Shown here piece after piece: positions 1-64,000 of a stretch of DNA of 64,000 bases (positions are counted from its first letter, which is position 1; each line of letters opens with the position of its first letter). This DNA comes from Salinicola corii (lineage in GTDB: Bacteria; Pseudomonadota; Gammaproteobacteria; Pseudomonadales; Halomonadaceae). A program made the translations under genes and the position numbers. The notes beneath the pieces are model-generated. The model was not told the origin of the DNA. It worked only from the letters and a program-made list of their open reading frames with translations, and ran no database searches. Location of the stretch: assembly GCF_008298015.1 (NCBI RefSeq), contig NZ_VTPX01000004.1, positions 310,001-374,000 of the forward strand, given 5' to 3'.

Positions 1-2
1 CA

Positions 3-314
3 CGCGACGAGGGGCGCAGTTTCGAGCATCTCTACTATCTGCTGGAAGCGGCGCTGGCGGGGCTGGGTGTCGCCATCGCGCCGCAGTTGTTGGTGGCGGG
101 CGAGCTACGCCAAGGGCGGCTGGTGGCACCGTGGCCCACGATCGAGACCGATGCGTCGCTGGGGCTGTGGCTGGCGCCCGGCGTCGATGCTCGGCGAGGC
201 GAGCGCCTCGCCGAGTGGTTGCGCCGCGAGCTGAGTCAAGGCGTCGGCGCAAGGGGAAAGCCACCGGAGGACGATCAGCGGTCGGAGCCGTCCCCGAGTG
301 ACTCGGCGCGCTGA
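3..314 (+). CDS. LysR-family transcriptional regulator, C-terminal fragment
   Basis: The window opens inside this gene. The frame beginning at base 3 reads [20 protein letters not shown], then [20 protein letters not shown], and runs to a stop at 312-314. This matches the end of the effector-binding domain of LysR regulators of the GcvA/AmpR type, where a loop of the form FEH-YY-L-AA--GLGVAI is followed by a strand ending in GRLVAP. The DNA-binding half lies upstream of the window, so target and ligand cannot be inferred. The last 40 bases overlap the end of the convergent GntR gene. The charged tail after about base 250 is not typical of the family. The family call is secure; the function is unknown. 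Confidence 0.8.
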
Positions 315-1012
315 CGATAGAGCTCGCTGGTTCGAGTGAGGTGGTCGCGCATCGCCTGCTCCGCGGCGTCGGGATCGTTGTCGGCCAGGCAGTCGACGAT
401 CTGATGGTGCTCGCGAAGGGAGACGTCTTCCGCCCCGCGGAAACTGACGATGCCGAGATGATAGTCCTTCAGCCAGTGGAGCATGGCGCGAGCCGTCGCC
501 GAGAAGATCGGGTTGCCGGTCATGTCGGCGATTGCGCTGTGAAACGCCATGTCGCACTCGATGAAGGCATCGCCGCGTTGGCTCCGCTGCATGTCGTCGA
601 TCAATCCGCGCAGTTTGTCGATATCGTCGGGCGTCGCCCGGGTCGCGGCCATCCGTACCATGCCGGCCTCGAAGAACAGTCGTGCCTGCTTGAGGTGGTC
701 GATGTTCTCGGCATCGTCGTCGAGCAGAAAGCGGGCAGTGGTGTCGAACTGGGAGATCATCGAGTGAACGGTGACTTCGCTGACCCGCGCTCGCTCGCCG
801 TGGTTGATGGTGATCCTGCCCATCGCGGCGAGTTGCTGCATGGCTTCGCGGATTGCCGGCCGGCCTACGCCGTAGAGCGCCATCAGTTCCCGTTCGGGCG
901 GCAGTTGATCGCCGGGTTGCAGCTTCTGTGCACGGATCAGCGCCAGCAAGCGTTCCAGCACTTCGTCCGATAGCTTGCGTCGGCGGATCGGACCTGCAGC
1001 GATGTCATTCAT
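275..1012 (-). CDS. GntR/FCD regulator, NanR-like; probable regulator of the apiose cluster
   Basis: 245 aa. An N-terminal winged helix (about residues 10-80, with [20 protein letters not shown]) is followed by an all-helical FCD ligand domain (about 95-235). The stretches [21 protein letters not shown] and LRLFFE-like [12 protein letters not shown] closely resemble E. coli NanR, the sialic acid regulator. No sialic acid genes lie nearby, so the ligand is more likely a product of the neighbouring apiose/apionate genes. The ATG is preceded by AGGAAG. The gene precedes, on the same strand, the downstream end of the Gfo/Idh gene at 1119-2183 with a 106-base gap. TGGTATGATGAC motifs in the two promoter regions of the cluster are candidate operators. 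The family is certain; the role is inferred from position. Confidence 0.85.
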
Positions 1013-1118
1013 GAATCTTCCTGTTCTCGAGTACGGAGTGGCCGTCGATCGAACCCATGTCAGGACGTAGGATAATCGCTTCGGCGATCGACAGAACAGT
1101 CGCCTGCCCGAACTCGCC

Positions 1119-2183
1119 CTAGCGGTTCCAGCGTTCGGGAATCACGCTCTGGTGCGTTGCCGCCGCCTCGTAGGCCGCTTCGACCAGCGCCAGGGTGTTG
1201 TAGTTGTCCTCGCCGCGGGTCTCGATCGGGCGGTTTTGCCGATACGCTTCGAGCCAGTCGGCCTGAAAGGCGAGCACGCTGGCCTGGATCGGTACCCATG
1301 GTGATTCACTCCAGGCAGGCGGCTCGGGCCGGACCGTCTGCACCACGCAGTGGCCCCCGGTATCGTGGATCTCGAGGACGAAATCCTGGCGCAGGCGCAG
1401 CGAGCCGTGGACGCCGTCGACCTCGATCAGACTCTGCGGGAACGGATCGTCGGCGAGCCGGGTGGCATAGCTGCAATCGACGACGGAGGTGATGCCGTCG
1501 TCGTGTTGCAACATCAGGGTGGCGACGTCTTCACCCGCGATCGCGGCGTTGATCCGCGTGGTCTCGCAACTCAACCGCGCCACCTCGCCGAACAGGGCGC
1601 GGGCGATATCCAGCACATGAATGCCCAGGTCCTCGAGGATGAAGCGTTCCGCCCGGGCCAGATAGGGCTGGGCCGCGTAGACATCGAAACCGCTGCGATA
1701 ACTGATGCGGCCAAAGAAGGGGCGGCCGATTCGCCCGCTGCGCAGCGTCTCGATCGTCTGGCGAACCGCATGTTGCCAGCGGAAGTTCTCGTGGATGCCG
1801 AGGCTCACCCTGCTCGCCGAGCACTGCGCGATCAATCGGCTGGCGTTCTCCAGCGAGCCGGCGAAGGGCTTCTGGCAGATGATATCGACGCCATGGCGGG
1901 CCGCCAGCGGGACCAGCGCCGCATGGGAGGGCGTGGTGGTGGCGATATCCACGAAGTCCAGCTCCCCGGCGAACGCGGCGAACAGGGTTTCCGCCTCGGT
2001 ATAGGCGGCTTCGACGCCGAATAGATCCCGAAAGTACGCCAGTCGTTGCGGATCGCGATCGCACAAGGCGACGATCTCGACGCCTTTTCCCATCTCATGG
2101 AGATCCCGCCACGCTCGCATCTGGTTTTCGGCGAAGAAACCGCAACCGATCAGCGCGCCCCGCACAGTTCGCTGTTGGGTCAT
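1119..2183 (-). CDS. apsD: Gfo/Idh/MocA-family dehydrogenase, probable D-apiose dehydrogenase (ApsD)
   Basis: 354 aa NAD(P)-dependent oxidoreductase. The Rossmann nucleotide-binding start is GALIGCGFFAENQMRAW (about residues 10-26). The family lysine lies in CQKPF (about residue 100), followed by the HENFRWQ segment and a C-terminal substrate domain. GCGFFA and HENFRxQ are what I recall from D-apiose dehydrogenase ApsD, which oxidises D-apiose to D-apionolactone; that is from memory, not a search. The ATG has a good GGGAGGG ribosome site eight bases upstream. It is divergent from the apionate lactonase genes, whose product would open the lactone made here, so the context supports the assignment. 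A different sugar substrate within this large family remains possible. Confidence 0.7.
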   Translation of the reverse strand: MTQQRTVRGALIGCGFFAENQMRAWRDLHEMGKGVEIVALCDRDPQRLAYFRDLFGVEAAYTEAETLFAAFAGELDFVDIATTTPSHAALVPLAARHGVDIICQKPFAGSLENASRLIAQCSASRVSLGIHENFRWQHAVRQTIETLRSGRIGRPFFGRISYRSGFDVYAAQPYLARAERFILEDLGIHVLDIARALFGEVARLSCETTRINAAIAGEDVATLMLQHDDGITSVVDCSYATRLADDPFPQSLIEVDGVHGSLRLRQDFVLEIHDTGGHCVVQTVRPEPPAWSESPWVPIQASVLAFQADWLEAYRQNRPIETRGEDNYNTLALVEAAYEAAATHQSVIPERWNR

Positions 2184-2277
2184 CTGAATCCCTCCCGCAT
2201 CCGCTGTTGTTCATGGTCCGTCCCGGGCCCGGCTCGCCCGGAACGGATGGCGTAACGGCATTAAACCGATGCATTGA

Positions 2278-2295
2278 GGTCATGTCATCATACCA
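2278..2295. promoter_or_regulatory. Candidate GntR operator, site A (apsD-apnL divergent region)
   Basis: In the 233-base divergent gap, the plus strand reads GGTCATGTCATCATACC with a following A. The minus strand therefore carries TGGTATGATGAC, identical over 12 bases to a second site before the MFS gene at 4434-4445. FCD-type GntR regulators usually bind TGGT-N-ACCA-like inverted repeats, which this resembles. Assignment to the NanR-like regulator is inference. Confidence 0.45.
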
Positions 2296-2416
2296 AAAGT
2301 CGAATGGCGCCCAGCGTCAGAACCGCCATCATCGGTTCGAGACCCGTGCCAGAAAGGGGTGTCCCGGGGGCGCTTCAGCGGACTTATTGACGGCATCGAC
2401 GAGAGAAGGAGAGCAC

Positions 2417-3157
2417 ATGGGGACGGACGGCCCGGGCTTGATTCGGCAATACGGCACGGCGACGCCGGAGCCGGCGCCGTGCCATATCCAGTTGGGAGCG
2501 TTGTCGTTCGCCTGGCAGTCGGGCGCCCTGCGTTGGCTCCGTATCGGCGATATCGAAATCGTGAGGGGGATCGCTGCGGTGCTGCGTGACCCGCAGTGGG
2601 GCACCCATACGCCGATCGTCGATGACAAGCGGATCGAAGTGGCGCATCGCCATGCCAGCCTGGCACAGGATTTTCATCTATCGACCGACGGTCCTGATGC
2701 TGGCGGTGAGTCGTTGCTGCGTGGACAGTTGCGGATCGAGGCGACCGAGCATCGGGTCACGGTGGACCTTGCCCTCGAAGTCCTCATCGATTTCACCACG
2801 GCGCGCAGCGGCGTGAGCATGCTGCTGCCGCTGGCGGGTGTCGTCGGCGGTGAAATTCAGGTGCTGCATACGGATGGCCAGCGGGAGACCACGCGGCTGC
2901 CCCACCTGATCAGCCCCTCGCAGCCGCTGTTCGATATTCGGCAACTACAGCTTTCACCAACGCTCGATGTCACGGTGAAGATCGATTTCGAGGGCGATGT
3001 GTTCGAAATGGAAGATCAGCGCAACTGGTCGGATGCCTCATTCAAGATCTACAACCGGCCGCTGGCCTGGCCGACGCCCTACGTGCTCGGGGCGGGGGAC
3101 CGGGTCGTGCAGCGGGTGGTCGTCTCTGTGGTCGACAGCGGGAGAACGCCCGGATGA
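2417..3157 (+). CDS. apnL: D-apionate lactonase, N-terminal domain as a separate gene
   Basis: 246 aa from the ATG at 2417, which has AGGAG five bases upstream; an open frame continues further upstream without a good ribosome site. The sequence resembles the beta-sandwich N-terminal part of D-apionate lactonase (ApnL), notably EIVRGIAAVLRDPQWGTHTP at about residues 48-67, and ends near the domain boundary. ApnL hydrolyses D-apionolactone to D-apionate. In the ApnL proteins I know, this part and the TIM-barrel part form one chain of roughly 600 residues. Here they are two genes overlapping by ATGA at 3154-3157. No catalytic residues can be assigned. The family likeness is recalled rather than searched. 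Confidence 0.65.
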   Translation: MGTDGPGLIRQYGTATPEPAPCHIQLGALSFAWQSGALRWLRIGDIEIVRGIAAVLRDPQWGTHTPIVDDKRIEVAHRHASLAQDFHLSTDGPDAGGESLLRGQLRIEATEHRVTVDLALEVLIDFTTARSGVSMLLPLAGVVGGEIQVLHTDGQRETTRLPHLISPSQPLFDIRQLQLSPTLDVTVKIDFEGDVFEMEDQRNWSDASFKIYNRPLAWPTPYVLGAGDRVVQRVVVSVVDSGRTPG

Positions 3158-4353
3158 GAACCGACGTCCACACGCTCCGGCTCGGCGGCCCGGCCTCGAC
3201 GCCACTGCCGTCCGTCGGCTGCGGTCTATGGTTGGATCGCATCAATGATCTCGGCCGGCTGGCACGGCAGCTCGATGCCGTCATGCCACGGCATCTGGAT
3301 GCGCTGCTCGATCTGCGCAGCTCCCGGGCGCTCGAGAATCTGCCCGGCTTGATGGTCAGCGCGGCCGAGCGCGACATCCCGGTATGGCTCTACGTGATCT
3401 GCGATGATCACGATCCGACGGGCTCGCTCTCGACGCTGGCACGGCGGCTGGAGGGGTTGCCTGGCCCCCCGGCCGGCATGCTGGTGACCCCGGCGGCGTA
3501 CCTCAAGAGCTACCAGCCGGATGGCGTCTGGCCTTCGGGCACATCGCCCGGTCAGGCACGGATGGCAGCGCGTGTACTGTGGCCGGAACTGGCGCTGGGC
3601 GGCGGCGTGCCGACCTACTTCACCGAGCTCAACCGCTGTCGCCCCGACCCTTCATCGATCGATTTCATCACCCATGCCGTCTCGCCCATCGTCCACGCCG
3701 CGGACGACCGCTCGGTGATGGAAACCCTGCAGAGCGTGCCGGATATCGTCGCTTCCTGCCGGGCCCTGGCGCCGACGACGCCTTACCGGATTACCACCAC
3801 CGCCATCGGTGCCTGGACCAATCCGTATGGCGAGTGTCTCACGCCCAACGATGGCAGCCAGCGCGTGACCCTGAGTGACGACGACCCGCGCCAGCGCGGG
3901 CTGTTCGCTGCGGCCTGGGGCGTCGGTTTCATGGCCCGCGTGGCCTATGCCGGGGTCAATGCCGCCACACTGTCGTCCCTCGGTCCGCCGTTCGATATCG
4001 GCGCTGATTCTCTCTATCCCGTGGGCCACGCGATCGCTGGCCTGTGCCGGGCAGCGGGGCAACCGCTGCGGCAACTGAAACTCGGCGGTGCCGAGCTGGC
4101 GGCGCTGGCCTGGCAGACCGAGCTCCTCGCCGTTATCGAGGTATGGATCGCCAACCTGAGCGCGGACGCCGTGCCGCTGTACATCGAGGACGTCGACCTT
4201 CTCGAACTGTCACGACTCACTGCGATGGGTGATGGATTTCAGCCGGCGCCGAGCATGGAGGCGCGTCTGCGCGCCGGTGAAACCGATCGGCTCGCGGGGT
4301 TCGAGATTCTCAGACTCCGCGTGCAGAACCTCGGGTCGGGTCCGGACTGCTAG
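3154..4353 (+). CDS. apnL: D-apionate lactonase, C-terminal TIM-barrel domain as a separate gene
   Basis: 399 aa. This corresponds to the C-terminal glycoside-hydrolase-like barrel of ApnL. Recognisable segments are GGGVPTYFTELNRCRPD (about residues 150-166), HAVSPIVHAADDRSVMET (about 175-192) and the following TTTAIGAWTNPYGE. The ATG overlaps the stop of the N-terminal gene (ATGA) and has its own CGGGAG ribosome site nine bases upstream, so the two halves are probably translated in step and assemble. Together they total 645 residues, close to an undivided lactonase. A one-base frameshift in an originally single gene could give the same picture. The extra start site and the position at the domain border favour a real split. 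Confidence 0.7.
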   Translation: MRTDVHTLRLGGPASTPLPSVGCGLWLDRINDLGRLARQLDAVMPRHLDALLDLRSSRALENLPGLMVSAAERDIPVWLYVICDDHDPTGSLSTLARRLEGLPGPPAGMLVTPAAYLKSYQPDGVWPSGTSPGQARMAARVLWPELALGGGVPTYFTELNRCRPDPSSIDFITHAVSPIVHAADDRSVMETLQSVPDIVASCRALAPTTPYRITTTAIGAWTNPYGECLTPNDGSQRVTLSDDDPRQRGLFAAAWGVGFMARVAYAGVNAATLSSLGPPFDIGADSLYPVGHAIAGLCRAAGQPLRQLKLGGAELAALAWQTELLAVIEVWIANLSADAVPLYIEDVDLLELSRLTAMGDGFQPAPSMEARLRAGETDRLAGFEILRLRVQNLGSGPDC

Positions 4354-4433
4354 CGGCTTCATATCTTCATCGATAGAGACTTGCCGATGACCGCGGCAAT
4401 GCCCGGTCTACGACGTTTGCCGTATTGCTGTAG

Positions 4434-4446
4434 TGGTATGATGACC
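4434..4446. promoter_or_regulatory. Candidate GntR operator, site B (before the MFS gene)
   Basis: TGGTATGATGACC lies about 90 bases before the likely MFS start. Its first 12 bases repeat those of site A at 2284-2295 in the opposite orientation. GGTATGATGACC is itself an imperfect inverted repeat. Position and repetition suggest an operator shared by the two transcription units of the cluster. Confidence 0.45.
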
Positions 4447-4535
4447 TGATGATCGCACAACTTGCCACGATATGGCCGACATCGACGGGTCATGCCGTGG
4501 TCACTGACAACGCTTTTGCGGGAGTGGGAGCGATC

Positions 4536-5891
4536 ATGGAACACGCGGCAGCTTCATCGGTGGAAACGTCCGCCATTCGCAAGGTGGCATGGCGCTTGGT
4601 GCCCTTCGTGGCCCTGATGTTCTTCATCAACTATCTGGATCGGACGGCGATCTCCTTTGCCGCCCCCAACGGCATGAACGCCGATCTGGCCCTGAGTGCC
4701 GCGCAGTTCGGTTTTGCCTCGGGCATCTTTTTCGTCGGCTACATCCTGCTGGAGGTACCCAGCAACCTGGCCCTGCATCGCTTCGGCGCGCGCAAGTGGC
4801 TGGCCCGGATCATGGTCAGTTGGGGCGTCGTGGCGCTGCTGTTCACCTGGGTGGACAGCGCCGGCGGGCTCTACTTCCTGCGCTTCCTGCTGGGCGTGGC
4901 CGAGGCCGGCTTCTTCCCCGGCGCGATCCTGTTCCTGAGCCTGTGGGTGCCGGCGCGCTATCGCAGCCGGATCCTGGCGCTGTTCTATCTGGCGCAGCCG
5001 TTGACCACGGTAATCGGCGCACCGTTGGCGGCGGCGTTGATCCAGCACGACGGCGCGTTCTTCGGGCTGGCGGGGTGGCGCTTCATGTTCTTCGGCGTGG
5101 CGATACCGGCGATCGTGCTGGGCATCGTCGCCTGGTTCTATCTGGTCGATCGCCCGGCCGATGCGCGCTGGCTGACGGCCGAGGAGAAGGCGTGGTTGAC
5201 CACCGAGCTCGAGCGGGAGTCCCGTCAGAAGCTTGGTGCCACTCAAGAGAAGAAAGGGCTCAAGCAGGCGTTCTCCAGCGGCCGGGTATGGGCGCTCTGC
5301 GGGATCTACTTCGGTTTCATCTACGGTCTTTATGCGCTTGCCTTCTTCCTGCCGACGATCATCGGCGGTTTCGAGGCGCAGTTCGGGACCCATTTCGGCC
5401 TGATGCAGAAAGGCCTGATTACAGCCGTACCCTATCTGCCGGCCGCGATCGTGCTCTATTTCTGGTCTCGCGACGCCACGCGGCGCGGAGTGCGCAGCTG
5501 GCATATCGCCGTGCCTGCTTTCACCGGCGCCGTCAGCGTTCCGCTGGCGCTGTTCATGGATTCGCCCGCCGCCACGGTAGCCATGATCACCATCACGGCG
5601 TGCTCGATCTTCGCCGCGCTGCCCAATTTCTGGACGTTGCCGACTCGCTTTCTCGATGGCGCCGCGGCCGCGGCGGGTGTGGCGCTGATCAACACCATTG
5701 GCAATATCGCCGGATTCTCGTCGGGGTATCTGACCGGCGCGCTGCATGATCTGAGCGGTGGTTATACCGTGCCGATGTTCGTGGTCGGCGGGTTCATGGC
5801 AATGGCTGGGGTGATGATGCTGATCATCAGCCGTGAGCCCGCCACGCCCAGCCGTCGCGCGACCCCCCACAACGCCACCGCCGGACACTGA
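4536..5891 (+). CDS. MFS transporter of the anion:cation symporter family, probable apiose/apionate uptake
   Basis: 451 aa from the ATG at 4536, preceded by GGGAG; the frame stays open to 4449 but those extra residues are not hydrophobic or family-like. About twelve membrane segments are visible. The start (AWRLVPFVALMFFINYLDRT) is the signature opening of the ACS family, which contains the glucarate, galactonate and 4-hydroxyphenylacetate carriers and brings in organic anions with protons. It lies between the lactonase and the downstream catabolic genes on the same strand, so its cargo is probably apionate, apionolactone or apiose. Exact specificity cannot be read from sequence. The family call is firm; the substrate is inferred. 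Confidence 0.85.
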   Translation: MEHAAASSVETSAIRKVAWRLVPFVALMFFINYLDRTAISFAAPNGMNADLALSAAQFGFASGIFFVGYILLEVPSNLALHRFGARKWLARIMVSWGVVALLFTWVDSAGGLYFLRFLLGVAEAGFFPGAILFLSLWVPARYRSRILALFYLAQPLTTVIGAPLAAALIQHDGAFFGLAGWRFMFFGVAIPAIVLGIVAWFYLVDRPADARWLTAEEKAWLTTELERESRQKLGATQEKKGLKQAFSSGRVWALCGIYFGFIYGLYALAFFLPTIIGGFEAQFGTHFGLMQKGLITAVPYLPAAIVLYFWSRDATRRGVRSWHIAVPAFTGAVSVPLALFMDSPAATVAMITITACSIFAALPNFWTLPTRFLDGAAAAAGVALINTIGNIAGFSSGYLTGALHDLSGGYTVPMFVVGGFMAMAGVMMLIISREPATPSRRATPHNATAGH

Positions 5892-5924
5892 CGATGGCTT
5901 CCTGCAACCGATACCGGAGCAACC

Positions 5925-6725
5925 ATGCGGATTGGACTGAGTACCTACGCCTTTTTCTGGCGCGGATCGGACCGGGTCGAGGAACCGATGTCGCTGGAAG
6001 CGATGCTCGAGGAGACGGTGGCGCTCGGCGGCGATGTCTTCCAGATCTGCGACTATCCGGTGATCGAGGCTTTCGGCACGGCACGACTGAATCAACTGCG
6101 CGCGCAGGCGGAGCGTCTCGGCATCCGGCTGGAACTCGGCACCAAGGGCGTGGCGCCCGACCATCTCGGTCGCTATCTGGATATCGCCGAGCGGCTGGGC
6201 GTATCGCTACTGCGCAGCATGTTGTATCGCGACGAGGATCGGCCCACCACCGAAGTCGCGATTCAGCGACTGGAGGCGATCCTGCCGCGATTGCGACGAC
6301 AGAACGTCACCCTGGCACTGGAAACCTACGAGCAGGTTGCCATCGATGACTTGATGGCGGTCATCGAGCATCTCGACGATCCGCATATCGGCATCTGTCT
6401 CGACCCGGCCAACTGCGTCGCCGCGCTGGAAATGCCGCTGACGGTCGTCGAACGCACCGCCCCGCGGGTCGTCAACCTGCACGTCAAGGATTTCCATTTC
6501 ACTCGCGCTCCCGGTTGGGTTGGGTTCCAGCTTACCGGCTGTCCGCTGGGAGAGGGGCAATTGCCGTTCGACGCCATGATGCGGCACGTCGATCCGGCAT
6601 CACGCGGTATTTCCCAGGTCATCGAGCACTGGCTGCCCTGGCAGTCGGATGCGACGACGACCTGCCGCCTGGAGTCCGAGTGGACCCGGCGCAACCTGGA
6701 CTTTCTAAGGAGCTATACACCATGA
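5925..6725 (+). CDS. Xylose-isomerase-like TIM-barrel protein, candidate 3-oxo-isoapionate decarboxylase (OiaC-like)
   Basis: 266 aa sugar epimerase/isomerase-fold protein. The usual four metal ligands can be placed: E133 (LALETYE), D160 (CLDPANC), H186 (NLHVKDF) and E234 (VIEHWLPW), so a divalent-metal enzyme is expected. The gene ends in an ATGA overlap with apnO, indicating tight coupling. In the oxidative apiose pathway, ApnO makes 3-oxo-isoapionate, which OiaC decarboxylates to L-erythrulose. No other gene of the cluster could perform this step, and no kinase or RuBisCO-like protein of the alternative branches is present. The decarboxylase role is therefore context-based; an isomerase acting on a related sugar acid is the alternative. 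Confidence 0.6.
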   Translation: MRIGLSTYAFFWRGSDRVEEPMSLEAMLEETVALGGDVFQICDYPVIEAFGTARLNQLRAQAERLGIRLELGTKGVAPDHLGRYLDIAERLGVSLLRSMLYRDEDRPTTEVAIQRLEAILPRLRRQNVTLALETYEQVAIDDLMAVIEHLDDPHIGICLDPANCVAALEMPLTVVERTAPRVVNLHVKDFHFTRAPGWVGFQLTGCPLGEGQLPFDAMMRHVDPASRGISQVIEHWLPWQSDATTTCRLESEWTRRNLDFLRSYTP

Positions 6726-7606
6726 CACAGACAGTTAGATCGATCGCGCTGGTCGGGGCCGGCGGCAAGATGGGCATGCGCATCTCGGCCAACCTGGCGC
6801 GCAGCGACTTCCATGTTCACTACTGCGAAAACGCCACCGAGGGCCAGCAGCGCGTCCGCGACGCGGGGAGAACCGTGTCGGGCATCGATGACGTCATCGC
6901 CGATTGCGATCTGCTGATTCTGGCGGTGCCGGACATCGTGCTTGGCAAGGTTTCCGAGGCGCTGGTACCACAGATGAAGGCTGACGCGACACTGCTGATG
7001 CTGGATCCGGCCGCGGCCTACGCCAACCTGCTGTTCCAGCGTGAAGATATCCACTACGCCGTGGCGCATCCCTGCCATCCGTCGGTTTTCCTCGAACGCT
7101 ACACCCGGGAGGAGCACGCCGATGCGTTCGGCGGCGTGGCGGCCACGCAGTCCGTCGCGGCGGCGTTCGAGAGCGGTAGCGACGCCGAAAGGGCGGCGCT
7201 GGAGGCGGTGATTCGCGTAATGTATGCCCCGGTCGATGATGTCCACTGGATTACCGTCACCCAACTAGCCTATCTCGAGCCGACGCTGGTGGAGACCGTC
7301 ACCTGCATGCTCGGCACCTTCATGCAGGAGGCGCTGGACGAGACCGTCGCGCGCACCGGCGTACCGCAGAAGGCTGCAGAGGCAATGCTCTACGGCCATA
7401 TCCAGATCGCGCTGGCGGTGGCGTTTCGCAGCACCAATCCGTTCTCGGACGCCTGCATGATCGCGATCGACTACGGTCGCGAGAATATCCTGCGCGACGA
7501 CTGGAAGAAGATTTTCGAGCAGTCGGAGCTCGATAAAGTCATCGCGCGGATGCTGAAGATCGACCGCGTCCGTCGCGACGAGTCGGCACCGCCGGCCAGC
7601 GCATGA
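6722..7606 (+). CDS. apnO: D-apionate oxidoisomerase (ApnO)
   Basis: 294 aa from the ATG at 6722, which overlaps the preceding stop (ATGA); AAGGAG lies upstream. An N-terminal NAD-binding fold (ALVGAGGKMGMRI, about residues 9-21) is followed by a helical domain of the phosphogluconate-dehydrogenase-like C-terminal type, with VAHPCHPSVF near residue 117 and QIALAVAFRSTNPFSDACM near 225. I recognise this as the family of D-apionate oxidoisomerase, which uses NAD to convert D-apionate to 3-oxo-isoapionate. Neighbouring lactonase-like genes support this strongly. It is the last gene of the plus-strand unit; a convergent gene ends ten bases later. Confidence 0.75.
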   Translation: MTQTVRSIALVGAGGKMGMRISANLARSDFHVHYCENATEGQQRVRDAGRTVSGIDDVIADCDLLILAVPDIVLGKVSEALVPQMKADATLLMLDPAAAYANLLFQREDIHYAVAHPCHPSVFLERYTREEHADAFGGVAATQSVAAAFESGSDAERAALEAVIRVMYAPVDDVHWITVTQLAYLEPTLVETVTCMLGTFMQEALDETVARTGVPQKAAEAMLYGHIQIALAVAFRSTNPFSDACMIAIDYGRENILRDDWKKIFEQSELDKVIARMLKIDRVRRDESAPPASA

Positions 7607-7615
7607 TCCGGCTCT

Positions 7616-8503
7616 TTACCGCCGCTGAGCCTGCTCCCGGACCTGCATCCGCTCCAGGGCCCGTCGATAGGAGCCGTTGCGTACCGCCCAGCGCATCACC
7701 GGGGCGATGGCGAGGATGCCGCCGCGAACGGCGCGGCGCTCGAGCGTCGACATCTCGAGGCTAAGCAGTGTCGCCGCCCAGGGCGGCAGCAGGTCGATGC
7801 CGGCGCGCATGAACAGCACTCCGGCGGGTCGGGTGATCGGGCTGGGCGGCAATGCGTGCAGCAGCACGTCGATTACGTCGCGGGTCCGTGTGTCGCAGAC
7901 AAGGTGGCGTCGCTGGTGTTCCAGGTAGGCGTCTATCGCCGCGCGCGATCGCGGAACTTGGCGCGCGCCCAGCGCTTCGGAGACGCGGGCGGTCTCATCG
8001 AAGTAGCGATCCTGATCGGCGAGGCTGAGCCGGGGATTGCGATAGCGCATGTGGGCGGCCAGGAAGCGGCTCATCTCGGCTACGTGGACCCATACCAGCA
8101 GGTCGGGATCGTTGGCGGCATAGGGCGTACCGTCGGCAGCGTGACCGCTGACGCCGTCGTGGACCCGGCGCACCCGCTCGAGGATGCGCTCGGCGTCATC
8201 GCGGGAGCCGAAGGTGGTGACGGCGATGAACTGGCTGGTACGGCGCAGCCGGCCGATCATGTCCTGGCGGAAGTTGGAGTGATCCCAGATGCCGGCCAGC
8301 GCCAGCGGGTGCAACATCTGCAGCAGCAGCGCGCTGACGCCGCCGCACATCATCGGCGTGAACTCGCCGTGGACTTTCCACGCCACGGTATCCGGCCCGA
8401 ACAGGCCGGGATCGCCCTTGGGCTGGGTGTAGTCGACCCCGCCCAGCGTGCGGCCGGTCAGATGGTGGATGCGATTTTCGATGGCGTCGCGCAGGGAGGT
8501 CAT
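7616..8503 (-). CDS. DUF2236 protein (MpaB/latex-clearing oxygenase-like family)
   Basis: 295 aa, soluble and mainly helical. GEFTPMMCGGVSALLLQMLHPLAL (split here: MMCGGVSALLL then QMLHP, residues about 48-65), HSNFRQDMIGRLRRT and WVHVAEMSRFLAAH are the characteristic parts of DUF2236. Members include fungal MpaB and bacterial rubber oxygenases, which bind haem b. The conserved histidines of HP and WVH are present. The true substrate in bacteria like this one is unknown. It lies 15 bases downstream of a DUF4105 gene on the same strand, so the two may share a transcript. The family call is firm; no function is proposed. Confidence 0.75.
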   Translation of the reverse strand: MTSLRDAIENRIHHLTGRTLGGVDYTQPKGDPGLFGPDTVAWKVHGEFTPMMCGGVSALLLQMLHPLALAGIWDHSNFRQDMIGRLRRTSQFIAVTTFGSRDDAERILERVRRVHDGVSGHAADGTPYAANDPDLLVWVHVAEMSRFLAAHMRYRNPRLSLADQDRYFDETARVSEALGARQVPRSRAAIDAYLEHQRRHLVCDTRTRDVIDVLLHALPPSPITRPAGVLFMRAGIDLLPPWAATLLSLEMSTLERRAVRGGILAIAPVMRWAVRNGSYRRALERMQVREQAQRR

Positions 8504-8518
8504 GGCATTGAGTCCAGC

Positions 8519-9625
8519 TCAGGGCGATGACGCGTGAAGGATCTCGCCATCGGCGGCGGGGACGCCGTCGCGGATGGCGCGGGAAAAGGCCTCGCTCCCC
8601 GCAGTGTACGGGATCTGCCGGGCGCGCGGATTGATATGGCCCCGTTCGCGCAGGAATTCGAGCGGATGGCTCGTGTCCAGCCCACCGATATCGTAGACGT
8701 ACTCCGGCAGGTAGCCGGAAAGAATCAGCCGGATATCCCTGGGAAGACCGGAGACGATCCTGTCGACCATGTCGAACACGATGGTGGTGCAGTTGCTGGT
8801 CAGGGTGTTGTAGAACTCGGGCGCCCGGCGCAAGCGGCTGGCCTCTTCCAGGTAGGCCAGAAACAGCTCGCGCCGCGCTTCCGGCGATAGCCCGACCCGG
8901 TAGAGATAGACCTCCTCGCCTCTGACGTTGCTGCGAAGGCGCAGGATATCGTTCTCGTCCGCGGCGATCAGGTTGAGCTCGAACTGCTTGAAGAAGCCGC
9001 CGCTGATCGAGAACGCCTCGTTGCGCTCACGCCGGATCTCCACCGAAAACGTCAGATGCCGGCCGTCGGTAAAGCCGAAGCTGACCAGGGTGTGGGCGAT
9101 CGCCGGGCCCATCCAGTAGGAGACGATCATGTCCACCGAGTCGAGCCGCGACAGATCGTACTCGCGGGTCTCCCAGCGGGGGATCGCGGTGGCGGGCGTC
9201 TGCCACTCGAAGTCGCGCACGTTGTGAAGCGTGACCCGGTCGCCGTCACGTTCGACCGAGAGCTGGCGTGCCACGTCCGGCGCCCAGTCGCGATCGTTGC
9301 GGGGTTCGAGACTCTGCCACCAGCTAACCAGGACGACCAGTGTCAGCGTGAACATCAGCCGGATCGCCAGGGCCACACGCGCTCTGCGCGATTGGCGAGG
9401 CGAACCTCGACGGACCTGCCAGGGCGCTATCAACGCCGCCGCGCCGATCAGCACCCATACGGCAATGACGACAACGACGAGCGGGCGCGGCCCCGGCAGC
9501 TCGAAATGCAGCGCCAGCGCGCCCCAGCCGATCACGCCCAGCATCACCACGCCACGCAGCAGCTGACCCACGAACCCCAGCGCTCGTATCACGCCGGTGC
9601 GATGCGAATTCCTGGTCGATCCCAC
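8519..9625 (-). CDS. DUF4105 (Lnb N-terminal-like) inner-membrane protein
   Basis: 368 aa. Three hydrophobic segments in the first 110 residues (about 13-35, 45-67 and 85-107) precede a large domain presumably facing the periplasm. That domain has the DUF4105 pattern, including RRERNEAFSI, FFKQFELNLIAADENDI, VYLYRV and a conserved cysteine in TLTSNCTTIVFDM (about residue 280). Pfam has linked DUF4105 to the Lnb family of lipoprotein N-acyl-transfer enzymes, in which such a cysteine is thought catalytic. Whether this protein acts on lipoproteins is unknown. It is divergent from the FUSC gene and upstream of the DUF2236 gene. Confidence 0.75.
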   Translation of the reverse strand: MGSTRNSHRTGVIRALGFVGQLLRGVVMLGVIGWGALALHFELPGPRPLVVVVIAVWVLIGAAALIAPWQVRRGSPRQSRRARVALAIRLMFTLTLVVLVSWWQSLEPRNDRDWAPDVARQLSVERDGDRVTLHNVRDFEWQTPATAIPRWETREYDLSRLDSVDMIVSYWMGPAIAHTLVSFGFTDGRHLTFSVEIRRERNEAFSISGGFFKQFELNLIAADENDILRLRSNVRGEEVYLYRVGLSPEARRELFLAYLEEASRLRRAPEFYNTLTSNCTTIVFDMVDRIVSGLPRDIRLILSGYLPEYVYDIGGLDTSHPLEFLRERGHINPRARQIPYTAGSEAFSRAIRDGVPAADGEILHASSP

Positions 9626-9694
9626 ACCTTGCCTCTGCTGTCCGGTAAATCCCGATCATGCCCAACTCCGGGATGGGGATAAAGCGGGAAGGCG

Positions 9695-9725
9695 TTGCGG
9701 CCGATAGAGAAAACGACGTTATACT
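9695..9725 (+). promoter_or_regulatory. Possible promoter of the FUSC gene
   Basis: TTGCGG at 9695-9700 and TATACT at 9720-9725 are separated by 19 bases, a long but workable spacer, about 75 bases before the GTG start. This is a weak match in a GC-rich genome where A/T-rich boxes stand out. Confidence 0.3.
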
Positions 9726-9800
9726 AAAGTCTAATGACGGGCGGTTTCTCTGGCCGTCCCGGGCTTCGACGGCTGTTACCGTCATCATCGGCGCGCTATC

Positions 9801-12059
9801 GTGACGCCACGACCCCATTGCGGAGAGACCGAGATTTCCGATTCGTTTTCCCACTCCCTGCGCCAGCTGTGGACGCTCGACAAGTTCGCCTACAGTTTTC
9901 GTGTGTTCCTGGCGTTCAGCGGCGCCATCGCGCTGAGCTGGTCTCAGGACCAGATCGCGCTAGCCATTCCGCTGTTTCTCGGCATCATCGCCAGCGCGCT
10001 CTCCGAGACCGACGACAACTGGGAAGGCCGCGTCCGCGCCCTGCTGGTCACGCTGATCTGCTTTCTGGTCGCTTCGAGCTCGGTGGAACTGCTGTTTCCG
10101 TGGCCGTGGCTGTTTGCGCCCGGCCTGGCGCTGTCGGCGTTTATCTTCATCATGCTTGGTGCCATCGAGCAACGTTATGCCACCATCGCCTCGGCGACGC
10201 TGATCCTCTCGGTCTACTCGATGATCAACATCGAGCAGCACGGTGGCACCACCGATGGCGATTTCTGGCATCAGCCGCTGCTGCTGGTCGGTGGCGCGGC
10301 CTGGTACGGCGCGATCTCGGTCATCTGGTGCGCGCTGTTCTCGCGCCAGCCGGTCAAGCAGAGCATGGCGCAGCTTTATCGGGAACTGGGAGAATATCTG
10401 ATCATCAAGGCGACCCTGTTCGAACCGCTGCGCGGGGTCGACGTGGAGAGCCGACGAGTGGCGCTGGCGCGGCAGAATGGCCGCGTGGTGACCGCGCTCA
10501 ACCAGGCCAAGGAGATGATCTTCCGACGCCTTGAAGGCCAGCGCGGCAGCCGCAAGCTCAACCGCTATCTGCGGCTCTATTTCATCGCCCAGGATATCCA
10601 CGAACGGGTCAGCGCCTCGCACTATCCCTATTCCGCACTCTCGGAAGCCTTTTTTCATCACGACGTGTTGTTTCGCTGCCAGCGGCTGCTCGATCAGCAG
10701 GGTCGCGCCTGCAAACGTCTGGCCAAGGCGCTGTTGCTGCGTCAGCCGTTCGAGCACGGTCAGAGCGAGCAGGCGCTGGAGGATCTGCGGGCCTCGATCG
10801 TCTACCTGCGCGCCCAGCGCAATCCGGCATGGACCCCGCTGCTGCGCTCGCTGCAGGCGCTGGGCCGCAATCTGGCGACACTGGAGGACCAGCTCTCCAG
10901 CGCCCACAACCCGGACGCGGTCGCCGACCAGAAGGACGCCAGTCTGTTCAATCGTTCGCCGCGCAGCTTCAAGGACGCCTGGGAGCGCATCCGGCTCAAC
11001 CTGACGCCGGGTTCGCCGACCTTCCGCCACGCGTTGCGGCTGTCGACCGCGCTGCTGGTAGGGTACGGCGTGCTGCACCTGGTTCACCCGACGCAGGGGT
11101 ACTGGATCCTGCTGACCACGCTGTTCGTGTGTCGGCCCAACTTCGGGGCGACGCGGCGTTTCCTGCGCCAGCGCATCGTCGGCACGGTGCTGGGTCTGGT
11201 GGTGGGCTGGGCCCTGATCAGCCTGTTCCCCGACCCGCTGCTCCAGTCGCTGATCGCGGTGGTCGCCGGGGTCACTTTCTTCGCCAACCGGGAAAAGCAT
11301 TACATCATCGCCACCGCGGCCATCACCACGCTGGTGCTGAGCAGCTTCAATCAGGTCGGTGATGGCTTCGATCTGATCCTGCCGCGGCTGATCGATACGC
11401 TGATCGGCGCCTTCATTTCGGGACTGGCGGTGTTCTTCATCCTGCCGGACTGGCAGGGACGACGACTGCACAAGGTCGCCGCCACCGCACTCACCAACAG
11501 CACGCTCTACCTGCGCGAGATCATCCATCAATACGAAGCCGGCAAGCAGGACGACCTCGCCTACCGACTGGCCCGGCGCAATGCCCACAACGCCGATGCC
11601 GCGCTCTCGACGGTGCTCTCCAACATGCTGCAGGAGCCCGGGCACTACCGGAAGAAGGACGCCGACGAGGGTTTCCGGTTCCTGGTCGTCTCCCACACGC
11701 TGCTGGGGTATCTCTCCGCGCTGGGGGCGCACCGGGGCACGCTGACGCCGAGCGACGCGGATATCGAGATCCATGCCGCCGCCCGCCGTATCGCCGATGG
11801 CTTCGATGCGATCGCCGCGAGTCTGGCCGCTCGTCGGCCGATCCCCGAGCTCCACGACGAGCAGAGTGCGCTGATGGCGATCTTCGAGCAGGAGCCCGCC
11901 ACCGCCCAGGACGATGCCGATGACGAACGGCGTGTGATCCAGACCCAACTGCTGCACATCAGCCGCCAACTGGTGCCGATGAGCGAGGCGGCGGGGCGGT
12001 TGGTCGCACGTCCGGTGGAAACGCCGGGCGAGCGGCAGCAGGCGGCGCAATCATACTGA
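9801..12059 (+). CDS. YccS/YhfK-type FUSC-domain inner-membrane protein
   Basis: 752 aa from a GTG start. The architecture is that of E. coli YccS: about six membrane helices in residues 20-190, a long cytosolic helical stretch (about 190-395) and a second membrane block (about 400-545) of the aromatic-acid-exporter/FUSC type with HPTQGYWILLTTLFVCRPNF and a C-terminal cytosolic region. FUSC proteins resemble AaeB, the hydroxybenzoate efflux pump, but the substrate of YccS is not established. The gene stands alone, divergent from the DUF4105 gene and followed by a long AT-rich gap. The start is less certain than the family because no strong ribosome site precedes the GTG. Confidence 0.85.
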   Translation: MTPRPHCGETEISDSFSHSLRQLWTLDKFAYSFRVFLAFSGAIALSWSQDQIALAIPLFLGIIASALSETDDNWEGRVRALLVTLICFLVASSSVELLFPWPWLFAPGLALSAFIFIMLGAIEQRYATIASATLILSVYSMINIEQHGGTTDGDFWHQPLLLVGGAAWYGAISVIWCALFSRQPVKQSMAQLYRELGEYLIIKATLFEPLRGVDVESRRVALARQNGRVVTALNQAKEMIFRRLEGQRGSRKLNRYLRLYFIAQDIHERVSASHYPYSALSEAFFHHDVLFRCQRLLDQQGRACKRLAKALLLRQPFEHGQSEQALEDLRASIVYLRAQRNPAWTPLLRSLQALGRNLATLEDQLSSAHNPDAVADQKDASLFNRSPRSFKDAWERIRLNLTPGSPTFRHALRLSTALLVGYGVLHLVHPTQGYWILLTTLFVCRPNFGATRRFLRQRIVGTVLGLVVGWALISLFPDPLLQSLIAVVAGVTFFANREKHYIIATAAITTLVLSSFNQVGDGFDLILPRLIDTLIGAFISGLAVFFILPDWQGRRLHKVAATALTNSTLYLREIIHQYEAGKQDDLAYRLARRNAHNADAALSTVLSNMLQEPGHYRKKDADEGFRFLVVSHTLLGYLSALGAHRGTLTPSDADIEIHAAARRIADGFDAIAASLAARRPIPELHDEQSALMAIFEQEPATAQDDADDERRVIQTQLLHISRQLVPMSEAAGRLVARPVETPGERQQAAQSY

Positions 12060-12167
12060 AGAGCGACAACCGGCGGGTCGATAGTCACATGTCTCACAAC
12101 CCTTTGTGGCTAAACACTTCTGCTTTCAGCCACTCGCCGGGATCAAGGTCAGCAGGTGCCATGAACG

Positions 12168-12187
12168 CCCCCCCCCCCTTTTTTTTT
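12168..12187. repeat. Homopolymer double run, 11 C then 9 T
   Basis: Eleven C followed directly by nine T, about 195 bases before the DeoR gene. Runs of this length slip easily during replication, so this could be a variable-length site; it could equally be a read or assembly error, since such runs are hard to sequence. Confidence 0.9.
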
Positions 12188-12310
12188 AACAAAAATTACC
12201 AAAAATTTGTTAAAAAGTCAGTGGTTTAACTAATTTCCGGGCCATATCTCATACTAAAAGATAATGCTGCGGTCTTTGACTTCAAGAATTTCGCTGCCGA
12301 AGATGAACCC

Positions 12311-12347
12311 ATGGTAATTAACGTTAATTTTTAACGTTAATTACCAT
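12311..12347. promoter_or_regulatory. Perfect palindrome, probable operator of the DeoR-type regulator
   Basis: Two 17-base arms, ATGGTAATTAACGTTAA and its exact reverse complement, flank a TTT spacer. Each arm also contains the self-complementary decamer TTAACGTTAA, so a dimer could bind each half and a tetramer the whole. The palindrome ends 34 bases before the start of the adjacent DeoR gene, the usual place for an autoregulatory site. It is too AT-rich and lacks a following T run, so it is not a terminator. Confidence 0.6.
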
Positions 12348-12381
12348 AAAGGTTTTATCTGCTAGAAGGTGAAATTAGCTC

Positions 12382-13194
12382 GTGATACCCACTCAAAGAC
12401 GCGACTATCTGCTGGAATTGCTTGATCGGCGGACCGTGCTGACCATCAACGAGTTGACCGAATTGCTCGGGGTGTCTCATATGACGGTGCGCCGCGATAT
12501 CGCCCAGCTCGAACAGGAGGGTCGGGTGCTATCGGTCTCCGGTGGCGTTCGGCTGGCTGCGCGGTTTCGGCATGAGCCTGCCTGGCAGGAGAAGGCTTCT
12601 GCCAATATCGGTCATAAGGAAGCGATTGCCCGGCGAGCGGCCGCCATGATTCACGATGGCATGTCGATCTATCTTGATGCCGGCACTACTACCTTCGCCA
12701 TGGCGTGTCTGCTCACCGAGCACAACGCTCTTTCGGTAGTCACCAACAACTTTCACATCTCGGCACTGCTGGCGCAGTATCCTCATATTGACCTCTTTCA
12801 TACCGGCGGACGCGTTAATCACGAGAACTATTCAGCGGTCGGTCCGTCGGTGGTGGAATTTCTGCGCCAGGTCAACGTCGATATTGCCTTTCTCAGCAGC
12901 AGCTCCTGGCATCTCGAACGCGGCGTGACCACGCCGAATGAGTCGAAGATCCTGATCAAGCAACAGCTATTGCAGATTGCTTCCAAGAGTGTGCTGGTGG
13001 CCGACAGTTCCAAGTACGGCCGTTTCGGCATGTTCCGTGCCTGTGCGTTGGAGGATGTCGACTTGATCGTCACCGACGACGGCCTGGCCGCTTTCGATCG
13101 CGAAGCAATCATCGAGCGCGACATCGCACTCGAAACGGTGCCGATTACCGCCTCAGAGATGGCCGATGAGCCGAAGGAGGTTCCATGGCTCTGA
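12382..13194 (+). CDS. DeoR-family regulator of acid-sugar catabolism (YgbI-like)
   Basis: 270 aa from a GTG start with GAAGGTG a short distance upstream. The N-terminal DeoR helix-turn-helix (about residues 5-55, RRDYLLELLDRRTVLTINEL and SHMTVRRDIAQLE) precedes the sugar-phosphate-sensing DeoR C-terminal domain (about 75-235) with YLDAGTTTFAMA, VVTNN and ADSSKYG. The gene overlaps otnK by ten bases, so it belongs to the same operon. In E. coli the DeoR protein YgbI neighbours the equivalent kinase and decarboxylase genes, making a YgbI-like role likely. The inducer is probably a phosphorylated intermediate of the pathway. Confidence 0.85.
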   Translation: MIPTQRRDYLLELLDRRTVLTINELTELLGVSHMTVRRDIAQLEQEGRVLSVSGGVRLAARFRHEPAWQEKASANIGHKEAIARRAAAMIHDGMSIYLDAGTTTFAMACLLTEHNALSVVTNNFHISALLAQYPHIDLFHTGGRVNHENYSAVGPSVVEFLRQVNVDIAFLSSSSWHLERGVTTPNESKILIKQQLLQIASKSVLVADSSKYGRFGMFRACALEDVDLIVTDDGLAAFDREAIIERDIALETVPITASEMADEPKEVPWL

Positions 13195-14432
13195 TCGGAT
13201 GTATTGCCGACGATTTTACCGGCGGCACGGACCTGGCCAATAACCTGGTCAAAAGCGGCTTTCGTACCGTCCAGACCATCGGCGTACCGGATACAGCACC
13301 TGAGGACGTCGACGCCATCGTGGTGGCGCTGAAGTCACGCAGCATTCCGGCAGCCGACGCGGTACGCCAATCGCTTGAAGCGCTGACATGGCTACAGACG
13401 CAGGGCTGCGAGAAGTTTTACTTCAAGTACTGCTCGACCTTCGATTCGACCGCGAAGGGCAACATCGGACCCGTGGCCGAGGCGCTAATGGCCGCGCTGG
13501 GCTGCGACGCTACTCTGTTCTGTCCCGCCTTCCCGGCCACCGGTCGCACCGTCTATCACGGCTATCTGTTTGTCGGCGATGTGCTGCTCAACGAAAGCGG
13601 CATGGAGCATCACCCGCTCAATCCGATGACGGATGCCAGCCTCGCCCGCTGGCTCGATGCCCAGACCCGTGGCCGGGTCGGCGTGCTGGGCGCTGATGTG
13701 ATCAAACGCGGCGAGCAGGCTACCCGCCGACAGCTCGCGGCGCTGCGTGACGCGGGGCATACGCTGATCGTCACCGATACCCTGCGCGATGCCCATCTGA
13801 CCACCATCGCGTTGGCCAGCCGCGACATGCCGCTGGTGACCGGCGGCTCCGGACTGGCGCTGGGACTGGGCGCGCTGTATTCGGCGCCGACCAGCGAGGT
13901 CGCCGCCCTGCCCGAGGCCGGCGGCGGCGCGCTGATCCTCGCCGGAAGCGCCTCGAATCGCACCCGCGAGCAGATCGAACATGCCCGTCAGCACATGCCC
14001 ATCCGGGCGCTCGACCCGGAAGCGCTGCACCGGGACTTCAGCGCCACGCTCGATGCGATCGAGCAGTGGGCAGTGCCCCGGCTCGGCAGCCCCCTGCTGA
14101 TCCACAGTGACACCCGTCCGGAAATCGTGCGAAAGGCGCAGCAGAGCCTGGGCGTCGAAGCCTCCGGAGCGCTGGTCGAACGCGCGCTGGCCGAACTCGC
14201 CACCCGACTGGTCGAACACGACATCGGTCGGCTGATCGTCGCCGGCGGCGAAACCTCAGGGGCCATCGTACGCGCGCTGGGCATTGGCAGCCAGCGTATC
14301 GGCCCCGAAATCGACCCCGGCGTGCCCTGGACGTGGACCGAGTCCGACTTCGGGCCGCTGCATATGGCGCTCAAATCCGGCAATTTCGGCGCCCCCGACA
14401 TGTTTACCCGTGCCTGGGAGATCATCGAATGA
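13185..14432 (+). CDS. otnK: 3-oxo-tetronate kinase family (OtnK, former DUF1537)
   Basis: 415 aa. The N-terminal sugar-binding domain starts with IGCIADDFTGGTDLANNL (residues about 3-20) and contains FYFKYCSTFDSTAKGNIG. The C-terminal nucleotide-binding domain carries TGGSGLALGLG (about 223-233) and GGETSGAIVRALGI (about 353-366). OtnK proteins phosphorylate 3-oxo-tetronates at O4 with ATP. A consensus AAGGAGG lies five bases before the ATG, itself inside the DeoR gene. The stop overlaps the start of otnC (ATGA). Chain length of the natural substrate cannot be read from sequence, because the accompanying dehydrogenase is not the usual one. Confidence 0.85.
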   Translation: MALIGCIADDFTGGTDLANNLVKSGFRTVQTIGVPDTAPEDVDAIVVALKSRSIPAADAVRQSLEALTWLQTQGCEKFYFKYCSTFDSTAKGNIGPVAEALMAALGCDATLFCPAFPATGRTVYHGYLFVGDVLLNESGMEHHPLNPMTDASLARWLDAQTRGRVGVLGADVIKRGEQATRRQLAALRDAGHTLIVTDTLRDAHLTTIALASRDMPLVTGGSGLALGLGALYSAPTSEVAALPEAGGGALILAGSASNRTREQIEHARQHMPIRALDPEALHRDFSATLDAIEQWAVPRLGSPLLIHSDTRPEIVRKAQQSLGVEASGALVERALAELATRLVEHDIGRLIVAGGETSGAIVRALGIGSQRIGPEIDPGVPWTWTESDFGPLHMALKSGNFGAPDMFTRAWEIIE

Positions 14433-15073
14433 ACGAACACACCCTGCGCCAGCGTCTGGTCACGCTCGGCAAGCGGCTCTATGACCGCGGCCTCAGCCCC
14501 GGCACCAGCGGCAACCTCAGCGTGCGGCTGGAAGACGGCTGGCTGACCACGCCGACCAACTCCTGCATGGGCGAGCTCAACGCCGACGAGATTTCAAAAC
14601 TCGACTGGGAGGGCAACGTCATTTCGGGCAGCAAGCCCAGCAAGGAGTACTTCTTTCACCTCGCCTACTACAAGAACCGTCCCCAGGCGCAGGCGATCGT
14701 CCATCTGCACTCCACCTATTCGAGTGCGGTGTCCTGCCTGAAGAATTTGGATGACAAAAGCATCCTGCCACCGATCACGCCGTATTTCGTGATGCGCATC
14801 GGTCAGCTGCCGCTGGTGCCCTATCGCCGTCCGGGCGATGCGCGCCTCGGCGACGACGTCGCCCGGCTGGCGCCGCACTACAGCTCGCTGATGCTGGCCA
14901 ACCATGGCCCGATCGTCACCGGCAGGGACTTCGACTCGACCGTCAGCGCCGCCGAGGAACTCGAAGAGACCGCCCGACTGTTTCTGCTGTTGCACGGCCA
15001 CGAGTATCGCGTGCTGGACGACGCCGCGATCGACGAGCTGCGCGAGCACTTCGGCGTGCAGTGGGAAAGCTGA
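14429..15073 (+). CDS. otnC: 3-oxo-tetronate 4-phosphate decarboxylase family (OtnC), class II aldolase fold
   Basis: 214 aa from the ATG at 14429, overlapping the otnK stop. It is a class II aldolase/adducin-fold protein with the expected zinc ligands in IVHLHSTYS (about residues 91-99) and a later histidine in PY/ANHGP (about 157). GLSPGTSGNLSVR near residue 22 is the phosphate-binding loop, and PSKEYFFH provides the acidic position. OtnC decarboxylates 3-oxo-tetronate 4-phosphate to dihydroxyacetone phosphate and CO2. It works directly after OtnK. About 70 bases with a short GGCGCC repeat separate it from the dehydrogenase gene. Confidence 0.85.
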   Translation: MNEHTLRQRLVTLGKRLYDRGLSPGTSGNLSVRLEDGWLTTPTNSCMGELNADEISKLDWEGNVISGSKPSKEYFFHLAYYKNRPQAQAIVHLHSTYSSAVSCLKNLDDKSILPPITPYFVMRIGQLPLVPYRRPGDARLGDDVARLAPHYSSLMLANHGPIVTGRDFDSTVSAAEELEETARLFLLLHGHEYRVLDDAAIDELREHFGVQWES

Positions 15074-15146
15074 ATACCCGATACCCCATTGATCGGCCGG
15101 ATCGCCGGTCGCGGCGCCTGCGGCGCCACCATTGAAGGAGTTAGAG

Positions 15147-16076
15147 ATGAGTCATGTTGCCATTATCGGTGCCGGCCTGGTCGGTCGCGGCTGGTCGGTC
15201 GTCTTTGCCCGCGGCGGCTACGACGTGGTGCTGTTTGATACCGTGGCCGACGTGTTACCCCGCGCCCGGGAGCTAATCGGCCAGACGCTCAAGGATCTCG
15301 CCGCCAACGCGCTGCTCGATGAAGCGCCGGAGACCATCCTCGCCCGGGTCAGTACCAGCAGCGATCTGGCTCAGGCGCTGGACGGCGCGATCTATGTCCA
15401 GGAGAACGTGCCCGAAACGGTCGAGGTCAAACGTGCGGTGTTCACCCAGCTCGATGAGCTCGCCGCGCCCGAGTCCATTCTCGCCAGTTCGACTTCTGGG
15501 ATTACCGCCTCCAGCTTCACCGAGACGCTTGCTCATCGTGAACGCTGCCTGGTCTCGCACCCCGTCAATCCGCCGTCGCTGATCCCGCTGGTAGAGCTGA
15601 TTCCCGCGCCCTGGACCAGCGATGAGGTGGTGCAGCGCACCCGCGCGCTGATGGACGAGGTCGGCCAGTCGCCGATCGTGCTCAACAAGGAGGTGGCCGG
15701 ATTTGCCGTCAACCGTCTGCAGGGCGCCCTGCTCAACGAGGCCTTTGCGCTGATCGAGGATGGCGTGATTAGCGTCGAGGATCTCGATCGCGTGGTCAGT
15801 GACGGTCTCGGCGCCCGCTGGTTCTTCATGGGACCGATCGAAACCATCGATCTCAACGCGCCGGGAGGCGTACGCGACTATCTCGGACGTTACGGCCTCA
15901 TGTACAAGCAAGTCGCCGAGGACACCCGTCCGCGCGGCTACAGCGAGGCCCTGATCGACCAACTGGAACACGCGCGCCAGCAGATCCTGCCTATCGATCA
16001 GCGCGATGCGCGCATGGCCTGGCGCGACCGTTATCTGGTCGGTCTGGCCGCGCACAAGAAGCAGCGCAGCTCCTGA
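15147..16076 (+). CDS. Lambda-crystallin/L-gulonate-3-dehydrogenase-type NAD-dependent dehydrogenase
   Basis: 309 aa from the ATG at 15147, with AAGGAG six bases upstream; a TTG start 15 bases earlier is possible but poor. IIGAGLVGRGWSVVFARGGY (residues about 5-24) is the NAD site of 3-hydroxyacyl-CoA-dehydrogenase-fold proteins. The catalytic segment is LVSHPVNPPSLIPLVEL, and GFAVNRLQGALLNEAF starts the helical domain. The closest family is CRYL1/L-gulonate 3-dehydrogenase, which oxidises the C3 hydroxyl of aldonic acids. Placed between otnC and the permease, it should make the 3-oxo acid used by OtnK. It replaces the LtnD-type dehydrogenase found with OtnK/OtnC in E. coli. Confidence 0.8.
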   Translation: MSHVAIIGAGLVGRGWSVVFARGGYDVVLFDTVADVLPRARELIGQTLKDLAANALLDEAPETILARVSTSSDLAQALDGAIYVQENVPETVEVKRAVFTQLDELAAPESILASSTSGITASSFTETLAHRERCLVSHPVNPPSLIPLVELIPAPWTSDEVVQRTRALMDEVGQSPIVLNKEVAGFAVNRLQGALLNEAFALIEDGVISVEDLDRVVSDGLGARWFFMGPIETIDLNAPGGVRDYLGRYGLMYKQVAEDTRPRGYSEALIDQLEHARQQILPIDQRDARMAWRDRYLVGLAAHKKQRSS

Positions 16077-16235
16077 TACGGCGGTCGGCGCCTGATTGTC
16101 CGGTGCCGGCCACCCGAATACCCGACCGAAGTTCAGCATGTTCCGAGTGAATACCCCTGGGACATGGGGCCGGTATGCCCGGAACTCTGGTCTTCCCTCA
16201 ATCGTCAGCATCACCAACAACCCACGAGACAGCCC

Positions 16236-17273
16236 ATGAATATTCTCGGTGCGATTGAAAAGGTCCCCGGCGGCATCATGGTCATCCCGCTGCTGATGGG
16301 CGCGACCGTCAATACCTTCTTTCCCGGTCTGCTCGAGATCGGTGGCTTTACCCAGGCCCTGTTCAAGGAGGGCGCGCTGCCGGTCATCGGCGCCTTCCTG
16401 TTCTGCATGGGCGCGCAGATCCCGATCCGCGCCACCGGTCCGATCGCGGAGAAGGGCTTTGCTATCTTGATCGGCAAGCTGCTGGCCGGCGTGCTGATCG
16501 CGCTGATCGCCGCGTTTCTGATGCCATCGGGCACGCTGCTGGCGCTGACCCCGCTGGCGATCGTCGCCGCCATGACCAACTCCAACAGCGGCCTCTACGT
16601 GGCCTTGACCGAGCAGTTCGGCAACACCACCGACAAGGGCGCGGTATCGGTCATTGCCCTCAATGACGGACCCTTCCTGACCCTGCTGGTACTGGGTGCA
16701 GCGGGGCTGGCGTCGATTCCCGTGCTGACCTTCATTGGCGTGGTGACACCGATTGTGCTGGGCTTCATCCTCGGCAATCTCGATGATAACCTGCGCCGCT
16801 TCCTCGCCCCCGGCCAGCGCATTCTGATCCCGTTCTTTGCCTTTCCGCTGGGTGCCGGTATCGATTTCAGCACCCTGCTGAAGGCGGGTCTGCCCGGCAT
16901 CCTGCTGGGGCTGCTGACACTGGTGGTCTCTGGCGGTGGCGCCATGCTGCTGCTCAGCCTAGTGCATCGCGTCCGCCGACGGCCGCTGCACAGGCGCAAC
17001 CTCATCTCCGGCGCCTGTGAATCCTCCACCGCCGGTGCCGCCGTGGCCACGCCTGCGGTGGTTGCCGCCGCCGACCCGGCCTACCGGGCCATCGAGGCCG
17101 CCGCTACCGCTCAGGTGGCCGGCTCGGTGGTCACCACCGCGTTTCTCACCCCGGTGCTGGCGCTGCTGATCTATCGCTGGCAGATGAAACGGGGCATCGA
17201 TCCGCAGCGGGAGTTTGAAGAGGACCACTCGAAGGGAAAGTCAACTGACGCTGAACCAATCACCGATGCTTGA
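16236..17273 (+). CDS. kdgT: KdgT-family permease (2-keto-3-deoxygluconate:H+ symporter family)
   Basis: 345 aa from the ATG at 16236; an open frame extends to 16164 without a credible ribosome site. The start KVPGGIMVIPLLMGATVNTF, the AAMTNSNSGLYVALTEQFG segment (about residues 108-126) and CESSTAGAAVATPAVVA (about 260-276) are family hallmarks. Ten or so membrane helices are visible. The family imports 2-keto-3-deoxygluconate, but here the operon context predicts a sugar acid oxidised at C3. The C-terminal 25 residues are charged and cytosolic. It is the last gene of the DeoR-otnK-otnC unit; recG converges from the other strand 142 bases away. Confidence 0.85.
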   Translation: MNILGAIEKVPGGIMVIPLLMGATVNTFFPGLLEIGGFTQALFKEGALPVIGAFLFCMGAQIPIRATGPIAEKGFAILIGKLLAGVLIALIAAFLMPSGTLLALTPLAIVAAMTNSNSGLYVALTEQFGNTTDKGAVSVIALNDGPFLTLLVLGAAGLASIPVLTFIGVVTPIVLGFILGNLDDNLRRFLAPGQRILIPFFAFPLGAGIDFSTLLKAGLPGILLGLLTLVVSGGGAMLLLSLVHRVRRRPLHRRNLISGACESSTAGAAVATPAVVAAADPAYRAIEAAATAQVAGSVVTTAFLTPVLALLIYRWQMKRGIDPQREFEEDHSKGKSTDAEPITDA

Positions 17274-17415
17274 ACCCGATGTGTATGGGGGCACCGCTAA
17301 TGTGCGCTGTTTCTCTATCCGCGCTGATTGATCGCTCAACATCGACCGGATACACGAAGGGGAACAGGGGCTCGTCGCAGGGCGGTAGAGTTGGGTTGAT
17401 TCGCTGGCCGAAACT

Positions 17416-19494
17416 TCACACCTGCCCGTAGCGCCCGGCTTCGTCGCCCAGCCAGCGGCGGATCAGCGGCGTCGCGGCGTCGGAGGCTTCTTCCAGCAGC
17501 GCCTGGGCCAGGGCGGTGACGGTATCGAGCAGGTCGCGATCGCGCTCCAGATCGGCGATCTTCATCTGCGCCAGGCCGGTCTGGCGGGTGCCTAGCACTT
17601 CACCGGGGCCACGCAGTTCGAGATCCTTCTCCGCGACCTTGAAGCCGTCGGTGGTGTCGCGCAGGATGCCGAGTCGCTGGCGGGAGTGGTTCGATAGCGG
17701 CGGGTGATAGAGCAGCACGCAGTAGCTGTCGACGCTGCCGCGACCGACCCGGCCGCGTAGCTGATGCAACTGGGAGAGCCCCAGCCGCTCCGGGTTCTCG
17801 ATGATCATCAGGCTGGCGTTGGGCACGTCGACGCCGACCTCGATCACCGTGGTGGCGACCAGCAGGTCCAGCTCGCCGCGCTTGAAGGCATCCATCACCT
17901 CGACCTTTTCCTGCGCCTTCATGCGACCGTGGACCAGCCCGACGTTGAGCTCCGGCAGCGCTTCTACCAGCGTATCGCGGGTCACTTCCGCCGCCTGGCA
18001 GGTCAGCGCTTCCGACTCCTCGATCAGGGTGCAGACCCAGTAGGCTTGGCGGCCCTCGGCGCAGGCGTTGCGGATACGCTGGATCACTTCCGGGCGACGC
18101 TCGTCGGGGACGGCAACGGTGTGCACCGGGGTGCGGCCCGGCGGCAGTTCGTCGATCACCGAGAGATCGAGATCGGCGTAGGCGCTCATCGCCAGGGTGC
18201 GCGGGATCGGCGTCGCGGTCATGATCAGCTGGTGCGGCGTCAGGCCACCGGATTCGCCTTTCTGGCGCAGCGCCAGGCGCTGGTGAACGCCGAAGCGATG
18301 CTGCTCGTCGATCACCGCCAGCCCCAGCCGATGGAAAGTCACGTCGTCCTGGAACAGCGCATGCGTCCCCACGGCGACCTGCACGCGACCGTCGGCGATG
18401 GCCGCCTTGGTGTCCAGACGTGCCTTGCCCTTTAGCTTGCCGGCCAGCCAGCCGACCTCGATCCCCAGCGGTTCGAGCCAGGCACGGAACTGGCGAAAGT
18501 GCTGCTCGGCGAGGATCTCGGTGGGGGCCATCACTGCCGCCTGGCAGCCGCCGGCAATGGCGTTCAGCACCGCCATGGCGGCGACCACGGTCTTGCCCGA
18601 GCCGACATCGCCCTGCACCAGCCGCAGCATCGGTACCTCCCGCTCCAGGTCGCGTCCGATCTCCTCCAGCACGCGGCGCTGCGCCTGGGTCAGCGAGAAC
18701 GGCAGCTGGGTCAGAAAACGCGCCTGCAGATTGCTGGCGGCCGCGAGCCGGGGGGCGCCATCGGCCTGAATCCGCAGGCGGACCTGGCGCAGGCTCAACT
18801 GATGCGCCAGCAGCTCTTCCAGGGCTAGTCGTCGCTGGGCGGGGTGACGGCCGTCGGCCAGACGCTCCTGCGGGGCGTCTGGCGGCGGCTCGTGGAGATA
18901 GCGCAGCGATTCGATCAGCCCCGGCAGCCGAAAGCGCCCGCGCAGCGGTTCGGGAATCCACTCCGGCAGGCTCTCGGGGGCTGCCGCCAGTCGCTTCAGC
19001 GCCTGCTGGATCAGGGCGCGCAGGCGCGGTTGTGCCAGACCCTCGGTGGTGGGATAGATCGGCGTCAGGTGTTCGTCCACCGGCGTGGCGTCGGACTGGA
19101 TCAGGCGATATTCCGGATGATAGATCTCGAGCCCGGTGCTGCCGGCGCGGGCCTCGCCGAAGCAGCGCACCTGCACGCCCTTGACGAACTGCTGCTGCTG
19201 GGCCGGCGAGAAGTGGAAGAAGCGCAGGCTGAGAATGCCGGAGCCATCCTTGAGCCGGACCAGCAGGCTGCGGCGACGGCCGCGAACGACCTCGGCGGCG
19301 CTCACCTCGCCCTCCACCACCGCCTCGGTGCCGGCGCGCAGGGTGCCGATGGGGGTGATCCGCGTTCGGTCCTGGTAGCGCAGCGGCAGATGGAACAGCA
19401 GGTCGGCGACCTGCTCGATGCCCAGCCTGGCCAGTTTTCCGGCCAGGGCCTCGCCGACGCCGGAGAGGTCGGTGACGGGTTCGTCGAGGCTCAT
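17416..19494 (-). CDS. recG: ATP-dependent DNA helicase RecG
   Basis: 692 aa, the usual RecG length. An N-terminal wedge/OB domain (VTDLSGVGEALAGKLARLGI near the start) binds branched DNA. The motor domain has Walker A GDVGSGKTVVA (about residue 298) and the RecG-type box II VIDEQHRFGVHQR (about 397), followed by TATPIPRTLAM and the QLRGRVGRG motif VI. RecG regresses stalled forks and processes Holliday junctions. Its start overlaps the stop of oxyR (ATGA), so the two are co-transcribed. Confidence 0.95.
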   Translation of the reverse strand: MSLDEPVTDLSGVGEALAGKLARLGIEQVADLLFHLPLRYQDRTRITPIGTLRAGTEAVVEGEVSAAEVVRGRRRSLLVRLKDGSGILSLRFFHFSPAQQQQFVKGVQVRCFGEARAGSTGLEIYHPEYRLIQSDATPVDEHLTPIYPTTEGLAQPRLRALIQQALKRLAAAPESLPEWIPEPLRGRFRLPGLIESLRYLHEPPPDAPQERLADGRHPAQRRLALEELLAHQLSLRQVRLRIQADGAPRLAAASNLQARFLTQLPFSLTQAQRRVLEEIGRDLEREVPMLRLVQGDVGSGKTVVAAMAVLNAIAGGCQAAVMAPTEILAEQHFRQFRAWLEPLGIEVGWLAGKLKGKARLDTKAAIADGRVQVAVGTHALFQDDVTFHRLGLAVIDEQHRFGVHQRLALRQKGESGGLTPHQLIMTATPIPRTLAMSAYADLDLSVIDELPPGRTPVHTVAVPDERRPEVIQRIRNACAEGRQAYWVCTLIEESEALTCQAAEVTRDTLVEALPELNVGLVHGRMKAQEKVEVMDAFKRGELDLLVATTVIEVGVDVPNASLMIIENPERLGLSQLHQLRGRVGRGSVDSYCVLLYHPPLSNHSRQRLGILRDTTDGFKVAEKDLELRGPGEVLGTRQTGLAQMKIADLERDRDLLDTVTALAQALLEEASDAATPLIRRWLGDEAGRYGQV

Positions 19495-20411
19495 GCGGCC
19501 TCGACGTCGCTGCCCTGGATTTTATCGATCGCCTGGATCAGGGCATCGATCGCCTTGGGTCGCGGGAAGCTGGCACGCCACGCCAGTGCGACGCTGCGCG
19601 TCGGGACGTCGCCCTTGAAGGGTCGGCTTTCCAGCAGCCCGCCCTCGTAATGACTGGTACCGATCGCCAATTTGGGCAGCACCGTGATGCCCAGCCCGGA
19701 GGCGACCATGTGGCGAATGGTCTCCAGCGAGCCGCCCTCGGCAATCAGGGTGTTCGAGGGATTGTTGAGCTGCGCGCTGATCGCCGGGCACGCCTCCAGA
19801 ATCTGGTCGCGGAAACAGTGGCCCTCGCCGAGCAGCAGCAGGCGTTCGGTGAGCAGGTCCTCCTTGTCGATCGCCGCCTTCTCCGTCCACGGATGGCCGG
19901 CCGGCAGCAGCACCTCGAACGGCTCCTCGTAGAGCGTCTTGGTGACCACGTCGGGCTCGTTGAAGGGTAGCGCCACGAAGATCGCATCGAGCTCGCCGTT
20001 GCGCAGCTTGCGCCGCAGCACGCCGGTGAAACTCTCCTCGATATAGAGCGGCATCTGCGGCGCGATGCGCGACAGCGCCGGGATCAGGTGCGGGAACAGG
20101 TAAGGGCCGATGGTATAGATGGCGCCGATTCGCAGCGGGCTGATCAACTGGTCCTTGCCCTCGGTGGCCATCTCCCGGATCAATGTCGCCTGCTCCAGCA
20201 CGCGGTGCGCCTGCTCGACGATCCGCTCTCCCAGCGGCGTGACCTGAACGGTGGATTTGGAGCGTTCGAACAGGGCGATGCCGAGTTCGTCCTCGAGTTT
20301 CTTGACGGCCACCGACAGCGTCGGCTGAGAGACGAAGCAGCGTTCGGCGGCGCGGCCGAAATGGCGCTCCTGGGCCAAGGTTACGATGTAGCGGAGTTCT
20401 GTTAGAGTCAT
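19491..20411 (-). CDS. oxyR: Hydrogen-peroxide-responsive regulator OxyR (LysR family)
   Basis: 306 aa. The N-terminal LysR helix-turn-helix (residues about 1-60, with HFGRAAERCFVSQPTLSVAV) precedes a regulatory domain with GHCFRDQILEAC. Its two cysteines fall at about residues 199 and 208, matching the redox pair of E. coli OxyR, so peroxide sensing should be intact. The protein activates catalase and peroxiredoxin genes. It heads an operon with recG, an arrangement also known in pseudomonads. The next gene upstream is divergent, with a 136-base gap. Confidence 0.92.
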   Translation of the reverse strand: MTLTELRYIVTLAQERHFGRAAERCFVSQPTLSVAVKKLEDELGIALFERSKSTVQVTPLGERIVEQAHRVLEQATLIREMATEGKDQLISPLRIGAIYTIGPYLFPHLIPALSRIAPQMPLYIEESFTGVLRRKLRNGELDAIFVALPFNEPDVVTKTLYEEPFEVLLPAGHPWTEKAAIDKEDLLTERLLLLGEGHCFRDQILEACPAISAQLNNPSNTLIAEGGSLETIRHMVASGLGITVLPKLAIGTSHYEGGLLESRPFKGDVPTRSVALAWRASFPRPKAIDALIQAIDKIQGSDVEAA

Positions 20412-20547
20412 TGGCTGGGACCGAAAGGCTCCCTGTCAGCGCGATTTGGCAAGTGAACAGCGGTACGCAATTCTCGTGGTCACGCTCGTGCGTGCGCGTC
20501 CTCAGGGACGAATCATCAAGGACGTTTTACCAAGAGGCTAGGGAAAG

Positions 20548-21426
20548 GTGAAGAAAACAACGCTAATTCTCGGCTGTGGCGATATTGGCACTCAGCTCGG
20601 GAAGCAGTTGATCGACACCGGTCATCGCGTGATCGGCGCGCGGCGCAATGTCGGGGCGCTGGACGGAACCGGTATCGAGGCGGTGGCGCTGGACGTCACC
20701 GACGAAGCGGCGCTGGCGGCGCTGCCGGATGCCGACATCATCGTCTACGCCGTCACGGCGGATCGATTCGAGGCGTCGGCCTACGAGACAGCGTATCCGA
20801 CGGGCCTGAAAGCGGTTCTCGAAACCTTCGGGGCCCGTGAGAACAAACCTGAGCGGGTACTGTTCGTCTCCTCGACCAGCGTCTATGCCCAGCAGGGCGG
20901 TGAAGAGGTCGACGAAACCTCGGAAACCGATCCGCACGGTTTCTCCGGCACGCTGATGCGCGAGGCCGAGCAGGCACTGCTAGCACATGATCTGCCAGGC
21001 ACGGCGGTGCGTTTCTCGGGCATCTACGGCCCAGGGCGAGATCGCCTGATTCGTCAGGTGAGTGAGGGCCGGATCGCGGCCTCCAACCCGCCGATGTATT
21101 CCAACCGCATTCATCGCGACGACTGCGCCGGCGTGATCGCCCACCTGATCCAGCTGACGCTGGACGGCAACACGCTGGAGCCAGTCTATCTCGCCAGCGA
21201 CTGCGATTCGGCGCCGCTGCACGAAGTGATGGCCTGGATCGCCAAGCGGCTCAAGGTCGAGACGCCGGACGTCATCCAGTCTCCGCTGCGGCGTCGCTCG
21301 AGCAAGCGCTGCAACAACCGGCTGCTGCTCGAATCCGGCTACACGTTTCGTTATCCCACCTTCCGCGAAGGTTACGAGGACGTGCTCCAGCAGGGCGGCT
21401 TTCTGTCGGCCAAGGAAAAAGCCTGA
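20548..21426 (+). CDS. NAD(P)-binding epimerase-fold protein (YeeZ-like SDR)
   Basis: 292 aa from a GTG start with GGGAAAG upstream. The Rossmann motif is ILGCGDIGTQLGKQLIDTG (about residues 7-25), and the protein has the extended short-chain dehydrogenase layout. LFVSSTSVYAQQGGEEVDE contains the SST and Y positions, but the usual YxxxK lysine is not obvious. RFSGIYGPGRDRL follows near residue 150. This matches the YeeZ group, whose substrate is unknown. A strong terminator follows about 90 bases downstream. The gene is divergent from oxyR but no functional link is known. Confidence 0.75.
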   Translation: MKKTTLILGCGDIGTQLGKQLIDTGHRVIGARRNVGALDGTGIEAVALDVTDEAALAALPDADIIVYAVTADRFEASAYETAYPTGLKAVLETFGARENKPERVLFVSSTSVYAQQGGEEVDETSETDPHGFSGTLMREAEQALLAHDLPGTAVRFSGIYGPGRDRLIRQVSEGRIAASNPPMYSNRIHRDDCAGVIAHLIQLTLDGNTLEPVYLASDCDSAPLHEVMAWIAKRLKVETPDVIQSPLRRRSSKRCNNRLLLESGYTFRYPTFREGYEDVLQQGGFLSAKEKA

Positions 21427-21513
21427 CGATCATTCGCGATCCGGCATGACGCTTTGGCGACAATTTCGTGTCCACTCGATGACACGATTTCTCAACCCGC
21501 TGAAATATTTGAT

Positions 21514-21537
21514 AAAGCGCCTTCGGGCGCTTTTTTG
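21514..21537 (+). terminator. Rho-independent terminator after the YeeZ-like gene
   Basis: AAAGCGCC, a TTCG tetraloop and GGCGCTTT form a perfect 8-bp stem followed by a T run (six T in total). It separates the epimerase-fold gene from the phosphonate operon. Confidence 0.9.
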
Positions 21538-21559
21538 GTTGCCCGCGCTGCCGCCCGAC

Positions 21560-21577
21560 CTGTCATCGTTTCTTAAT
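21560..21577 (+). promoter_or_regulatory. Possible partial Pho box before phnC
   Basis: CTGTCAT followed after four bases by TCTTAAT resembles the two 7-base CTGTCAT repeats of a PhoB box. The first half is perfect and the second is poor, so phosphate control is possible but not demonstrated. Confidence 0.35.
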
Positions 21578-21588
21578 TGTCTAGATAA
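21577..21588. promoter_or_regulatory. Candidate PhnF operator before phnC
   Basis: TTGTCTAGATAA fits the GntR/HutC operator form GT[A/C]TA[G/T]AC except for the final base. A perfect copy overlaps the phnF start at 24587-24596. Location about 95 bases before phnC suits repression of the whole operon by PhnF. Confidence 0.55.
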
Positions 21589-21683
21589 ATAACCGTCACA
21601 CGACGTCGCCAGACTGTGTTCAACACTCTGGGCCAGGGGTTCATGATCCGACTCGCGGCCCGACACTTTCCGGGACGAATCGC

Positions 21684-22508
21684 ATGACTGCCATCGTTAG
21701 CGTCGAACGGCTCGACAAATCCTTCGGTCCCCATGCGGCCCTGCGCGAGATCGGTTTCGAGATCCATGCCGGCGAGCTGGTCACCCTGATCGGACCGTCG
21801 GGATCGGGCAAGTCGACCCTGTTGCGCCACCTCATCGGATTGACCCGCGCCGACCGCCGGTCGCACAGCCATGTTCGGGTGCTGGATCGCGACGTCCAGC
21901 ACGGCGGGCGTCTGCTCGGCGCCAGCCGCGAACAGCGCCGCCGCTGCGGCTACATCTTCCAGCAGTTCAACCTCGCCGGTCGGTTGAGCGTCATGACCAA
22001 CGTGCTGATCGGTCACCTCGGCGCGATGCCGCGCTGGCGGGCGCTGACCGGGCGCTTCACCCAGCAGGAGCGGGATCTGGCGCTACGGGCGCTGGAGCGC
22101 GTCGGCATCGTCGGACTGGCCCATCAGCGCGCCAACACGCTGTCGGGCGGCCAGATGCAGCGCGTCGCCATCGCCCGGGCGCTGGTGCAGGAGGCGGAAG
22201 TGATCTTCGCCGACGAGCCGATCGCCTCCCTCGATCCGCGCAGTGCCCGCGAGGTGATGGAGATCCTGCAGCGGATCAATCGCGAGGATGGCCGCACCAT
22301 CGTCGTCACCCTGCATCAGGTCGACGTTGCCCGCCGCTACTGCCGCCGCGCCATCGCACTGAAGCAGGGCCGCCTCTACTACGACGGGCCGATCGCGGGT
22401 CTCACCGACGTTCGCCTGCAGGCGCTCTACGAGAACGCCGGTCTCGACGAGCTCGAGTCCCGCCAGCCCGATCACCGGATCGCGACGCCGCTGCACGCGG
22501 TGGGCTGA
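21684..22508 (+). CDS. phnC: Phosphonate ABC transporter, ATP-binding protein PhnC
   Basis: 274 aa cytosolic ATPase. Walker A is [11 protein letters not shown] (about residues 38-48), the Q-loop lies in YIFQQFNL, the signature is [12 protein letters not shown] (about 152-163) and Walker B is [34 protein letters not shown] segment is typical of PhnC. It energises uptake of phosphonates with PhnD and PhnE, encoded directly downstream. It opens the phn operon after a terminator and a control region with PhnF-like and Pho-like sites. Confidence 0.93.
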
Positions 22509-22598
22509 TCCGGGCGCACGCTCGACCGCTGACCATCGATTCGTTGCCACAGACCTATCACCAACGATCCATCATCAACGACACTTCAAGGAAACGAC

Positions 22599-23645
22599 AT
22601 GATCTCATCCCTCTTGCGCCGCACGGCCCTGCCGCTGATCGCCGGGCTCGGCCTGCTCGGCGGCACGCTCGCCATGAGTTCCGCTCAGGCCGCCGACGAG
22701 CCGCTGCGCTTCGGCATCATCTCCACCGAGTCGAGTTCCAACCAGTCGACCCAGTGGCAGCCATTCCTGGACGACATGTCCGACGCCCTGGGCGTCAAGG
22801 TCGAGCCGTTCTTCGCCACCGACTACGCCGCGGTGATCCAGGCGATGCGTTTCGACAAGATCGATCTGGCCTGGTACGGCAACAAGTCGGCGATGGAAGC
22901 GGTCGATCGCGCCGGCGGCGAGATCTTCGCCCAGACCGTCGCCGCCAACGGTGCGCCGGGTTACTGGAGCCTGATGATCGTCAACAAGGACAGCCCCTAC
23001 AACACGGTTGAAGACGTGCTGGCGCACGCCGGCGAGCTGACCTTCGGCAACGGCGACCCCAACTCCACCTCGGGCTACCTGGTGCCGGGCTACTACGTCT
23101 TCGCCAAGAATCACGTCGATCCCAACACCGCGTTCAAGCGCACGCTCAACGCCAACCACGAGACCAATGCGCTGACCGTGGCCAACGGCCAGGTCGACGT
23201 CGCCACCTTCAATACCGAGAGCATGGAGCGTCTCGAACTCACCCATCCCGACAAGGCCGCCCAGCTCAAGGTGATCTGGAAGTCGCCGCTGATCCCCTCC
23301 GACCCGCTGGTCTGGCGCACCAATCTGCCGCAGCAGACCAAGGACGAACTGCGCCAGTTCTTCCTCAGCTACGGCGATACCGACAAGCAGAAAAAGATCC
23401 TCGAACCGCTGCAGTGGTCCGGCTTCGCCGCTTCCGACAACGACCAGCTGCTGCCGATCCGTCAACTGGCGCTGTTCAAGCAGCGCGCCCAGGTCGCCGC
23501 CGACGATTCCCTCGATGCCGACGACAAGCAGAAGCAACTCGCCGATCTCGATGCGCGTCTCGAGTCGCTGAACCAGCGCATGGACGCTCGTGAAGCCGCC
23601 CAGGCCAAAAAGGCCGGCAACACCACGGCGATGGCGACCCAGTAA
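22599..23645 (+). CDS. phnD: Phosphonate ABC transporter, periplasmic binding protein PhnD
   Basis: 348 aa with AAGGAAA before the ATG. A Sec signal peptide (about residues 1-31, ending SSAQAAD) leads into the PhnD fold: LRFGIISTESSSNQ, a DYAAVIQAMRFDKIDLAWYG segment and NPNSTSGYLVPGYYVF-like residues that bind the phosphonate group. The last 45 residues (from about 300) are a charged, alanine/lysine/glutamine-rich helix likely to form a coiled coil, longer than in typical PhnD. A 15-base tandem duplication includes the stop codon, and a hairpin follows before phnE. Confidence 0.93.
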   Translation: MISSLLRRTALPLIAGLGLLGGTLAMSSAQAADEPLRFGIISTESSSNQSTQWQPFLDDMSDALGVKVEPFFATDYAAVIQAMRFDKIDLAWYGNKSAMEAVDRAGGEIFAQTVAANGAPGYWSLMIVNKDSPYNTVEDVLAHAGELTFGNGDPNSTSGYLVPGYYVFAKNHVDPNTAFKRTLNANHETNALTVANGQVDVATFNTESMERLELTHPDKAAQLKVIWKSPLIPSDPLVWRTNLPQQTKDELRQFFLSYGDTDKQKKILEPLQWSGFAASDNDQLLPIRQLALFKQRAQVAADDSLDADDKQKQLADLDARLESLNQRMDAREAAQAKKAGNTTAMATQ

Positions 23646-23670
23646 GTCAAGAAAGAGTAAGTCAAGAAAG
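23641..23670 (+). repeat. 15-base perfect tandem duplication at the end of phnD
   Basis: AGTAAGTCAAGAAAG occurs twice head to tail. The first copy contains the phnD stop codon (TAA at 23643-23645), so the duplication leaves the protein unchanged. A self-complementary GAAAGCGCTTTC follows at 23665-23676. Confidence 0.9.
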
Positions 23671-23700
23671 CGCTTTCTGAACACGAGTCTCTGACAGGCC

Positions 23701-23722
23701 GGGGCGGCATCTACGCCGCCCC
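23701..23722 (+). terminator. Hairpin between phnD and phnE, probable attenuator or mRNA-stabilising stem
   Basis: GGGGCGGC and GCCGCCCC form a perfect 8-bp stem around ATCTAC. There is no T run, so full termination is unlikely. Such stems after binding-protein genes commonly raise the level of the upstream message relative to the permease. Confidence 0.6.
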
Positions 23723-23741
23723 CTTGCCATCTTCATGATCG

Positions 23742-24551
23742 ATGCAGCGGAGTCCATGCATGACCACTTCCACACTCGATGCGCGAGCCCGATCGGGTAA
23801 ACGCAGCTGGACCACACTGCTGGGCTGGGCGATCGCCGTCATTGTTCTGGGCTGGGCCTGGCAGGGCGCCGAGATGGCCCCGAGCCTGCTGTTCCAGAAC
23901 GCCGGCAACATGGCGACCCTGGCCGCCGACTTCGTGCCGCCCACTTTCGGCAGCCTCGATCACTATATCGATCAGATGCTGGTCACCATCCAGATCGCCA
24001 TCTGGGGCACGCTGCTGGCGGTGCTGTTCGCGATCCCCTTCGGTCTGCTCTCGTCGGACAACCTGGCGCCGTGGTGGATCAACCAGCCGGTGCGGCGGCT
24101 GATGGATGCCTGCCGCGCGATCAACGAGCTGGTCTTCGCGATGCTGTTCGTGGTCGCCGTCGGCCTGGGGCCATTTGCCGGCACCATGGCGCTGTTCGTC
24201 CACACCACCGGCGTGCTCGCCAAGCTGTTCTCGGAAGCGGTGGAAGCCACCGATGCCGGGCCGATGGAGGGCGTTCGCGTCACCGGTGCCGGGCGCCTGG
24301 AAGAGATCATCTTCGGACTGATACCGCAGGTTCTGCCGCTGTGGATCTCGGTCAGCCTCTATCGCTTCGAATCCAACATCCGCTCCGCCACGGTGCTCGG
24401 CATGGTCGGCGGCGGCGGTATCGGCGTCTCGCTGTGGGAGACCATGCGCGGGTTTCAGTACACCGAGACCGCCACGATCATGCTGGTGATCATCGTTGCC
24501 GTCACCTTGCTCGACATGGTGTCGCAGCGTGTTCGCAAGCGTTTCATCTGA
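23742..24551 (+). CDS. phnE: Phosphonate ABC transporter, permease PhnE
   Basis: 269 aa from the ATG at 23742; a second in-frame ATG at 23760 would give 263 aa and cannot be excluded. Six hydrophobic segments are seen, starting with [20 protein letters not shown]. The EAA loop that contacts PhnC is in [20 protein letters not shown] (about residues 165-184), and [15 protein letters not shown] is the conserved PhnE end. It forms the membrane channel for phosphonate import with PhnC and PhnD. Confidence 0.92.
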
Positions 24552-24585
24552 TGCTGGGGCTTTCCCGGCTTTTTTGGGCCTGATG

Positions 24586-24597
24586 ATGTCTAGACAA
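24586..24597. promoter_or_regulatory. Candidate PhnF operator over the phnF start
   Basis: ATGTCTAGACAA contains the perfect palindrome TGTCTAGACA (24587-24596) and fits the HutC-type form GT[A/C]TA[G/T]AC exactly. It includes the likely phnF start codon, so bound protein would block entry to phnF and the C-P lyase genes. Nine of its ten palindrome bases recur before phnC. Confidence 0.55.
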
Positions 24598-25398
24598 ATC
24601 CTCTCGATACCCCGCTACCGAGAACTGGCCGAAGTGCTGGTCCGCGAGGTCCGTACCGACTACGGCCCCGGCGACCTGCTGCCGACCGAGGCGCAGCTCG
24701 CCAAGCGCTTCGCGGTCAACCGCCACACGGTACGCCGGGCGCTGGACGAACTGGTCGCCGCCGGGCTGGTGACCCGCCATCAGGGGCGCGGCACCCAGGT
24801 GGTCGACCGGCGGCTCGACTACGCCGTCAGTGCCGGCAGTAAGGTGACCCAGAATCTGGCCAGCCTCGGCCTGCCCTCGAACACCTGCTGTCTCGAACAG
24901 GGGCTGGTGACGCCCCCCGAGGCCATCGCCCAGCGCTTCGGGCGCTCCGCCAGCGAGCCGCTGCTGCGGGTCGACACCGTGCGCACCGTCGATGACGCGC
25001 CGCTGATGCGACTGCGCCACTGGTTCGATCCCGAGCGGGTACCGGGCTGGCTCGAGCGCTATCGCGGCGGTTCCACCCGCGCCCTGCTGGGCCAGCATTA
25101 TGGCTTGCGCCTGCATCGCCGACGGGTACGCATCGATGCCGCCGGCGCCGATCGCGACGACACCCGCTGGCTGCAGTGCCCGTTCAACGCCCCGCTGCTG
25201 GTGATGACCAGCGACAACACCGACGCCGCCGGCGTGCTGGTGGAAGTCTCCGTGGGGCGGGCGCGTGCCGACCGGCTCTCCTATCACATTGATTTCGATG
25301 ACGCCGTGGGCCGGGATTTCGACGAAGCCGCTGGCCGTCATCGCGACGCCGCCGGCGACCCTTCCGATCTTTTTCCATCCGACGAGGACGACGCATGA
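24586..25398 (+). CDS. phnF: PhnF, GntR/HutC-type regulator of the phn operon
   Basis: 270 aa from the ATG at 24586; another ATG lies three bases earlier and neither has a strong ribosome site. The winged helix is at about residues 8-75 (DLLPTEAQLAKRFAVNRHTV, RRALDELVAAGLV) and the HutC-type UTRA effector domain at about 95-240. PhnF proteins repress C-P lyase operons. A perfect palindrome matching the HutC-type operator overlaps its own start, suggesting autoregulation. The stop overlaps the start of phnG (ATGA). Confidence 0.9.
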   Translation: MSRQILSIPRYRELAEVLVREVRTDYGPGDLLPTEAQLAKRFAVNRHTVRRALDELVAAGLVTRHQGRGTQVVDRRLDYAVSAGSKVTQNLASLGLPSNTCCLEQGLVTPPEAIAQRFGRSASEPLLRVDTVRTVDDAPLMRLRHWFDPERVPGWLERYRGGSTRALLGQHYGLRLHRRRVRIDAAGADRDDTRWLQCPFNAPLLVMTSDNTDAAGVLVEVSVGRARADRLSYHIDFDDAVGRDFDEAAGRHRDAAGDPSDLFPSDEDDA

Positions 25399-25847
25399 CC
25401 CACACCCCTCGAGGAGCCCGTCAGCGCTTGCTGGCGCTCTCCTCCCGTCAGCACATCGAGGCCCGCTGGGGCGCACTGGGCGCGTGGCTCGGCGATTTCC
25501 CCAGGCACCGCTGTGTCCGCGGTCCGGAGACCGGCATGGCGATGCTCAAGGGGCGTACCGGTGGCACCGGCAACGCCTTCCACCTGGGCGAGATGACCCT
25601 GACCCGCGCCAGCGTCGCCCTCGACGACGGCACCGTCGGCCACGGCTGGGTGCGCGGTCGCGATCATCGCCACGCCGAGCTGATCGCGCTGGCCGATGCC
25701 GTCGCCCAGCACGCCGAATGGCAGGAAGCACTCGAGACGCGACTGCTCGCGCCGCTGGCCGCCGAACTGGCCGAGCGCCAGCGCCGCGACGCCGCCACCG
25801 CCGCCGCCACCCGGGTCGATTTCTTCACGCTGGTGAGGGGGGAATGA
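25395..25847 (+). CDS. phnG: C-P lyase core subunit PhnG
   Basis: 150 aa. PhnG forms the core C-P lyase complex with PhnH, PhnI and PhnJ, and with PhnI takes part in attaching the phosphonate to ribose of ATP. The segments VRGPETGMAMLKGRTGGTGNAFHLGEMTLTRAS (read in parts: RGPETGMAMLKGRTGG and FHLGEMTLTRASV) and GHGWVRGRDHRHAELIALADA are characteristic. It overlaps phnF at its start and phnH at its end by four bases each. Confidence 0.93.
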   Translation: MTHTPRGARQRLLALSSRQHIEARWGALGAWLGDFPRHRCVRGPETGMAMLKGRTGGTGNAFHLGEMTLTRASVALDDGTVGHGWVRGRDHRHAELIALADAVAQHAEWQEALETRLLAPLAAELAERQRRDAATAAATRVDFFTLVRGE

Positions 25848-26500
25848 CGATGGAGAAGGGAACCGTGACGCAGCACAGAGGGGCGTCGAGTGCCGCCTGG
25901 CCCGGGCTGGCCGACCCCGCCCACGACAGCCAGCGCCTGTTTCGCCAGATTCTCGGCGCCATGTCCGAACCGGGCACGCTGACGACGCTGGCCGTGCCGG
26001 CACCGCCCCAGGCGGCGCCGAGTGACGCCCTTGGCGCCGCGCTGTGGGGAGTGATACTGACACTCTGCGATCTCGAGACACGCGTCTGGATTGCCGCTGA
26101 CCTCGACTCGCCGCCCCTGCGCGAGGCGCTGACCTTCCACACCGGGGCGCGCATCACCGACGACCCGGCGAACGCCGATTTCGCGCTGCTGACCCATGAA
26201 TCCTTCGATCCACAGACGCCGTTTGCGCTGGGCAGCGACACCTATCCCGACCGCGGCACCACGCTGCTGGTCGCCGTCGAGCGACTGGCCAACGCCGAGC
26301 CCTGGATTCTCTCCGGGCCTGGCATCGAGACCATCCGCGCACTCGACATCGGCGATTCCCCCGGCTGCCGGGCGCTGATGGATCGGCTGGCCGCCAACCG
26401 CGCCAGTTTCCCGCGGGGTTTGGACATGATCTTCGGCTGCGGCGCGCGGCTGGCGGCAGTGCCCCGCAGCACGCGCGCCGATTCTCGGGAGGTGAACTGA
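25844..26500 (+). CDS. phnH: C-P lyase core subunit PhnH
   Basis: 218 aa from the ATG at 25844, which forms an ATGA overlap with the phnG stop; an ATG six bases later is an alternative. PhnH is a core complex subunit related to PLP-dependent enzymes but without cofactor. Recognisable parts are WPGLADPAHDSQRLFRQILG (residues about 17-36), FALGSDTYPDRGTTLLV and FPRGLDMIFGCGARLAAVPR near the end. The stop shares one base with the phnI start (TGATG). Confidence 0.92.
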   Translation: MTMEKGTVTQHRGASSAAWPGLADPAHDSQRLFRQILGAMSEPGTLTTLAVPAPPQAAPSDALGAALWGVILTLCDLETRVWIAADLDSPPLREALTFHTGARITDDPANADFALLTHESFDPQTPFALGSDTYPDRGTTLLVAVERLANAEPWILSGPGIETIRALDIGDSPGCRALMDRLAANRASFPRGLDMIFGCGARLAAVPRSTRADSREVN

Positions 26501-27681
26501 TGTACGTTGCCGTCAAGGGAGGCGAGCAGGCCATCGCCAGTGCCCACCGCTGGCTGGCCGACCGCCGTCGCGGCGATCGCGATCGCCCGGAACTCGAGGT
26601 CGCCCAGATCGGCGATCAGCTGCGTCTGGCCGTCGACCGGGTGATGAGCGAGGCCTCGCTGTATGACCCCGAACTCGCCGCGCTGGCGTTCAAGCAGGCC
26701 AGCGGCGATCTCACCGAGGCCGTGTTCCTGCTGCGGGCCTATCGCACCACGCTGCCGCGACTGGCGGTCAGCGAGCCGCTCGACACCGCCAGCATGCGCA
26801 TCGAGCGCCGTATTAGCGCCACCTACAAGGACATCCCCGGTGGCCAGATTCTGGGGCCGACCTACGACTACACCCACCGCCTGCTCGACTTCCTGCAACT
26901 GGCCGGTGCCGAGGTGCCGGCCGCCGAGATTCGCGAAGAGGTCACCGACGCCGAGGCGTGCCCGCAGATTCTGGAGCTGCTCAACGACGAAGGCCTGGTG
27001 GAGCAGGAGATCGACGATGGCGCCGAGCCATCGGATATCACCCGCGATCCGCCGGATTACCCGATGGACCGTGCCGCCCGGCTGCAGATGCTGGCCCGCG
27101 GCGACGAGGGCTATCTGCTGGCGCTGGGGTACTCCACCCAGCGCGGCTACGGCCGCAACCACCCGTTCGCCGGCGAGATTCGCCTGGGTCAGGTGGAAGT
27201 GGAGATCCACGTCGACGAGTGGGACGAGACGATCTGCGTCGGCGAGATCGCGCTGAGCGAGTGCCAGATGATCAACCAGTTCAGCGGCTCGCGCGAGGCC
27301 GCGCCGCAGTTCACGCGGGGGTACGGCCTCGCCTTCGGCCACAACGAGCGCAAGACCATGGCCATGGCGCTGGTCGATCGTGCCCTGCGCGCCGAGGAGC
27401 TGGGCGAGCCGATCATCGGCCCGGCGCAGCAGGCGGAGTTCGTGCTGGCCCACGCCGACAGCGTCGACGCTTCCGGCTTCGTCTCGCACCTGAAGCTGCC
27501 GCACTACGTCGACTTCCAGTCCGAGCTCGATCTGCTGCGCCGCCTGCGACGCGAGCATGCTCAGAACACCTCTTTTGGACAGTCCGAATCTCACGGCAAC
27601 CCAGCCACAGAGGGAGAAACGTCAGTGAGGAAGTCGGGACAAGGCAAACACGACCGAGAAAGCGGAGTTCATGGGTTATGA
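26500..27681 (+). CDS. phnI: C-P lyase core subunit PhnI with an extended C-terminal tail
   Basis: 393 aa. PhnI carries nucleosidase activity and, with PhnG, PhnH and PhnL, exchanges adenine of ATP for a phosphonate. The start MYVAVKGGEQAIASAHRWLA and the later YGRNHPFAGEIRLGQVEVEI and GFVSHLKLPHYVDFQSELDL are typical. The known protein ends soon after the last segment, at roughly 355 residues. Here a polar tail of about 35 residues follows (from AQNTSFGQSESHGN on), unlike the rest in composition. GGAGG precedes the ATG at a good distance. Confidence 0.93.
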   Translation: MYVAVKGGEQAIASAHRWLADRRRGDRDRPELEVAQIGDQLRLAVDRVMSEASLYDPELAALAFKQASGDLTEAVFLLRAYRTTLPRLAVSEPLDTASMRIERRISATYKDIPGGQILGPTYDYTHRLLDFLQLAGAEVPAAEIREEVTDAEACPQILELLNDEGLVEQEIDDGAEPSDITRDPPDYPMDRAARLQMLARGDEGYLLALGYSTQRGYGRNHPFAGEIRLGQVEVEIHVDEWDETICVGEIALSECQMINQFSGSREAAPQFTRGYGLAFGHNERKTMAMALVDRALRAEELGEPIIGPAQQAEFVLAHADSVDASGFVSHLKLPHYVDFQSELDLLRRLRREHAQNTSFGQSESHGNPATEGETSVRKSGQGKHDRESGVHGL

Positions 27682-27745
27682 ATGAGCACTTTGAGGGCGT
27701 GTTTAACGCCGTATCCGACGACGCAGCTAGTTTCGGGAGCCCAAG

Positions 27746-28579
27746 ATGAACGGATACAACTTCGCCTACCTCGACGAACAGACGAAAAGAATGATCCGCC
27801 GCGCGCTGCTCAAGGCGGTGGCGATCCCCGGCTACCAGGTGCCGTTCGGCGGCCGCGAGATGCCGATGCCCTACGGCTGGGGCACCGGCGGCGTGCAGCT
27901 CACCGCCAGCATTCTGGGCGCCGACGACATTCTCAAGGTGATCGACCAGGGCGCCGACGACACCACCAACGCGGTCAGCATCCGCCACTTCTTCCAGCGT
28001 GTCGCCGGCGTCGAGACCACCACCGCGACCACGGCGGCGGATGTGATCCAGACCCGCCACCGGATTCCCGAGACGCCGCTGAGAAGTGGCCAGATCCTGG
28101 TGTTCCAGGTGCCGATTCCCGAGCCGCTGCGCTTCATCGAGCCCAGCGAACAGGAGACCCGGCTGATGCACGCGCTGGAGGAGTACGGCGTGATGCACGT
28201 CAAGCTCTACGAGGACATCGCCCGCTACGGCCATATCGCCACCACCTACGCCTATCCGGTCAAGGTAGACGGTCGCTACGTGATGGACCCGTCGCCGATC
28301 CCCAAGTTCGACAACCCCAAGCTCGACGGCAACCCGGCACTGATGCTGTTCGGCGCCGGGCGCGAGAAGCGGCTCTACGCGATCCCGCCCCATACCCGGG
28401 TCGAGAGTCTCGACTTCGAGGACCATCCGTTCGAGATCCAGCGCTGGGAGCACAGCTGCGCGCTGTGCGGCAGCGACCGCAGCTATCTCGACGAAGTGAT
28501 CACCGACGACAAGGGCGGGCGGATGTTTGTCTGCTCCGATACCGACTACTGCCAGACCCGGCGGGGAGAAGTGGCATGA
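27746..28579 (+). CDS. phnJ: C-P lyase catalytic subunit PhnJ (radical SAM)
   Basis: 277 aa. PhnJ cleaves the carbon-phosphorus bond of ribose-phosphonate phosphate by S-adenosylmethionine radical chemistry. The iron-sulphur cysteines follow the exact CX2CX21CX5C pattern at residues 238, 241, 263 and 269, and the radical-carrying glycine region GYQVPFGGREMPMPYGWGTG is at about 28-47. The gene is separated from phnI by 64 bases, the only notable gap in the core genes, with GGAG before the ATG. Its stop overlaps the phnK start. Confidence 0.96.
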   Translation: MNGYNFAYLDEQTKRMIRRALLKAVAIPGYQVPFGGREMPMPYGWGTGGVQLTASILGADDILKVIDQGADDTTNAVSIRHFFQRVAGVETTTATTAADVIQTRHRIPETPLRSGQILVFQVPIPEPLRFIEPSEQETRLMHALEEYGVMHVKLYEDIARYGHIATTYAYPVKVDGRYVMDPSPIPKFDNPKLDGNPALMLFGAGREKRLYAIPPHTRVESLDFEDHPFEIQRWEHSCALCGSDRSYLDEVITDDKGGRMFVCSDTDYCQTRRGEVA

Positions 28580-29466
28580 AGAAGCCTCGACTGACACGTC
28601 CGGTCCTGCTGGACGTCCAGGACATCACCCGGCTTTACGGCCCCGCCAAGGGCTGCGAGGCGATCGACTTTCGACTCCATGCCGGCGAGGTGCTGGGCAT
28701 CGTCGGCGAGTCCGGTTCCGGCAAGTCGACGCTATTGCGCGTGCTCGCCGGACTGGAAGCGCCGGACGCGGGTCGCGTGATCTATCGACGGGCTGTTCAC
28801 GAGCCCGAAGCCGCTCGAGCCGATTTCCACGAGCCCGAAGCCGCTCGAGCCGGCGCCGGGGAAGACGTGCTGGATAAGGGAGAGTTGGAGAGGGACGAGG
28901 CCGAGCTCGATCTCTACGCCGTCGGCGAGGCGCGTCGCCGGGCGCTGCTGCGCCTGGAGTGGGGGCTGGTGCATCAGAATCCCCGCGATGGCCTGCGCAT
29001 GGGCGTTTCCGCCGGGGCCAATATCGGCGAACGGCTGATGGCCCAGGGCCAGCGCCACTATGGCCAGCTCCGCGCCACCGGACAGGCGTGGATGCGCCAG
29101 GTCGAGCTCGATCCCGGGCGTATCGACGATGCCCCGCGCACCTTTTCCGGCGGCATGCAGCAGCGCCTGCAGATCGCCCGCACCCTGGTCACCCGGCCAC
29201 GGCTGGTGTTCATGGACGAGCCCACCGGCGGGCTGGACGTCTCGGTCCAGGCGCGGCTACTGGACATGCTGCGCACGCTGGTGAGAAGCCTCGGCCTCTC
29301 GGTGGTGCTGGTCACCCACGATCTCGCCGTGGCGCGTCTGCTCGCCCACCGGCTGATGGTGATGCGACGCGGTCAGGTGGTGGAGACCGGCCTCACCGAT
29401 CAGATTCTCGACGACCCGCAGCACGAATATACGCAGCTGCTGGTGTCATCCGTGCTCACCCCTTGA
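28576..29466 (+). CDS. phnK: C-P lyase ABC protein PhnK with an internal repeat-bearing insertion
   Basis: 296 aa from the ATG at 28576 (ATGA overlap with phnJ). Walker [12 protein letters not shown] is at about residue 44, the signature is FSGGMQQRLQIARTL and Walker B is LVFMDEPTGGLD. PhnK binds the core complex through PhnJ and is needed for C-P cleavage in vivo. Compared with E. coli PhnK (about 252 aa) there is an insertion of about 37 residues between VIYR (about 70) and LDLYAVGEARRRALLRLEWG (about 109). It contains HEPEAARA twice and then an acidic stretch. The rest of the protein is conventional. Confidence 0.92.
   Translation: MKKPRLTRPVLLDVQDITRLYGPAKGCEAIDFRLHAGEVLGIVGESGSGKSTLLRVLAGLEAPDAGRVIYRRAVHEPEAARADFHEPEAARAGAGEDVLDKGELERDEAELDLYAVGEARRRALLRLEWGLVHQNPRDGLRMGVSAGANIGERLMAQGQRHYGQLRATGQAWMRQVELDPGRIDDAPRTFSGGMQQRLQIARTLVTRPRLVFMDEPTGGLDVSVQARLLDMLRTLVRSLGLSVVLVTHDLAVARLLAHRLMVMRRGQVVETGLTDQILDDPQHEYTQLLVSSVLTP
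28798..28852 (+). repeat. 25-base direct repeat inside phnK (two copies, 30-base period)
   Basis: Identical 25-base units at 28798-28822 and 28828-28852, separated by five bases. The period is a multiple of three, so it repeats HEPEAARA in frame. Confidence 0.92.
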
Positions 29467-29477
29467 GGATATCTTCG

Positions 29478-30245
29478 ATGCTTTCCGAGACTGGCGTTTC
29501 CCCGAAGCCCTCCCTGCCTCGCCTCACGGTGGATGGGCTCCACAAGCAGTTTCTGCTGCATGGGCAGGGTGGGCTCGAGATCGACGTGATGCGAGATCTC
29601 TCGCTGACGCTGCATGCCGGCGAATGTCTGGTGCTGGCCGGACGCAGCGGTATCGGCAAGAGCACGCTGTTGAAGATGCTCTATGGCGACTACCGCATCG
29701 ATCAGGGTTGGATCCGGCTGCATTTCGACGACGGCGAACTCGATTTGGAGACACTGCCTGCCTACGCCTGGCACGGCCTGCGTCGCGACGTGATCGGCTA
29801 TGTCAGCCAGTTTCTGCGCGTGGTACCACGGGTCGCCGCCGTCGACGTGGTGATGGAGCCGCTGCTGGCGCGTGGTGCCGACGAAAACGAGGCCCGCCAG
29901 CGCGCCGAGACGCTGCTGGCCCGGCTCAACCTGCCCGAGCGACTGTGGCGACTGCCGCCCGGTACCTTCTCCGGCGGCGAGCAGCAGCGCGTCAACATCG
30001 CCCGCGGCTTCATCGGCGAGCATCCGCTGCTGCTGCTGGACGAGCCCACCGCGTCGCTGGACGCCGCCAATCGCGACGTGGTGATCGCGCTGATCCATGA
30101 GGCCAAGGCACGCGGTACCGCCATGCTCGGCATCTTTCACGACGAGGACGTGCGCGAGCGCGTCGCCGACCGCCTGCTGCCGCTGGATGGCAGCCTGGGC
30201 AGCCCAGCCGCCACCAGCCAGTCCTTCCGGGAGAGCCTGTCATGA
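29478..30245 (+). CDS. phnL: C-P lyase ABC protein PhnL
   Basis: 255 aa from the ATG at 29478, with GAGGA eight bases upstream. Walker A GRSGIGKSTLLKMLYGDY is at about residue 55, the signature is FSGGEQQRVNIARGF and Walker B is LLLLDEPTASLD. PhnL acts with PhnG, PhnH and PhnI in forming 5-triphosphoribosyl phosphonate, and docks on PhnK in the assembled complex. The stop overlaps the phnM start. Confidence 0.93.
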   Translation: MLSETGVSPKPSLPRLTVDGLHKQFLLHGQGGLEIDVMRDLSLTLHAGECLVLAGRSGIGKSTLLKMLYGDYRIDQGWIRLHFDDGELDLETLPAYAWHGLRRDVIGYVSQFLRVVPRVAAVDVVMEPLLARGADENEARQRAETLLARLNLPERLWRLPPGTFSGGEQQRVNIARGFIGEHPLLLLDEPTASLDAANRDVVIALIHEAKARGTAMLGIFHDEDVRERVADRLLPLDGSLGSPAATSQSFRESLS

Positions 30246-31390
30246 GCGCACAGGAACAGATTCTGACCCACGCCAGATTGGTGCTCGACGACGAGACGAT
30301 CGACGGCACCCTGGTGATCCGCGATGGCCGGATCGCCGCCATCGATCACGGTGCGAGCCAGTCAGCGGGCGCCATCGACTGCGAGGGCGACCTTGTGCTG
30401 CCGGGGCTGGTCGAGCTGCACACCGACAACATGGAGAAGTACTTCCAGCCGCGGCCCAAGGTCGAGTGGCCGAGTCTCCAGGCCGCGCTGGCCCATGATG
30501 CCCAGATGGCGGCCAGCGGCATCACCACCGTGTTCGATGCGGTCTCGGTGGGCGATGTCGACGAGCAGAGCATGCGTCACGGCGCACTCGACGAGATGTG
30601 CCATGCCCTGTCGCGGATCGCTCGCGACGGTCTGGCGCGGGTCGATCATCGCCTTCATCTGCGCTGCGAGGTGAGCCACCCCAACACGCTGGCGCGGTTC
30701 GAGGAGCTGTCGTCATCACCGCTGCTGGGGCTGGTGTCGCTGATGGATCACGCTCCCGGACAGCGGCAATTCGCCAGCCTCGAGGCCTATCGCATCTATT
30801 ATCAGGGCAAGTACAAGCTCGATGACGCCGCAATGAATGCCTTCATGGCATCCCAGATCGACAACAGTCAGCGCTACAGCGCCGAGCATCGTCGCGCCAT
30901 TGCCGCGATCTGTCGCGAGCGCGGTCTGGCGATCGCCAGCCACGACGACGCCACCGTCGAGCATGTCGCCGAAAGTCATGAGTACGGCACCCGGGTCGCG
31001 GAGTTTCCCACCACCCGCGAAGCGGCCGAGGCCTCCCACCGGGCCGGCATGGCGGTGATGATGGGCGCGCCCAACGTGGTTCGCGGCGGCTCCCACTCCG
31101 GCAATATCGCCGCCGCCGAGCTGGTCGAACTGGGTGTGCTGGATATCCTGTCGTCGGATTACTACCCGGCGGCGCTGCTCGACGCCGTATTCCGGGTTGC
31201 AGCGATGGAGAACGGCTACGCCTTGCCCCGTGCCGTCGCCACCGCGACCCGCATTCCGGCCGAGGCGGTCGGTCTGCTGGACCGTGGGCGCCTGGCGCCG
31301 GGGCTGCGCGCCGATCTGCTGCGGGTGCGGCTGGCCGACGATCACCCCATCCTGAGAAGGGTGTGGGCCGCCGGTCAGCAGGTTCATTGA
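30242..31390 (+). CDS. phnM: Triphosphoribosyl-phosphonate diphosphohydrolase PhnM
   Basis: 382 aa amidohydrolase-fold enzyme that removes pyrophosphate from the triphosphoribosyl-phosphonate intermediate. GLVELHTDNMEKYFQPRPK (about residues 58-76) contains the first metal-binding histidine. LISLMDH-like LVSLMDHAPGQRQF, IASHDDATVEH and the final LSSDYYPAAL supply the remaining ligands. It starts inside the phnL stop (ATGA) and is followed after 25 bases by phnN. Confidence 0.95.
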   Translation: MSAQEQILTHARLVLDDETIDGTLVIRDGRIAAIDHGASQSAGAIDCEGDLVLPGLVELHTDNMEKYFQPRPKVEWPSLQAALAHDAQMAASGITTVFDAVSVGDVDEQSMRHGALDEMCHALSRIARDGLARVDHRLHLRCEVSHPNTLARFEELSSSPLLGLVSLMDHAPGQRQFASLEAYRIYYQGKYKLDDAAMNAFMASQIDNSQRYSAEHRRAIAAICRERGLAIASHDDATVEHVAESHEYGTRVAEFPTTREAAEASHRAGMAVMMGAPNVVRGGSHSGNIAAAELVELGVLDILSSDYYPAALLDAVFRVAAMENGYALPRAVATATRIPAEAVGLLDRGRLAPGLRADLLRVRLADDHPILRRVWAAGQQVH

Positions 31391-31415
31391 TGCCGTATTT
31401 TCTGAGAGGTCCGAG

Positions 31416-31967
31416 ATGTCGCGTCTGATCTACGTGATGGGCGCCAGCGGCGTCGGCAAGGACAGCCTGCTGCGCGAGCTGGCACGGCGTCGCCCGGACG
31501 CGCTGGTGGCGCATCGCTATATCACCCGGGCCAGCAGCGGGGCGGAGAACTGTATCGAGCTCTCCCGCGAGGCATTCCACTGGCGCCGCGAGCAGGGGCT
31601 GTTCTGTCTCTCGTGGCGCGCGCATGGGCTCGACTACGGTGTCGGCATCGAGATCGAGACGTGGCTGGCGGCGGGGCATACGGTGGTACTCAACGGCAGC
31701 CGCCGCGCGCTGGAAGGGGCCCGCGAGCGATTCGGCGAGTCGCTGGCGCCACTGCTGGTGGTGGCGGATGCCGAGGTGCTGCGGCGGCGTCTGATCGCTC
31801 GCGGCCGCGAGACGCCGGCCGAGATCGCGGCGCGGCTGGCGCGCGGCGACGAGGTGGATTCGCTTGGCGATGTCCCGCGGATCGATAATGGCGGCGAGCT
31901 GGCGCATGGCGTGAAGGCGCTCGAAGCCTGGTTCGACATGCCACACGCTCCGGAACATTCGGTGTGA
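31416..31967 (+). CDS. phnN: Ribose 1,5-bisphosphokinase PhnN
   Basis: 183 aa. This guanylate-kinase-like enzyme phosphorylates ribose 1,5-bisphosphate to PRPP, feeding the C-P lyase product into metabolism. The P-loop GASGVGKDSLLREL is at about residues 9-22, followed by HRYITRASSGAENCIEL and LFCLSWRAHGLDYGVG. GAGG precedes the ATG. The stop overlaps the phnP GTG start (GTGA). Confidence 0.92.
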   Translation: MSRLIYVMGASGVGKDSLLRELARRRPDALVAHRYITRASSGAENCIELSREAFHWRREQGLFCLSWRAHGLDYGVGIEIETWLAAGHTVVLNGSRRALEGARERFGESLAPLLVVADAEVLRRRLIARGRETPAEIAARLARGDEVDSLGDVPRIDNGGELAHGVKALEAWFDMPHAPEHSV

Positions 31968-32719
31968 AGCTGCGCTTCGCGGGTACCGGCGACAGCGCCC
32001 AGGTGCCCTGTTTCGGCTGCGACTGCCCGGCGTGTCAGCGTGCGCGGCTGCTGAGCTGTCACCGTCGCGAGCCTTGCGCCGGCGAGATCGAGCTCGATGG
32101 CGACCTGATCCTGATCGACGCCGGCCGCATGGATCTGGTCGCCCGCTGCGAGCGTCAGCGCCCGGCCGCGATCCTGTTGACCCACTATCACGCCGATCAT
32201 GTCCAGGGGCTTCTGCATCTGCGCTGGGGCCGGGGCGAATCGATTCCAGTCTACGGTCCCAAGGACCCTCAAGGCTGCGCCGACCTGCACAGGAACCCCG
32301 GCATTCTCGACTTCCGGCCCGGCCTCAAGCCGTTTCGGCCGCTCATCCTTGGCGGCCTCACGGTGACACCGCTGCCGCTCAATCACAGCAAGCCGACGCT
32401 GGGCTACGCGCTCTCCGACGGCGTCAATCGGGTCGCCTGGCTGTGCGACACCGTCGGCCTGCCCGGCGCCACCGAGCAGTTCCTGCGTGAATGGCGTCCG
32501 GATGCGCTGGTGATCGATGCCACCCACCCTGATTCGCACCGCAGGCCGCGCAATCACAACAACCTTTCCATGGCACGGGAGACGATCGTACGGCTCGCCC
32601 CGGCGCGTGCCTGGCTGACCCATATCAGCCACGAGCTCGATGCCGCCGTGATGGTCGGCACGGCGACGCTGCCGGCGGGCGTCGAACTCGCGGCCGACGG
32701 GCTGGAAATCGTGTTCTGA
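31964..32719 (+). CDS. phnP: Cyclic ribose 1,2-phosphate phosphodiesterase PhnP
   Basis: 251 aa from a GTG start overlapping the phnN stop. It is a metallo-beta-lactamase-fold hydrolase that opens 5-phosphoribosyl 1,2-cyclic phosphate, the product of PhnJ. LTHYHADHVQGL (about residues 72-83) is the HxHxDH metal motif, and the cysteine-rich CFGCDCPACQRARL near the N-terminus binds the additional zinc of PhnP. It is the last gene of the operon. Confidence 0.94.
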   Translation: MKLRFAGTGDSAQVPCFGCDCPACQRARLLSCHRREPCAGEIELDGDLILIDAGRMDLVARCERQRPAAILLTHYHADHVQGLLHLRWGRGESIPVYGPKDPQGCADLHRNPGILDFRPGLKPFRPLILGGLTVTPLPLNHSKPTLGYALSDGVNRVAWLCDTVGLPGATEQFLREWRPDALVIDATHPDSHRRPRNHNNLSMARETIVRLAPARAWLTHISHELDAAVMVGTATLPAGVELAADGLEIVF

Positions 32720-32764
32720 ATCGCTTCAAAAACCTCTTTACCACCACGCTAATCCTCTCTCGGA

Positions 32765-33430
32765 TCAGCGCTCTTTTTGATTCGTGATCAAGGCGATTCT
32801 TTGAAAACGTCCATTGCGCGTGTGACGTCGCATGGCTTCTTCTGCTGCTGCGCTGTCGCCATTCTCTATCGCGCGATAGATCGCTTCATGCTCGGAAAGG
32901 GACCATGAATCATAGTTGTACTGACCTTGAGTAGACCCACGAATCATCCCGGCAGAAACGAGCAGAATGCTGGCAGTTCTTTGTACATACCGATTCCCGG
33001 AGATCCGATAGATACACCCGTGAAAACGATCATTGATTTCCAGGAAATCCACCTCATTCTCGCAGCCGTCGCGCTGCTCGTCGAGAATCCGTCGCAGGTC
33101 GAGTAGGTCATTGGTTCGTGCCCTCTTCGCCGCTAGTCGTGCGGCTAGACATTCGACGGCTTCGCGCATGTCATAAATTTCTTCCGCACGGTCGATATCG
33201 ATTTCTGCCACTACCGGGCGTCCACCACTGCCAGCTGTCAAAAAACCTTCATTCAATAAACGATGGATGGCTTCGCGAGCGGGCGTTCGGCTTACATTAA
33301 AACGACTACAGATGTCGGCTTCGCTGACTCGCTGCCCCGGCACGAGTTCTCCCTCACGCAGAAGGTCACGGACCCGGGCGTATACACCATCGCTGAGCGA
33401 CGTATCCACCTTGGGAGCGTCTTGACTCAT
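32765..33430 (-). CDS. GntR-family regulator, FCD subgroup
   Basis: 221 aa. The winged helix is at about residues 12-75 (QRVSEADICSRFNVSRTPAR) and the FCD domain at about 85-210, including EINDRFHGCIYRISGN with metal-type histidines and HEAIYRAIENGD. It is divergent from the dehydrogenase-RraA-TctCBA unit across 140 bases and very probably controls it. GTATAC at 33496-33501 in that gap is a candidate half of its operator. The inducer would be the unknown acid that the cluster takes up. Confidence 0.87.
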   Translation of the reverse strand: MSQDAPKVDTSLSDGVYARVRDLLREGELVPGQRVSEADICSRFNVSRTPAREAIHRLLNEGFLTAGSGGRPVVAEIDIDRAEEIYDMREAVECLAARLAAKRARTNDLLDLRRILDEQRDGCENEVDFLEINDRFHGCIYRISGNRYVQRTASILLVSAGMIRGSTQGQYNYDSWSLSEHEAIYRAIENGDSAAAEEAMRRHTRNGRFQRIALITNQKER

Positions 33431-33570
33431 CGTATGTGGCTCCTGTCATGTCTCGTCCAAAAAGAATACTCGGGAAGCAACATTCTGATCAAACTGTATA
33501 CCTTTGTCGAATTTTTTGCCGATTTTGTATGTGATTAAGTTTGCAAAAGCTTTATTTGGATACCAATCGC

Positions 33571-34569
33571 ATGGCTCAAGGCAGCAAAAAAATTCTCGTC
33601 ACTCGGGATCGCATCGATGAGGAAGCCGAGAGGACGCTCGACCTGAACGGTTACGAGTGTATTTTCTCGCCTCCCTATGCGTCTCCGGTGGATGTGGCGC
33701 GTACGGCGAGTGACGCTCAAGTGGTAGCGATCATGGTGTCCCAGGGAAAGATCACGGATGAGGTGATTGCCGCTTCCGATGCGCTCAAGGTCATCGTGAA
33801 GCACGGTAGTGGCGTCAATAACATCAACTTGAGGGCCGCGGAGCGCCGTGGGATTCCGGTCTTTCGGGCACTCGGTGCCAACTCGCGCGCCGTTGCCGAG
33901 CACGCGATTGCATTGATGCTGGCGTTACGCAAGTCATTACCTCGGCTCGATGCTGCGACGAGGCAAGGCAATTGGTTGAAAGGCTCGTTCGTCGGCCACG
34001 ATCTCCTCGGGGCTCAGGTCGGCTTGATCGGGCTGGGAGGCATTGGCCGGGAAACGGCGAAACTAGCCAGCGCCATCGGTATGCGAGTGAGAGCATTCGA
34101 TCCGGCGCTGTCAGGGAGCGTCAGTGAGGGTGACGCTTTCTCTCTTTGCGGGGACCTCGATGAATTGGTTTCCCGTTCCGACATCATTTCTCTGCACTGC
34201 CCTCTCGTACCCACGACTCACCACCTGGTCGACAGAGAGTTTCTATCGAAGATGCCGCGCCATGCGGTCCTCGTGAACACGGCGCGAGGCGGCATCGTCG
34301 ACGAGCAGGCTCTGGACGTGGCGCTACGAGATGGCGTCATCGCCGGCGCCGGAATAGACAGCTTCGAAGACGAGCCGATCGATTCCGGCCACGCACTTCT
34401 CTCTTCCCCGAATTTGATTGTCACTCCCCATGTTGCTGGCCTCACGCCTGGCGCCGAGCGCGCAATGGCCATGACGGCGGCGCAACTCATCATGGATACG
34501 ATCGACGGCAGGGAAGTGCCTTCTGCATACCGCGTCGAGGCGACTGCTCTCGGCGGACTTGAAGAATAG
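33571..34569 (+). CDS. D-2-hydroxyacid dehydrogenase (SerA-like)
   Basis: 332 aa from the ATG at 33571; a TTG at 33541 in the same frame is less likely. The NAD-binding domain has GLIGLGGIGRETAKLASAIG (about residues 150-169). The catalytic set is R in NTARGGIVDEQAL, E in FEDEP and H in VTPHVAGLTPG. There is no C-terminal ACT domain, so it is not a regulated biosynthetic SerA. It probably oxidises or reduces a hydroxyacid in a degradative pathway with the RraA-like protein. The actual substrate is unknown. Confidence 0.82.
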   Translation: MAQGSKKILVTRDRIDEEAERTLDLNGYECIFSPPYASPVDVARTASDAQVVAIMVSQGKITDEVIAASDALKVIVKHGSGVNNINLRAAERRGIPVFRALGANSRAVAEHAIALMLALRKSLPRLDAATRQGNWLKGSFVGHDLLGAQVGLIGLGGIGRETAKLASAIGMRVRAFDPALSGSVSEGDAFSLCGDLDELVSRSDIISLHCPLVPTTHHLVDREFLSKMPRHAVLVNTARGGIVDEQALDVALRDGVIAGAGIDSFEDEPIDSGHALLSSPNLIVTPHVAGLTPGAERAMAMTAAQLIMDTIDGREVPSAYRVEATALGGLEE

Positions 34570-34578
34570 GAGACAGCA

Positions 34579-35256
34579 ATGACCGAGGGATTCAGGGTTA
34601 AAAAGGAATGGTCCCGCATCGGCGATGATGAAGTTCGCCGGGCAAAGCTACTGCCGGTATCGAACATCAGCGATGTCATGTCCCGTCGCTTCGGCGCTCC
34701 TGCGGGCCTCCGCGCCATGCATCGCGGCGGGAAGATGGCCGGCCCTGCGCTGACCGTCAGTGTGCGGCCTGGTGACAATCTCATGCTGCACAAGGCTCTT
34801 GTCATGGCACAGCCTGGCGACGTGATCGTCGTCGATGCCGGCGGCGCGCTCGATAACGCCATCATAGGGGAATTGATGCTCGCTCGCGGCGTTCAGGCCG
34901 GGATTGCTGGAATTGTCATCTGGGGCGCTATTCGGGACGCAGGCAGCATCGCCCAGCAGGACGTGCCGGTCTTTGCCTCGGGGGTGTCCCATCGCGGTCC
35001 TTATAAAGACGGGCCTGGAGAAATCGGATTTCCCATCGCCGTGGGCAACATGCTCGTAAACCCAGGCGATCTCATCGTGGGAGATGAGGACGGCATTTTA
35101 GCGATCCCCCGCGAACAAGCTAGTGTGATCCTCACGCGCGCCGAGGGTAAACACCATTCCGAAGAACAACAACTCCAGACTACGCTGCAAGGTAAATACG
35201 ATGCAACGTGGATCGATGATGCGCTGAAAGAACTCGGCTGCGAGTTTACCTCTTAG
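34579..35256 (+). CDS. RraA-family protein, probable HMG/CHA-type aldolase
   Basis: 225 aa with AGGAGA before the ATG. The RraA fold is recognised from VSNISDVMSRRFG, PGDVIVVDAGG, the GELMLARGVQAGIAGIVIWG stretch and AIRDAG, which holds the Arg-Asp pair used by 4-hydroxy-4-methyl-2-oxoglutarate and 4-carboxy-4-hydroxy-2-oxoadipate aldolases. Those enzymes release pyruvate from branched oxo-acids. Next to a hydroxyacid dehydrogenase and a tricarboxylate-type transporter, a catabolic aldolase or oxaloacetate-decarboxylase-like role fits better than RNase E inhibition. The substrate is unknown. Confidence 0.78.
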   Translation: MTEGFRVKKEWSRIGDDEVRRAKLLPVSNISDVMSRRFGAPAGLRAMHRGGKMAGPALTVSVRPGDNLMLHKALVMAQPGDVIVVDAGGALDNAIIGELMLARGVQAGIAGIVIWGAIRDAGSIAQQDVPVFASGVSHRGPYKDGPGEIGFPIAVGNMLVNPGDLIVGDEDGILAIPREQASVILTRAEGKHHSEEQQLQTTLQGKYDATWIDDALKELGCEFTS

Positions 35257-35309
35257 CTGGCGCTCGCCAACTAAACTTTTCAAGATTTCTCATCGTGAGG
35301 AAATTGACA

Positions 35310-36278
35310 ATGAAAATATTAAGAAATATTGGACATGTCGCCGTTATCATTTCGGCAGTCATGTTGGGAGTGGGGTCGACCGCTCAGGCCCAGGAATTTC
35401 CAACTCGTGGAATAGAATTCATCGCCGGATACGGACCTGGCGGTGGTCACGACACCATGCTACGTATGATGTCAAAAATCATTCAACAAGAGGGAATAGT
35501 TGATGCCAGTATCAATGTAGTGAATAAACCAGGTGGAGCAGGCGCTAGTGCGTTGGGTTATCTAAACTCACACTCGGGCGATGGTCATTACTTGATGGCC
35601 GCTACTTCATCATTTATTACTACGCCGTTGGCAACAGATGTTGGGTTAAATTATGAAGACTTTACCCCAATTGCGCGATTGGGTATCGACCCCACTATCC
35701 TAGTAGTACCTGCTAATTCTCCAATCCAAAATCTAGATGATATAAAATCTTCTGAGCGTGTTCTAAATGTCGCCGGTGGAGGGCGCGGTCAGATCGAACA
35801 TATCGCCACAATAATGGTGAGTGATGCCCTCGAAAAAGAATTGAACTTTATTCCATTTCAAGGCGACGGCGAGGTGGCGACTGCTGTGCTCAGCGGCCAA
35901 GTCGACTTTGCGATGATCAATCCCGGGGCAGTTTCCGAGTTCCTAAAGTCTGGGCGGCTGCGGGCTATCGCAATATCTACAGAGGAGCGTGCACAGGCTT
36001 TTCCTGAGCTCCCAACCTTCAAAGAGCAGGGGTATGACGTAATCGCTTCAGTATTCCGTGGTGTAGTCGCGGCAAAGGATATTTCTGATGAAGCAAAGAA
36101 TTATCTGGTAGATATGGTGGAGAAAGTTCAAGAAACTCCAGCATGGGAGGAGGATTACCTTGAGCCTAACAGCATAGTCCCCGGCTACCTTGGCCCCGAT
36201 GATTTCGCTAAATACCTTGAGAAAACTAACGAACTCTATAAAGAAACTCTGGTTGACCTGGATCTGATAAGTGAATGA
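35310..36278 (+). CDS. Tripartite tricarboxylate transporter, periplasmic binding protein (TctC/Bug family)
   Basis: 322 aa from the ATG at 35310, with GAGGA eight bases upstream; a GTG at 35295 is the other candidate. A signal peptide (about residues 1-27, ending AQAQ) precedes the Bug fold: IEFIAGYGPGGGHDTMLRMM, NKPGGAGASALGYL and GQVDFAMINPGAVSEFL. It captures a carboxylate in the periplasm for the membrane pair downstream. From here to 38252 the DNA is visibly richer in A/T than the surroundings. Confidence 0.87.
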   Translation: MKILRNIGHVAVIISAVMLGVGSTAQAQEFPTRGIEFIAGYGPGGGHDTMLRMMSKIIQQEGIVDASINVVNKPGGAGASALGYLNSHSGDGHYLMAATSSFITTPLATDVGLNYEDFTPIARLGIDPTILVVPANSPIQNLDDIKSSERVLNVAGGGRGQIEHIATIMVSDALEKELNFIPFQGDGEVATAVLSGQVDFAMINPGAVSEFLKSGRLRAIAISTEERAQAFPELPTFKEQGYDVIASVFRGVVAAKDISDEAKNYLVDMVEKVQETPAWEEDYLEPNSIVPGYLGPDDFAKYLEKTNELYKETLVDLDLISE

Positions 36279-36284
36279 TTGGTT

Positions 36285-36722
36285 ATGAAATATTCTGAAA
36301 TCACCTTGTCGATCATGCTGGCCGCTTTTGCGGCCAGCATCTCTGTCGGTGCCATTGAACTAAAATACTCCGATCAGTATTCTTTCGGCCCCGGATTCGT
36401 GCCATTGACTGTTGGACTTTTACTATTGTTATGCTGTTTCCTTCAGCTGGTGAGGGCCTGTAAGCGAGAGGGCGGCGACAATTCCGACGATCAGGTGGAA
36501 AAACCGAATTTTCGAGGGCTGCTTATTACTATTGCAATTCTTTCAGCAGGGATTTCGGCAATGGCGTTCGGGGCGGTGCTCATTCCCCTTATAGGTATCG
36601 TATTCTTGATATCCTGGTTGGTCTCTGGTCACACCTTGGCGATGTCAGCCATTATTAGCGTCGTAACAACGCTAGTCATCTACGTAATATTTTCCATTTG
36701 GCTGGGTCTGCCGGTCCAGTAA
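36285..36722 (+). CDS. Tripartite tricarboxylate transporter, small membrane subunit (TctB)
   Basis: 145 aa from the ATG at 36285, six bases after the tctC-like stop. Four hydrophobic segments are seen (about residues 5-23, 38-57, 80-105 and 115-140), the TctB layout, with FGPGFVPLTVGLLLLLCC near the second. It partners the large TctA subunit encoded 21 bases downstream. Confidence 0.82.
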   Translation: MKYSEITLSIMLAAFAASISVGAIELKYSDQYSFGPGFVPLTVGLLLLLCCFLQLVRACKREGGDNSDDQVEKPNFRGLLITIAILSAGISAMAFGAVLIPLIGIVFLISWLVSGHTLAMSAIISVVTTLVIYVIFSIWLGLPVQ

Positions 36723-36743
36723 TAATCGGGCGGGAATTCTGTC

Positions 36744-38252
36744 ATGCAGTCTTCAATAATAGAATTGATAAATGCGTTATCACAATTTGCCACACCTTCC
36801 AATTTATTGATGATATTTGTGGCAGGGTTGATAGGCACGATTGTCGGGGCGCTTCCAGGCCTCGGCCCTTCAGCCGGTATCGCTCTCATGATGCCTTTAA
36901 CGTTCGGAATGGACCCGATTTCTGGTCTTAGTCTGTTGACGGGCGTATATATGGGAACGATGTACGGTGGTCGCCTTACCGCTATTTTGATCAATACCCC
37001 AGGAGATGCCCCTGCTATTGTCACCGCACTCGATGGTTATCCCATGATGCGGCAGGGAAAAGGTGGATTGGCGCTAGGTATATCGGCAGTAGCATCATTT
37101 ATCGGCGGTATGTTCGGTCTTGTCATGCTGATTTTTTTCGCGCCGGTGATCGCGGAGTACGCCATTTATCTGGGGCCCCCCGAATATTTTATGCTGATGT
37201 TGCTTGGCCTAAGCATGATTATCGTGCTGGCTGGGGCGGACCCTCTAAAGGCAACCATTGCGACTCTCTTTGGCGTTTTGCTGAGCACTATCGGTAGCGA
37301 TTACGTTTCGGGTAATACTCGCTTTGTGATAATGCCAGAACTCATCGAGGGGGTCGATTTTGTTGCGGTAATTATTGGCCTTTTTGGTATCGGTGAAGTT
37401 CTTGTCAACATCGAAAAACGTGTTCGACTCGATATGGGAAAGCCTAGGTTTCGTATTAGAGAGTTCATTCCTGGCGGAAAGGATTTGCGTAAGATTTCGA
37501 TGCCAACGCTGCGTGGATCATTGCTGGGCACGCTGATTGGCGTCCTTCCCGGTGCGGGAGCCACAATCGCTACCTTTGTTTCGTACATTACAGAAAGAAA
37601 GCTATCGAAGACACCTGATAGATTTGGCCAAGGCGCGGAGGAGGGGCTGGCGTCTCCGGAAGCAGCCAATAACGCTGCTGTGCCTGGCTCACTCATTCCA
37701 CTTCTGACACTAGGAATTCCGGGATCGGGTGGCACCGCTATCATGTTGGGCGCGTTAATCATGTTTGGCCTGAATCCTGGCCCAATGCTGATGATACAGT
37801 CAGCAGACATCGTTTGGGGTGCTATTGCGGGACTGGTTATAGCAAATTTTTTCTTGCTTGCTTCGAACGTGCTTTTAATCCCATTGTTTGTGAATGCACT
37901 ACGTTTAATTCAAAGGCACCTTGGTCCAATAGTGGTGGCTTTTTGCCTGGTGGGTGCTTTTTCTATCAATTACGGCACTTTTAACATATGGGTTGCTGCA
38001 ATTTTTGGACTTATCGGTTATTTGATGAAAAAGGCTGATTATCCTGCGGGACCCTTTATTCTGGCACTGGTTCTGACACCGCTAGCTGAAAACTATCTCC
38101 GCCAGGCAATCATGATCGGTCAGGGGTCTTGGGCAATTTTCTTTTCCAAACCGCTGACAACCTTGTTTACATCATTGGTTATATTGGTTATTGTAATCGG
38201 TCTTTTAAAAAGACCTTTGATGAAGTTGTGGCAGTCGCGCAAGGGGGGGTAG
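36744..38252 (+). CDS. Tripartite tricarboxylate transporter, large membrane subunit (TctA)
   Basis: 502 aa with about twelve membrane helices. The family signature GTIVGALPGLGPSAGIALMM is near residue 33, and its repeat GTLIGVLPGAGATIATFVSY near 260, followed by the conserved PEAANNAAVPGSLIPLLTLG. It imports the carboxylate captured by the TctC-like protein, driven by an ion gradient. It is the last gene of the unit. An inverted repeat lies about 80 bases downstream, between it and the convergent RND gene. Confidence 0.9.
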   Translation: MQSSIIELINALSQFATPSNLLMIFVAGLIGTIVGALPGLGPSAGIALMMPLTFGMDPISGLSLLTGVYMGTMYGGRLTAILINTPGDAPAIVTALDGYPMMRQGKGGLALGISAVASFIGGMFGLVMLIFFAPVIAEYAIYLGPPEYFMLMLLGLSMIIVLAGADPLKATIATLFGVLLSTIGSDYVSGNTRFVIMPELIEGVDFVAVIIGLFGIGEVLVNIEKRVRLDMGKPRFRIREFIPGGKDLRKISMPTLRGSLLGTLIGVLPGAGATIATFVSYITERKLSKTPDRFGQGAEEGLASPEAANNAAVPGSLIPLLTLGIPGSGGTAIMLGALIMFGLNPGPMLMIQSADIVWGAIAGLVIANFFLLASNVLLIPLFVNALRLIQRHLGPIVVAFCLVGAFSINYGTFNIWVAAIFGLIGYLMKKADYPAGPFILALVLTPLAENYLRQAIMIGQGSWAIFFSKPLTTLFTSLVILVIVIGLLKRPLMKLWQSRKGG

Positions 38253-38330
38253 CGTCTCGAGCCCTAGGAACCTCTTGCGTCCTGCGCTTGGTAAGCGTTT
38301 TGATTCATCTTTTGTCCAGAGACCGCCGTC

Positions 38331-38360
38331 GGCGCCCGACTGCAATATTCATCGGGCGCC
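38331..38360. terminator. Inverted repeat between tctA and the RND pump gene
   Basis: GGCGCCCGA and TCGGGCGCC form a perfect 9-bp stem with a 12-base loop, midway between two convergent genes. There is no T run on either side, so termination in both directions is only a guess from position. Confidence 0.45.
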
Positions 38361-38424
38361 AAGGGTAATAGGCGTCGTTGGGTTGATGTTTTAACGCTAC
38401 AAGTTTCTCTCGAAGAGCATTTAC

Positions 38425-41400
38425 TCAGATAGATTTGTGCGTTGACGATGGGGCGGGTGTTTCGCCTTCCATCGTCGAGCCGTGATCCGGGCTGAGCGGA
38501 CCGGCCAGCTTGCGCAGCGCCACGTAGAAGACCGGCGTCAGGAACAGGCCGAACAGGGTCACGCCGAGCATCCCGGCGAACACCGCGATCCCCAGCGCCT
38601 GGCGCACCTCGGCCCCGGCGCCGTGTCCCAGCGCCAGCGGTATCACCGCCGCGGTGAAGGTGATCGAGGTCATGATGATCGGACGCAGCCGCAACCGGCA
38701 GGCCTCCAGTGCCGCCTCCACCACGCTGCGACCCTGGAACTCGAGTTCGCGGGCGAATTCGACGATCAGGATGGCGTTCTTGCAGGCCAGCCCGATCAGC
38801 ACCACCAGCCCCACCTGGACGAAGACGTTGGTATCGCCGCCGGAGATCTTGACGCCGACCAGCGCCGACAGCAGGCACATCGGCACGATCAGGATCACCG
38901 CCAGCGGCAACGTCCAGCTCTCGTAGAGCGCGGCCAGCACCAGGAACACCAGCAGCACCGCCAGCGGGAACACCACCAGCGCGGCATTGCCCTGGGTGAA
39001 CTGCTGATAGCTGAGGTCGGTCCATTCGAAGTCGATGCCATCCGGCAACACCCGCTCGCCGATATCGGACAGAACGCTCATCGCCTGGGGCGAGGAGAGC
39101 ACTCGCGGGTCGGCTTCGCCGGCCAGGTCCGCGGCCGGGTAGCCGTTGAAACGCAGCACCGGGTCGGGACCGAAGCTCTGATGGATATCGATCATCGAGC
39201 CGATCGGCACCATCTCGCCCTGGGCGTTGCGGGTGCGCAGCCGGGCGATATCCTCGACGCTGTCGCGGTACGGGGCGTCGGCCTGGGCGATGACCTGCCA
39301 GGTGCGGCCGAAGGTGTTGAAATCGTTGACGTAGGTAGAGCCCAGATAGGTCTGCAGGGTATCGAACAGGTCGCTCACCGCGACGCCCTGGGTCTTGGCC
39401 TTGAGTCGGTCCACCTCGGCGTCGAGCTGGGGCACGTTGGCTTGATAGCTGGTGATCGGGTAGCTCATCCCCGGCGTCTGCACCACCGCGCCCTGGAATG
39501 CGGTCACCGCCTCCTGCAGCGGGCCGTAGCCGAGGCCGCCGCGATCCTCGATGAACAGCTGATAGCCCGAACCGTTGCCGAGACCCAGAATCGGTGGCGG
39601 CATGAACGAGAACGCGATGCCATCCTTGAGACCACTGATCTTGCCGGCGATCTCGGCGTTGATCTCCGCCGCGGTGCGGGTGCGCTGATCGAAGGGCTTC
39701 AGGGTCAAAAACGCTAACCCGGTGTTGGCGGTGTTGGTGAACTGCAGCGCGTTGAGGCCGGGGAACGAGATGGCGTGTTCGACGCCGTCGGTCTCCATGG
39801 CGATATCCACCACCTGGCGCAGCAGGTCATCGGTACGATCCAGCGAGGCGCCCTCCGGCAGCTTCACGCCGGCGATCAGGTACATCTTGTCCTGGACCGG
39901 GATGAACCCCGGCGGCACCAGCTTGAACAGATAGCCGGTAGTGCCGAGCAGGATCAGGTAGACCACGAATACCGCGCCACGTCGGCGCAGGCTGCCCGAG
40001 ACCACGCCCTGGTAGCGATTGGAGCCGGCGTTGAAGAAGCGGTTGAACGGCCGGAACAGCCAGCCGAACAGGAAGTCGATCACCCGGGTCAGACGGTCCC
40101 TGGGCGCGTCGTGGGACTTGAGCAGCATCGCCGCCAGGGCCGGTGACAGGGTCAGCGAGTTGATCGTCGAGATCACCGTGGAGATGGCGATGGTGACCGC
40201 GAACTGGCGGTAGAACTGGCCGGTCACGCCGGAGAGGAACGCCATCGGCACGAACACCGCGCACAGCACCAGGCCGATGGCGACGATCGGCCCGGACACC
40301 TCGCGCATCGCCTGGTGCGCGGCGGCGCGTGGCGCCAGCCCCTGGCCGATGTTGCGCTCCACGTTCTCCACCACCACGATGGCGTCGTCGACGACGATGC
40401 CGATTGCCAGCACCAGCCCGAACAGCGTCAGGGTATTGATCGAATACCCCAGCAGCAACAGCACCGCGAAGGTACCCACCACCGAGACCGGCACCGCCAG
40501 CAGCGGAATCAGCGACGCGCGCCAGGTCTGCAGGAACAGCGTCACGACCAGCACGACCAGCAGTATCGCCTCCAGCAGCGTCTGAATCACCGAGCGGATC
40601 GAGTCGCTGACGAACAGCGTGGTGTCGTAGACGGTGCGATACTCGACCCCCGGCGGGAACTGGGTGGCCAGCTCGTCCATGGTCCGGATCACCTGGTCGC
40701 GGATCTGCAGGGCGTTGGCACCGGGCGATTGGAAGATGCCGATCGCCACCGCGTCCTTGCCATCCAGCCGGGAGCGCAGGGTGTAGTCGCCCGCGCCCAT
40801 CTCGAGACGAGCGACGTCCCGCAGCCTCAGAACCTCGCCGTCTGCGCCGACTTTGAGCACGATATTGCCGAACTCCTGCTCGGTGGACAGGCGACCCTTG
40901 GCGTTGATCAGGGTGAGGAAGTCGCTGTGGGGCATCGGCTCGGCGCCGATCTGTCCGGCGGAGACCTGGACGTTCTGTTCGCGCATGGCGTCGACCACGT
41001 CGCCGGCGGTGAGACCGTGGGACGCGATGCGATCGGGATCCAGCCAGGCGCGCATGGCGTAATCGCCGCCGCCGAACATCTGCGCCTCGCCGACGCCGGA
41101 AATCCTCGCCAGCTGATCGCGCACGTGCAGGCGCGCGTAGTTGCGCAGGTAGAGGGTATCGTAGCTGTCGTCCGGCGAGACCAGGTGCACCACCATCAGG
41201 AAGGTGGGGGACTGCTTCTGGGTGGTCACGCCCTGTCGCCTCACCGCTTCTGGCAACCGCGCTAGCGCTTGGCTGACCCGGTTCTGGACGCGCACGGTGG
41301 CCTGTTCGGGGTCGGTCCCGGGCTGGAAGGTGATGGTCATCTGCAAGACGCCATCGGAACCGGCCACGGACTTGTAGTACATCATGTCCTCGACGCCGGT

Positions 41401-41613
41401 GATCGCTTCCTCCAGCGGTGTCGCCACGGTCTCCGCGATCTCCTTGGGGTTGGCACCCGGGTAGGTGGTGCGGACCAGCACCGAGGGTGGCACCACCTCC
41501 GGATATTCGCTGATCGGCAGATTGGGGATGGAGATCACTCCCACCGCGAAGATGACGATGGAGAGCACCGCCGCGAAGATCGGCCGGTCGACGAAAAAGC
41601 GGGAAAAATTCAT
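38425..41613 (-). CDS. RND multidrug efflux pump, inner-membrane transporter (AcrB/MexB type)
   Basis: 1062 aa, full length for the HAE1 family. It opens with FSRFFVDRPIFAAVLSIVIF and has twelve membrane helices and two large periplasmic loops. The proton-relay pair lies in IGIVVDDAIVVVENVER (about residue 405), as in AcrB D407/D408, and GLACKNAILIVEFA carries the matching lysine near 940. It exports drugs or other amphiphiles in exchange for protons. The adaptor gene is 104 bases upstream on the same strand. No outer-membrane channel gene follows, so a TolC/OprM-type protein must come from elsewhere. Confidence 0.93.
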   Translation of the reverse strand: MNFSRFFVDRPIFAAVLSIVIFAVGVISIPNLPISEYPEVVPPSVLVRTTYPGANPKEIAETVATPLEEAITGVEDMMYYKSVAGSDGVLQMTITFQPGTDPEQATVRVQNRVSQALARLPEAVRRQGVTTQKQSPTFLMVVHLVSPDDSYDTLYLRNYARLHVRDQLARISGVGEAQMFGGGDYAMRAWLDPDRIASHGLTAGDVVDAMREQNVQVSAGQIGAEPMPHSDFLTLINAKGRLSTEQEFGNIVLKVGADGEVLRLRDVARLEMGAGDYTLRSRLDGKDAVAIGIFQSPGANALQIRDQVIRTMDELATQFPPGVEYRTVYDTTLFVSDSIRSVIQTLLEAILLVVLVVTLFLQTWRASLIPLLAVPVSVVGTFAVLLLLGYSINTLTLFGLVLAIGIVVDDAIVVVENVERNIGQGLAPRAAAHQAMREVSGPIVAIGLVLCAVFVPMAFLSGVTGQFYRQFAVTIAISTVISTINSLTLSPALAAMLLKSHDAPRDRLTRVIDFLFGWLFRPFNRFFNAGSNRYQGVVSGSLRRRGAVFVVYLILLGTTGYLFKLVPPGFIPVQDKMYLIAGVKLPEGASLDRTDDLLRQVVDIAMETDGVEHAISFPGLNALQFTNTANTGLAFLTLKPFDQRTRTAAEINAEIAGKISGLKDGIAFSFMPPPILGLGNGSGYQLFIEDRGGLGYGPLQEAVTAFQGAVVQTPGMSYPITSYQANVPQLDAEVDRLKAKTQGVAVSDLFDTLQTYLGSTYVNDFNTFGRTWQVIAQADAPYRDSVEDIARLRTRNAQGEMVPIGSMIDIHQSFGPDPVLRFNGYPAADLAGEADPRVLSSPQAMSVLSDIGERVLPDGIDFEWTDLSYQQFTQGNAALVVFPLAVLLVFLVLAALYESWTLPLAVILIVPMCLLSALVGVKISGGDTNVFVQVGLVVLIGLACKNAILIVEFARELEFQGRSVVEAALEACRLRLRPIIMTSITFTAAVIPLALGHGAGAEVRQALGIAVFAGMLGVTLFGLFLTPVFYVALRKLAGPLSPDHGSTMEGETPAPSSTHKSI

Positions 41614-41717
41614 GACAGCAGGCTCCTGGGCGGCGGGGACGATGCCCGCCGCGTCTTGTCATTCAGAGGAGAGAAGGGCTTCAGGATGCGTTGGGTGGAT
41701 CGCCGTGCGGTGCTTCC

Positions 41718-42899
41718 TCAGGATCGGGTGGCAACAGCGTTGCCCACGCCCGCCTCGCGCATGGCGATCGGGTTGGGTGTGACCGGCATGCCAGGCGCAA
41801 ACACCTTCTGAGTACCGTTGACGATCACCCGCTCACCGGCCTTCAGTCCGTCGCGGATCACCACCAGCTCTCCCACCTCGCGGCCGAGCTCCACCTGACG
41901 GGGCGTCACCGTATTGTCGTCGCCGACCACGTAGACGAAGCGGCGGTCCTGATTGGCGAGCACCGCCTTGCGGTTGATCAGCATCGCCTCGCTGAGGTTG
42001 GCGACGGGCATCTCCACCCGCGCGAACTGGCCGGGCCTGAAGGCGCCATCCGGGTTGGGCAGGACGGCGCGATAGCGCAGCGTACCGGTGTCGGCGTTGA
42101 TCTGGTTGTCGACGAAATCCAGCTGCCCCTGATGGGGGAACCCCGTCTCGCCTGTCAGGCCGATATGTAGCGTCATGGTCTCGCCCCGGGCCAGCAGCGT
42201 CTGCGCTCCCAGTGCTTCGGCTTCGTTGCTGTCGAAGTAGACGTACAAGGGATCCACCGACACCAGCGTGGTCAGCACCGACTGGTCGGCGCTGGCGAGA
42301 TTGCCCTTGGTGACCATGGCTCGCCCGGTGCGGCCCGTCACCGGTGCGGTGACTCGGGTGTACTGCAGTTCCAGTTCGGCACTGGTCAGCGCGGCTTCGG
42401 CCTCGGCTTCCTGCGCCCGGGCATTGAGCGCCGCCGCCTTGCGTTGGTCGTACTGTTCCCGGGAGATGGCCTGTCGGCCGATCAGGGTGTTGGCCCGGCC
42501 GGCTTCCACCTCGGCGAGTTGACGCTGGCTGCGTGCCTGCGCCAATGATGCCCTGGCGGCCTGGACACGAGCCTCGTAGGGGCGGGGGTCGATACGGAAC
42601 AGCAGGTCGCCCGCCTCGACCAGTTCTCCTTCCTCGAAGGCCACCTCGTCGATATAGCCGCTCACCCGTGGCCTAACCTGCACGGTCTGCGGCGAGGCCA
42701 CGCGGCCGGTAAAGGTCTCCCGCAGGGTGACCGGTTCCACCAGCACCGTTGCCACGTCGACTTCCGGAGGCGGCGGCGCACTGGCGGAGTCCGCTTCACC
42801 ATGGGCATCGCAGCCGGCGAGCAGCGCGATGACGAGCAGTATCCCCAGGCCGCGAGTCAGACCCGTTTTCGACAGACGCTTCTGGTCGGACTTGTTCAT
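41718..42899 (-). CDS. RND efflux periplasmic adaptor, lipoprotein (AcrA/MexA type)
   Basis: 393 aa. The signal peptide ends in LLAGCD (about residues 26-31), a lipobox, so the mature protein is lipid-anchored. RPRVSGYIDEVAFEEGELVE begins the lipoyl-like domain, a long helical hairpin with ARASLAQARSQRQLAEVEAG follows (about 100-165), then beta-barrel and membrane-proximal parts. It links the inner-membrane pump to an outer-membrane channel. It is the first gene of the minus-strand efflux unit, divergent from the AraC-type regulator. Confidence 0.92.
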   Translation of the reverse strand: MNKSDQKRLSKTGLTRGLGILLVIALLAGCDAHGEADSASAPPPPEVDVATVLVEPVTLRETFTGRVASPQTVQVRPRVSGYIDEVAFEEGELVEAGDLLFRIDPRPYEARVQAARASLAQARSQRQLAEVEAGRANTLIGRQAISREQYDQRKAAALNARAQEAEAEAALTSAELELQYTRVTAPVTGRTGRAMVTKGNLASADQSVLTTLVSVDPLYVYFDSNEAEALGAQTLLARGETMTLHIGLTGETGFPHQGQLDFVDNQINADTGTLRYRAVLPNPDGAFRPGQFARVEMPVANLSEAMLINRKAVLANQDRRFVYVVGDDNTVTPRQVELGREVGELVVIRDGLKAGERVIVNGTQKVFAPGMPVTPNPIAMREAGVGNAVATRS

Positions 42900-43369
42900 T
42901 GTTGGGCTTCCCTTTTTCGTTCCCGGTCATCGATCCCTTGCCCCATCGTCCGCAGCGGATCGCCCTGGCGAGCGCTTCGAGCCGGCGTCGAGGTTTGGCG
43001 ACCGACGGAGTCGATAGGAAGGCCGTCGATCAACCGATGAAAACGAGGCGCGCGCGGCGCCGATCAAAACGCGTCGCCGCCCTTCGCAAGACGGCGAGTG
43101 CCGACATGGGATCATGGATTACCAATCTACGGTCTCGCCGCCAGCGGGCGTTATCGATTTACTCCGCGTTGATTGCCTGATCCTGTCGATATCGTCGATC
43201 CAGGAAGAAAGACATTCATTGGCTTCTGAGGACTATCGAGGATTGTTTGGCTAACTTGCCTGTTCCTTCAAAGGTCTTGCCCAATTCTGCATAAGTCGCT
43301 AATTCGTCATAAAAGCGCCGTTATGACGGAATATAATTACGATTCATCAAGATCGGGAATTTGCGATCC
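42900..43369. other. 470-base divergent intergenic region (efflux operon / AraC gene)
   Basis: No convincing coding frame was found. The part near the AraC gene holds an inverted repeat and a TATAAT box (43305-43337). The remainder carries no recognised element, though the efflux promoter must lie near 42900-43000. Confidence 0.6.
43305..43337 (+). promoter_or_regulatory. Inverted repeat and -10 box before the AraC-type gene
   Basis: CGTCATAA (43305-43312) and TTATGACG (43321-43328) are perfect reverse complements around an 8-base spacer, followed at once by TATAAT (43332-43337). A dimeric regulator bound here would sit across the -35 region. No good -35 hexamer is seen, which suits an activated promoter. 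Confidence 0.5.
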
Positions 43370-44353
43370 ATGAGGGGTGGAAACGTGAGTGTCGTGCAGC
43401 CTGTTTTCAAAACGCTAGATGACGAACTCGCCCAATTGGCGAAAACTCTAGCCCGTCAGATTCAGAGGTGGGCGCCGGAAGAGGGTCTGACGCCGACGTC
43501 GGTGCCAGGGCTGGAACTGGTGCGCGCCAACTCCTCGCTCACCACCTGTATCGGCTCGACGGTCTATGACCCTTCGCTCTGCCTGATCGCGCAGGGAAGT
43601 AAGAGAGTGTGGCTGGGGGATCGGGAAATCGATTATGGACCGCTGAGCTGTATGGTGTCGGCGGTGCATCTGCCGGTCCTGGGTAAGGTAACTGAAGCCT
43701 CGGCGGAAAGGCCCTACCTGGGGCTGAAGCTTGCCGTCGACGCCCAGGAAATCACCGATCTGGTGCTGGAGCTGGGTGAGGGGCTGAACGAGGTGGAGGC
43801 GCGGGAGTGCGCCGAGAGCGCTTGCGGCCTCGGGCGGGTACAGGCCGAGAAGGGCCTGGTGGAGGCCATGCTGCGGCTGGTGAGCCTGCTCGATTCACCC
43901 CAGGACATTCGCATTCTCGCACCGCTGGTGCGGCGCGAGATCTTCTATCGTGCATTGATCGGCGAGATCGGCCTGCACATGCGCAAGTTCGCGGTAGCCG
44001 ATACCCAGACCCATCGCATCTCGAAGGTGATCGCTGCACTCAAGGATCGCTTCACCGAGCCGCTGCGCGTTCGCGAACTGGCGGAGATGGTGAACATGAG
44101 CGAGTCGTCGCTGTTCCACAGCTTCAAGCAGGTCACGCGGATGTCGCCGGTGCAGTTTCAGAAAAAGCTGCGACTCCACGAAGCGCGCAGGCTGATGCTG
44201 GCCGAGGGGATGGAGGCGGCCACCGCCAGTTTCCGCGTGGGGTATGGCAGTCCATCCCATTTCAGCCGCGAATACAGCCGCCTTTTCGGCGTGCCGCCCC
44301 GCACGGACGTGAGCAAACTGCGCGGCGAGCTGCCGCAGACCGCTCGCGCCTGA
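43370..44353 (+). CDS. AraC-family regulator with AraC_N domain
   Basis: 327 aa from the ATG at 43370; a GTG at 43385 with GGGGTGG upstream is an equally possible start. The N-terminal AraC_N domain (about residues 25-180) contains DPSLCLIAQGSKRVWLGDRE and YLGLKLAVD. Two helix-turn-helix units follow at about 220-320 (LRVRELAEMVNMSESSLFHS and ASFRVGYGSPSHFSREYSRL). This subgroup often controls neighbouring oxidoreductases or efflux genes. Divergence from the RND pump suggests it regulates that pump, but no ligand is known. Confidence 0.85.
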   Translation: MRGGNVSVVQPVFKTLDDELAQLAKTLARQIQRWAPEEGLTPTSVPGLELVRANSSLTTCIGSTVYDPSLCLIAQGSKRVWLGDREIDYGPLSCMVSAVHLPVLGKVTEASAERPYLGLKLAVDAQEITDLVLELGEGLNEVEARECAESACGLGRVQAEKGLVEAMLRLVSLLDSPQDIRILAPLVRREIFYRALIGEIGLHMRKFAVADTQTHRISKVIAALKDRFTEPLRVRELAEMVNMSESSLFHSFKQVTRMSPVQFQKKLRLHEARRLMLAEGMEAATASFRVGYGSPSHFSREYSRLFGVPPRTDVSKLRGELPQTARA

Positions 44354-44388
44354 CCGTTCGCCCAGGTCGTCGGTGTCGAGTACCGAAC

Positions 44389-44778
44389 TCAGTCGCCGAT
44401 GACCATGACCGCTTCCGCTTCCACCTGACTGCCCTTGGGAAGCTGCTTGACGCCAACCGCGGCGCGAGCCGGGAACGGCGACTGGAAGAACTCCTCCATC
44501 ACCTTGTTGACCACGGCGAAGTTGTCGAGGTCGGTCAGGTAGAGATTGAGCTTGACGATGTCCTGCAGCGAGCCGGCGGCTTCCTGGCACACGGCGGTCA
44601 GGTTGGTGAAGACTTGGCGGGCCTGCGCCTCGAACTCCTGGGAGACCAGTTCCATGGTCTTCGGATCGAGCGGGATCTGACCCGAGAGATAGACGGTATT
44701 GCCCGACTTGATCGCCTGGGAATAGGGGCCGATGGCGGCCGGGGCGTTGTCGGTGTTGATGACGGCTTTGTTGCTCAT
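44389..44778 (-). CDS. ridA: Enamine/imine deaminase RidA
   Basis: 129 aa trimer-forming protein that hydrolyses reactive 2-aminoacrylate and related enamines released by PLP enzymes. [20 protein letters not shown] (residues about 20-39) and the catalytic arginine in [19 protein letters not shown] (about 103) identify it. GGAGGG precedes the ATG. It follows spoT on the same strand, but a strong terminator separates them, so it probably has its own promoter. Confidence 0.95.
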
Positions 44779-44879
44779 GGCATACCCTCCAGCACTGCAT
44801 GAATGTCTGCGCAGACTCGGTGTGGCCTTGAATGAACGGCCTTTTTAAATGCGTTTTTCGTCATGTAATCGTAACGACG

Positions 44880-44918
44880 AAAAAACGACGCCCCGCCGTG
44901 ATTGGCCACGGCGGGGCA
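44880..44918 (-). terminator. Rho-independent terminator of spoT
   Basis: Perfect 11-bp stem, GCCCCGCCGTG with CACGGCGGGGC around ATTGGC. On the minus strand it is followed by GTCG and a run of T (44880-44886), 13 bases after the spoT stop. Confidence 0.9.
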
Positions 44919-44930
44919 ACGATCCTGTGG

Positions 44931-47093
44931 TTAGTTTCGGGCGCGAACGATGCGGCCGATATGATTCAGATTGCGAAGGCGCTTGATGATTCGCGCCAAA
45001 TGAACGCGTCCCTTGACCAGAATGGTCAGGTTGACGATCGAGAGCCTGGCGTCGCGCTCCTCGATCCCGATGCGTTCGATATTGGCGTCGGCATCGGTGA
45101 TCAGGCTGGCCAGTTCGGCGATCAGGCCACGCCGAGTCTCGACCTCGATCCGCAGCGGTACCGGAAAATCCTGATCGATCTGCTTCGACCAGGTCAACGA
45201 GATCAACTTGTCGGGATCATCGCGCAACTCGTCGAGGTTACCACATTCGTGGCGGTGTACGACGATCCCCTTGCCGATGGACAGGTGGCCGATGACCGGG
45301 TCTCCCGGCAGCGGGTGGCAGCAGCGGGCGAAGCTGATCGCCATGCTCTCGGAGCCATTGATCACCATCGGGCCGTTGTGCGGGGAGTCCTCCAGCCGCC
45401 GCTCCGGGGGGCCATCGCTTGCACCGGCGTCCATGTCCGCAGTGAGCTCCTTCGTGACCAGGCGTCGCGCCGTGGCATGCGCCAGGCGAGTGCCAAGGCC
45501 GATGGTCTCTAGCAGATCGTCCTCGGTCTTGAGGTCCAGTTCGTCCAGCAGTGCCGAGAGTCGCTCCGGCGGCAGCTTATCCAGACTGGTTTCGAAGCTG
45601 CCCAGCGCCCGGTTGAGCAGGCGGCGTCCGAGCTGAATCGCTTCGCTTCGCTGCTGACTCTTCAGCGCATGACGAATCGCCGAGCGCGCCTTGGCGGTGA
45701 TCACGAAATTAAGCCAGGCGAGATTGGGTCGTGCTCCGGGCGCAGTGATGATCTCCAGCGTCTGACCGCTCTCCAGCGGGGTCGACAGCGGCGCGAGATG
45801 ACGATCGATGCGGCAGGCGATGCAGCTGTTGCCGATATCGGTGTGGACGCTGTAGGCGAAATCGACCGCCGTGGCCCCCTGTGGCAACTCCATGATGTCG
45901 CCCTTGGGAGTGAAGATGTAGACATCGTCCGGGAACAGGTCGTTCTTGACGTGCTCGATGAACTCCAGCGAATCCCCGGCATGGCGCTGCATCTCGAGCA
46001 GGCCGCGGACCCATTCGCGAGCGCGGGCATGGCTGCCGGCGCCGATGGGGCGCTCGGTCTGGCCGGCCTTGTAGAGCCAGTGAGCGGCAATGCCGTTGTT
46101 GGCCATCGCCTCCATCTCGCGGGTGCGGATCTGCACTTCGATTGGCATGCCGCTGGGGCCGAACAGCGTGGTGTGCAGGCTCTGGTAGCCGTTGGCCTTG
46201 GGAATCGCGATATAGTCCTTGAAGCGCCCCGGCACCGGCTTGTAGAGGTTGTGCACCGCCCCCAGCACGCGATAGCAGTTGTCGACGCTGTCAGTGATGA
46301 TGCGGAAACCGAACACATCCATGATCTCGGCGAACGGTTTGCGCTGGTCGTGCATCTTGCGGTAGATCGACAACAGGTGCTTCTGGCGTCCAACGACGCT
46401 GCCGGTCAGGTCGTCTTCGTCGAGGCGGCGTTGCAGGCTGGTCTGGATCTGGCGCATGGTTGAACGGCGGTTGCCGCGGGCGCTCGCCACCGCGCGCTTG
46501 ATACGCTCGGATCGCATCGGGTGGATCGCCTGGAACGAAAGATCCTCGAGCTCGACGCGGATGGTGTTGATACCCAGTCGCCCGGCGATACGGGCGTAGA
46601 TCTCCAGCGTTTCGCGGGCGATACGGCGCTTCTTGTCCGGGCGCAGCGCACCCAGCGTGCGCATGTTGTGCAGCCGGTCGGCGAGCTTGACGATGATCAC
46701 CCGTATGTCGCGGGACATCGCCATGACCATCTTCTGGAAATTCTCGGCCTGGGCGACCGCCTTGTCTTCGAAGGTGATCTGGGTCAGCTTCGAGACGCCG
46801 TCGACCAGCTCCGCTACCGCTTCACCGAATTGCGATTCCAGCGCTTCCCGGGAGACGCTCGTGTCTTCTATCACGTCGTGCAGCATGGCGGCCATCAGGC
46901 TCTGATGGTCCATGTGTAGGTTGGCGAGAATATTGGCGACGGCGAGCGGGTGGGTGACGTAAGGCTCGCCGGATCGGCGCTGCTGGCCGTCGTGGGCTTG
47001 TTCGGCGTAATAGAAGGCGCGTTTGACCTGCTGAATCTCGTCGTCGGGGAGATAGCCGCCGAGGCGATCGGCCAGGTCATCGATGGTGAACAT
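44931..47093 (-). CDS. spoT: Bifunctional (p)ppGpp synthase/hydrolase SpoT
   Basis: 720 aa. The hydrolase domain has the HD pair at about residues 72-73 (MLHDVIEDT), and the synthase domain (about 240-350) contains GRFKDYIAIPKANGYQSLHT. The RFKD form marks a two-way SpoT rather than RelA. TGS (about 390-450) and C-terminal ACT domains (about 645-720) follow. It sets the level of the stringent alarmone. The gene lies downstream of gmk and rpoZ in the usual gammaproteobacterial order. Confidence 0.95.
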   Translation of the reverse strand: MFTIDDLADRLGGYLPDDEIQQVKRAFYYAEQAHDGQQRRSGEPYVTHPLAVANILANLHMDHQSLMAAMLHDVIEDTSVSREALESQFGEAVAELVDGVSKLTQITFEDKAVAQAENFQKMVMAMSRDIRVIIVKLADRLHNMRTLGALRPDKKRRIARETLEIYARIAGRLGINTIRVELEDLSFQAIHPMRSERIKRAVASARGNRRSTMRQIQTSLQRRLDEDDLTGSVVGRQKHLLSIYRKMHDQRKPFAEIMDVFGFRIITDSVDNCYRVLGAVHNLYKPVPGRFKDYIAIPKANGYQSLHTTLFGPSGMPIEVQIRTREMEAMANNGIAAHWLYKAGQTERPIGAGSHARAREWVRGLLEMQRHAGDSLEFIEHVKNDLFPDDVYIFTPKGDIMELPQGATAVDFAYSVHTDIGNSCIACRIDRHLAPLSTPLESGQTLEIITAPGARPNLAWLNFVITAKARSAIRHALKSQQRSEAIQLGRRLLNRALGSFETSLDKLPPERLSALLDELDLKTEDDLLETIGLGTRLAHATARRLVTKELTADMDAGASDGPPERRLEDSPHNGPMVINGSESMAISFARCCHPLPGDPVIGHLSIGKGIVVHRHECGNLDELRDDPDKLISLTWSKQIDQDFPVPLRIEVETRRGLIAELASLITDADANIERIGIEERDARLSIVNLTILVKGRVHLARIIKRLRNLNHIGRIVRARN

Positions 47094-47205
47094 GCGGCGC
47101 GCCTATTTTACGTTAACGACCCGTTTTTCATTGCCCGTCTGGCAGCCGGCCCCGTAAAGACCGCGCCAGCGGCCTGGGAGGCATTGGTCACGCCAGGAGC
47201 CTGGT

Positions 47206-47463
47206 TCAGATGTCGTATTCCTGGGTCGGCTCGGGGCGCGGGCGCGGCGGCGCGGCTTCGACCGGCTCGTCGAGAATGCTGTCGCCGATCTGGCCGGTGG
47301 CGATTTCGCGCAGGGCCATGACGGTCGGCTTGTCGTTTTCCCACGGCAGCAGCGCATCGCGGGAGCCGCGCGCGAGCTGACGGGCGCGTTGGGACGAGAT
47401 CATTACCAGCTTGAAACGATTCTCGATGTGGTCCAGACAATCTTCGACGGTCACTCGTGCCAT
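47206..47463 (-). CDS. rpoZ: RNA polymerase omega subunit RpoZ
   Basis: 85 aa from the ATG at 47461-47463; the frame is open further upstream but the protein start [20 protein letters not shown] is conserved. SSQRARQL and [15 protein letters not shown] are the other family segments. The acidic/proline tail is normal. Omega helps assemble the beta-prime subunit and contributes to the ppGpp site. spoT follows after 112 bases. Confidence 0.94.
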
Positions 47464-47613
47464 GAGGGTAGCCCTGCCAGAAATGGGTGAACGCGCCCCG
47501 GATGGCGGGGTCTGCGGGACCGAGCAGTCTACTGGAGTCGTGCGCTGTCTGACAAGAGTCCTCAACGAGTGGCAAGAGTCCTCGACGACCGACAGCAGCC
47601 CGCCGGTGGCGGT

Positions 47614-48453
<840 letters not shown>

Positions 48454-48472
48454 TTATCTCCGAAGGAATTCC

Positions 48473-49681
48473 ATGGCCTCTTCACAGCATGCCGCGACCG
48501 GCAGCCCGGTCGCCTTCATCGGTGCCGCGTTCGCCTTCTTGCTCACCATGATCGGCACCACCATGCCGACGCCGCTCTATCCGATCTATCAGCAGCAGTT
48601 CGGCTTCTCCCAGCTGACGATCACGATCATCTTCGCGGTCTACGCCGCCGGCGTGATGGGCGCGCTGCTGCTGACTGGACGCTGGTCGGATCAGTTGGGG
48701 CGGCGTCCGATGCTGTTCGCCGGTCTGGCCGCCTCGGCGTTGAGCGACGTGGTGTTCTGGCATGCCGGCGGTCTCGGCATGATCCTGACCGGCCGCGTGC
48801 TGTCCGGTATCTCGGCCGGCATCTTCACCGGTACCGCCACCGTCGCGGTGATGGAGCTGGTGCCCGACGCCTGGAAGCGGGTCGGCCCGCTGGTTGCCAC
48901 CGCGGCCAACATGGGCGGGCTGGGGCTGGGGCCGATGCTCGCCGGGGTGCTGGCGGCGGCGTTCCCGATGCCGTTGATCCTTCCCTACGTCGTCCACCTC
49001 GCCCTGGTCCTGCTGGCCGTGCTCTGCCTCTGGCGGGCGCCCGAGACGGTGGATCGACCGGCGCGGATACGGCTGAGCGTCCAGCGGCTCGGCGTGCCCG
49101 AAGGGGTCCGCAGCGTTTTCGTTCCCGCGGCGATTGCCGCTTTTGCCGGCTTCATGGTGTGCGGTTTCGCGACCTCGGTGACGCCGGCCTTTCTCGGCAG
49201 GGAACTTGGCCATCACAACCCGGCGCTGATCGGCTTCGTGGCCGGGCTGCTCTTCATCGCCTCCACGGTGGGGCAGATGGTGCAGGACAAGTTGCCCGAG
49301 GCCCGGCGCCTGCCGATCGGCTGTGGCGTCTTGCTGATCGGCGTGCTGTTGATCGCCTGGGGCATCGGCGCGAAGACGCTGACGGGGTTCATCATCGGCC
49401 CTGTCGTCGCCGGCATCGGCCAGGGCATCGCCTTTCGTGCCGGGTTGGGCGCCGTCGCGGCGGCAAGCCCGGCGGAGCACAAGGCATCGGTGGTCTCGAC
49501 CTTCTTCGTGGTGGCTTACATCGCCATCTCGCTGCCGGTGATCGGCATCGGCGTGGTGGCTTCCGTCATCAGCCTGCAACTGACCGGGCTGCTGTTCGCG
49601 CTGCTGGTGGCACTGCTCTGCTGCGTGGCGCTGGCCATGCTGCTGCGGCCGTCGCGTCAGGGTGAATCGTCGGACGCCTGA
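48473..49681 (+). CDS. MFS transporter, drug-exporter-like
   Basis: 402 aa from the ATG at 48473, with AAGGA upstream; a longer frame from 48335 is rejected as arginine-rich and not hydrophobic. About twelve membrane segments are seen. GRWSDQLGRRPMLFAGL (about residue 66) is the MFS loop 2-3 motif, and ISAGIFTGTATVAVMELVP is in helix 5. The layout is that of DHA1-type exporters, but the substrate is unknown. It stands alone between gmk and pyrC. Confidence 0.85.
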   Translation: MASSQHAATGSPVAFIGAAFAFLLTMIGTTMPTPLYPIYQQQFGFSQLTITIIFAVYAAGVMGALLLTGRWSDQLGRRPMLFAGLAASALSDVVFWHAGGLGMILTGRVLSGISAGIFTGTATVAVMELVPDAWKRVGPLVATAANMGGLGLGPMLAGVLAAAFPMPLILPYVVHLALVLLAVLCLWRAPETVDRPARIRLSVQRLGVPEGVRSVFVPAAIAAFAGFMVCGFATSVTPAFLGRELGHHNPALIGFVAGLLFIASTVGQMVQDKLPEARRLPIGCGVLLIGVLLIAWGIGAKTLTGFIIGPVVAGIGQGIAFRAGLGAVAAASPAEHKASVVSTFFVVAYIAISLPVIGIGVVASVISLQLTGLLFALLVALLCCVALAMLLRPSRQGESSDA

Positions 49682-49782
49682 TCAGCCTGAGCGACAGAGC
49701 TGGGGATTCGCTAGAGCTCGGGAATCGACAGGCTCTGGTATCATGAGCGCCGATTCGTCCCACCGATTGCCAGGAGTTCCCG

Positions 49783-50832
49783 ATGACCGCTTCGCCCGAC
49801 ACGCTTCGCATCCGCCGCCCCGACGACTGGCACCTGCATCTGCGTGACGGCGACGTGCTCAAGACGGTGCTGCCCTATACCAGCCGAACCTTTGCCCGCG
49901 CCATCGTGATGCCCAACCTGGTACCGCCGGTGACCACGGTCGAGGCGGCCGACGCGTATCGCGAGCGCATCCTGGCGGCGATTCCCGCCGGGCATGACTT
50001 CACCCCGCTGATGACCTGCTATCTCAACGAAAGCGTCTCCCACGAGACGCTGGAGCGCGGCCATGCCGACGGCCTGTTTACCGCCGCCAAGCTCTACCCG
50101 GCCAACGCCACCACCAACTCCCAGCACGGCGTCAAGCGCATCACCGACGTCTACCCGCTGCTGGAAGTGATGCAGCGGATCGGCATGCCGCTGCTGGTGC
50201 ATGGCGAAGTCACGCGTGGCGAGATCGATATCTTCGATCGCGAGAAACACTTCATCGACGAGGTGATGACCGACATTCGCCGCCAGTTCCCGGCGCTCAA
50301 GGTGGTGTTCGAGCACATCACTACCCGGGACGCCGCCCAGTTCGTGCTGGAAGGCGACGAATGCCTGGGCGCCACGCTGACCCCCCAGCATCTGGCCCAG
50401 AACCGCAACGACATGCTGGTCGGCGGCATTCGCCCGCATCTCTACTGCCTGCCGATCCTGAAGCGGCAGGAGCATCAGCAGGCACTGCGCCAGGCCGTGG
50501 CCAGCGGCCATCCGCGCTTCTTCCTCGGCACCGACTCCGCGCCCCATGTCACCGCCGCCAAGGAGACCGCCTGCGGCTGCGCCGGCGTGTTCAACGCCGA
50601 AGCCGCGCTCTCGGTCTACGCCGACGTGTTCGAGCAGGAGGGCGCGCTCCAGCACTTCGAAGCCTTCTGCTCCGAGAACGGCCCACGCTTCTACGGGCTG
50701 CCGCTCAACGAAAGCCATGTCACCCTGACGCGCCAGCCGACTCCGGTCGCCGAATCGGTGGGCGAAGGCGACAACACCTTCGTGCCCTATAAGGCCGGCG
50801 AATCGCTGAGTTGGTCGGTGGCGCTGGAGTGA
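49783..50832 (+). CDS. pyrC: Dihydroorotase PyrC (type II)
   Basis: 349 aa with CAGGAG before the ATG. It closes carbamoyl aspartate to dihydroorotate in pyrimidine synthesis. Metal ligands are in [11 protein letters not shown] (H17, H19), the carbamylated lysine is K103 in [12 protein letters not shown], and LLVHGE and EHITTRDA supply further histidines. GTDSAPH gives the catalytic aspartate. The length is that of E. coli-type PyrC. A nitrilase-family gene starts four bases after the stop. Confidence 0.96.
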
Positions 50833-50836
50833 AAGC

Positions 50837-51592
50837 GTGAAAAACGGATCGCTAACCATCGGGCTGGCTCAGATCGGCTCGCTCGCCGGTGATGTCGGGG
50901 CCAACCTTTCGCGTCATCTGCTCGTGGTGAACCGGGCTGCCGCGGCTGGTGTGGGAGTACTCATCTTTCCCGAGCTCTCGTTGACAGGATATGAGCCGGC
51001 TCTCGCGGCGAAGCTGGCACTTTCGCCGACAGACCCCCGTCTAGCGCCTCTTGTCGAGTCGGCGAAGCGCCATGGGCTGCATGTCGTCGCTGGCCTGCCG
51101 CTGACGGGCGTCGAGCGACCACGAGTGGGCGCGCTGGTCATCTCTTCGAACGGAGAGGTCTCAACCTACGCCAAGCGGTATCTCCATGTGGGGGAAGAGG
51201 CGACTTTCGAGCCCGGCGAAGAGAACTGCCTGCTGGATATCGGCGAGGAGCGGGTTGCTATCGCCATCTGTGCCGATACCAATGCACCCGAGCATGCCGA
51301 GCACTGCGCGGCCCTGGGCGCGACGGTCTATCTCGCCGGTGTGTTGATCACGGCGGGCGGCTATGCCGCCGATACCGCGCAGCTCGCCCGCACGGCGGCG
51401 CGTCATGACCTGCTGGTGGGCATGGCCAACCACAACGCGGCGTCCGGCGGCATGATGGCCATTGGCAAAAGCGGCTTCTGGACGGCGGCTGGCGCCCTGA
51501 CGGTAGCCGCCGATAGCGATGCGCTGGTGATCGCCACTCGCCGCCCTGAAGGCTGGCGAGGGCAACTCCACCGGCTCAAGCTCGCCGATTAG
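50837..51592 (+). CDS. Carbon-nitrogen hydrolase (nitrilase superfamily)
   Basis: 251 aa from the GTG at 50837, close behind pyrC. The Glu-Lys-Cys triad is complete: E in LIFPELSLTGYEP (about residue 42), K in YAKRYLHVGEE (about 112) and C in VAIAICADTNAP (about 147). This is an amidase-branch enzyme splitting a small amide or N-carbamoyl compound. The position next to pyrC may be accidental, although an N-carbamoyl substrate would fit. The substrate is unknown. Confidence 0.85.
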   Translation: MKNGSLTIGLAQIGSLAGDVGANLSRHLLVVNRAAAAGVGVLIFPELSLTGYEPALAAKLALSPTDPRLAPLVESAKRHGLHVVAGLPLTGVERPRVGALVISSNGEVSTYAKRYLHVGEEATFEPGEENCLLDIGEERVAIAICADTNAPEHAEHCAALGATVYLAGVLITAGGYAADTAQLARTAARHDLLVGMANHNAASGGMMAIGKSGFWTAAGALTVAADSDALVIATRRPEGWRGQLHRLKLAD

Positions 51593-51680
51593 AACGATAC
51601 TCGACTGTTTTCCCTAGGCCGCTCCCCGAAGGAGGGCGGCATTCCATCAGTGTATTGGCATGGCGAACGGGTTGGGTTCG

Positions 51681-51737
51681 TCACGAATAACGCTGGGCGA
51701 CGGTCTGGTCGCCGGCGTAGTGGTACACGGTATACAT
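51681..51737 (-). CDS. Possible 18-residue small ORF downstream of iolE
   Basis: MYTVYHYAGDQTVAQRYS, preceded by GAGG eight bases before the ATG. It lies on the iol strand 50 bases after the iolE stop, in the 195-base gap before the convergent amidase gene. The ribosome site and position are suggestive, but so short a frame can arise by chance. It may also be the relic of a longer gene. Confidence 0.25.
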   Translation of the reverse strand: MYTVYHYAGDQTVAQRYS

Positions 51738-51787
51738 GGCAAAACCTCGATGTGGCTGATGGAAGGAGCGATGTGCGGTGACAGCAT

Positions 51788-52687
51788 TCAGGTGTCGATG
51801 GTGAATCCGGCATCCCGCGCCAACTGGTGCAGGTTGCGATAGCCCAGCCGGGCGTAGGTCAGCGGATGCGCCACTTCCGGGTCCTGCTCGGCCTCGACCA
51901 CCAGCCAGCCCACGTAACCGGCTTCGCGCAGATGGGTCAGGGTGGGTAGGAAATCGACGTCCCCGTCGCCGGGTACGGTGAACAGGCCGTCTAGCACGCC
52001 GTCGAGAAAGCTCTTGTCGCGGTTGCGCACATCGTCGAGGACCACCCGGCGCACGTCCTTGCAGTGGACATGGTGGATGCGCCCGGCGTAGCGGCGGGCC
52101 ACCGCCAGCGGATCGCCACCGGCACCATACAAATGGCCCAGGTCGAGCAGCAGCCCCACCGACTCGGGTGTGTTGTCGAGCAGCCGTTCGACCTCTGCCT
52201 GGCTCTCGATCAGGGTGCCCAGGTGGTGGTGATAGACCAGTTGCATGCCCTGGGCGGCGAGATAGTCGCCGACTTCGGCCAGCCCCTGGCACAACCGCTG
52301 CCACTCCGACTCGTCGAGCAGCGGGCGCTGCGACAGCGGGCGCGAGGCATCACCGTGGATGCAGCGGGTCACTTCACAGTAGACCATCACCGATGCGCCA
52401 CCGGCCCTGAGCAGGGCGAGATGGCCCTGCAGCGCCTCGATCTCTGCCTGGGGACCGCGCTCCAGGATGCGGCTGGAGTACCAGCCGGAGACCAGCGCCA
52501 ACTCGTGGGCGCCCAGAGCGGCGTTCAGCGCCTCGGGCGCGCGCGGGAACTTCTGGCCCAGTTCGAAGCCGGCGAAGCCCGCCTCGCGTCCCTCGCGCAG
52601 GCAGGTCTCGAGCGGAGTATCCCCGCCCAGGCTGGGCAGGTCGTCGTTGGTCCAGGTCAGCGGGTTGATGCCTAAACGTACGCTCAT
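51788..52687 (-). CDS. iolE: Myo-inosose-2 dehydratase IolE
   Basis: 299 aa from the ATG at 52685-52687, with GGAG upstream; the longer open frame to 52768 overlaps iolD's end and is not needed. It is a xylose-isomerase-fold, metal-dependent enzyme that removes water from 2-keto-myo-inositol. VRLGINPLTWTNDDLPSLGG (residues about 2-21) is diagnostic, and YHHHLGTLIES, LDLGHL, HCKDVR and VVEAEQDPEVAHP give the metal ligands and the conserved end. It is the last recognised gene of the minus-strand iol unit. Confidence 0.95.
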   Translation of the reverse strand: MSVRLGINPLTWTNDDLPSLGGDTPLETCLREGREAGFAGFELGQKFPRAPEALNAALGAHELALVSGWYSSRILERGPQAEIEALQGHLALLRAGGASVMVYCEVTRCIHGDASRPLSQRPLLDESEWQRLCQGLAEVGDYLAAQGMQLVYHHHLGTLIESQAEVERLLDNTPESVGLLLDLGHLYGAGGDPLAVARRYAGRIHHVHCKDVRRVVLDDVRNRDKSFLDGVLDGLFTVPGDGDVDFLPTLTHLREAGYVGWLVVEAEQDPEVAHPLTYARLGYRNLHQLARDAGFTIDT

Positions 52688-52752
52688 GGTGAACTCCATG
52701 TCGTTCGGCCCGTCGCCAGTGGCGGGCCGAAGGGTCGATGTCGAAACGGCGC

Positions 52753-54606
52753 TCAGCGGTTGTGCCACTGGCGCGTCTTGCGTTCCTCATAGCGGCGGCG
52801 GGCCTCGCCCACCTCCTCGCGTACGGAGACCTCGGCGACGGCCACGTCCCACCACGCGCCGCCTTCCTCGGTGGTCGCCAGCGGATCGGTGTCCAGCGCG
52901 ATCACGTAGCTGATCAGCGAGGCCTTGGCCCGCGTCAGCGCCGCCTCCAGTTCGGGAATGCCGGAGACCGTCTCCGAGCGGGCGCCGAGGGCCGCGGCAT
53001 GGGCGGCGAAGTCGATCCTCGGGGCGCCTTCGGCGGTGCCGAGGCAGTCGTCGAGCAGGTTATTGAAGCCGGGGCCGCCGCAGACCTGCTGCAAACGATG
53101 GATGCAGCCGAAGCCGCGGTTGTCGAGCACCACCGCGATGATCTTGTGGCCCAGCATTACAGAGGTCGCGATCTCCGAGTTGAGCATCAGGTAGGCGCCG
53201 TCGCCGACCATCACGAAGACGTTGGACGTGGGACTGGCCATCTTGGTGCCGATCCCGCCGGCCAGCTCGTAGCCCATGCAGGAGTAGCCGTACTCCAGGT
53301 GATAGCCGCGAGGGTGGCGGGTGCGCCACAGCTTGTGCAGTTCGCCGGGCAGGCCACCGGCGGCGGCGACCACGATGTCGCGCTCGCCGGCGGCGCGGTT
53401 GACGGCACCGATCACCTCGGCGTCGCTGGGCAGGTCCGTACCGCGATCGCGCGTCGCCAGCTCGACGCTGCGGTTCCAGGCCTTGCGCAGGTGGGCGGCG
53501 CGTTCGATCCAGGCCGGCGCCGGCTGCCAGTCGTCGAGCCCTCCGGCGAGGGCCGGCAGGGTCAACGCGGCATCGCCGACCACCGCCTGGCCGTGATGCT
53601 TGATCGCGTCGAAGGCGGCGACATTGAGGCTGACCAACCGCGTACGGGGCGAGATCAGCGCCCGCGAGCCGGAAGTGAAATCGCCCAGCCGCGTGCCCAC
53701 TGCGAGGATCAGGTCGGCCTCCTCGGCCAGCGCATTGGCGGCGGCGGAACCGGTGACGCCGATGCTGCCCAGGTTGTGGGCGTGATCCCACGGCAGCGCC
53801 CCCTTGCCGGCCTGGGTCTCGCCCACCGGCAGCCGGTAGCGTTCGACCAGCGCGGCCAGGGCGTCGCGGGCGCCGGCATAGTGGACGCCGCCACCAGCGA
53901 TCACCAGCGGCTGGCGAGCCTCGCGGAGCAGAGCGATGGCACTGGCCAGTTCGTCGACATCGGCGGCCTGGCGCCGGGGCCGGTGCACCTTCTCGACAAA
54001 CAGTCGTCGGGGGAAGTCGTAGGCCATGGTCTGCACGTCCTGGGGCAGCGCCAGCGTCACCGGGCCACACTCGACGGGGTCGGTGAGCACGCGCAGCGCC
54101 TGGGGCAGCGCGGTCAGCAACTGCTCGGGCCGGGTGATGCGGTCGAAGAAGCGGCTGACCGGCTTGAAGCAGTCGTTGCTGGTCAGGGTGTGGTCGTGGA
54201 AGTTCTCGACCTGCTGAAGCACCGGATCCGGCAACCGGGTGGCGAAGGTGTCGCCGGGCAGGAACAGCACCGGCAGGCGGTTGACGTGAGCCACGGCACA
54301 GGCGGTGACCATGTTGGTCGAGCCGGGGCCGGCGGAGGCGGTACAGACCATCACCCGACGCCGCTCCAGGGTCTTGGTGTAGGCGATGGCGGCGTGGGCC
54401 ATCGCCTGCTCGTTGTGGGCGCGGTAGGTTGGCAACTGCTCGCGGGCCTGATAGAGCGCCTCGCCCAGCCCGGCCACGTTGCCGTGGCCGAAGATCGCCC
54501 AGCAGCCGGAGAACAGCGGCAAAATCTCGCCATCCACCTCTACCTTCTGGGCATTCAGGTAACGCACCACGGCCTGGGCCATGGTCAGTCTGAGGCTGTC
54601 GCTCAT
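52753..54606 (-). CDS. iolD: 3D-(3,5/4)-trihydroxycyclohexane-1,2-dione hydrolase IolD
   Basis: 617 aa from the ATG at 54604-54606, with AAGGAG upstream; the frame beyond that is not family-like. This thiamine-diphosphate enzyme opens the inositol ring. The N-terminal pyrimidine domain contains GHGNVAGLGEALYQ and TASAGPGSTNMVTA. The C-terminal domain carries VFVMVGDGAYLMLNSEIATS, the GDG-N cofactor motif, and MASPTSNV. The ATG overlaps the iolC stop by four bases. Confidence 0.95.
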   Translation of the reverse strand: MSDSLRLTMAQAVVRYLNAQKVEVDGEILPLFSGCWAIFGHGNVAGLGEALYQAREQLPTYRAHNEQAMAHAAIAYTKTLERRRVMVCTASAGPGSTNMVTACAVAHVNRLPVLFLPGDTFATRLPDPVLQQVENFHDHTLTSNDCFKPVSRFFDRITRPEQLLTALPQALRVLTDPVECGPVTLALPQDVQTMAYDFPRRLFVEKVHRPRRQAADVDELASAIALLREARQPLVIAGGGVHYAGARDALAALVERYRLPVGETQAGKGALPWDHAHNLGSIGVTGSAAANALAEEADLILAVGTRLGDFTSGSRALISPRTRLVSLNVAAFDAIKHHGQAVVGDAALTLPALAGGLDDWQPAPAWIERAAHLRKAWNRSVELATRDRGTDLPSDAEVIGAVNRAAGERDIVVAAAGGLPGELHKLWRTRHPRGYHLEYGYSCMGYELAGGIGTKMASPTSNVFVMVGDGAYLMLNSEIATSVMLGHKIIAVVLDNRGFGCIHRLQQVCGGPGFNNLLDDCLGTAEGAPRIDFAAHAAALGARSETVSGIPELEAALTRAKASLISYVIALDTDPLATTEEGGAWWDVAVAEVSVREEVGEARRRYEERKTRQWHNR

Positions 54607-56553
54607 GACACACTCTCCTTCTCGGGCCGAGCGGCACGCAGGCGCCTCCAGGTCCGGATCAGTTCGGCGTAGTTGCTCGCCACCCGCTCGACCAGCCCGG
54701 CATCGTCGATGTCTCCGGCCAGCCACGCCCGGCTGGCGGCGGAGAACAGGGTGCGGCCGACGGTGAAGCCCTTGCACCAGTCATGATGGGCAGCGGTGGA
54801 AAAGCCGTGCTTCATCGCTTCCATGGGCGCGTCGAGGCCCAGCAGCACCACCCCACGGCAGTGCGGATCCTGGCTCTCTATCACCGTGCTGACGGCTTCC
54901 CAGGAGAAGGCCGACATCGACGGTAGCTTCCACCAGTCGGGGCGGATACCGAGGTGGTAGAAGCGCATCAGCGAGCGCGCCAGGGCGCTGTCGTCGGGAG
55001 TGTCCCGGACGGGCGGGATGATCTCTATCAGCAGCTCCAGCTCGAACGCGCAGGCTGCCTGGTAGAGCTGACGCAGGCGGGCTTCCTGGTCGAGGCGCAG
55101 GGCCAGTGGATCGTCCGGGTGGTAGAACACCAGGCACTTGATGATGTGCTCGCGCGGCCAGTGGCGAAGACGCATGCCGAGATCGTCGCCATGCTGGAAG
55201 CGCAACGGGCGCGAGCCGGCCAGCTCCACCGGGCGACCGATCCACCAGCCGCGTCCGCTGGCGTCGTTGAGCGCGTCCTGGCCCAGCACGTCGTCGACCA
55301 GAATCGCCGGTGCTGTCAGGCTAGTGCTGCTGGCACCCTCCGCCGCGGCTTGCACCAGCAGGCGCTTGAGATGCGGCAGTCGTGCCGGGTCGGCATGCGC
55401 CTCGCGGGCCATGTCGAACAGCTGGCGGCGGTGATCGAAGGCCAGGCCGCAGACTTCGGGCCAGTCTTGCGGGGTACGGGTGGTGACGCGATGCAGGTGG
55501 TTGAGCCGTGCGTCGCGGTCGGGCCGGGCCAGGGTGTCGCGGCGTCCGAGATAGTCGAACAGCTCGGCCTCGGTCGGCATCGCCGGGGCGCAGCCGTGGC
55601 GCGAGACCACCAGCGCGCCGCAGGCGTTGGCGTAGGCGGCACTGGTGGCCCACGACTCGCCGCGCAGCCAGCCCCGCAGCAGCCCGCTCATGAAGGCGTC
55701 GCCGGCGCCCAGCACGTTGAGCACCTCGACTTCGACGCCTTCGACCAGGATGCCGTCCTCGAGGCGCTCGGGAATCTCGCCCTCGAACACCACGCAGCCC
55801 TGGGCGCCGAGCTTGCACACCAGGGTCGCGGGGCTGACTCGCGCGCACCGCACGCAGCGCCTCGAGGGTCCCGGTGCTGCCGCCGGCGATATGGAACTCC
55901 TCCTCTGTGCCCACGATCAGGTCGAAATCGCCCAGCCACTGCTGCAAGTGACGACTGACCTCGGCGTCGGCGACGAAGCGCGTCTCGCCGTCGCCGGGCG
56001 AGGTCAGACCCCACAGCACCGGGCGGTAGTCGATGTCGAGCACCCGCTTGACACCGTGGGCGGCGGCGGCATCGAGCGCCTTGCGGCAGGCGCGCTGGGT
56101 GGTCTCGGTGGAGAGGTGGGTGCCGGTAATCGCGAGTGCCCTGGCGCGGGCGATGAACGCCGGGTCAATCGCGCCGGCGTCGATGGCCATGTCGGCGCAG
56201 TCGCGGCGATAGAACAGCAGCGGAAAGCTGTCGCGATCCTTGAGCGCCAGCAGCACCAGCCCGGTATGGCGCTCGGGGTCGGTCTGCAGGGCACTGACGT
56301 TGACCCCGGCGCGCACCAGCTCCTCGCGCACGAAATTGCCCATCTGCTCGTTGCCGACACGGGAGAGCATGGCCGACTTCAGACCCAGGCGGGCGGTGCC
56401 GTAGGCCATGTTGCCGGAGCTTCCGCCAAGGTAGCGGGAGAAGCGGGAGACATCCTCGAGACGACTGCCGAGCTGCTCCGAATAGAGGTCCACCGCTACG
56501 CGACCTAGGCAGATCAGGTCCAGGGAGCGAGGTTTCCTGAGTGAATCCTGCAT
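54603..56553 (-). pseudogene. iolC: iolC-DUF2090 fusion (5-dehydro-2-deoxygluconokinase plus aldolase-like domain), broken by a one-base frameshift
   Basis: Two overlapping frames make one protein. The first (start 56551-56553, SLDLICLGRVAVDLYSEQLG) gives the PfkB-type kinase up to LEALRAVRAS. The second resumes with VSPATLVCKLGAQGCVVFEG, the kinase motif VLNVLGAGDAFMSGLLRG and a C-terminal DUF2090 domain of about 300 residues, which in related fusions is linked to 5-dehydro-2-deoxyphosphogluconate aldolase. The switch lies within the GCGCGCG-like run at about 55838-55848. The span is 1951 bases, one more than a multiple of three. Both sides of the break are well conserved, so it is either very recent or a sequence error. 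Downstream genes are intact. Confidence 0.85.
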
Positions 56554-56622
56554 GGCGTGTCTCCACGTCGTTTGTCATCGAGTGCCGCCGAGCCTCGTGC
56601 GGCGACGAAATAAAGTGATGTA

Positions 56623-57750
56623 TCAGTCGATCCCGATCCAGCAGCGCTCCCGATGCGAGCGCTCGATCGCGTCGATCAGGCGATTGATACGGCAGGCCTG
56701 GCGAAAATCGGGATAGAGCTCGCGCTGGCCGAGAATGCCCTCGATCAGGTCGCGGACCTCGATGATCTTCTGGTCGTTGTAGCCCAGGCCGTGGCCGGGG
56801 GCCGGGCTGAATGCGGCGTAGTCGGTGTGTTCGGGGCCGATCAGCAGGGTAGAGAAGCCGCGCCGGCCCTTGGGTCCTTCGTGGCGGTAGAGCTGCAACT
56901 CGTTCATGCGCTCCTGGTCGAACACCAGCGCGCCGTGGGTACCGGTGACACAGTAGGCCAGGCCCATCTTGCGTCCGCTGGCGATGCGCGAGGTCTCGAT
57001 GTTGCCCATCAGCCCCTGGGAGAAATGCAGCATCGCCTGGGCTTGGTCGTCATTCTCGACCTCGCCCATGCCGCTGCCATCCGGCAGCGGGCGCTGGCGG
57101 ATCAGCGTCTGCAGGTCGCCGCAGACCGTGGTGATCGACTGCCCGGTCAGGTACTCGGCCATGTTGAGAATGTGGGAGCCGACGTCGCCCAGCGCGCCGC
57201 TTCCCGCGGTATCGCGTCGCGTGCGCCAGTTGTGGGGCAATTCGGGGTCGGCCAGATAGTCCTCGTTGTGGCGCCCACGGAAGTGCACCAGCTCGCCGAT
57301 CTCGCCGCTGGCGATGATCTCGCGGGCCAGTTGGGTGGCCGGGTTGCGGATGTAGTTGAAGCCCACCAATGTTTTTACGCCGGCACGCTCGGCGGCCACG
57401 GTCATGCGCTCGGCGGAGGCGGTGGTCAACGCCAGTGGTTTTTCCGAATAGACGTGTTTGCCCGCGGCGATGGCGGCCAGGGCCATCGACTCATGGAGAA
57501 AGTTGGGAGCGCAGATATCGACCACATCGATGGCGGGGTCGGCGACCAGCTCGCGCCAGTCGCCGGTGGCGCGGGCGAAGCCGAGTTCAGACGCCCTGCT
57601 CGCTGCCAGGGCGGCGTCGGTCTCGGCCAGCAGGTCGCAGACCGGCAGCGCCGGCAGGGTGAACACCCGTGGGGCGGCGTGCAAGGCGATGGCGTGGGCC
57701 TTGCCCATGTAGCCGGTGCCGATCAAACCGATGTTGAGTGTCTGTTGCAT
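56623..57750 (-). CDS. Gfo/Idh/MocA-family dehydrogenase, inositol-type
   Basis: 375 aa from the ATG at 57748-57750. The NAD site is NIGLIGTGYMGKAHAIALHA (residues about 6-25), followed by EKPLALT with the catalytic lysine, GFNYIRNPATQLAREII and the GDVGSHILNMAEYLTG histidine motif. It lies between the ABC transporter genes and iolC, so it probably oxidises an inositol isomer such as scyllo- or D-chiro-inositol. A second family member, the more typical iolG, lies at 61952-62947. Confidence 0.85.
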   Translation of the reverse strand: MQQTLNIGLIGTGYMGKAHAIALHAAPRVFTLPALPVCDLLAETDAALAASRASELGFARATGDWRELVADPAIDVVDICAPNFLHESMALAAIAAGKHVYSEKPLALTTASAERMTVAAERAGVKTLVGFNYIRNPATQLAREIIASGEIGELVHFRGRHNEDYLADPELPHNWRTRRDTAGSGALGDVGSHILNMAEYLTGQSITTVCGDLQTLIRQRPLPDGSGMGEVENDDQAQAMLHFSQGLMGNIETSRIASGRKMGLAYCVTGTHGALVFDQERMNELQLYRHEGPKGRRGFSTLLIGPEHTDYAAFSPAPGHGLGYNDQKIIEVRDLIEGILGQRELYPDFRQACRINRLIDAIERSHRERCWIGID

Positions 57751-57881
57751 GGCGTGGTTCCTGGATGGGAGGCGGATGCATCGACGCGGTGGATGAGCTG
57801 CACGCACGGGCTCGGGAGCGCGGCGGTCGCATTTAGCGACGGCATCGGCTGACGCCACTACCGCGGCCGTGGGTAAAAGCG

Positions 57882-58711
<830 letters not shown>

Positions 58712-58712
<1 letters not shown>

Positions 58713-59830
58713 CAGCGAGCCTCCATCATCTTCTTGCGCACGAAGTTGTTGAACAGCACCGCGATCAACAACATGACGCCGAGGAAGACCTTGAACCAGT
58801 CGGTATTGACGCCGGTATAGAAGATGCCCATCTGCACCATGCCGAAGATCAGCGCGCCGAGGGCGGCGCCGACCGCCGACCCGTAGCCGCCGGTGAGCAG
58901 GGCACCGCCGATGACCACTGCGATGATCGCCTCCAGCTCCTTGAGCATGCCGCGGATGGTATCGGCGGAGCCGGTGTCCATGACCTGCAGGCTGGCGAAG
59001 ACGGTGGCCGAGAGCGCGGTGAAGATGAACAGCGATATCTTGACGCGGTGAACCGGCACCCCGGAGTTGCGCGCGGCGTTGGCATCCCCGCCGCTGGCGA
59101 AGATCCAGTTGCCATAAGGCGTGAACAGCAGCATCCAGGTAGCCAAGGCGGTCAGCCCCAGCCACCAGACGATCGACACCGGGATGCCGGTCACCATCGG
59201 ATTGCCGGCGAAGTTGGTGGCGATCCAGCCGTGGCTGGCCATCCATGCGAACAACCCGGTGGCGACCTCGCCGGAAAAGAGCGTCGCCAGCCAGTCGTGG
59301 GGGATATGATTCTGAATGCCGCCGATCTGGGTGCGTCCGGTAAGCAGGCGGCAGCCGCCGATGGCCAGCCCACGCAGGATGAACAGGAAGGCGAGGGTGA
59401 CGATGAATGAAGGTAGGCCGGTGCGGTTGACCAGATAGCCGTTGCACCACCCGACCAGAACCGCACAGACGAACGCCAGCAGCAGCGCCGCCCACAGCGG
59501 CCAGCCGTACTGCACGGTGGGAATCGCGATGATGATGCCTGCCAGCCCGATCATCGAGCCGATGGAGAGGTCGAACTCGCCGCCGATCATCAGCAGGGCG
59601 GCGGCCGTGGCCAGAATGCCCAACTGGGCGGAAACCTCCAGAAAGTTCATGATGCCGGCGGGCGTGAACATGCCGGTGCCGCTGGCGGCGACGATGAAGA
59701 AGGCGAGCACCAGTACGGTGCCGGCGATGGCGCCCAGTTCCGGGCGCCGCATGATCTTCTTCCAGGTCGCGACGGCGGCGATGCGCTCGTCCTCCCGGGT
59801 AGCGTCTTTGGCTGCGGGGGTTGCTGTCAT
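58712..59830 (-). CDS. Sugar ABC transporter permease, probable inositol uptake
   Basis: 372 aa. An N-terminal cytosolic stretch of about 35 residues is followed by about ten membrane helices of the ribose/xylose permease family. [20 protein letters not shown] (about residue 87), GTSDTIRG-like [20 protein letters not shown] and [19 protein letters not shown] are the family segments. It works with the binding protein encoded 44 bases upstream and the ATPase overlapping its stop. Confidence 0.9.
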
Positions 59831-59874
59831 GGCAGTGATCTCCTGCGATTCGCGATGGCGGGGCGGGCCGGAAA

Positions 59875-60813
59875 CTAGCGAATGCCCTTCTTGCTAAGCT
59901 CCATCACTTGTGCCGCGTTCTGCTTGGTGACGAAGCCGGGACCCGTTGCCACGTCGCCGGCCGGCATCAGGCCGTTCTGGGCGTACTGCTCGAGGAAGAT
60001 CACCGGCAGGTAGCCCTGCAGGTACTGTTGCTGGTCGATGGCGAAATCCAGCCCGCCCTGCTGAAGCGCCAACAGGATGCCGGGGGAGAGGTCGAACGTG
60101 CCCAGCGTGAATTGATCGGTGACGCCCTCGTCGCGCATGGCCTGGATCATCGGCTCCGCCGAGATCGGACCCAGCGTGAGGATGCCTTTGATATCCCGAT
60201 GCTGATTGAGATAGGCAATGATGGCGTTGCGGATTTCGGTGGGGTCGTAGGAGGTCGCGAGCTGATCGGCGTTGCCGTCGAAGCCGTCGATGAAGCCGTC
60301 GCAGCGCTGATCGAGGCCCTGGTTGCCCTGTTCGTGGTTGATGCACAAGCCTTTCTCGACCCCCATCTCGCGCATCCGCTCGGCGGCAGCCTTGCCGGCC
60401 TCGTATTCGCTCTGACCGATGTGGAGCAGAGCGCCGTATTTGGCCGCCGCGTCTCCCCCCGAGTTGATGGTGATGACCGGGATGCCCCTGTCGGAGGCGT
60501 TTTGCACCACTTTTCCGAGGGCGTTCTCGTCGGTGAAGGAGATGATCAGACCGTCGGGATCGGAGGCGATGGCGGCCTGGGCCAGCTGCTGCATCTGGGC
60601 CATGTCGAAGGTCGAGGGAGAGCGGTATTCGAGCGTGTCGCCCATCTGCTTGGCTGCTTGCTCGGCCCCATTCTTGACCACGGTCCAGAACGGATCCGAC
60701 GGCACCCCATGGGTGACCATGACGAAGCGATGATTGGCGGCGCTGGCCAGGGCCGAGGTCGTCAGGCAGGCGGCGGCGAGCGTGATGGCGAGAAGGCGTT
60801 TGTGAGATCGCAT
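59875..60813 (-). CDS. Sugar ABC transporter, periplasmic binding protein, probable inositol-binding
   Basis: 312 aa. A Sec signal peptide (about residues 1-26, ending ASAANH) precedes a ribose-binding-type fold: [52 protein letters not shown] and [20 protein letters not shown]. It heads the minus-strand iol unit, with a good promoter at 60883-60912. Context points to myo-inositol or another inositol isomer as ligand. Confidence 0.9.
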
Positions 60814-60882
60814 GGTGGATCCTCTTTATCGTTGTCTTCCGGATAGCGGGTGACGTGACACTCGGCTCAGCCCGCGCCAAAG

Positions 60883-60912
60883 AATATAAATTTCATTTTC
60901 CCCGTAATACAA
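60883..60912 (-). promoter_or_regulatory. Probable promoter of the minus-strand inositol unit
   Basis: On the minus strand TTGTAT (complement of 60907-60912) and TATATT (complement of 60883-60888) are 18 bases apart, about 70 bases before the binding-protein start, in an AT-rich patch of a GC-rich gap. Confidence 0.5.
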
Positions 60913-60939
60913 ATCATTTGTTCTATACTTTGGTATGAA

Positions 60940-60955
60940 TGGAATTTTTATTCCA
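60940..60955. promoter_or_regulatory. Candidate RpiR/IolR operator, GGAA-N6-TTCC
   Basis: TGGAAT-TTTT-ATTCCA is a perfect inverted repeat that fits the GGAA-N6-TTCC motif reported for the RpiR-type inositol regulator IolR of Sinorhizobium. It lies in the divergent gap, about 80 bases before the RpiR-type gene and upstream of the minus-strand promoter. Confidence 0.6.
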
Positions 60956-61033
60956 AAATCTCTAAGCTTGCTTCCATTGCTGCCCGATCCTGAAACGGGA
61001 TCGCAAGCCGTGCTTTTTACAAGGGTTTTTCTC

Positions 61034-61939
61034 ATGCCTATTCAGGATTTCGAGGCACTCGAAAGCCAGATCACTGAAGCGTATGCCTCGCTCAGCCGCC
61101 GGCTGCAGCAGACGGCGAGATTCCTGCTCGATAATCCTCAGGAGGTTGCGTTCGCGACCGTCGCCAAACTGGCGGATCAGGCTGGCGTCACTCCCTCGAC
61201 GCTGATCCGTTTCGCCAACAGCTTCGGTTTCACCGGATTTTCGGAGATGCAGGAGCTGTTTCGTGCGCGTTTGGTCAATGAGCTGCCCAATTACGCGGAG
61301 CGTATCCGCGCCGTGCGCGCGGCCACTGGGGAAAACCCGGACAGCACCCAACTGCTGTGGGAGTTCGCCGAGGCCAACCGGCATGCTCTGGAAGGTCTTC
61401 CGAGTCGCATCGATCCCGACGACCTGGAGCGCGCGCTGGACATTCTCGAGCAAGCGGAGATCGTTCATGCCATCGGCGCGCGGCGCAGTTTCGTGGTGGC
61501 CAGTTATGTCACCTACGCGCTGCACCACATCGACAAGCGAGCAGTCCTGATCGATGGCCTGGGTGGTATGCACAGCGAACAGGTCAAGGCGATCGGTGCC
61601 CGTGATGCGCTGCTGGTGGTGAGCTTTTCACCCTATGCCGAGGAGACCCGGCAGGCAGCCAGCAGTGCGGGCGGGCGCAACATTCCGCTGGTCGTGATCA
61701 CCGATTCGAGCCTTAGCCCGCTGGCACGCCTGGCTGACGTGGCGCTGGTGGTGCAAGAGGCCGAGGTCAAGAGCTTTCGCGGGCTGAGCGCATCACTGTG
61801 CCTGGCCCAGGCCTTGGCGATCGCACTGGGGGTGCGTCAGGACCGAGCTACGGAGTCCGCAGGCTCGGGATCGACCACGTCCGGACCGGTGGGTGTCATA
61901 TCCGATGATGGGTCGGGCCGACGAGGCTCACGAGATTAA
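61034..61939 (+). CDS. RpiR-family regulator of inositol genes (IolR-like)
   Basis: 301 aa from the ATG at 61034; the frame is open back to 60935 but would run through the candidate operator. The N-terminal RpiR helix-turn-helix (about residues 8-80) includes FATVAKLADQAGVTPSTLIR. The SIS sugar-binding domain (about 125-260) has HAIGARRSFVVASYVTYALH and LLVVSFSPYAEET. The final 35 residues are polar and variable. It precedes iolG by 12 bases and is divergent from the ABC/iol genes, so it most likely controls the island. Confidence 0.9.
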   Translation: MPIQDFEALESQITEAYASLSRRLQQTARFLLDNPQEVAFATVAKLADQAGVTPSTLIRFANSFGFTGFSEMQELFRARLVNELPNYAERIRAVRAATGENPDSTQLLWEFAEANRHALEGLPSRIDPDDLERALDILEQAEIVHAIGARRSFVVASYVTYALHHIDKRAVLIDGLGGMHSEQVKAIGARDALLVVSFSPYAEETRQAASSAGGRNIPLVVITDSSLSPLARLADVALVVQEAEVKSFRGLSASLCLAQALAIALGVRQDRATESAGSGSTTSGPVGVISDDGSGRRGSRD

Positions 61940-61951
61940 AGGAGATAGCCT

Positions 61952-62947
61952 ATGAAACTGGCGCTGATCGGTGCCGGGCGGATCGGCAAGGTACACGCCG
62001 CCGCCATCGCCGCACACCCCGAGATCGTCCTGGCCGGGGTGTGCGACCACGACCCGGCGGCAGCCCGGCGACTGGCCGAAACCCACGACGGCCAGGTGCT
62101 GGCGGTGGATGCGGTGTTCGACGATGCCGAGATCGACGCCGTGCTGATCGCCTCCAGCACGCCCACCCACGCCGACTACCTCGAGTGCGCGGCGCGGGCC
62201 GGCAAGGCGATCCTGTGCGAGAAGCCGATTGCCCTCGACCTGACCCGCACGCGGGAAGCGCTGGCGGTGCTGGCGGCGCACCCGGTGACCTGCGCCCTGG
62301 GCTTCAACCGCCGCCACGACCCCCAGTTCGCCGCGCTCAAGCAGGCCATCGTCGAGGGGCGCATCGGCCAGTTGGAGACGCTGACCCTGATCAGTCGCGA
62401 TCCGTCGCCGCCGCCGGCGGAGTACGTCGACGCTTCCGGCGGCCTGTTCCGCGACATGACTATCCACGACTTCGACATGGCACGCTGGCTGCTCGACGAA
62501 CCGATCCACGCCATTCATGCCGAGGGCGCCTGCCTGATCGACCCGGCGATCGGTGCCGCCGGCGACATCGACACCGCGATGATCACGCTCGTCACCGCCA
62601 GTGGCCGGCTTTGCCATATCGACAATTCGCGCCGCGCCAGCTATGGCTACGACCAACGCATCGAGGCGTTTGGCAGCCTCGGCATGCTCCAGGCACAGAA
62701 CGAGACCGAGACGCGCCTTCGCTTCGCCGGTGCGGCGGGCCAGGTCGAGGAGAACCCGCAGCCCTTCTTCCTCGAGCGTTACGCCCGTGCCTATCGGCGC
62801 GAGCTGGATGATTTCGTTGCCAGCTGGCGCGAAGGCCGATCACCGCTGGCGGGCGCCGAGGACGGCCTGCAGGCGCTCCGCCTGGCCAGCGCCGCGGATC
62901 TCTCGCGCCGCGAGGGCCGCCGCGTGGCGCTGAGCGAGATCGACTAG
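61952..62947 (+). CDS. iolG: Myo-inositol 2-dehydrogenase IolG
   Basis: 331 aa, with AGGAGA before the ATG. It oxidises myo-inositol to 2-keto-myo-inositol, the first step of the pathway. The NAD site is LIGAGRIGKVHAAAIAAHP (residues about 5-23), EKPIALDLT contains the catalytic lysine (about residue 95), and GLFRDMTIHDFDMARWLL carries the conserved Asp/His pair. FNRRHDPQF is typical of IolG. It is followed by iolB after 54 bases. Confidence 0.92.
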   Translation: MKLALIGAGRIGKVHAAAIAAHPEIVLAGVCDHDPAAARRLAETHDGQVLAVDAVFDDAEIDAVLIASSTPTHADYLECAARAGKAILCEKPIALDLTRTREALAVLAAHPVTCALGFNRRHDPQFAALKQAIVEGRIGQLETLTLISRDPSPPPAEYVDASGGLFRDMTIHDFDMARWLLDEPIHAIHAEGACLIDPAIGAAGDIDTAMITLVTASGRLCHIDNSRRASYGYDQRIEAFGSLGMLQAQNETETRLRFAGAAGQVEENPQPFFLERYARAYRRELDDFVASWREGRSPLAGAEDGLQALRLASAADLSRREGRRVALSEID

Positions 62948-63001
62948 CCAGCTATCCATGCGGCGTCGCCCGGTGCCGCCTTGTGAACAGGAGGAATCTG
63001 G

Positions 63002-63805
63002 ATGGAATCGCTTCGTATACGGCCTCATGCGGCCGACGATCAGGGGTGCGTACTCGACGTCACGCCCCGATCCGCCGGCTGGGAGTACGTCGGTTTTCGC
63101 GTGCACCGCCTGTCGGCCGGACAGTGCCTGGAGGCGCACACTGACGATCGCGAGCACTGCCTGGTGCTGCTGAGTGGCCGTGCCACGGTCGCCAGCGGGG
63201 AGCAGCGTTGGGACAACATCGGCGAGCGCATGAGCGTGTTCGAACGGGTCCCGCCCCACGCCGTCTACCTGCCCGATGGCGTCGGCTACCGGGTAGAGGC
63301 CCTGACCGATCTGGAACTGGCGGTGTGCAGCGCGCCGGGGCACGGCGGACACCCCGCTCGCCTGATCGCGCCCGGGCAGATCCGGCGCAGCACCCGCGGC
63401 GAGGGCAGCAACGTGCGCCACGTCCACGATATCCTGCCGGAGACGGAACCCGCCGACAGCCTGCTGGTGGTGGAGGTCTACACGCCGGCCGGCAACTGGT
63501 CGAGCTATCCGCCCCACAAGCACGACGTCGACGACCTCCCGCGGGAGTCGCGGCTGGAGGAGACCTACTACCATCGTATCGACCCACCCCAGGGCTATGC
63601 CGTGCATCGCGTCTACACCGACGACCGTTCGCTGGACGAGACCATGGCGGTAGAGAACGGCGATTGCGTCCTGGTGCCGCGGGGCTACCACCCGGTGGGC
63701 GCGGCCCACGGCTACCAGCTCTACTACCTCAATGTCATGGCCGGCCCGCGACGGGTGTGGAAGTTCCACAATGATCCCGACCATGAGTGGATGCTTGGCC
63801 AGTGA
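63002..63805 (+). CDS. iolB: 5-deoxy-glucuronate isomerase IolB
   Basis: 267 aa, with AGGAGG before the ATG. It is a double-cupin enzyme that converts 5-deoxy-glucuronate, formed by IolD, to 5-dehydro-2-deoxygluconate, the substrate of IolC. NWSSYPPHKHDVDDLPRESR (about residues 163-182) and LEETYYHRIDP contain the metal-binding histidines and glutamate, and NGDCVLVPRGYHPVGAAHGY follows. It is the last gene of the plus-strand unit. Confidence 0.95.
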   Translation: MESLRIRPHAADDQGCVLDVTPRSAGWEYVGFRVHRLSAGQCLEAHTDDREHCLVLLSGRATVASGEQRWDNIGERMSVFERVPPHAVYLPDGVGYRVEALTDLELAVCSAPGHGGHPARLIAPGQIRRSTRGEGSNVRHVHDILPETEPADSLLVVEVYTPAGNWSSYPPHKHDVDDLPRESRLEETYYHRIDPPQGYAVHRVYTDDRSLDETMAVENGDCVLVPRGYHPVGAAHGYQLYYLNVMAGPRRVWKFHNDPDHEWMLGQ

Positions 63806-63862
63806 GGTAGTGTCGATCATCGTGAAATCCGCGAACTCGGGCTGTCATTCCGGCGGTGCGCA

Positions 63863-63929
63863 CAAATTCGCCGGGAGCGAATTTGAACGGCCCCAGGCCG
63901 GCCTTCGGTGACCGCCAGGGATGGCGGTC
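63863..63929 (+). other. Two strong hairpins with GGA in their loops after iolB
   Basis: CAAATTCGC/GCGAATTTG with loop CGGGA (63863-63885) and GACCGCCA/TGGCGGTC with loop GGGA (63910-63929) are perfect stems. The rest of 63806-64000 has no recognised gene. The absence of T runs argues against ordinary terminators; a repeated intergenic element or a CsrA-type binding RNA are the options. Confidence 0.55.
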
Positions 63930-64000
63930 ATAGCGCAGCGAATAGCCGGAGCGTAGAGCCCACGTAGGCATTCAGGCGGTGATTGATCACACTAGAACGA

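Follow-up and report, generated by a model that had tools for sequence, protein, structure and literature searches.

In the 64,000-nt stretch of the Salinicola corii genome that was analysed (hereafter the window), an ApnL-like lactonase is encoded by two overlapping genes. This arrangement very probably represents a stable two-gene form of the enzyme, which arose by an ancient fission at the inter-domain linker and yields a heterodimer through coupled translation. A translationally coupled heterodimeric lactonase is the most likely product of the pair; we infer the complex, its activity, its substrate and the coupling in vivo. The two genes and the signals at their starts and junction are as follows.

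2406..2411, + strand: AAGGAG, ribosome site of ORF1, 5 nt upstream of ATG 2417 (read from the sequence)
2417..3157, + strand: ORF1, small-subunit gene (246 aa; ATG 2417 to TGA 3155-3157), galactose-mutarotase-like beta-sandwich half of the ApnL-like lactonase (NF049900, AF2 model, fold match)
3140..3144, + strand: GGGAG, SD-like site of ORF2, 9 nt upstream of ATG 3154 (read from the sequence)
3154..3157, + strand: ATGA stop/start overlap of ORF1 and ORF2, in the inter-domain linker (read from the sequence)
3154..4353, + strand: ORF2, large-subunit gene (399 aa; ATG 3154 to TAG 4351-4353), barrel and C-terminal beta-domain half with a clan-A glycosidase-like fold (NF049900, fold match of the fused model)

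The two ORFs lie in different reading frames. The earlier note had described two frames joined by an ATGA overlap, the second with a ribosome site of its own, and both elements were found, the overlap at 3154-3157 and GGGAG 9 nt 5' of the second ATG. In the window's own genome, searches with each half returned a single match per half.

Taken together, ORF1 and ORF2 cover nearly end to end, and in the same order, the NCBIfam model NF049900 (D-apionate lactonase), an equivalog of 595 positions with a curated cut-off of 750 bits. ORF1 matches model positions 3-232 (202 bits, E 1.3e-59), and ORF2 matches positions 255-589 (190 bits, E 7.6e-56). The summed score of the two halves (~392 bits) is about half of the cut-off, and the naturally fused protein of S. 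rhizosphaerae also falls below it (395.1 bits), whereas the fused ApnL of Rhizobium johnstonii (RL_RS34855, WP_011649155.1; 620 aa) obtains 1060.9 bits. The initial assignment of the pair as a D-apionate lactonase is thus borne out as homology over both parts of the model, but not by an equivalog score, and for this reason we use the name ApnL-like rather than ApnL, pending an assay. No Pfam-A family was matched by either ORF at E 0.001, and sequence searches of the PDB with either half gave no matches at E 0.1; the folds are therefore known from predicted models only. A profile search of the PDB gave one weak match, to an inorganic pyrophosphatase (E 0.84), which was taken as chance.

In these models, the break falls in a low-confidence linker between a mutarotase-like sandwich and a glycosidase-like barrel, in agreement with its original placement at a domain border. 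The AF2 model of the natural fusion from S. rhizosphaerae (pLDDT 86.7, pTM 0.90) drops below pLDDT 50 at residues 253-263, which correspond to the junction and form the sole internal stretch of this kind, and at the last three residues. Its barrel part, which begins near residue 263, resembles glycosidases, with Z 18.5-20.2 in the best 50 rows; we take the fold to be that of clan A. The best listed match is human proheparanase (5la4_A; Z 20.2, rmsd 3.6 over 363 residues), and GH39 and GH51 entries and a bacterial beta-glucuronidase lie within 1 Z of it. The small half of the window, modelled alone (pLDDT 85.9, pTM 0.85), best matches aldose 1-epimerase 3nre_A (VIA Z 15.5, rmsd 3.9 over 207 residues), and also a LacZ region (9hpl_A, chain residues 743-1024; Z 15.4). 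A shared fold by itself shows no function. The first 14 residues of the lone small half have pLDDT below 50, and residues 3-12 form a helix in the fused S. rhizosphaerae model; this comparison of two species gives a hint that the N-terminal end of the small half may pack on the barrel.

The distribution of the family was assessed in several genome samples, each genome count including the window's own (or centre) genome. The lactonase family is present in 6 of 18 Salinicola genomes, and second-half matches were obtained in 13 of the 275 genomes of the bacterial family (Halomonadaceae scope). More distant samples gave matches in 3/298 genomes of Pseudomonas, 2/85 of the Salinisphaera order (both already in the contig scan), 2/369 of the class sample and 14/398 of the phylum sample. 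The contig scan with the second half yielded 17 loci, and 236 plasmid records had matches; the four that were examined are all fused. The comparison set was composed of 39 loci chosen for holding both halves. The counts exclude L034, regarded as the other contig end of the S. socius gene L041; L059, regarded as identical with L042 because ORF match coordinates and identity are equal; L057, which has the small half only; and loci from the genome searches regarded as belonging to the same genomes as named loci.

The gene is split in 18 of these 39 loci and occupies a single frame in the remaining 21. The split set consists of the window, four more loci from Salinicola, five from Kushneria, two each from Halotalea and Salinisphaera, and four from Pseudomonas, some of them assigned by group code or search scope; the fused set consists of S. 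rhizosphaerae, Arhodomonas aquaeolei, two alphaproteobacterial metagenome-assembled genomes, the four plasmid records and 13 others. Outside the split clade, all 20 rows with both halves are single-frame. The comparison with close relatives that had been proposed as a check thus recovered the same split at 17 more loci, representing five genera in all. Several irregular loci were also encountered. In an uncultured Kushneria (L040), the second half contains a further frame break (about 6476-6784, stop at 6784), reflecting either an error or decay. The S. socius gene is broken by a contig end, the end of L041 and the start of L034 sharing the same second-half stretch. Two fused copies from genome G394 (L050 and L058; 934.9 and 628.6 bits) fall in different parts of the tree, and the family therefore has paralogues.

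The junctions of the 18 split loci share their organization and differ in its details. The second ATG overlaps the first stop in every case, by 4 nt (ATGA) at 12 loci, 14 nt at three, 11 nt at two and 8 nt at one, and the second frame is shifted relative to the first by -1 in 12 loci and by +1 in six. The inter-domain linker keeps a similar length, spanning 28-37 residues where the gene is split and 30-44 where it is fused. An SD-like match of at least 4 nt was found at all 18 junction ATGs versus 46 of the 143 control ATGs, which are those inside the upstream (first) ORFs; at a threshold of at least 5 nt, the corresponding numbers are 7/18 and 17/143. Since about one-third of the controls also have one, the 4-nt SD-like match of the window is unremarkable when taken alone, and it is the junction set, with an overlap and an SD-like site at every locus, that exceeds chance.

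These junctions bear directly on the possibility that a one-gene lactonase has been broken by an error of sequencing or assembly, or by a recent frameshift, an explanation that would fit the single-frame state of the other 21 rows and the joint coverage of a single-chain model by the two ORFs. We consider it virtually ruled out because nearly half of the comparison set, in five genera, is split, and each split locus has an overlapping stop and start. Four overlap lengths in two relative frames, an SD-like site at every junction and purifying selection on both halves (see below) stand against it as well. A search of the last 60 nt for long homopolymers gave none for the window and a single one (AAAAAA, in L029) for the 18 loci. 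The earlier note had favored gene fission over a sequencing slip, and the junctions, which differ in sequence, overlap length and frame, uphold that choice.

Programmed ribosomal frameshifting, by which a fused protein would be produced from the two frames, is likewise highly improbable. It would suit adjacent, overlapping frames and the existence of a naturally fused form in S. rhizosphaerae. Nevertheless, the variation in overlap (4 versus 8-14 nt) makes the relative frame differ between loci, which argues against such a mechanism, for which a single direction would be expected. At each locus, the second ORF starts at an ATG of its own with an SD-like site, and a scan of the last 60 nt for XXXYYYZ heptamers and long homopolymers revealed no in-frame heptamer at any of the 18 split loci.

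Under the preferred explanation, coupled translation of two cistrons, the ribosome would end the small subunit at TGA 3155 and re-initiate at the overlapping ATG 3154, aided by GGGAG. Both chains would be made from one mRNA in a coupled manner, and would assemble into a heterodimer mimicking the one-chain enzyme. Judged by the gene neighborhood, the heterodimer would act in a catabolic cluster of the D-apiose type and there open D-apionolactone or a closely related lactone. Two published reports describe overlapping gene pairs as widespread and enriched for subunits of complexes (PMC6728339, PMC10666635). In E. coli, pairs spaced at -8 to +10 nt code for subunits of a complex 4.5-fold more often than distant pairs do, and in H. 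volcanii the factor is 8.1 (PMC10666635); of 14 overlapping pairs tested, 13 showed strictly coupled translation (PMC6728339).

The history of the pair was reconstructed from a maximum likelihood tree of both joined halves for the 39 loci, in which L040 (for the tree and for dN/dS) is represented by the second-half part before its extra frame break and L041 likewise by part of the second half. Two split/fused changes are needed on this tree, both forced by well-supported branches. The split rows group with S. rhizosphaerae (100/99), and the sister of this clade is the fused Arhodomonas, the remaining outgroups also being fused. S. rhizosphaerae lies within the Salinicola group (100/100), its exact position there being without support. 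A grouping of the 18 split rows to the exclusion of S. rhizosphaerae, fixed from the reading frames before the tree was built, was rejected (p-AU 6e-25). Quick searches for single-half trees gave the same two changes for each half, with an SH-aLRT of only 90 for the split clade in the first-half tree. In S. rhizosphaerae, manual alignment places GCG where the second half would have its ATG, and no break in frame interrupts the linker; its neighbor genes are of the same kinds as in split Salinicola.

With an outgroup or midpoint root, the pair thus appears to have originated by one fission on the stem of the gammaproteobacterial clade, followed by one later re-fusion in S. rhizosphaerae, the latter represented by one assembly. 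Were the root placed within the split clade, the unrooted tree would again give two changes, but with the history reversed: the split would be ancestral, and the one-chain form would result from two fusions. We regard this as improbable: when the tree is rooted by distant rows or at the midpoint, fused forms lie on both sides of the root, which favors an ancestral fused state.

Conservation is distributed over both halves. In the 39 rows, 62 columns are at least 97% conserved, including 36 in the small half and 26 in the large half, and at each of them the window, whose sequence is among the 39, has the consensus residue. The densest near-invariant run, FEMEDQRNWxDASxKxY, belongs to the small half. 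The main motifs are as follows.

3002..3052, + strand: FEMEDQRNWSDASFKIY motif, small-half residues 196-212; 14 of 17 positions identical in 38 or 39 of 39 rows
3619..3636, + strand: FTELNR motif, barrel-half residues 156-161; F156, T157, E158, N160 and R161 identical in 39/39 rows
3820..3831, + strand: NPYG motif, barrel-half residues 223-226; identical in 38/38 rows with a letter there

Both halves are under purifying selection. The dN/dS ratio is 0.26-0.35 in seven of eight pairs for the small half and 0.19-0.32 in all eight for the large half; one pair involves the fused S. rhizosphaerae, and two involve partial second halves. For the closest pair (window versus EAC73), the small half gives 1.57, on only 11 nucleotide differences. 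Both halves presumably contribute to one active site. A more detailed proposal is made tentatively, as its chances fall somewhat short of even: an obligate heterodimer would have a composite active site built from a mutarotase-like subunit, with a probably catalytic EMEDQRNWxDASxK, and a repurposed clan-A glycosidase barrel with TELNR and NPYG, and the enzyme would have changed from a one-chain to a two-chain form, with a return to the former in a single species and with its cistron coupling kept through changes of frame and overlap length.

Separate functions for the two proteins, the mutarotase-like one acting alone (perhaps in epimerization or binding) and the barrel being the sole lactonase, would agree with the predicted ability of the small half to fold alone and with its resemblance to aldose 1-epimerases. 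The genome G467 would also fit, as it has a lone small-half-like ORF (L057, G467:C71:19588-20253; 117.9 bits) and no second-half match at E 0.001; in the manual alignment, however, this ORF is changed at several near-invariant motif positions, and it is possibly an orphan paralogue. We consider separate functions unlikely, given that the halves stand side by side in the 18 split loci (selected for both), follow the same two changes in single-half trees, retain when split the near-invariant columns of the fused enzymes, and are one chain again in S. rhizosphaerae.

The following genes surround the pair. Relatives were sought in flanks of at most 6 kb at 13 split loci (12 besides the window, L034 being assigned to S. 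socius), and the absence of a neighbor is therefore weak evidence.

275..1012, - strand: GntR/FCD regulator (PF00392, PF07729); relative in 12/13 split loci and near the fused Arhodomonas gene
1119..2183, - strand: Gfo/Idh/MocA dehydrogenase (PF01408, PF22725); relative in 13/13 split loci
4449..5891, + strand: MFS transporter (PF07690), start at 4449 or a later ATG, e.g., 4539; relative in 7/13 split loci, in Salinicola and Kushneria only
5925..6725, + strand: xylose-isomerase-like TIM barrel (PF01261); relative in 10/13 split loci
6722..7606, + strand: PGDH_C dehydrogenase (PF16896), start at 6722; relative in 10/13 split loci

We take the Gfo/Idh protein to be a candidate D-apiose dehydrogenase, the TIM barrel a candidate OiaC-type decarboxylase, and the PGDH_C protein a candidate ApnO-type D-apionate oxidoisomerase; none of the neighbor enzymes of the window cluster matched an equivalog above its cut-off. 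An ATGA overlap at 6722-6725, with AAGGAG upstream, also joins the TIM-barrel gene, which stops at TGA 6723-6725, to the PGDH_C gene, which starts at ATG 6722. On plasmid pRL12 of R. johnstonii, the fused gene is located near genes for a PGDH_C protein, a ribose-type ABC transporter, a Gfo/Idh protein and DhaK/DhaL. The window Gfo/Idh protein is 51% identical to its counterpart beside this fused ApnL, and the window PGDH_C protein is 41% identical to that of the R. johnstonii cluster over 199 aa of partial sequence. A relative of the Rhizobium-like ABC transporter was found in 4 of the 13 split loci (L035, L036, L038 and L039), and DhaK/DhaL relatives were found in none of the 13 flanks. A published D-apiose cluster is described as combining D-apionolactonase, D-apiose dehydrogenase and D-apionate oxidoisomerase (PMC11747546).

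The same two-subunit enzyme may act on a lactone other than D-apionolactone, a minor but appreciable possibility suggested by scores far under the equivalog cut-off for both the split and the fused proteins. The candidate ApnO of the window shows only the above-mentioned 41% identity to the Rhizobium protein versus 71% for that near the fused Arhodomonas gene, and relatives of this protein and of the TIM barrel are missing from the flanks of Halotalea L036 and Pseudomonas L038 and L039. On the other hand, the Gfo/Idh gene at all 13 split loci, the PGDH_C and TIM-barrel genes at 10 and the ABC transporter at four recall the R. johnstonii ApnL cluster. The value for the Arhodomonas PGDH_C protein (L042, 10909-11748) differs from the 40-42% seen throughout the split clade, and the cluster may thus be of mixed origin.

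Split copies score far below the family cut-off and are therefore likely to be missed by annotation pipelines, which would then also overlook the D-apiose capacity that Salinicola, Kushneria, Halotalea, Salinisphaera and some Pseudomonas may have. The family also offers a natural experiment on protein splitting, with apparently one fission, overlapping cistrons kept in diverged species and junctions in two frames, while the re-fusion in the same gene neighborhood makes the interchangeability of chain number, coupling and enzyme activity testable.

The ApnL of R. johnstonii pRL12 resembles the window pair in homology over both halves, domain order, common near-invariant residues and partly similar gene neighbors, but it is a single chain of far higher score. 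The closest precedent for the split itself is the heterodimeric LacL/LacM beta-galactosidase of lactobacilli, a single sugar-processing enzyme whose large and small subunits come from overlapping genes (PMC4358714, PMC3155831). The window pair is likewise a set of two overlapping, co-directed genes that together equal a single gene of relatives. LacM is the counterpart of the mutarotase-like domain at the end of LacZ, the LacZ region that the small half of the window matches. The domain order is the reverse of that in the window pair, and the reaction is different. The window halves also differ in having no match to a Pfam glycosidase family (GH2) at E 0.001. Gene pairs coupled by termination-reinitiation, as described by Huber et al. 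(2019, 2023), share with the window pair the ATGA overlap and SD-like site; the window pair differs in its apparent descent from one gene and in having a relative that is single-frame again. No report of a split ApnL was found in the open-access literature that was searched. Subunit pairs encoded by overlapping genes are already known, and what is new is an ApnL-like enzyme in two coupled chains.
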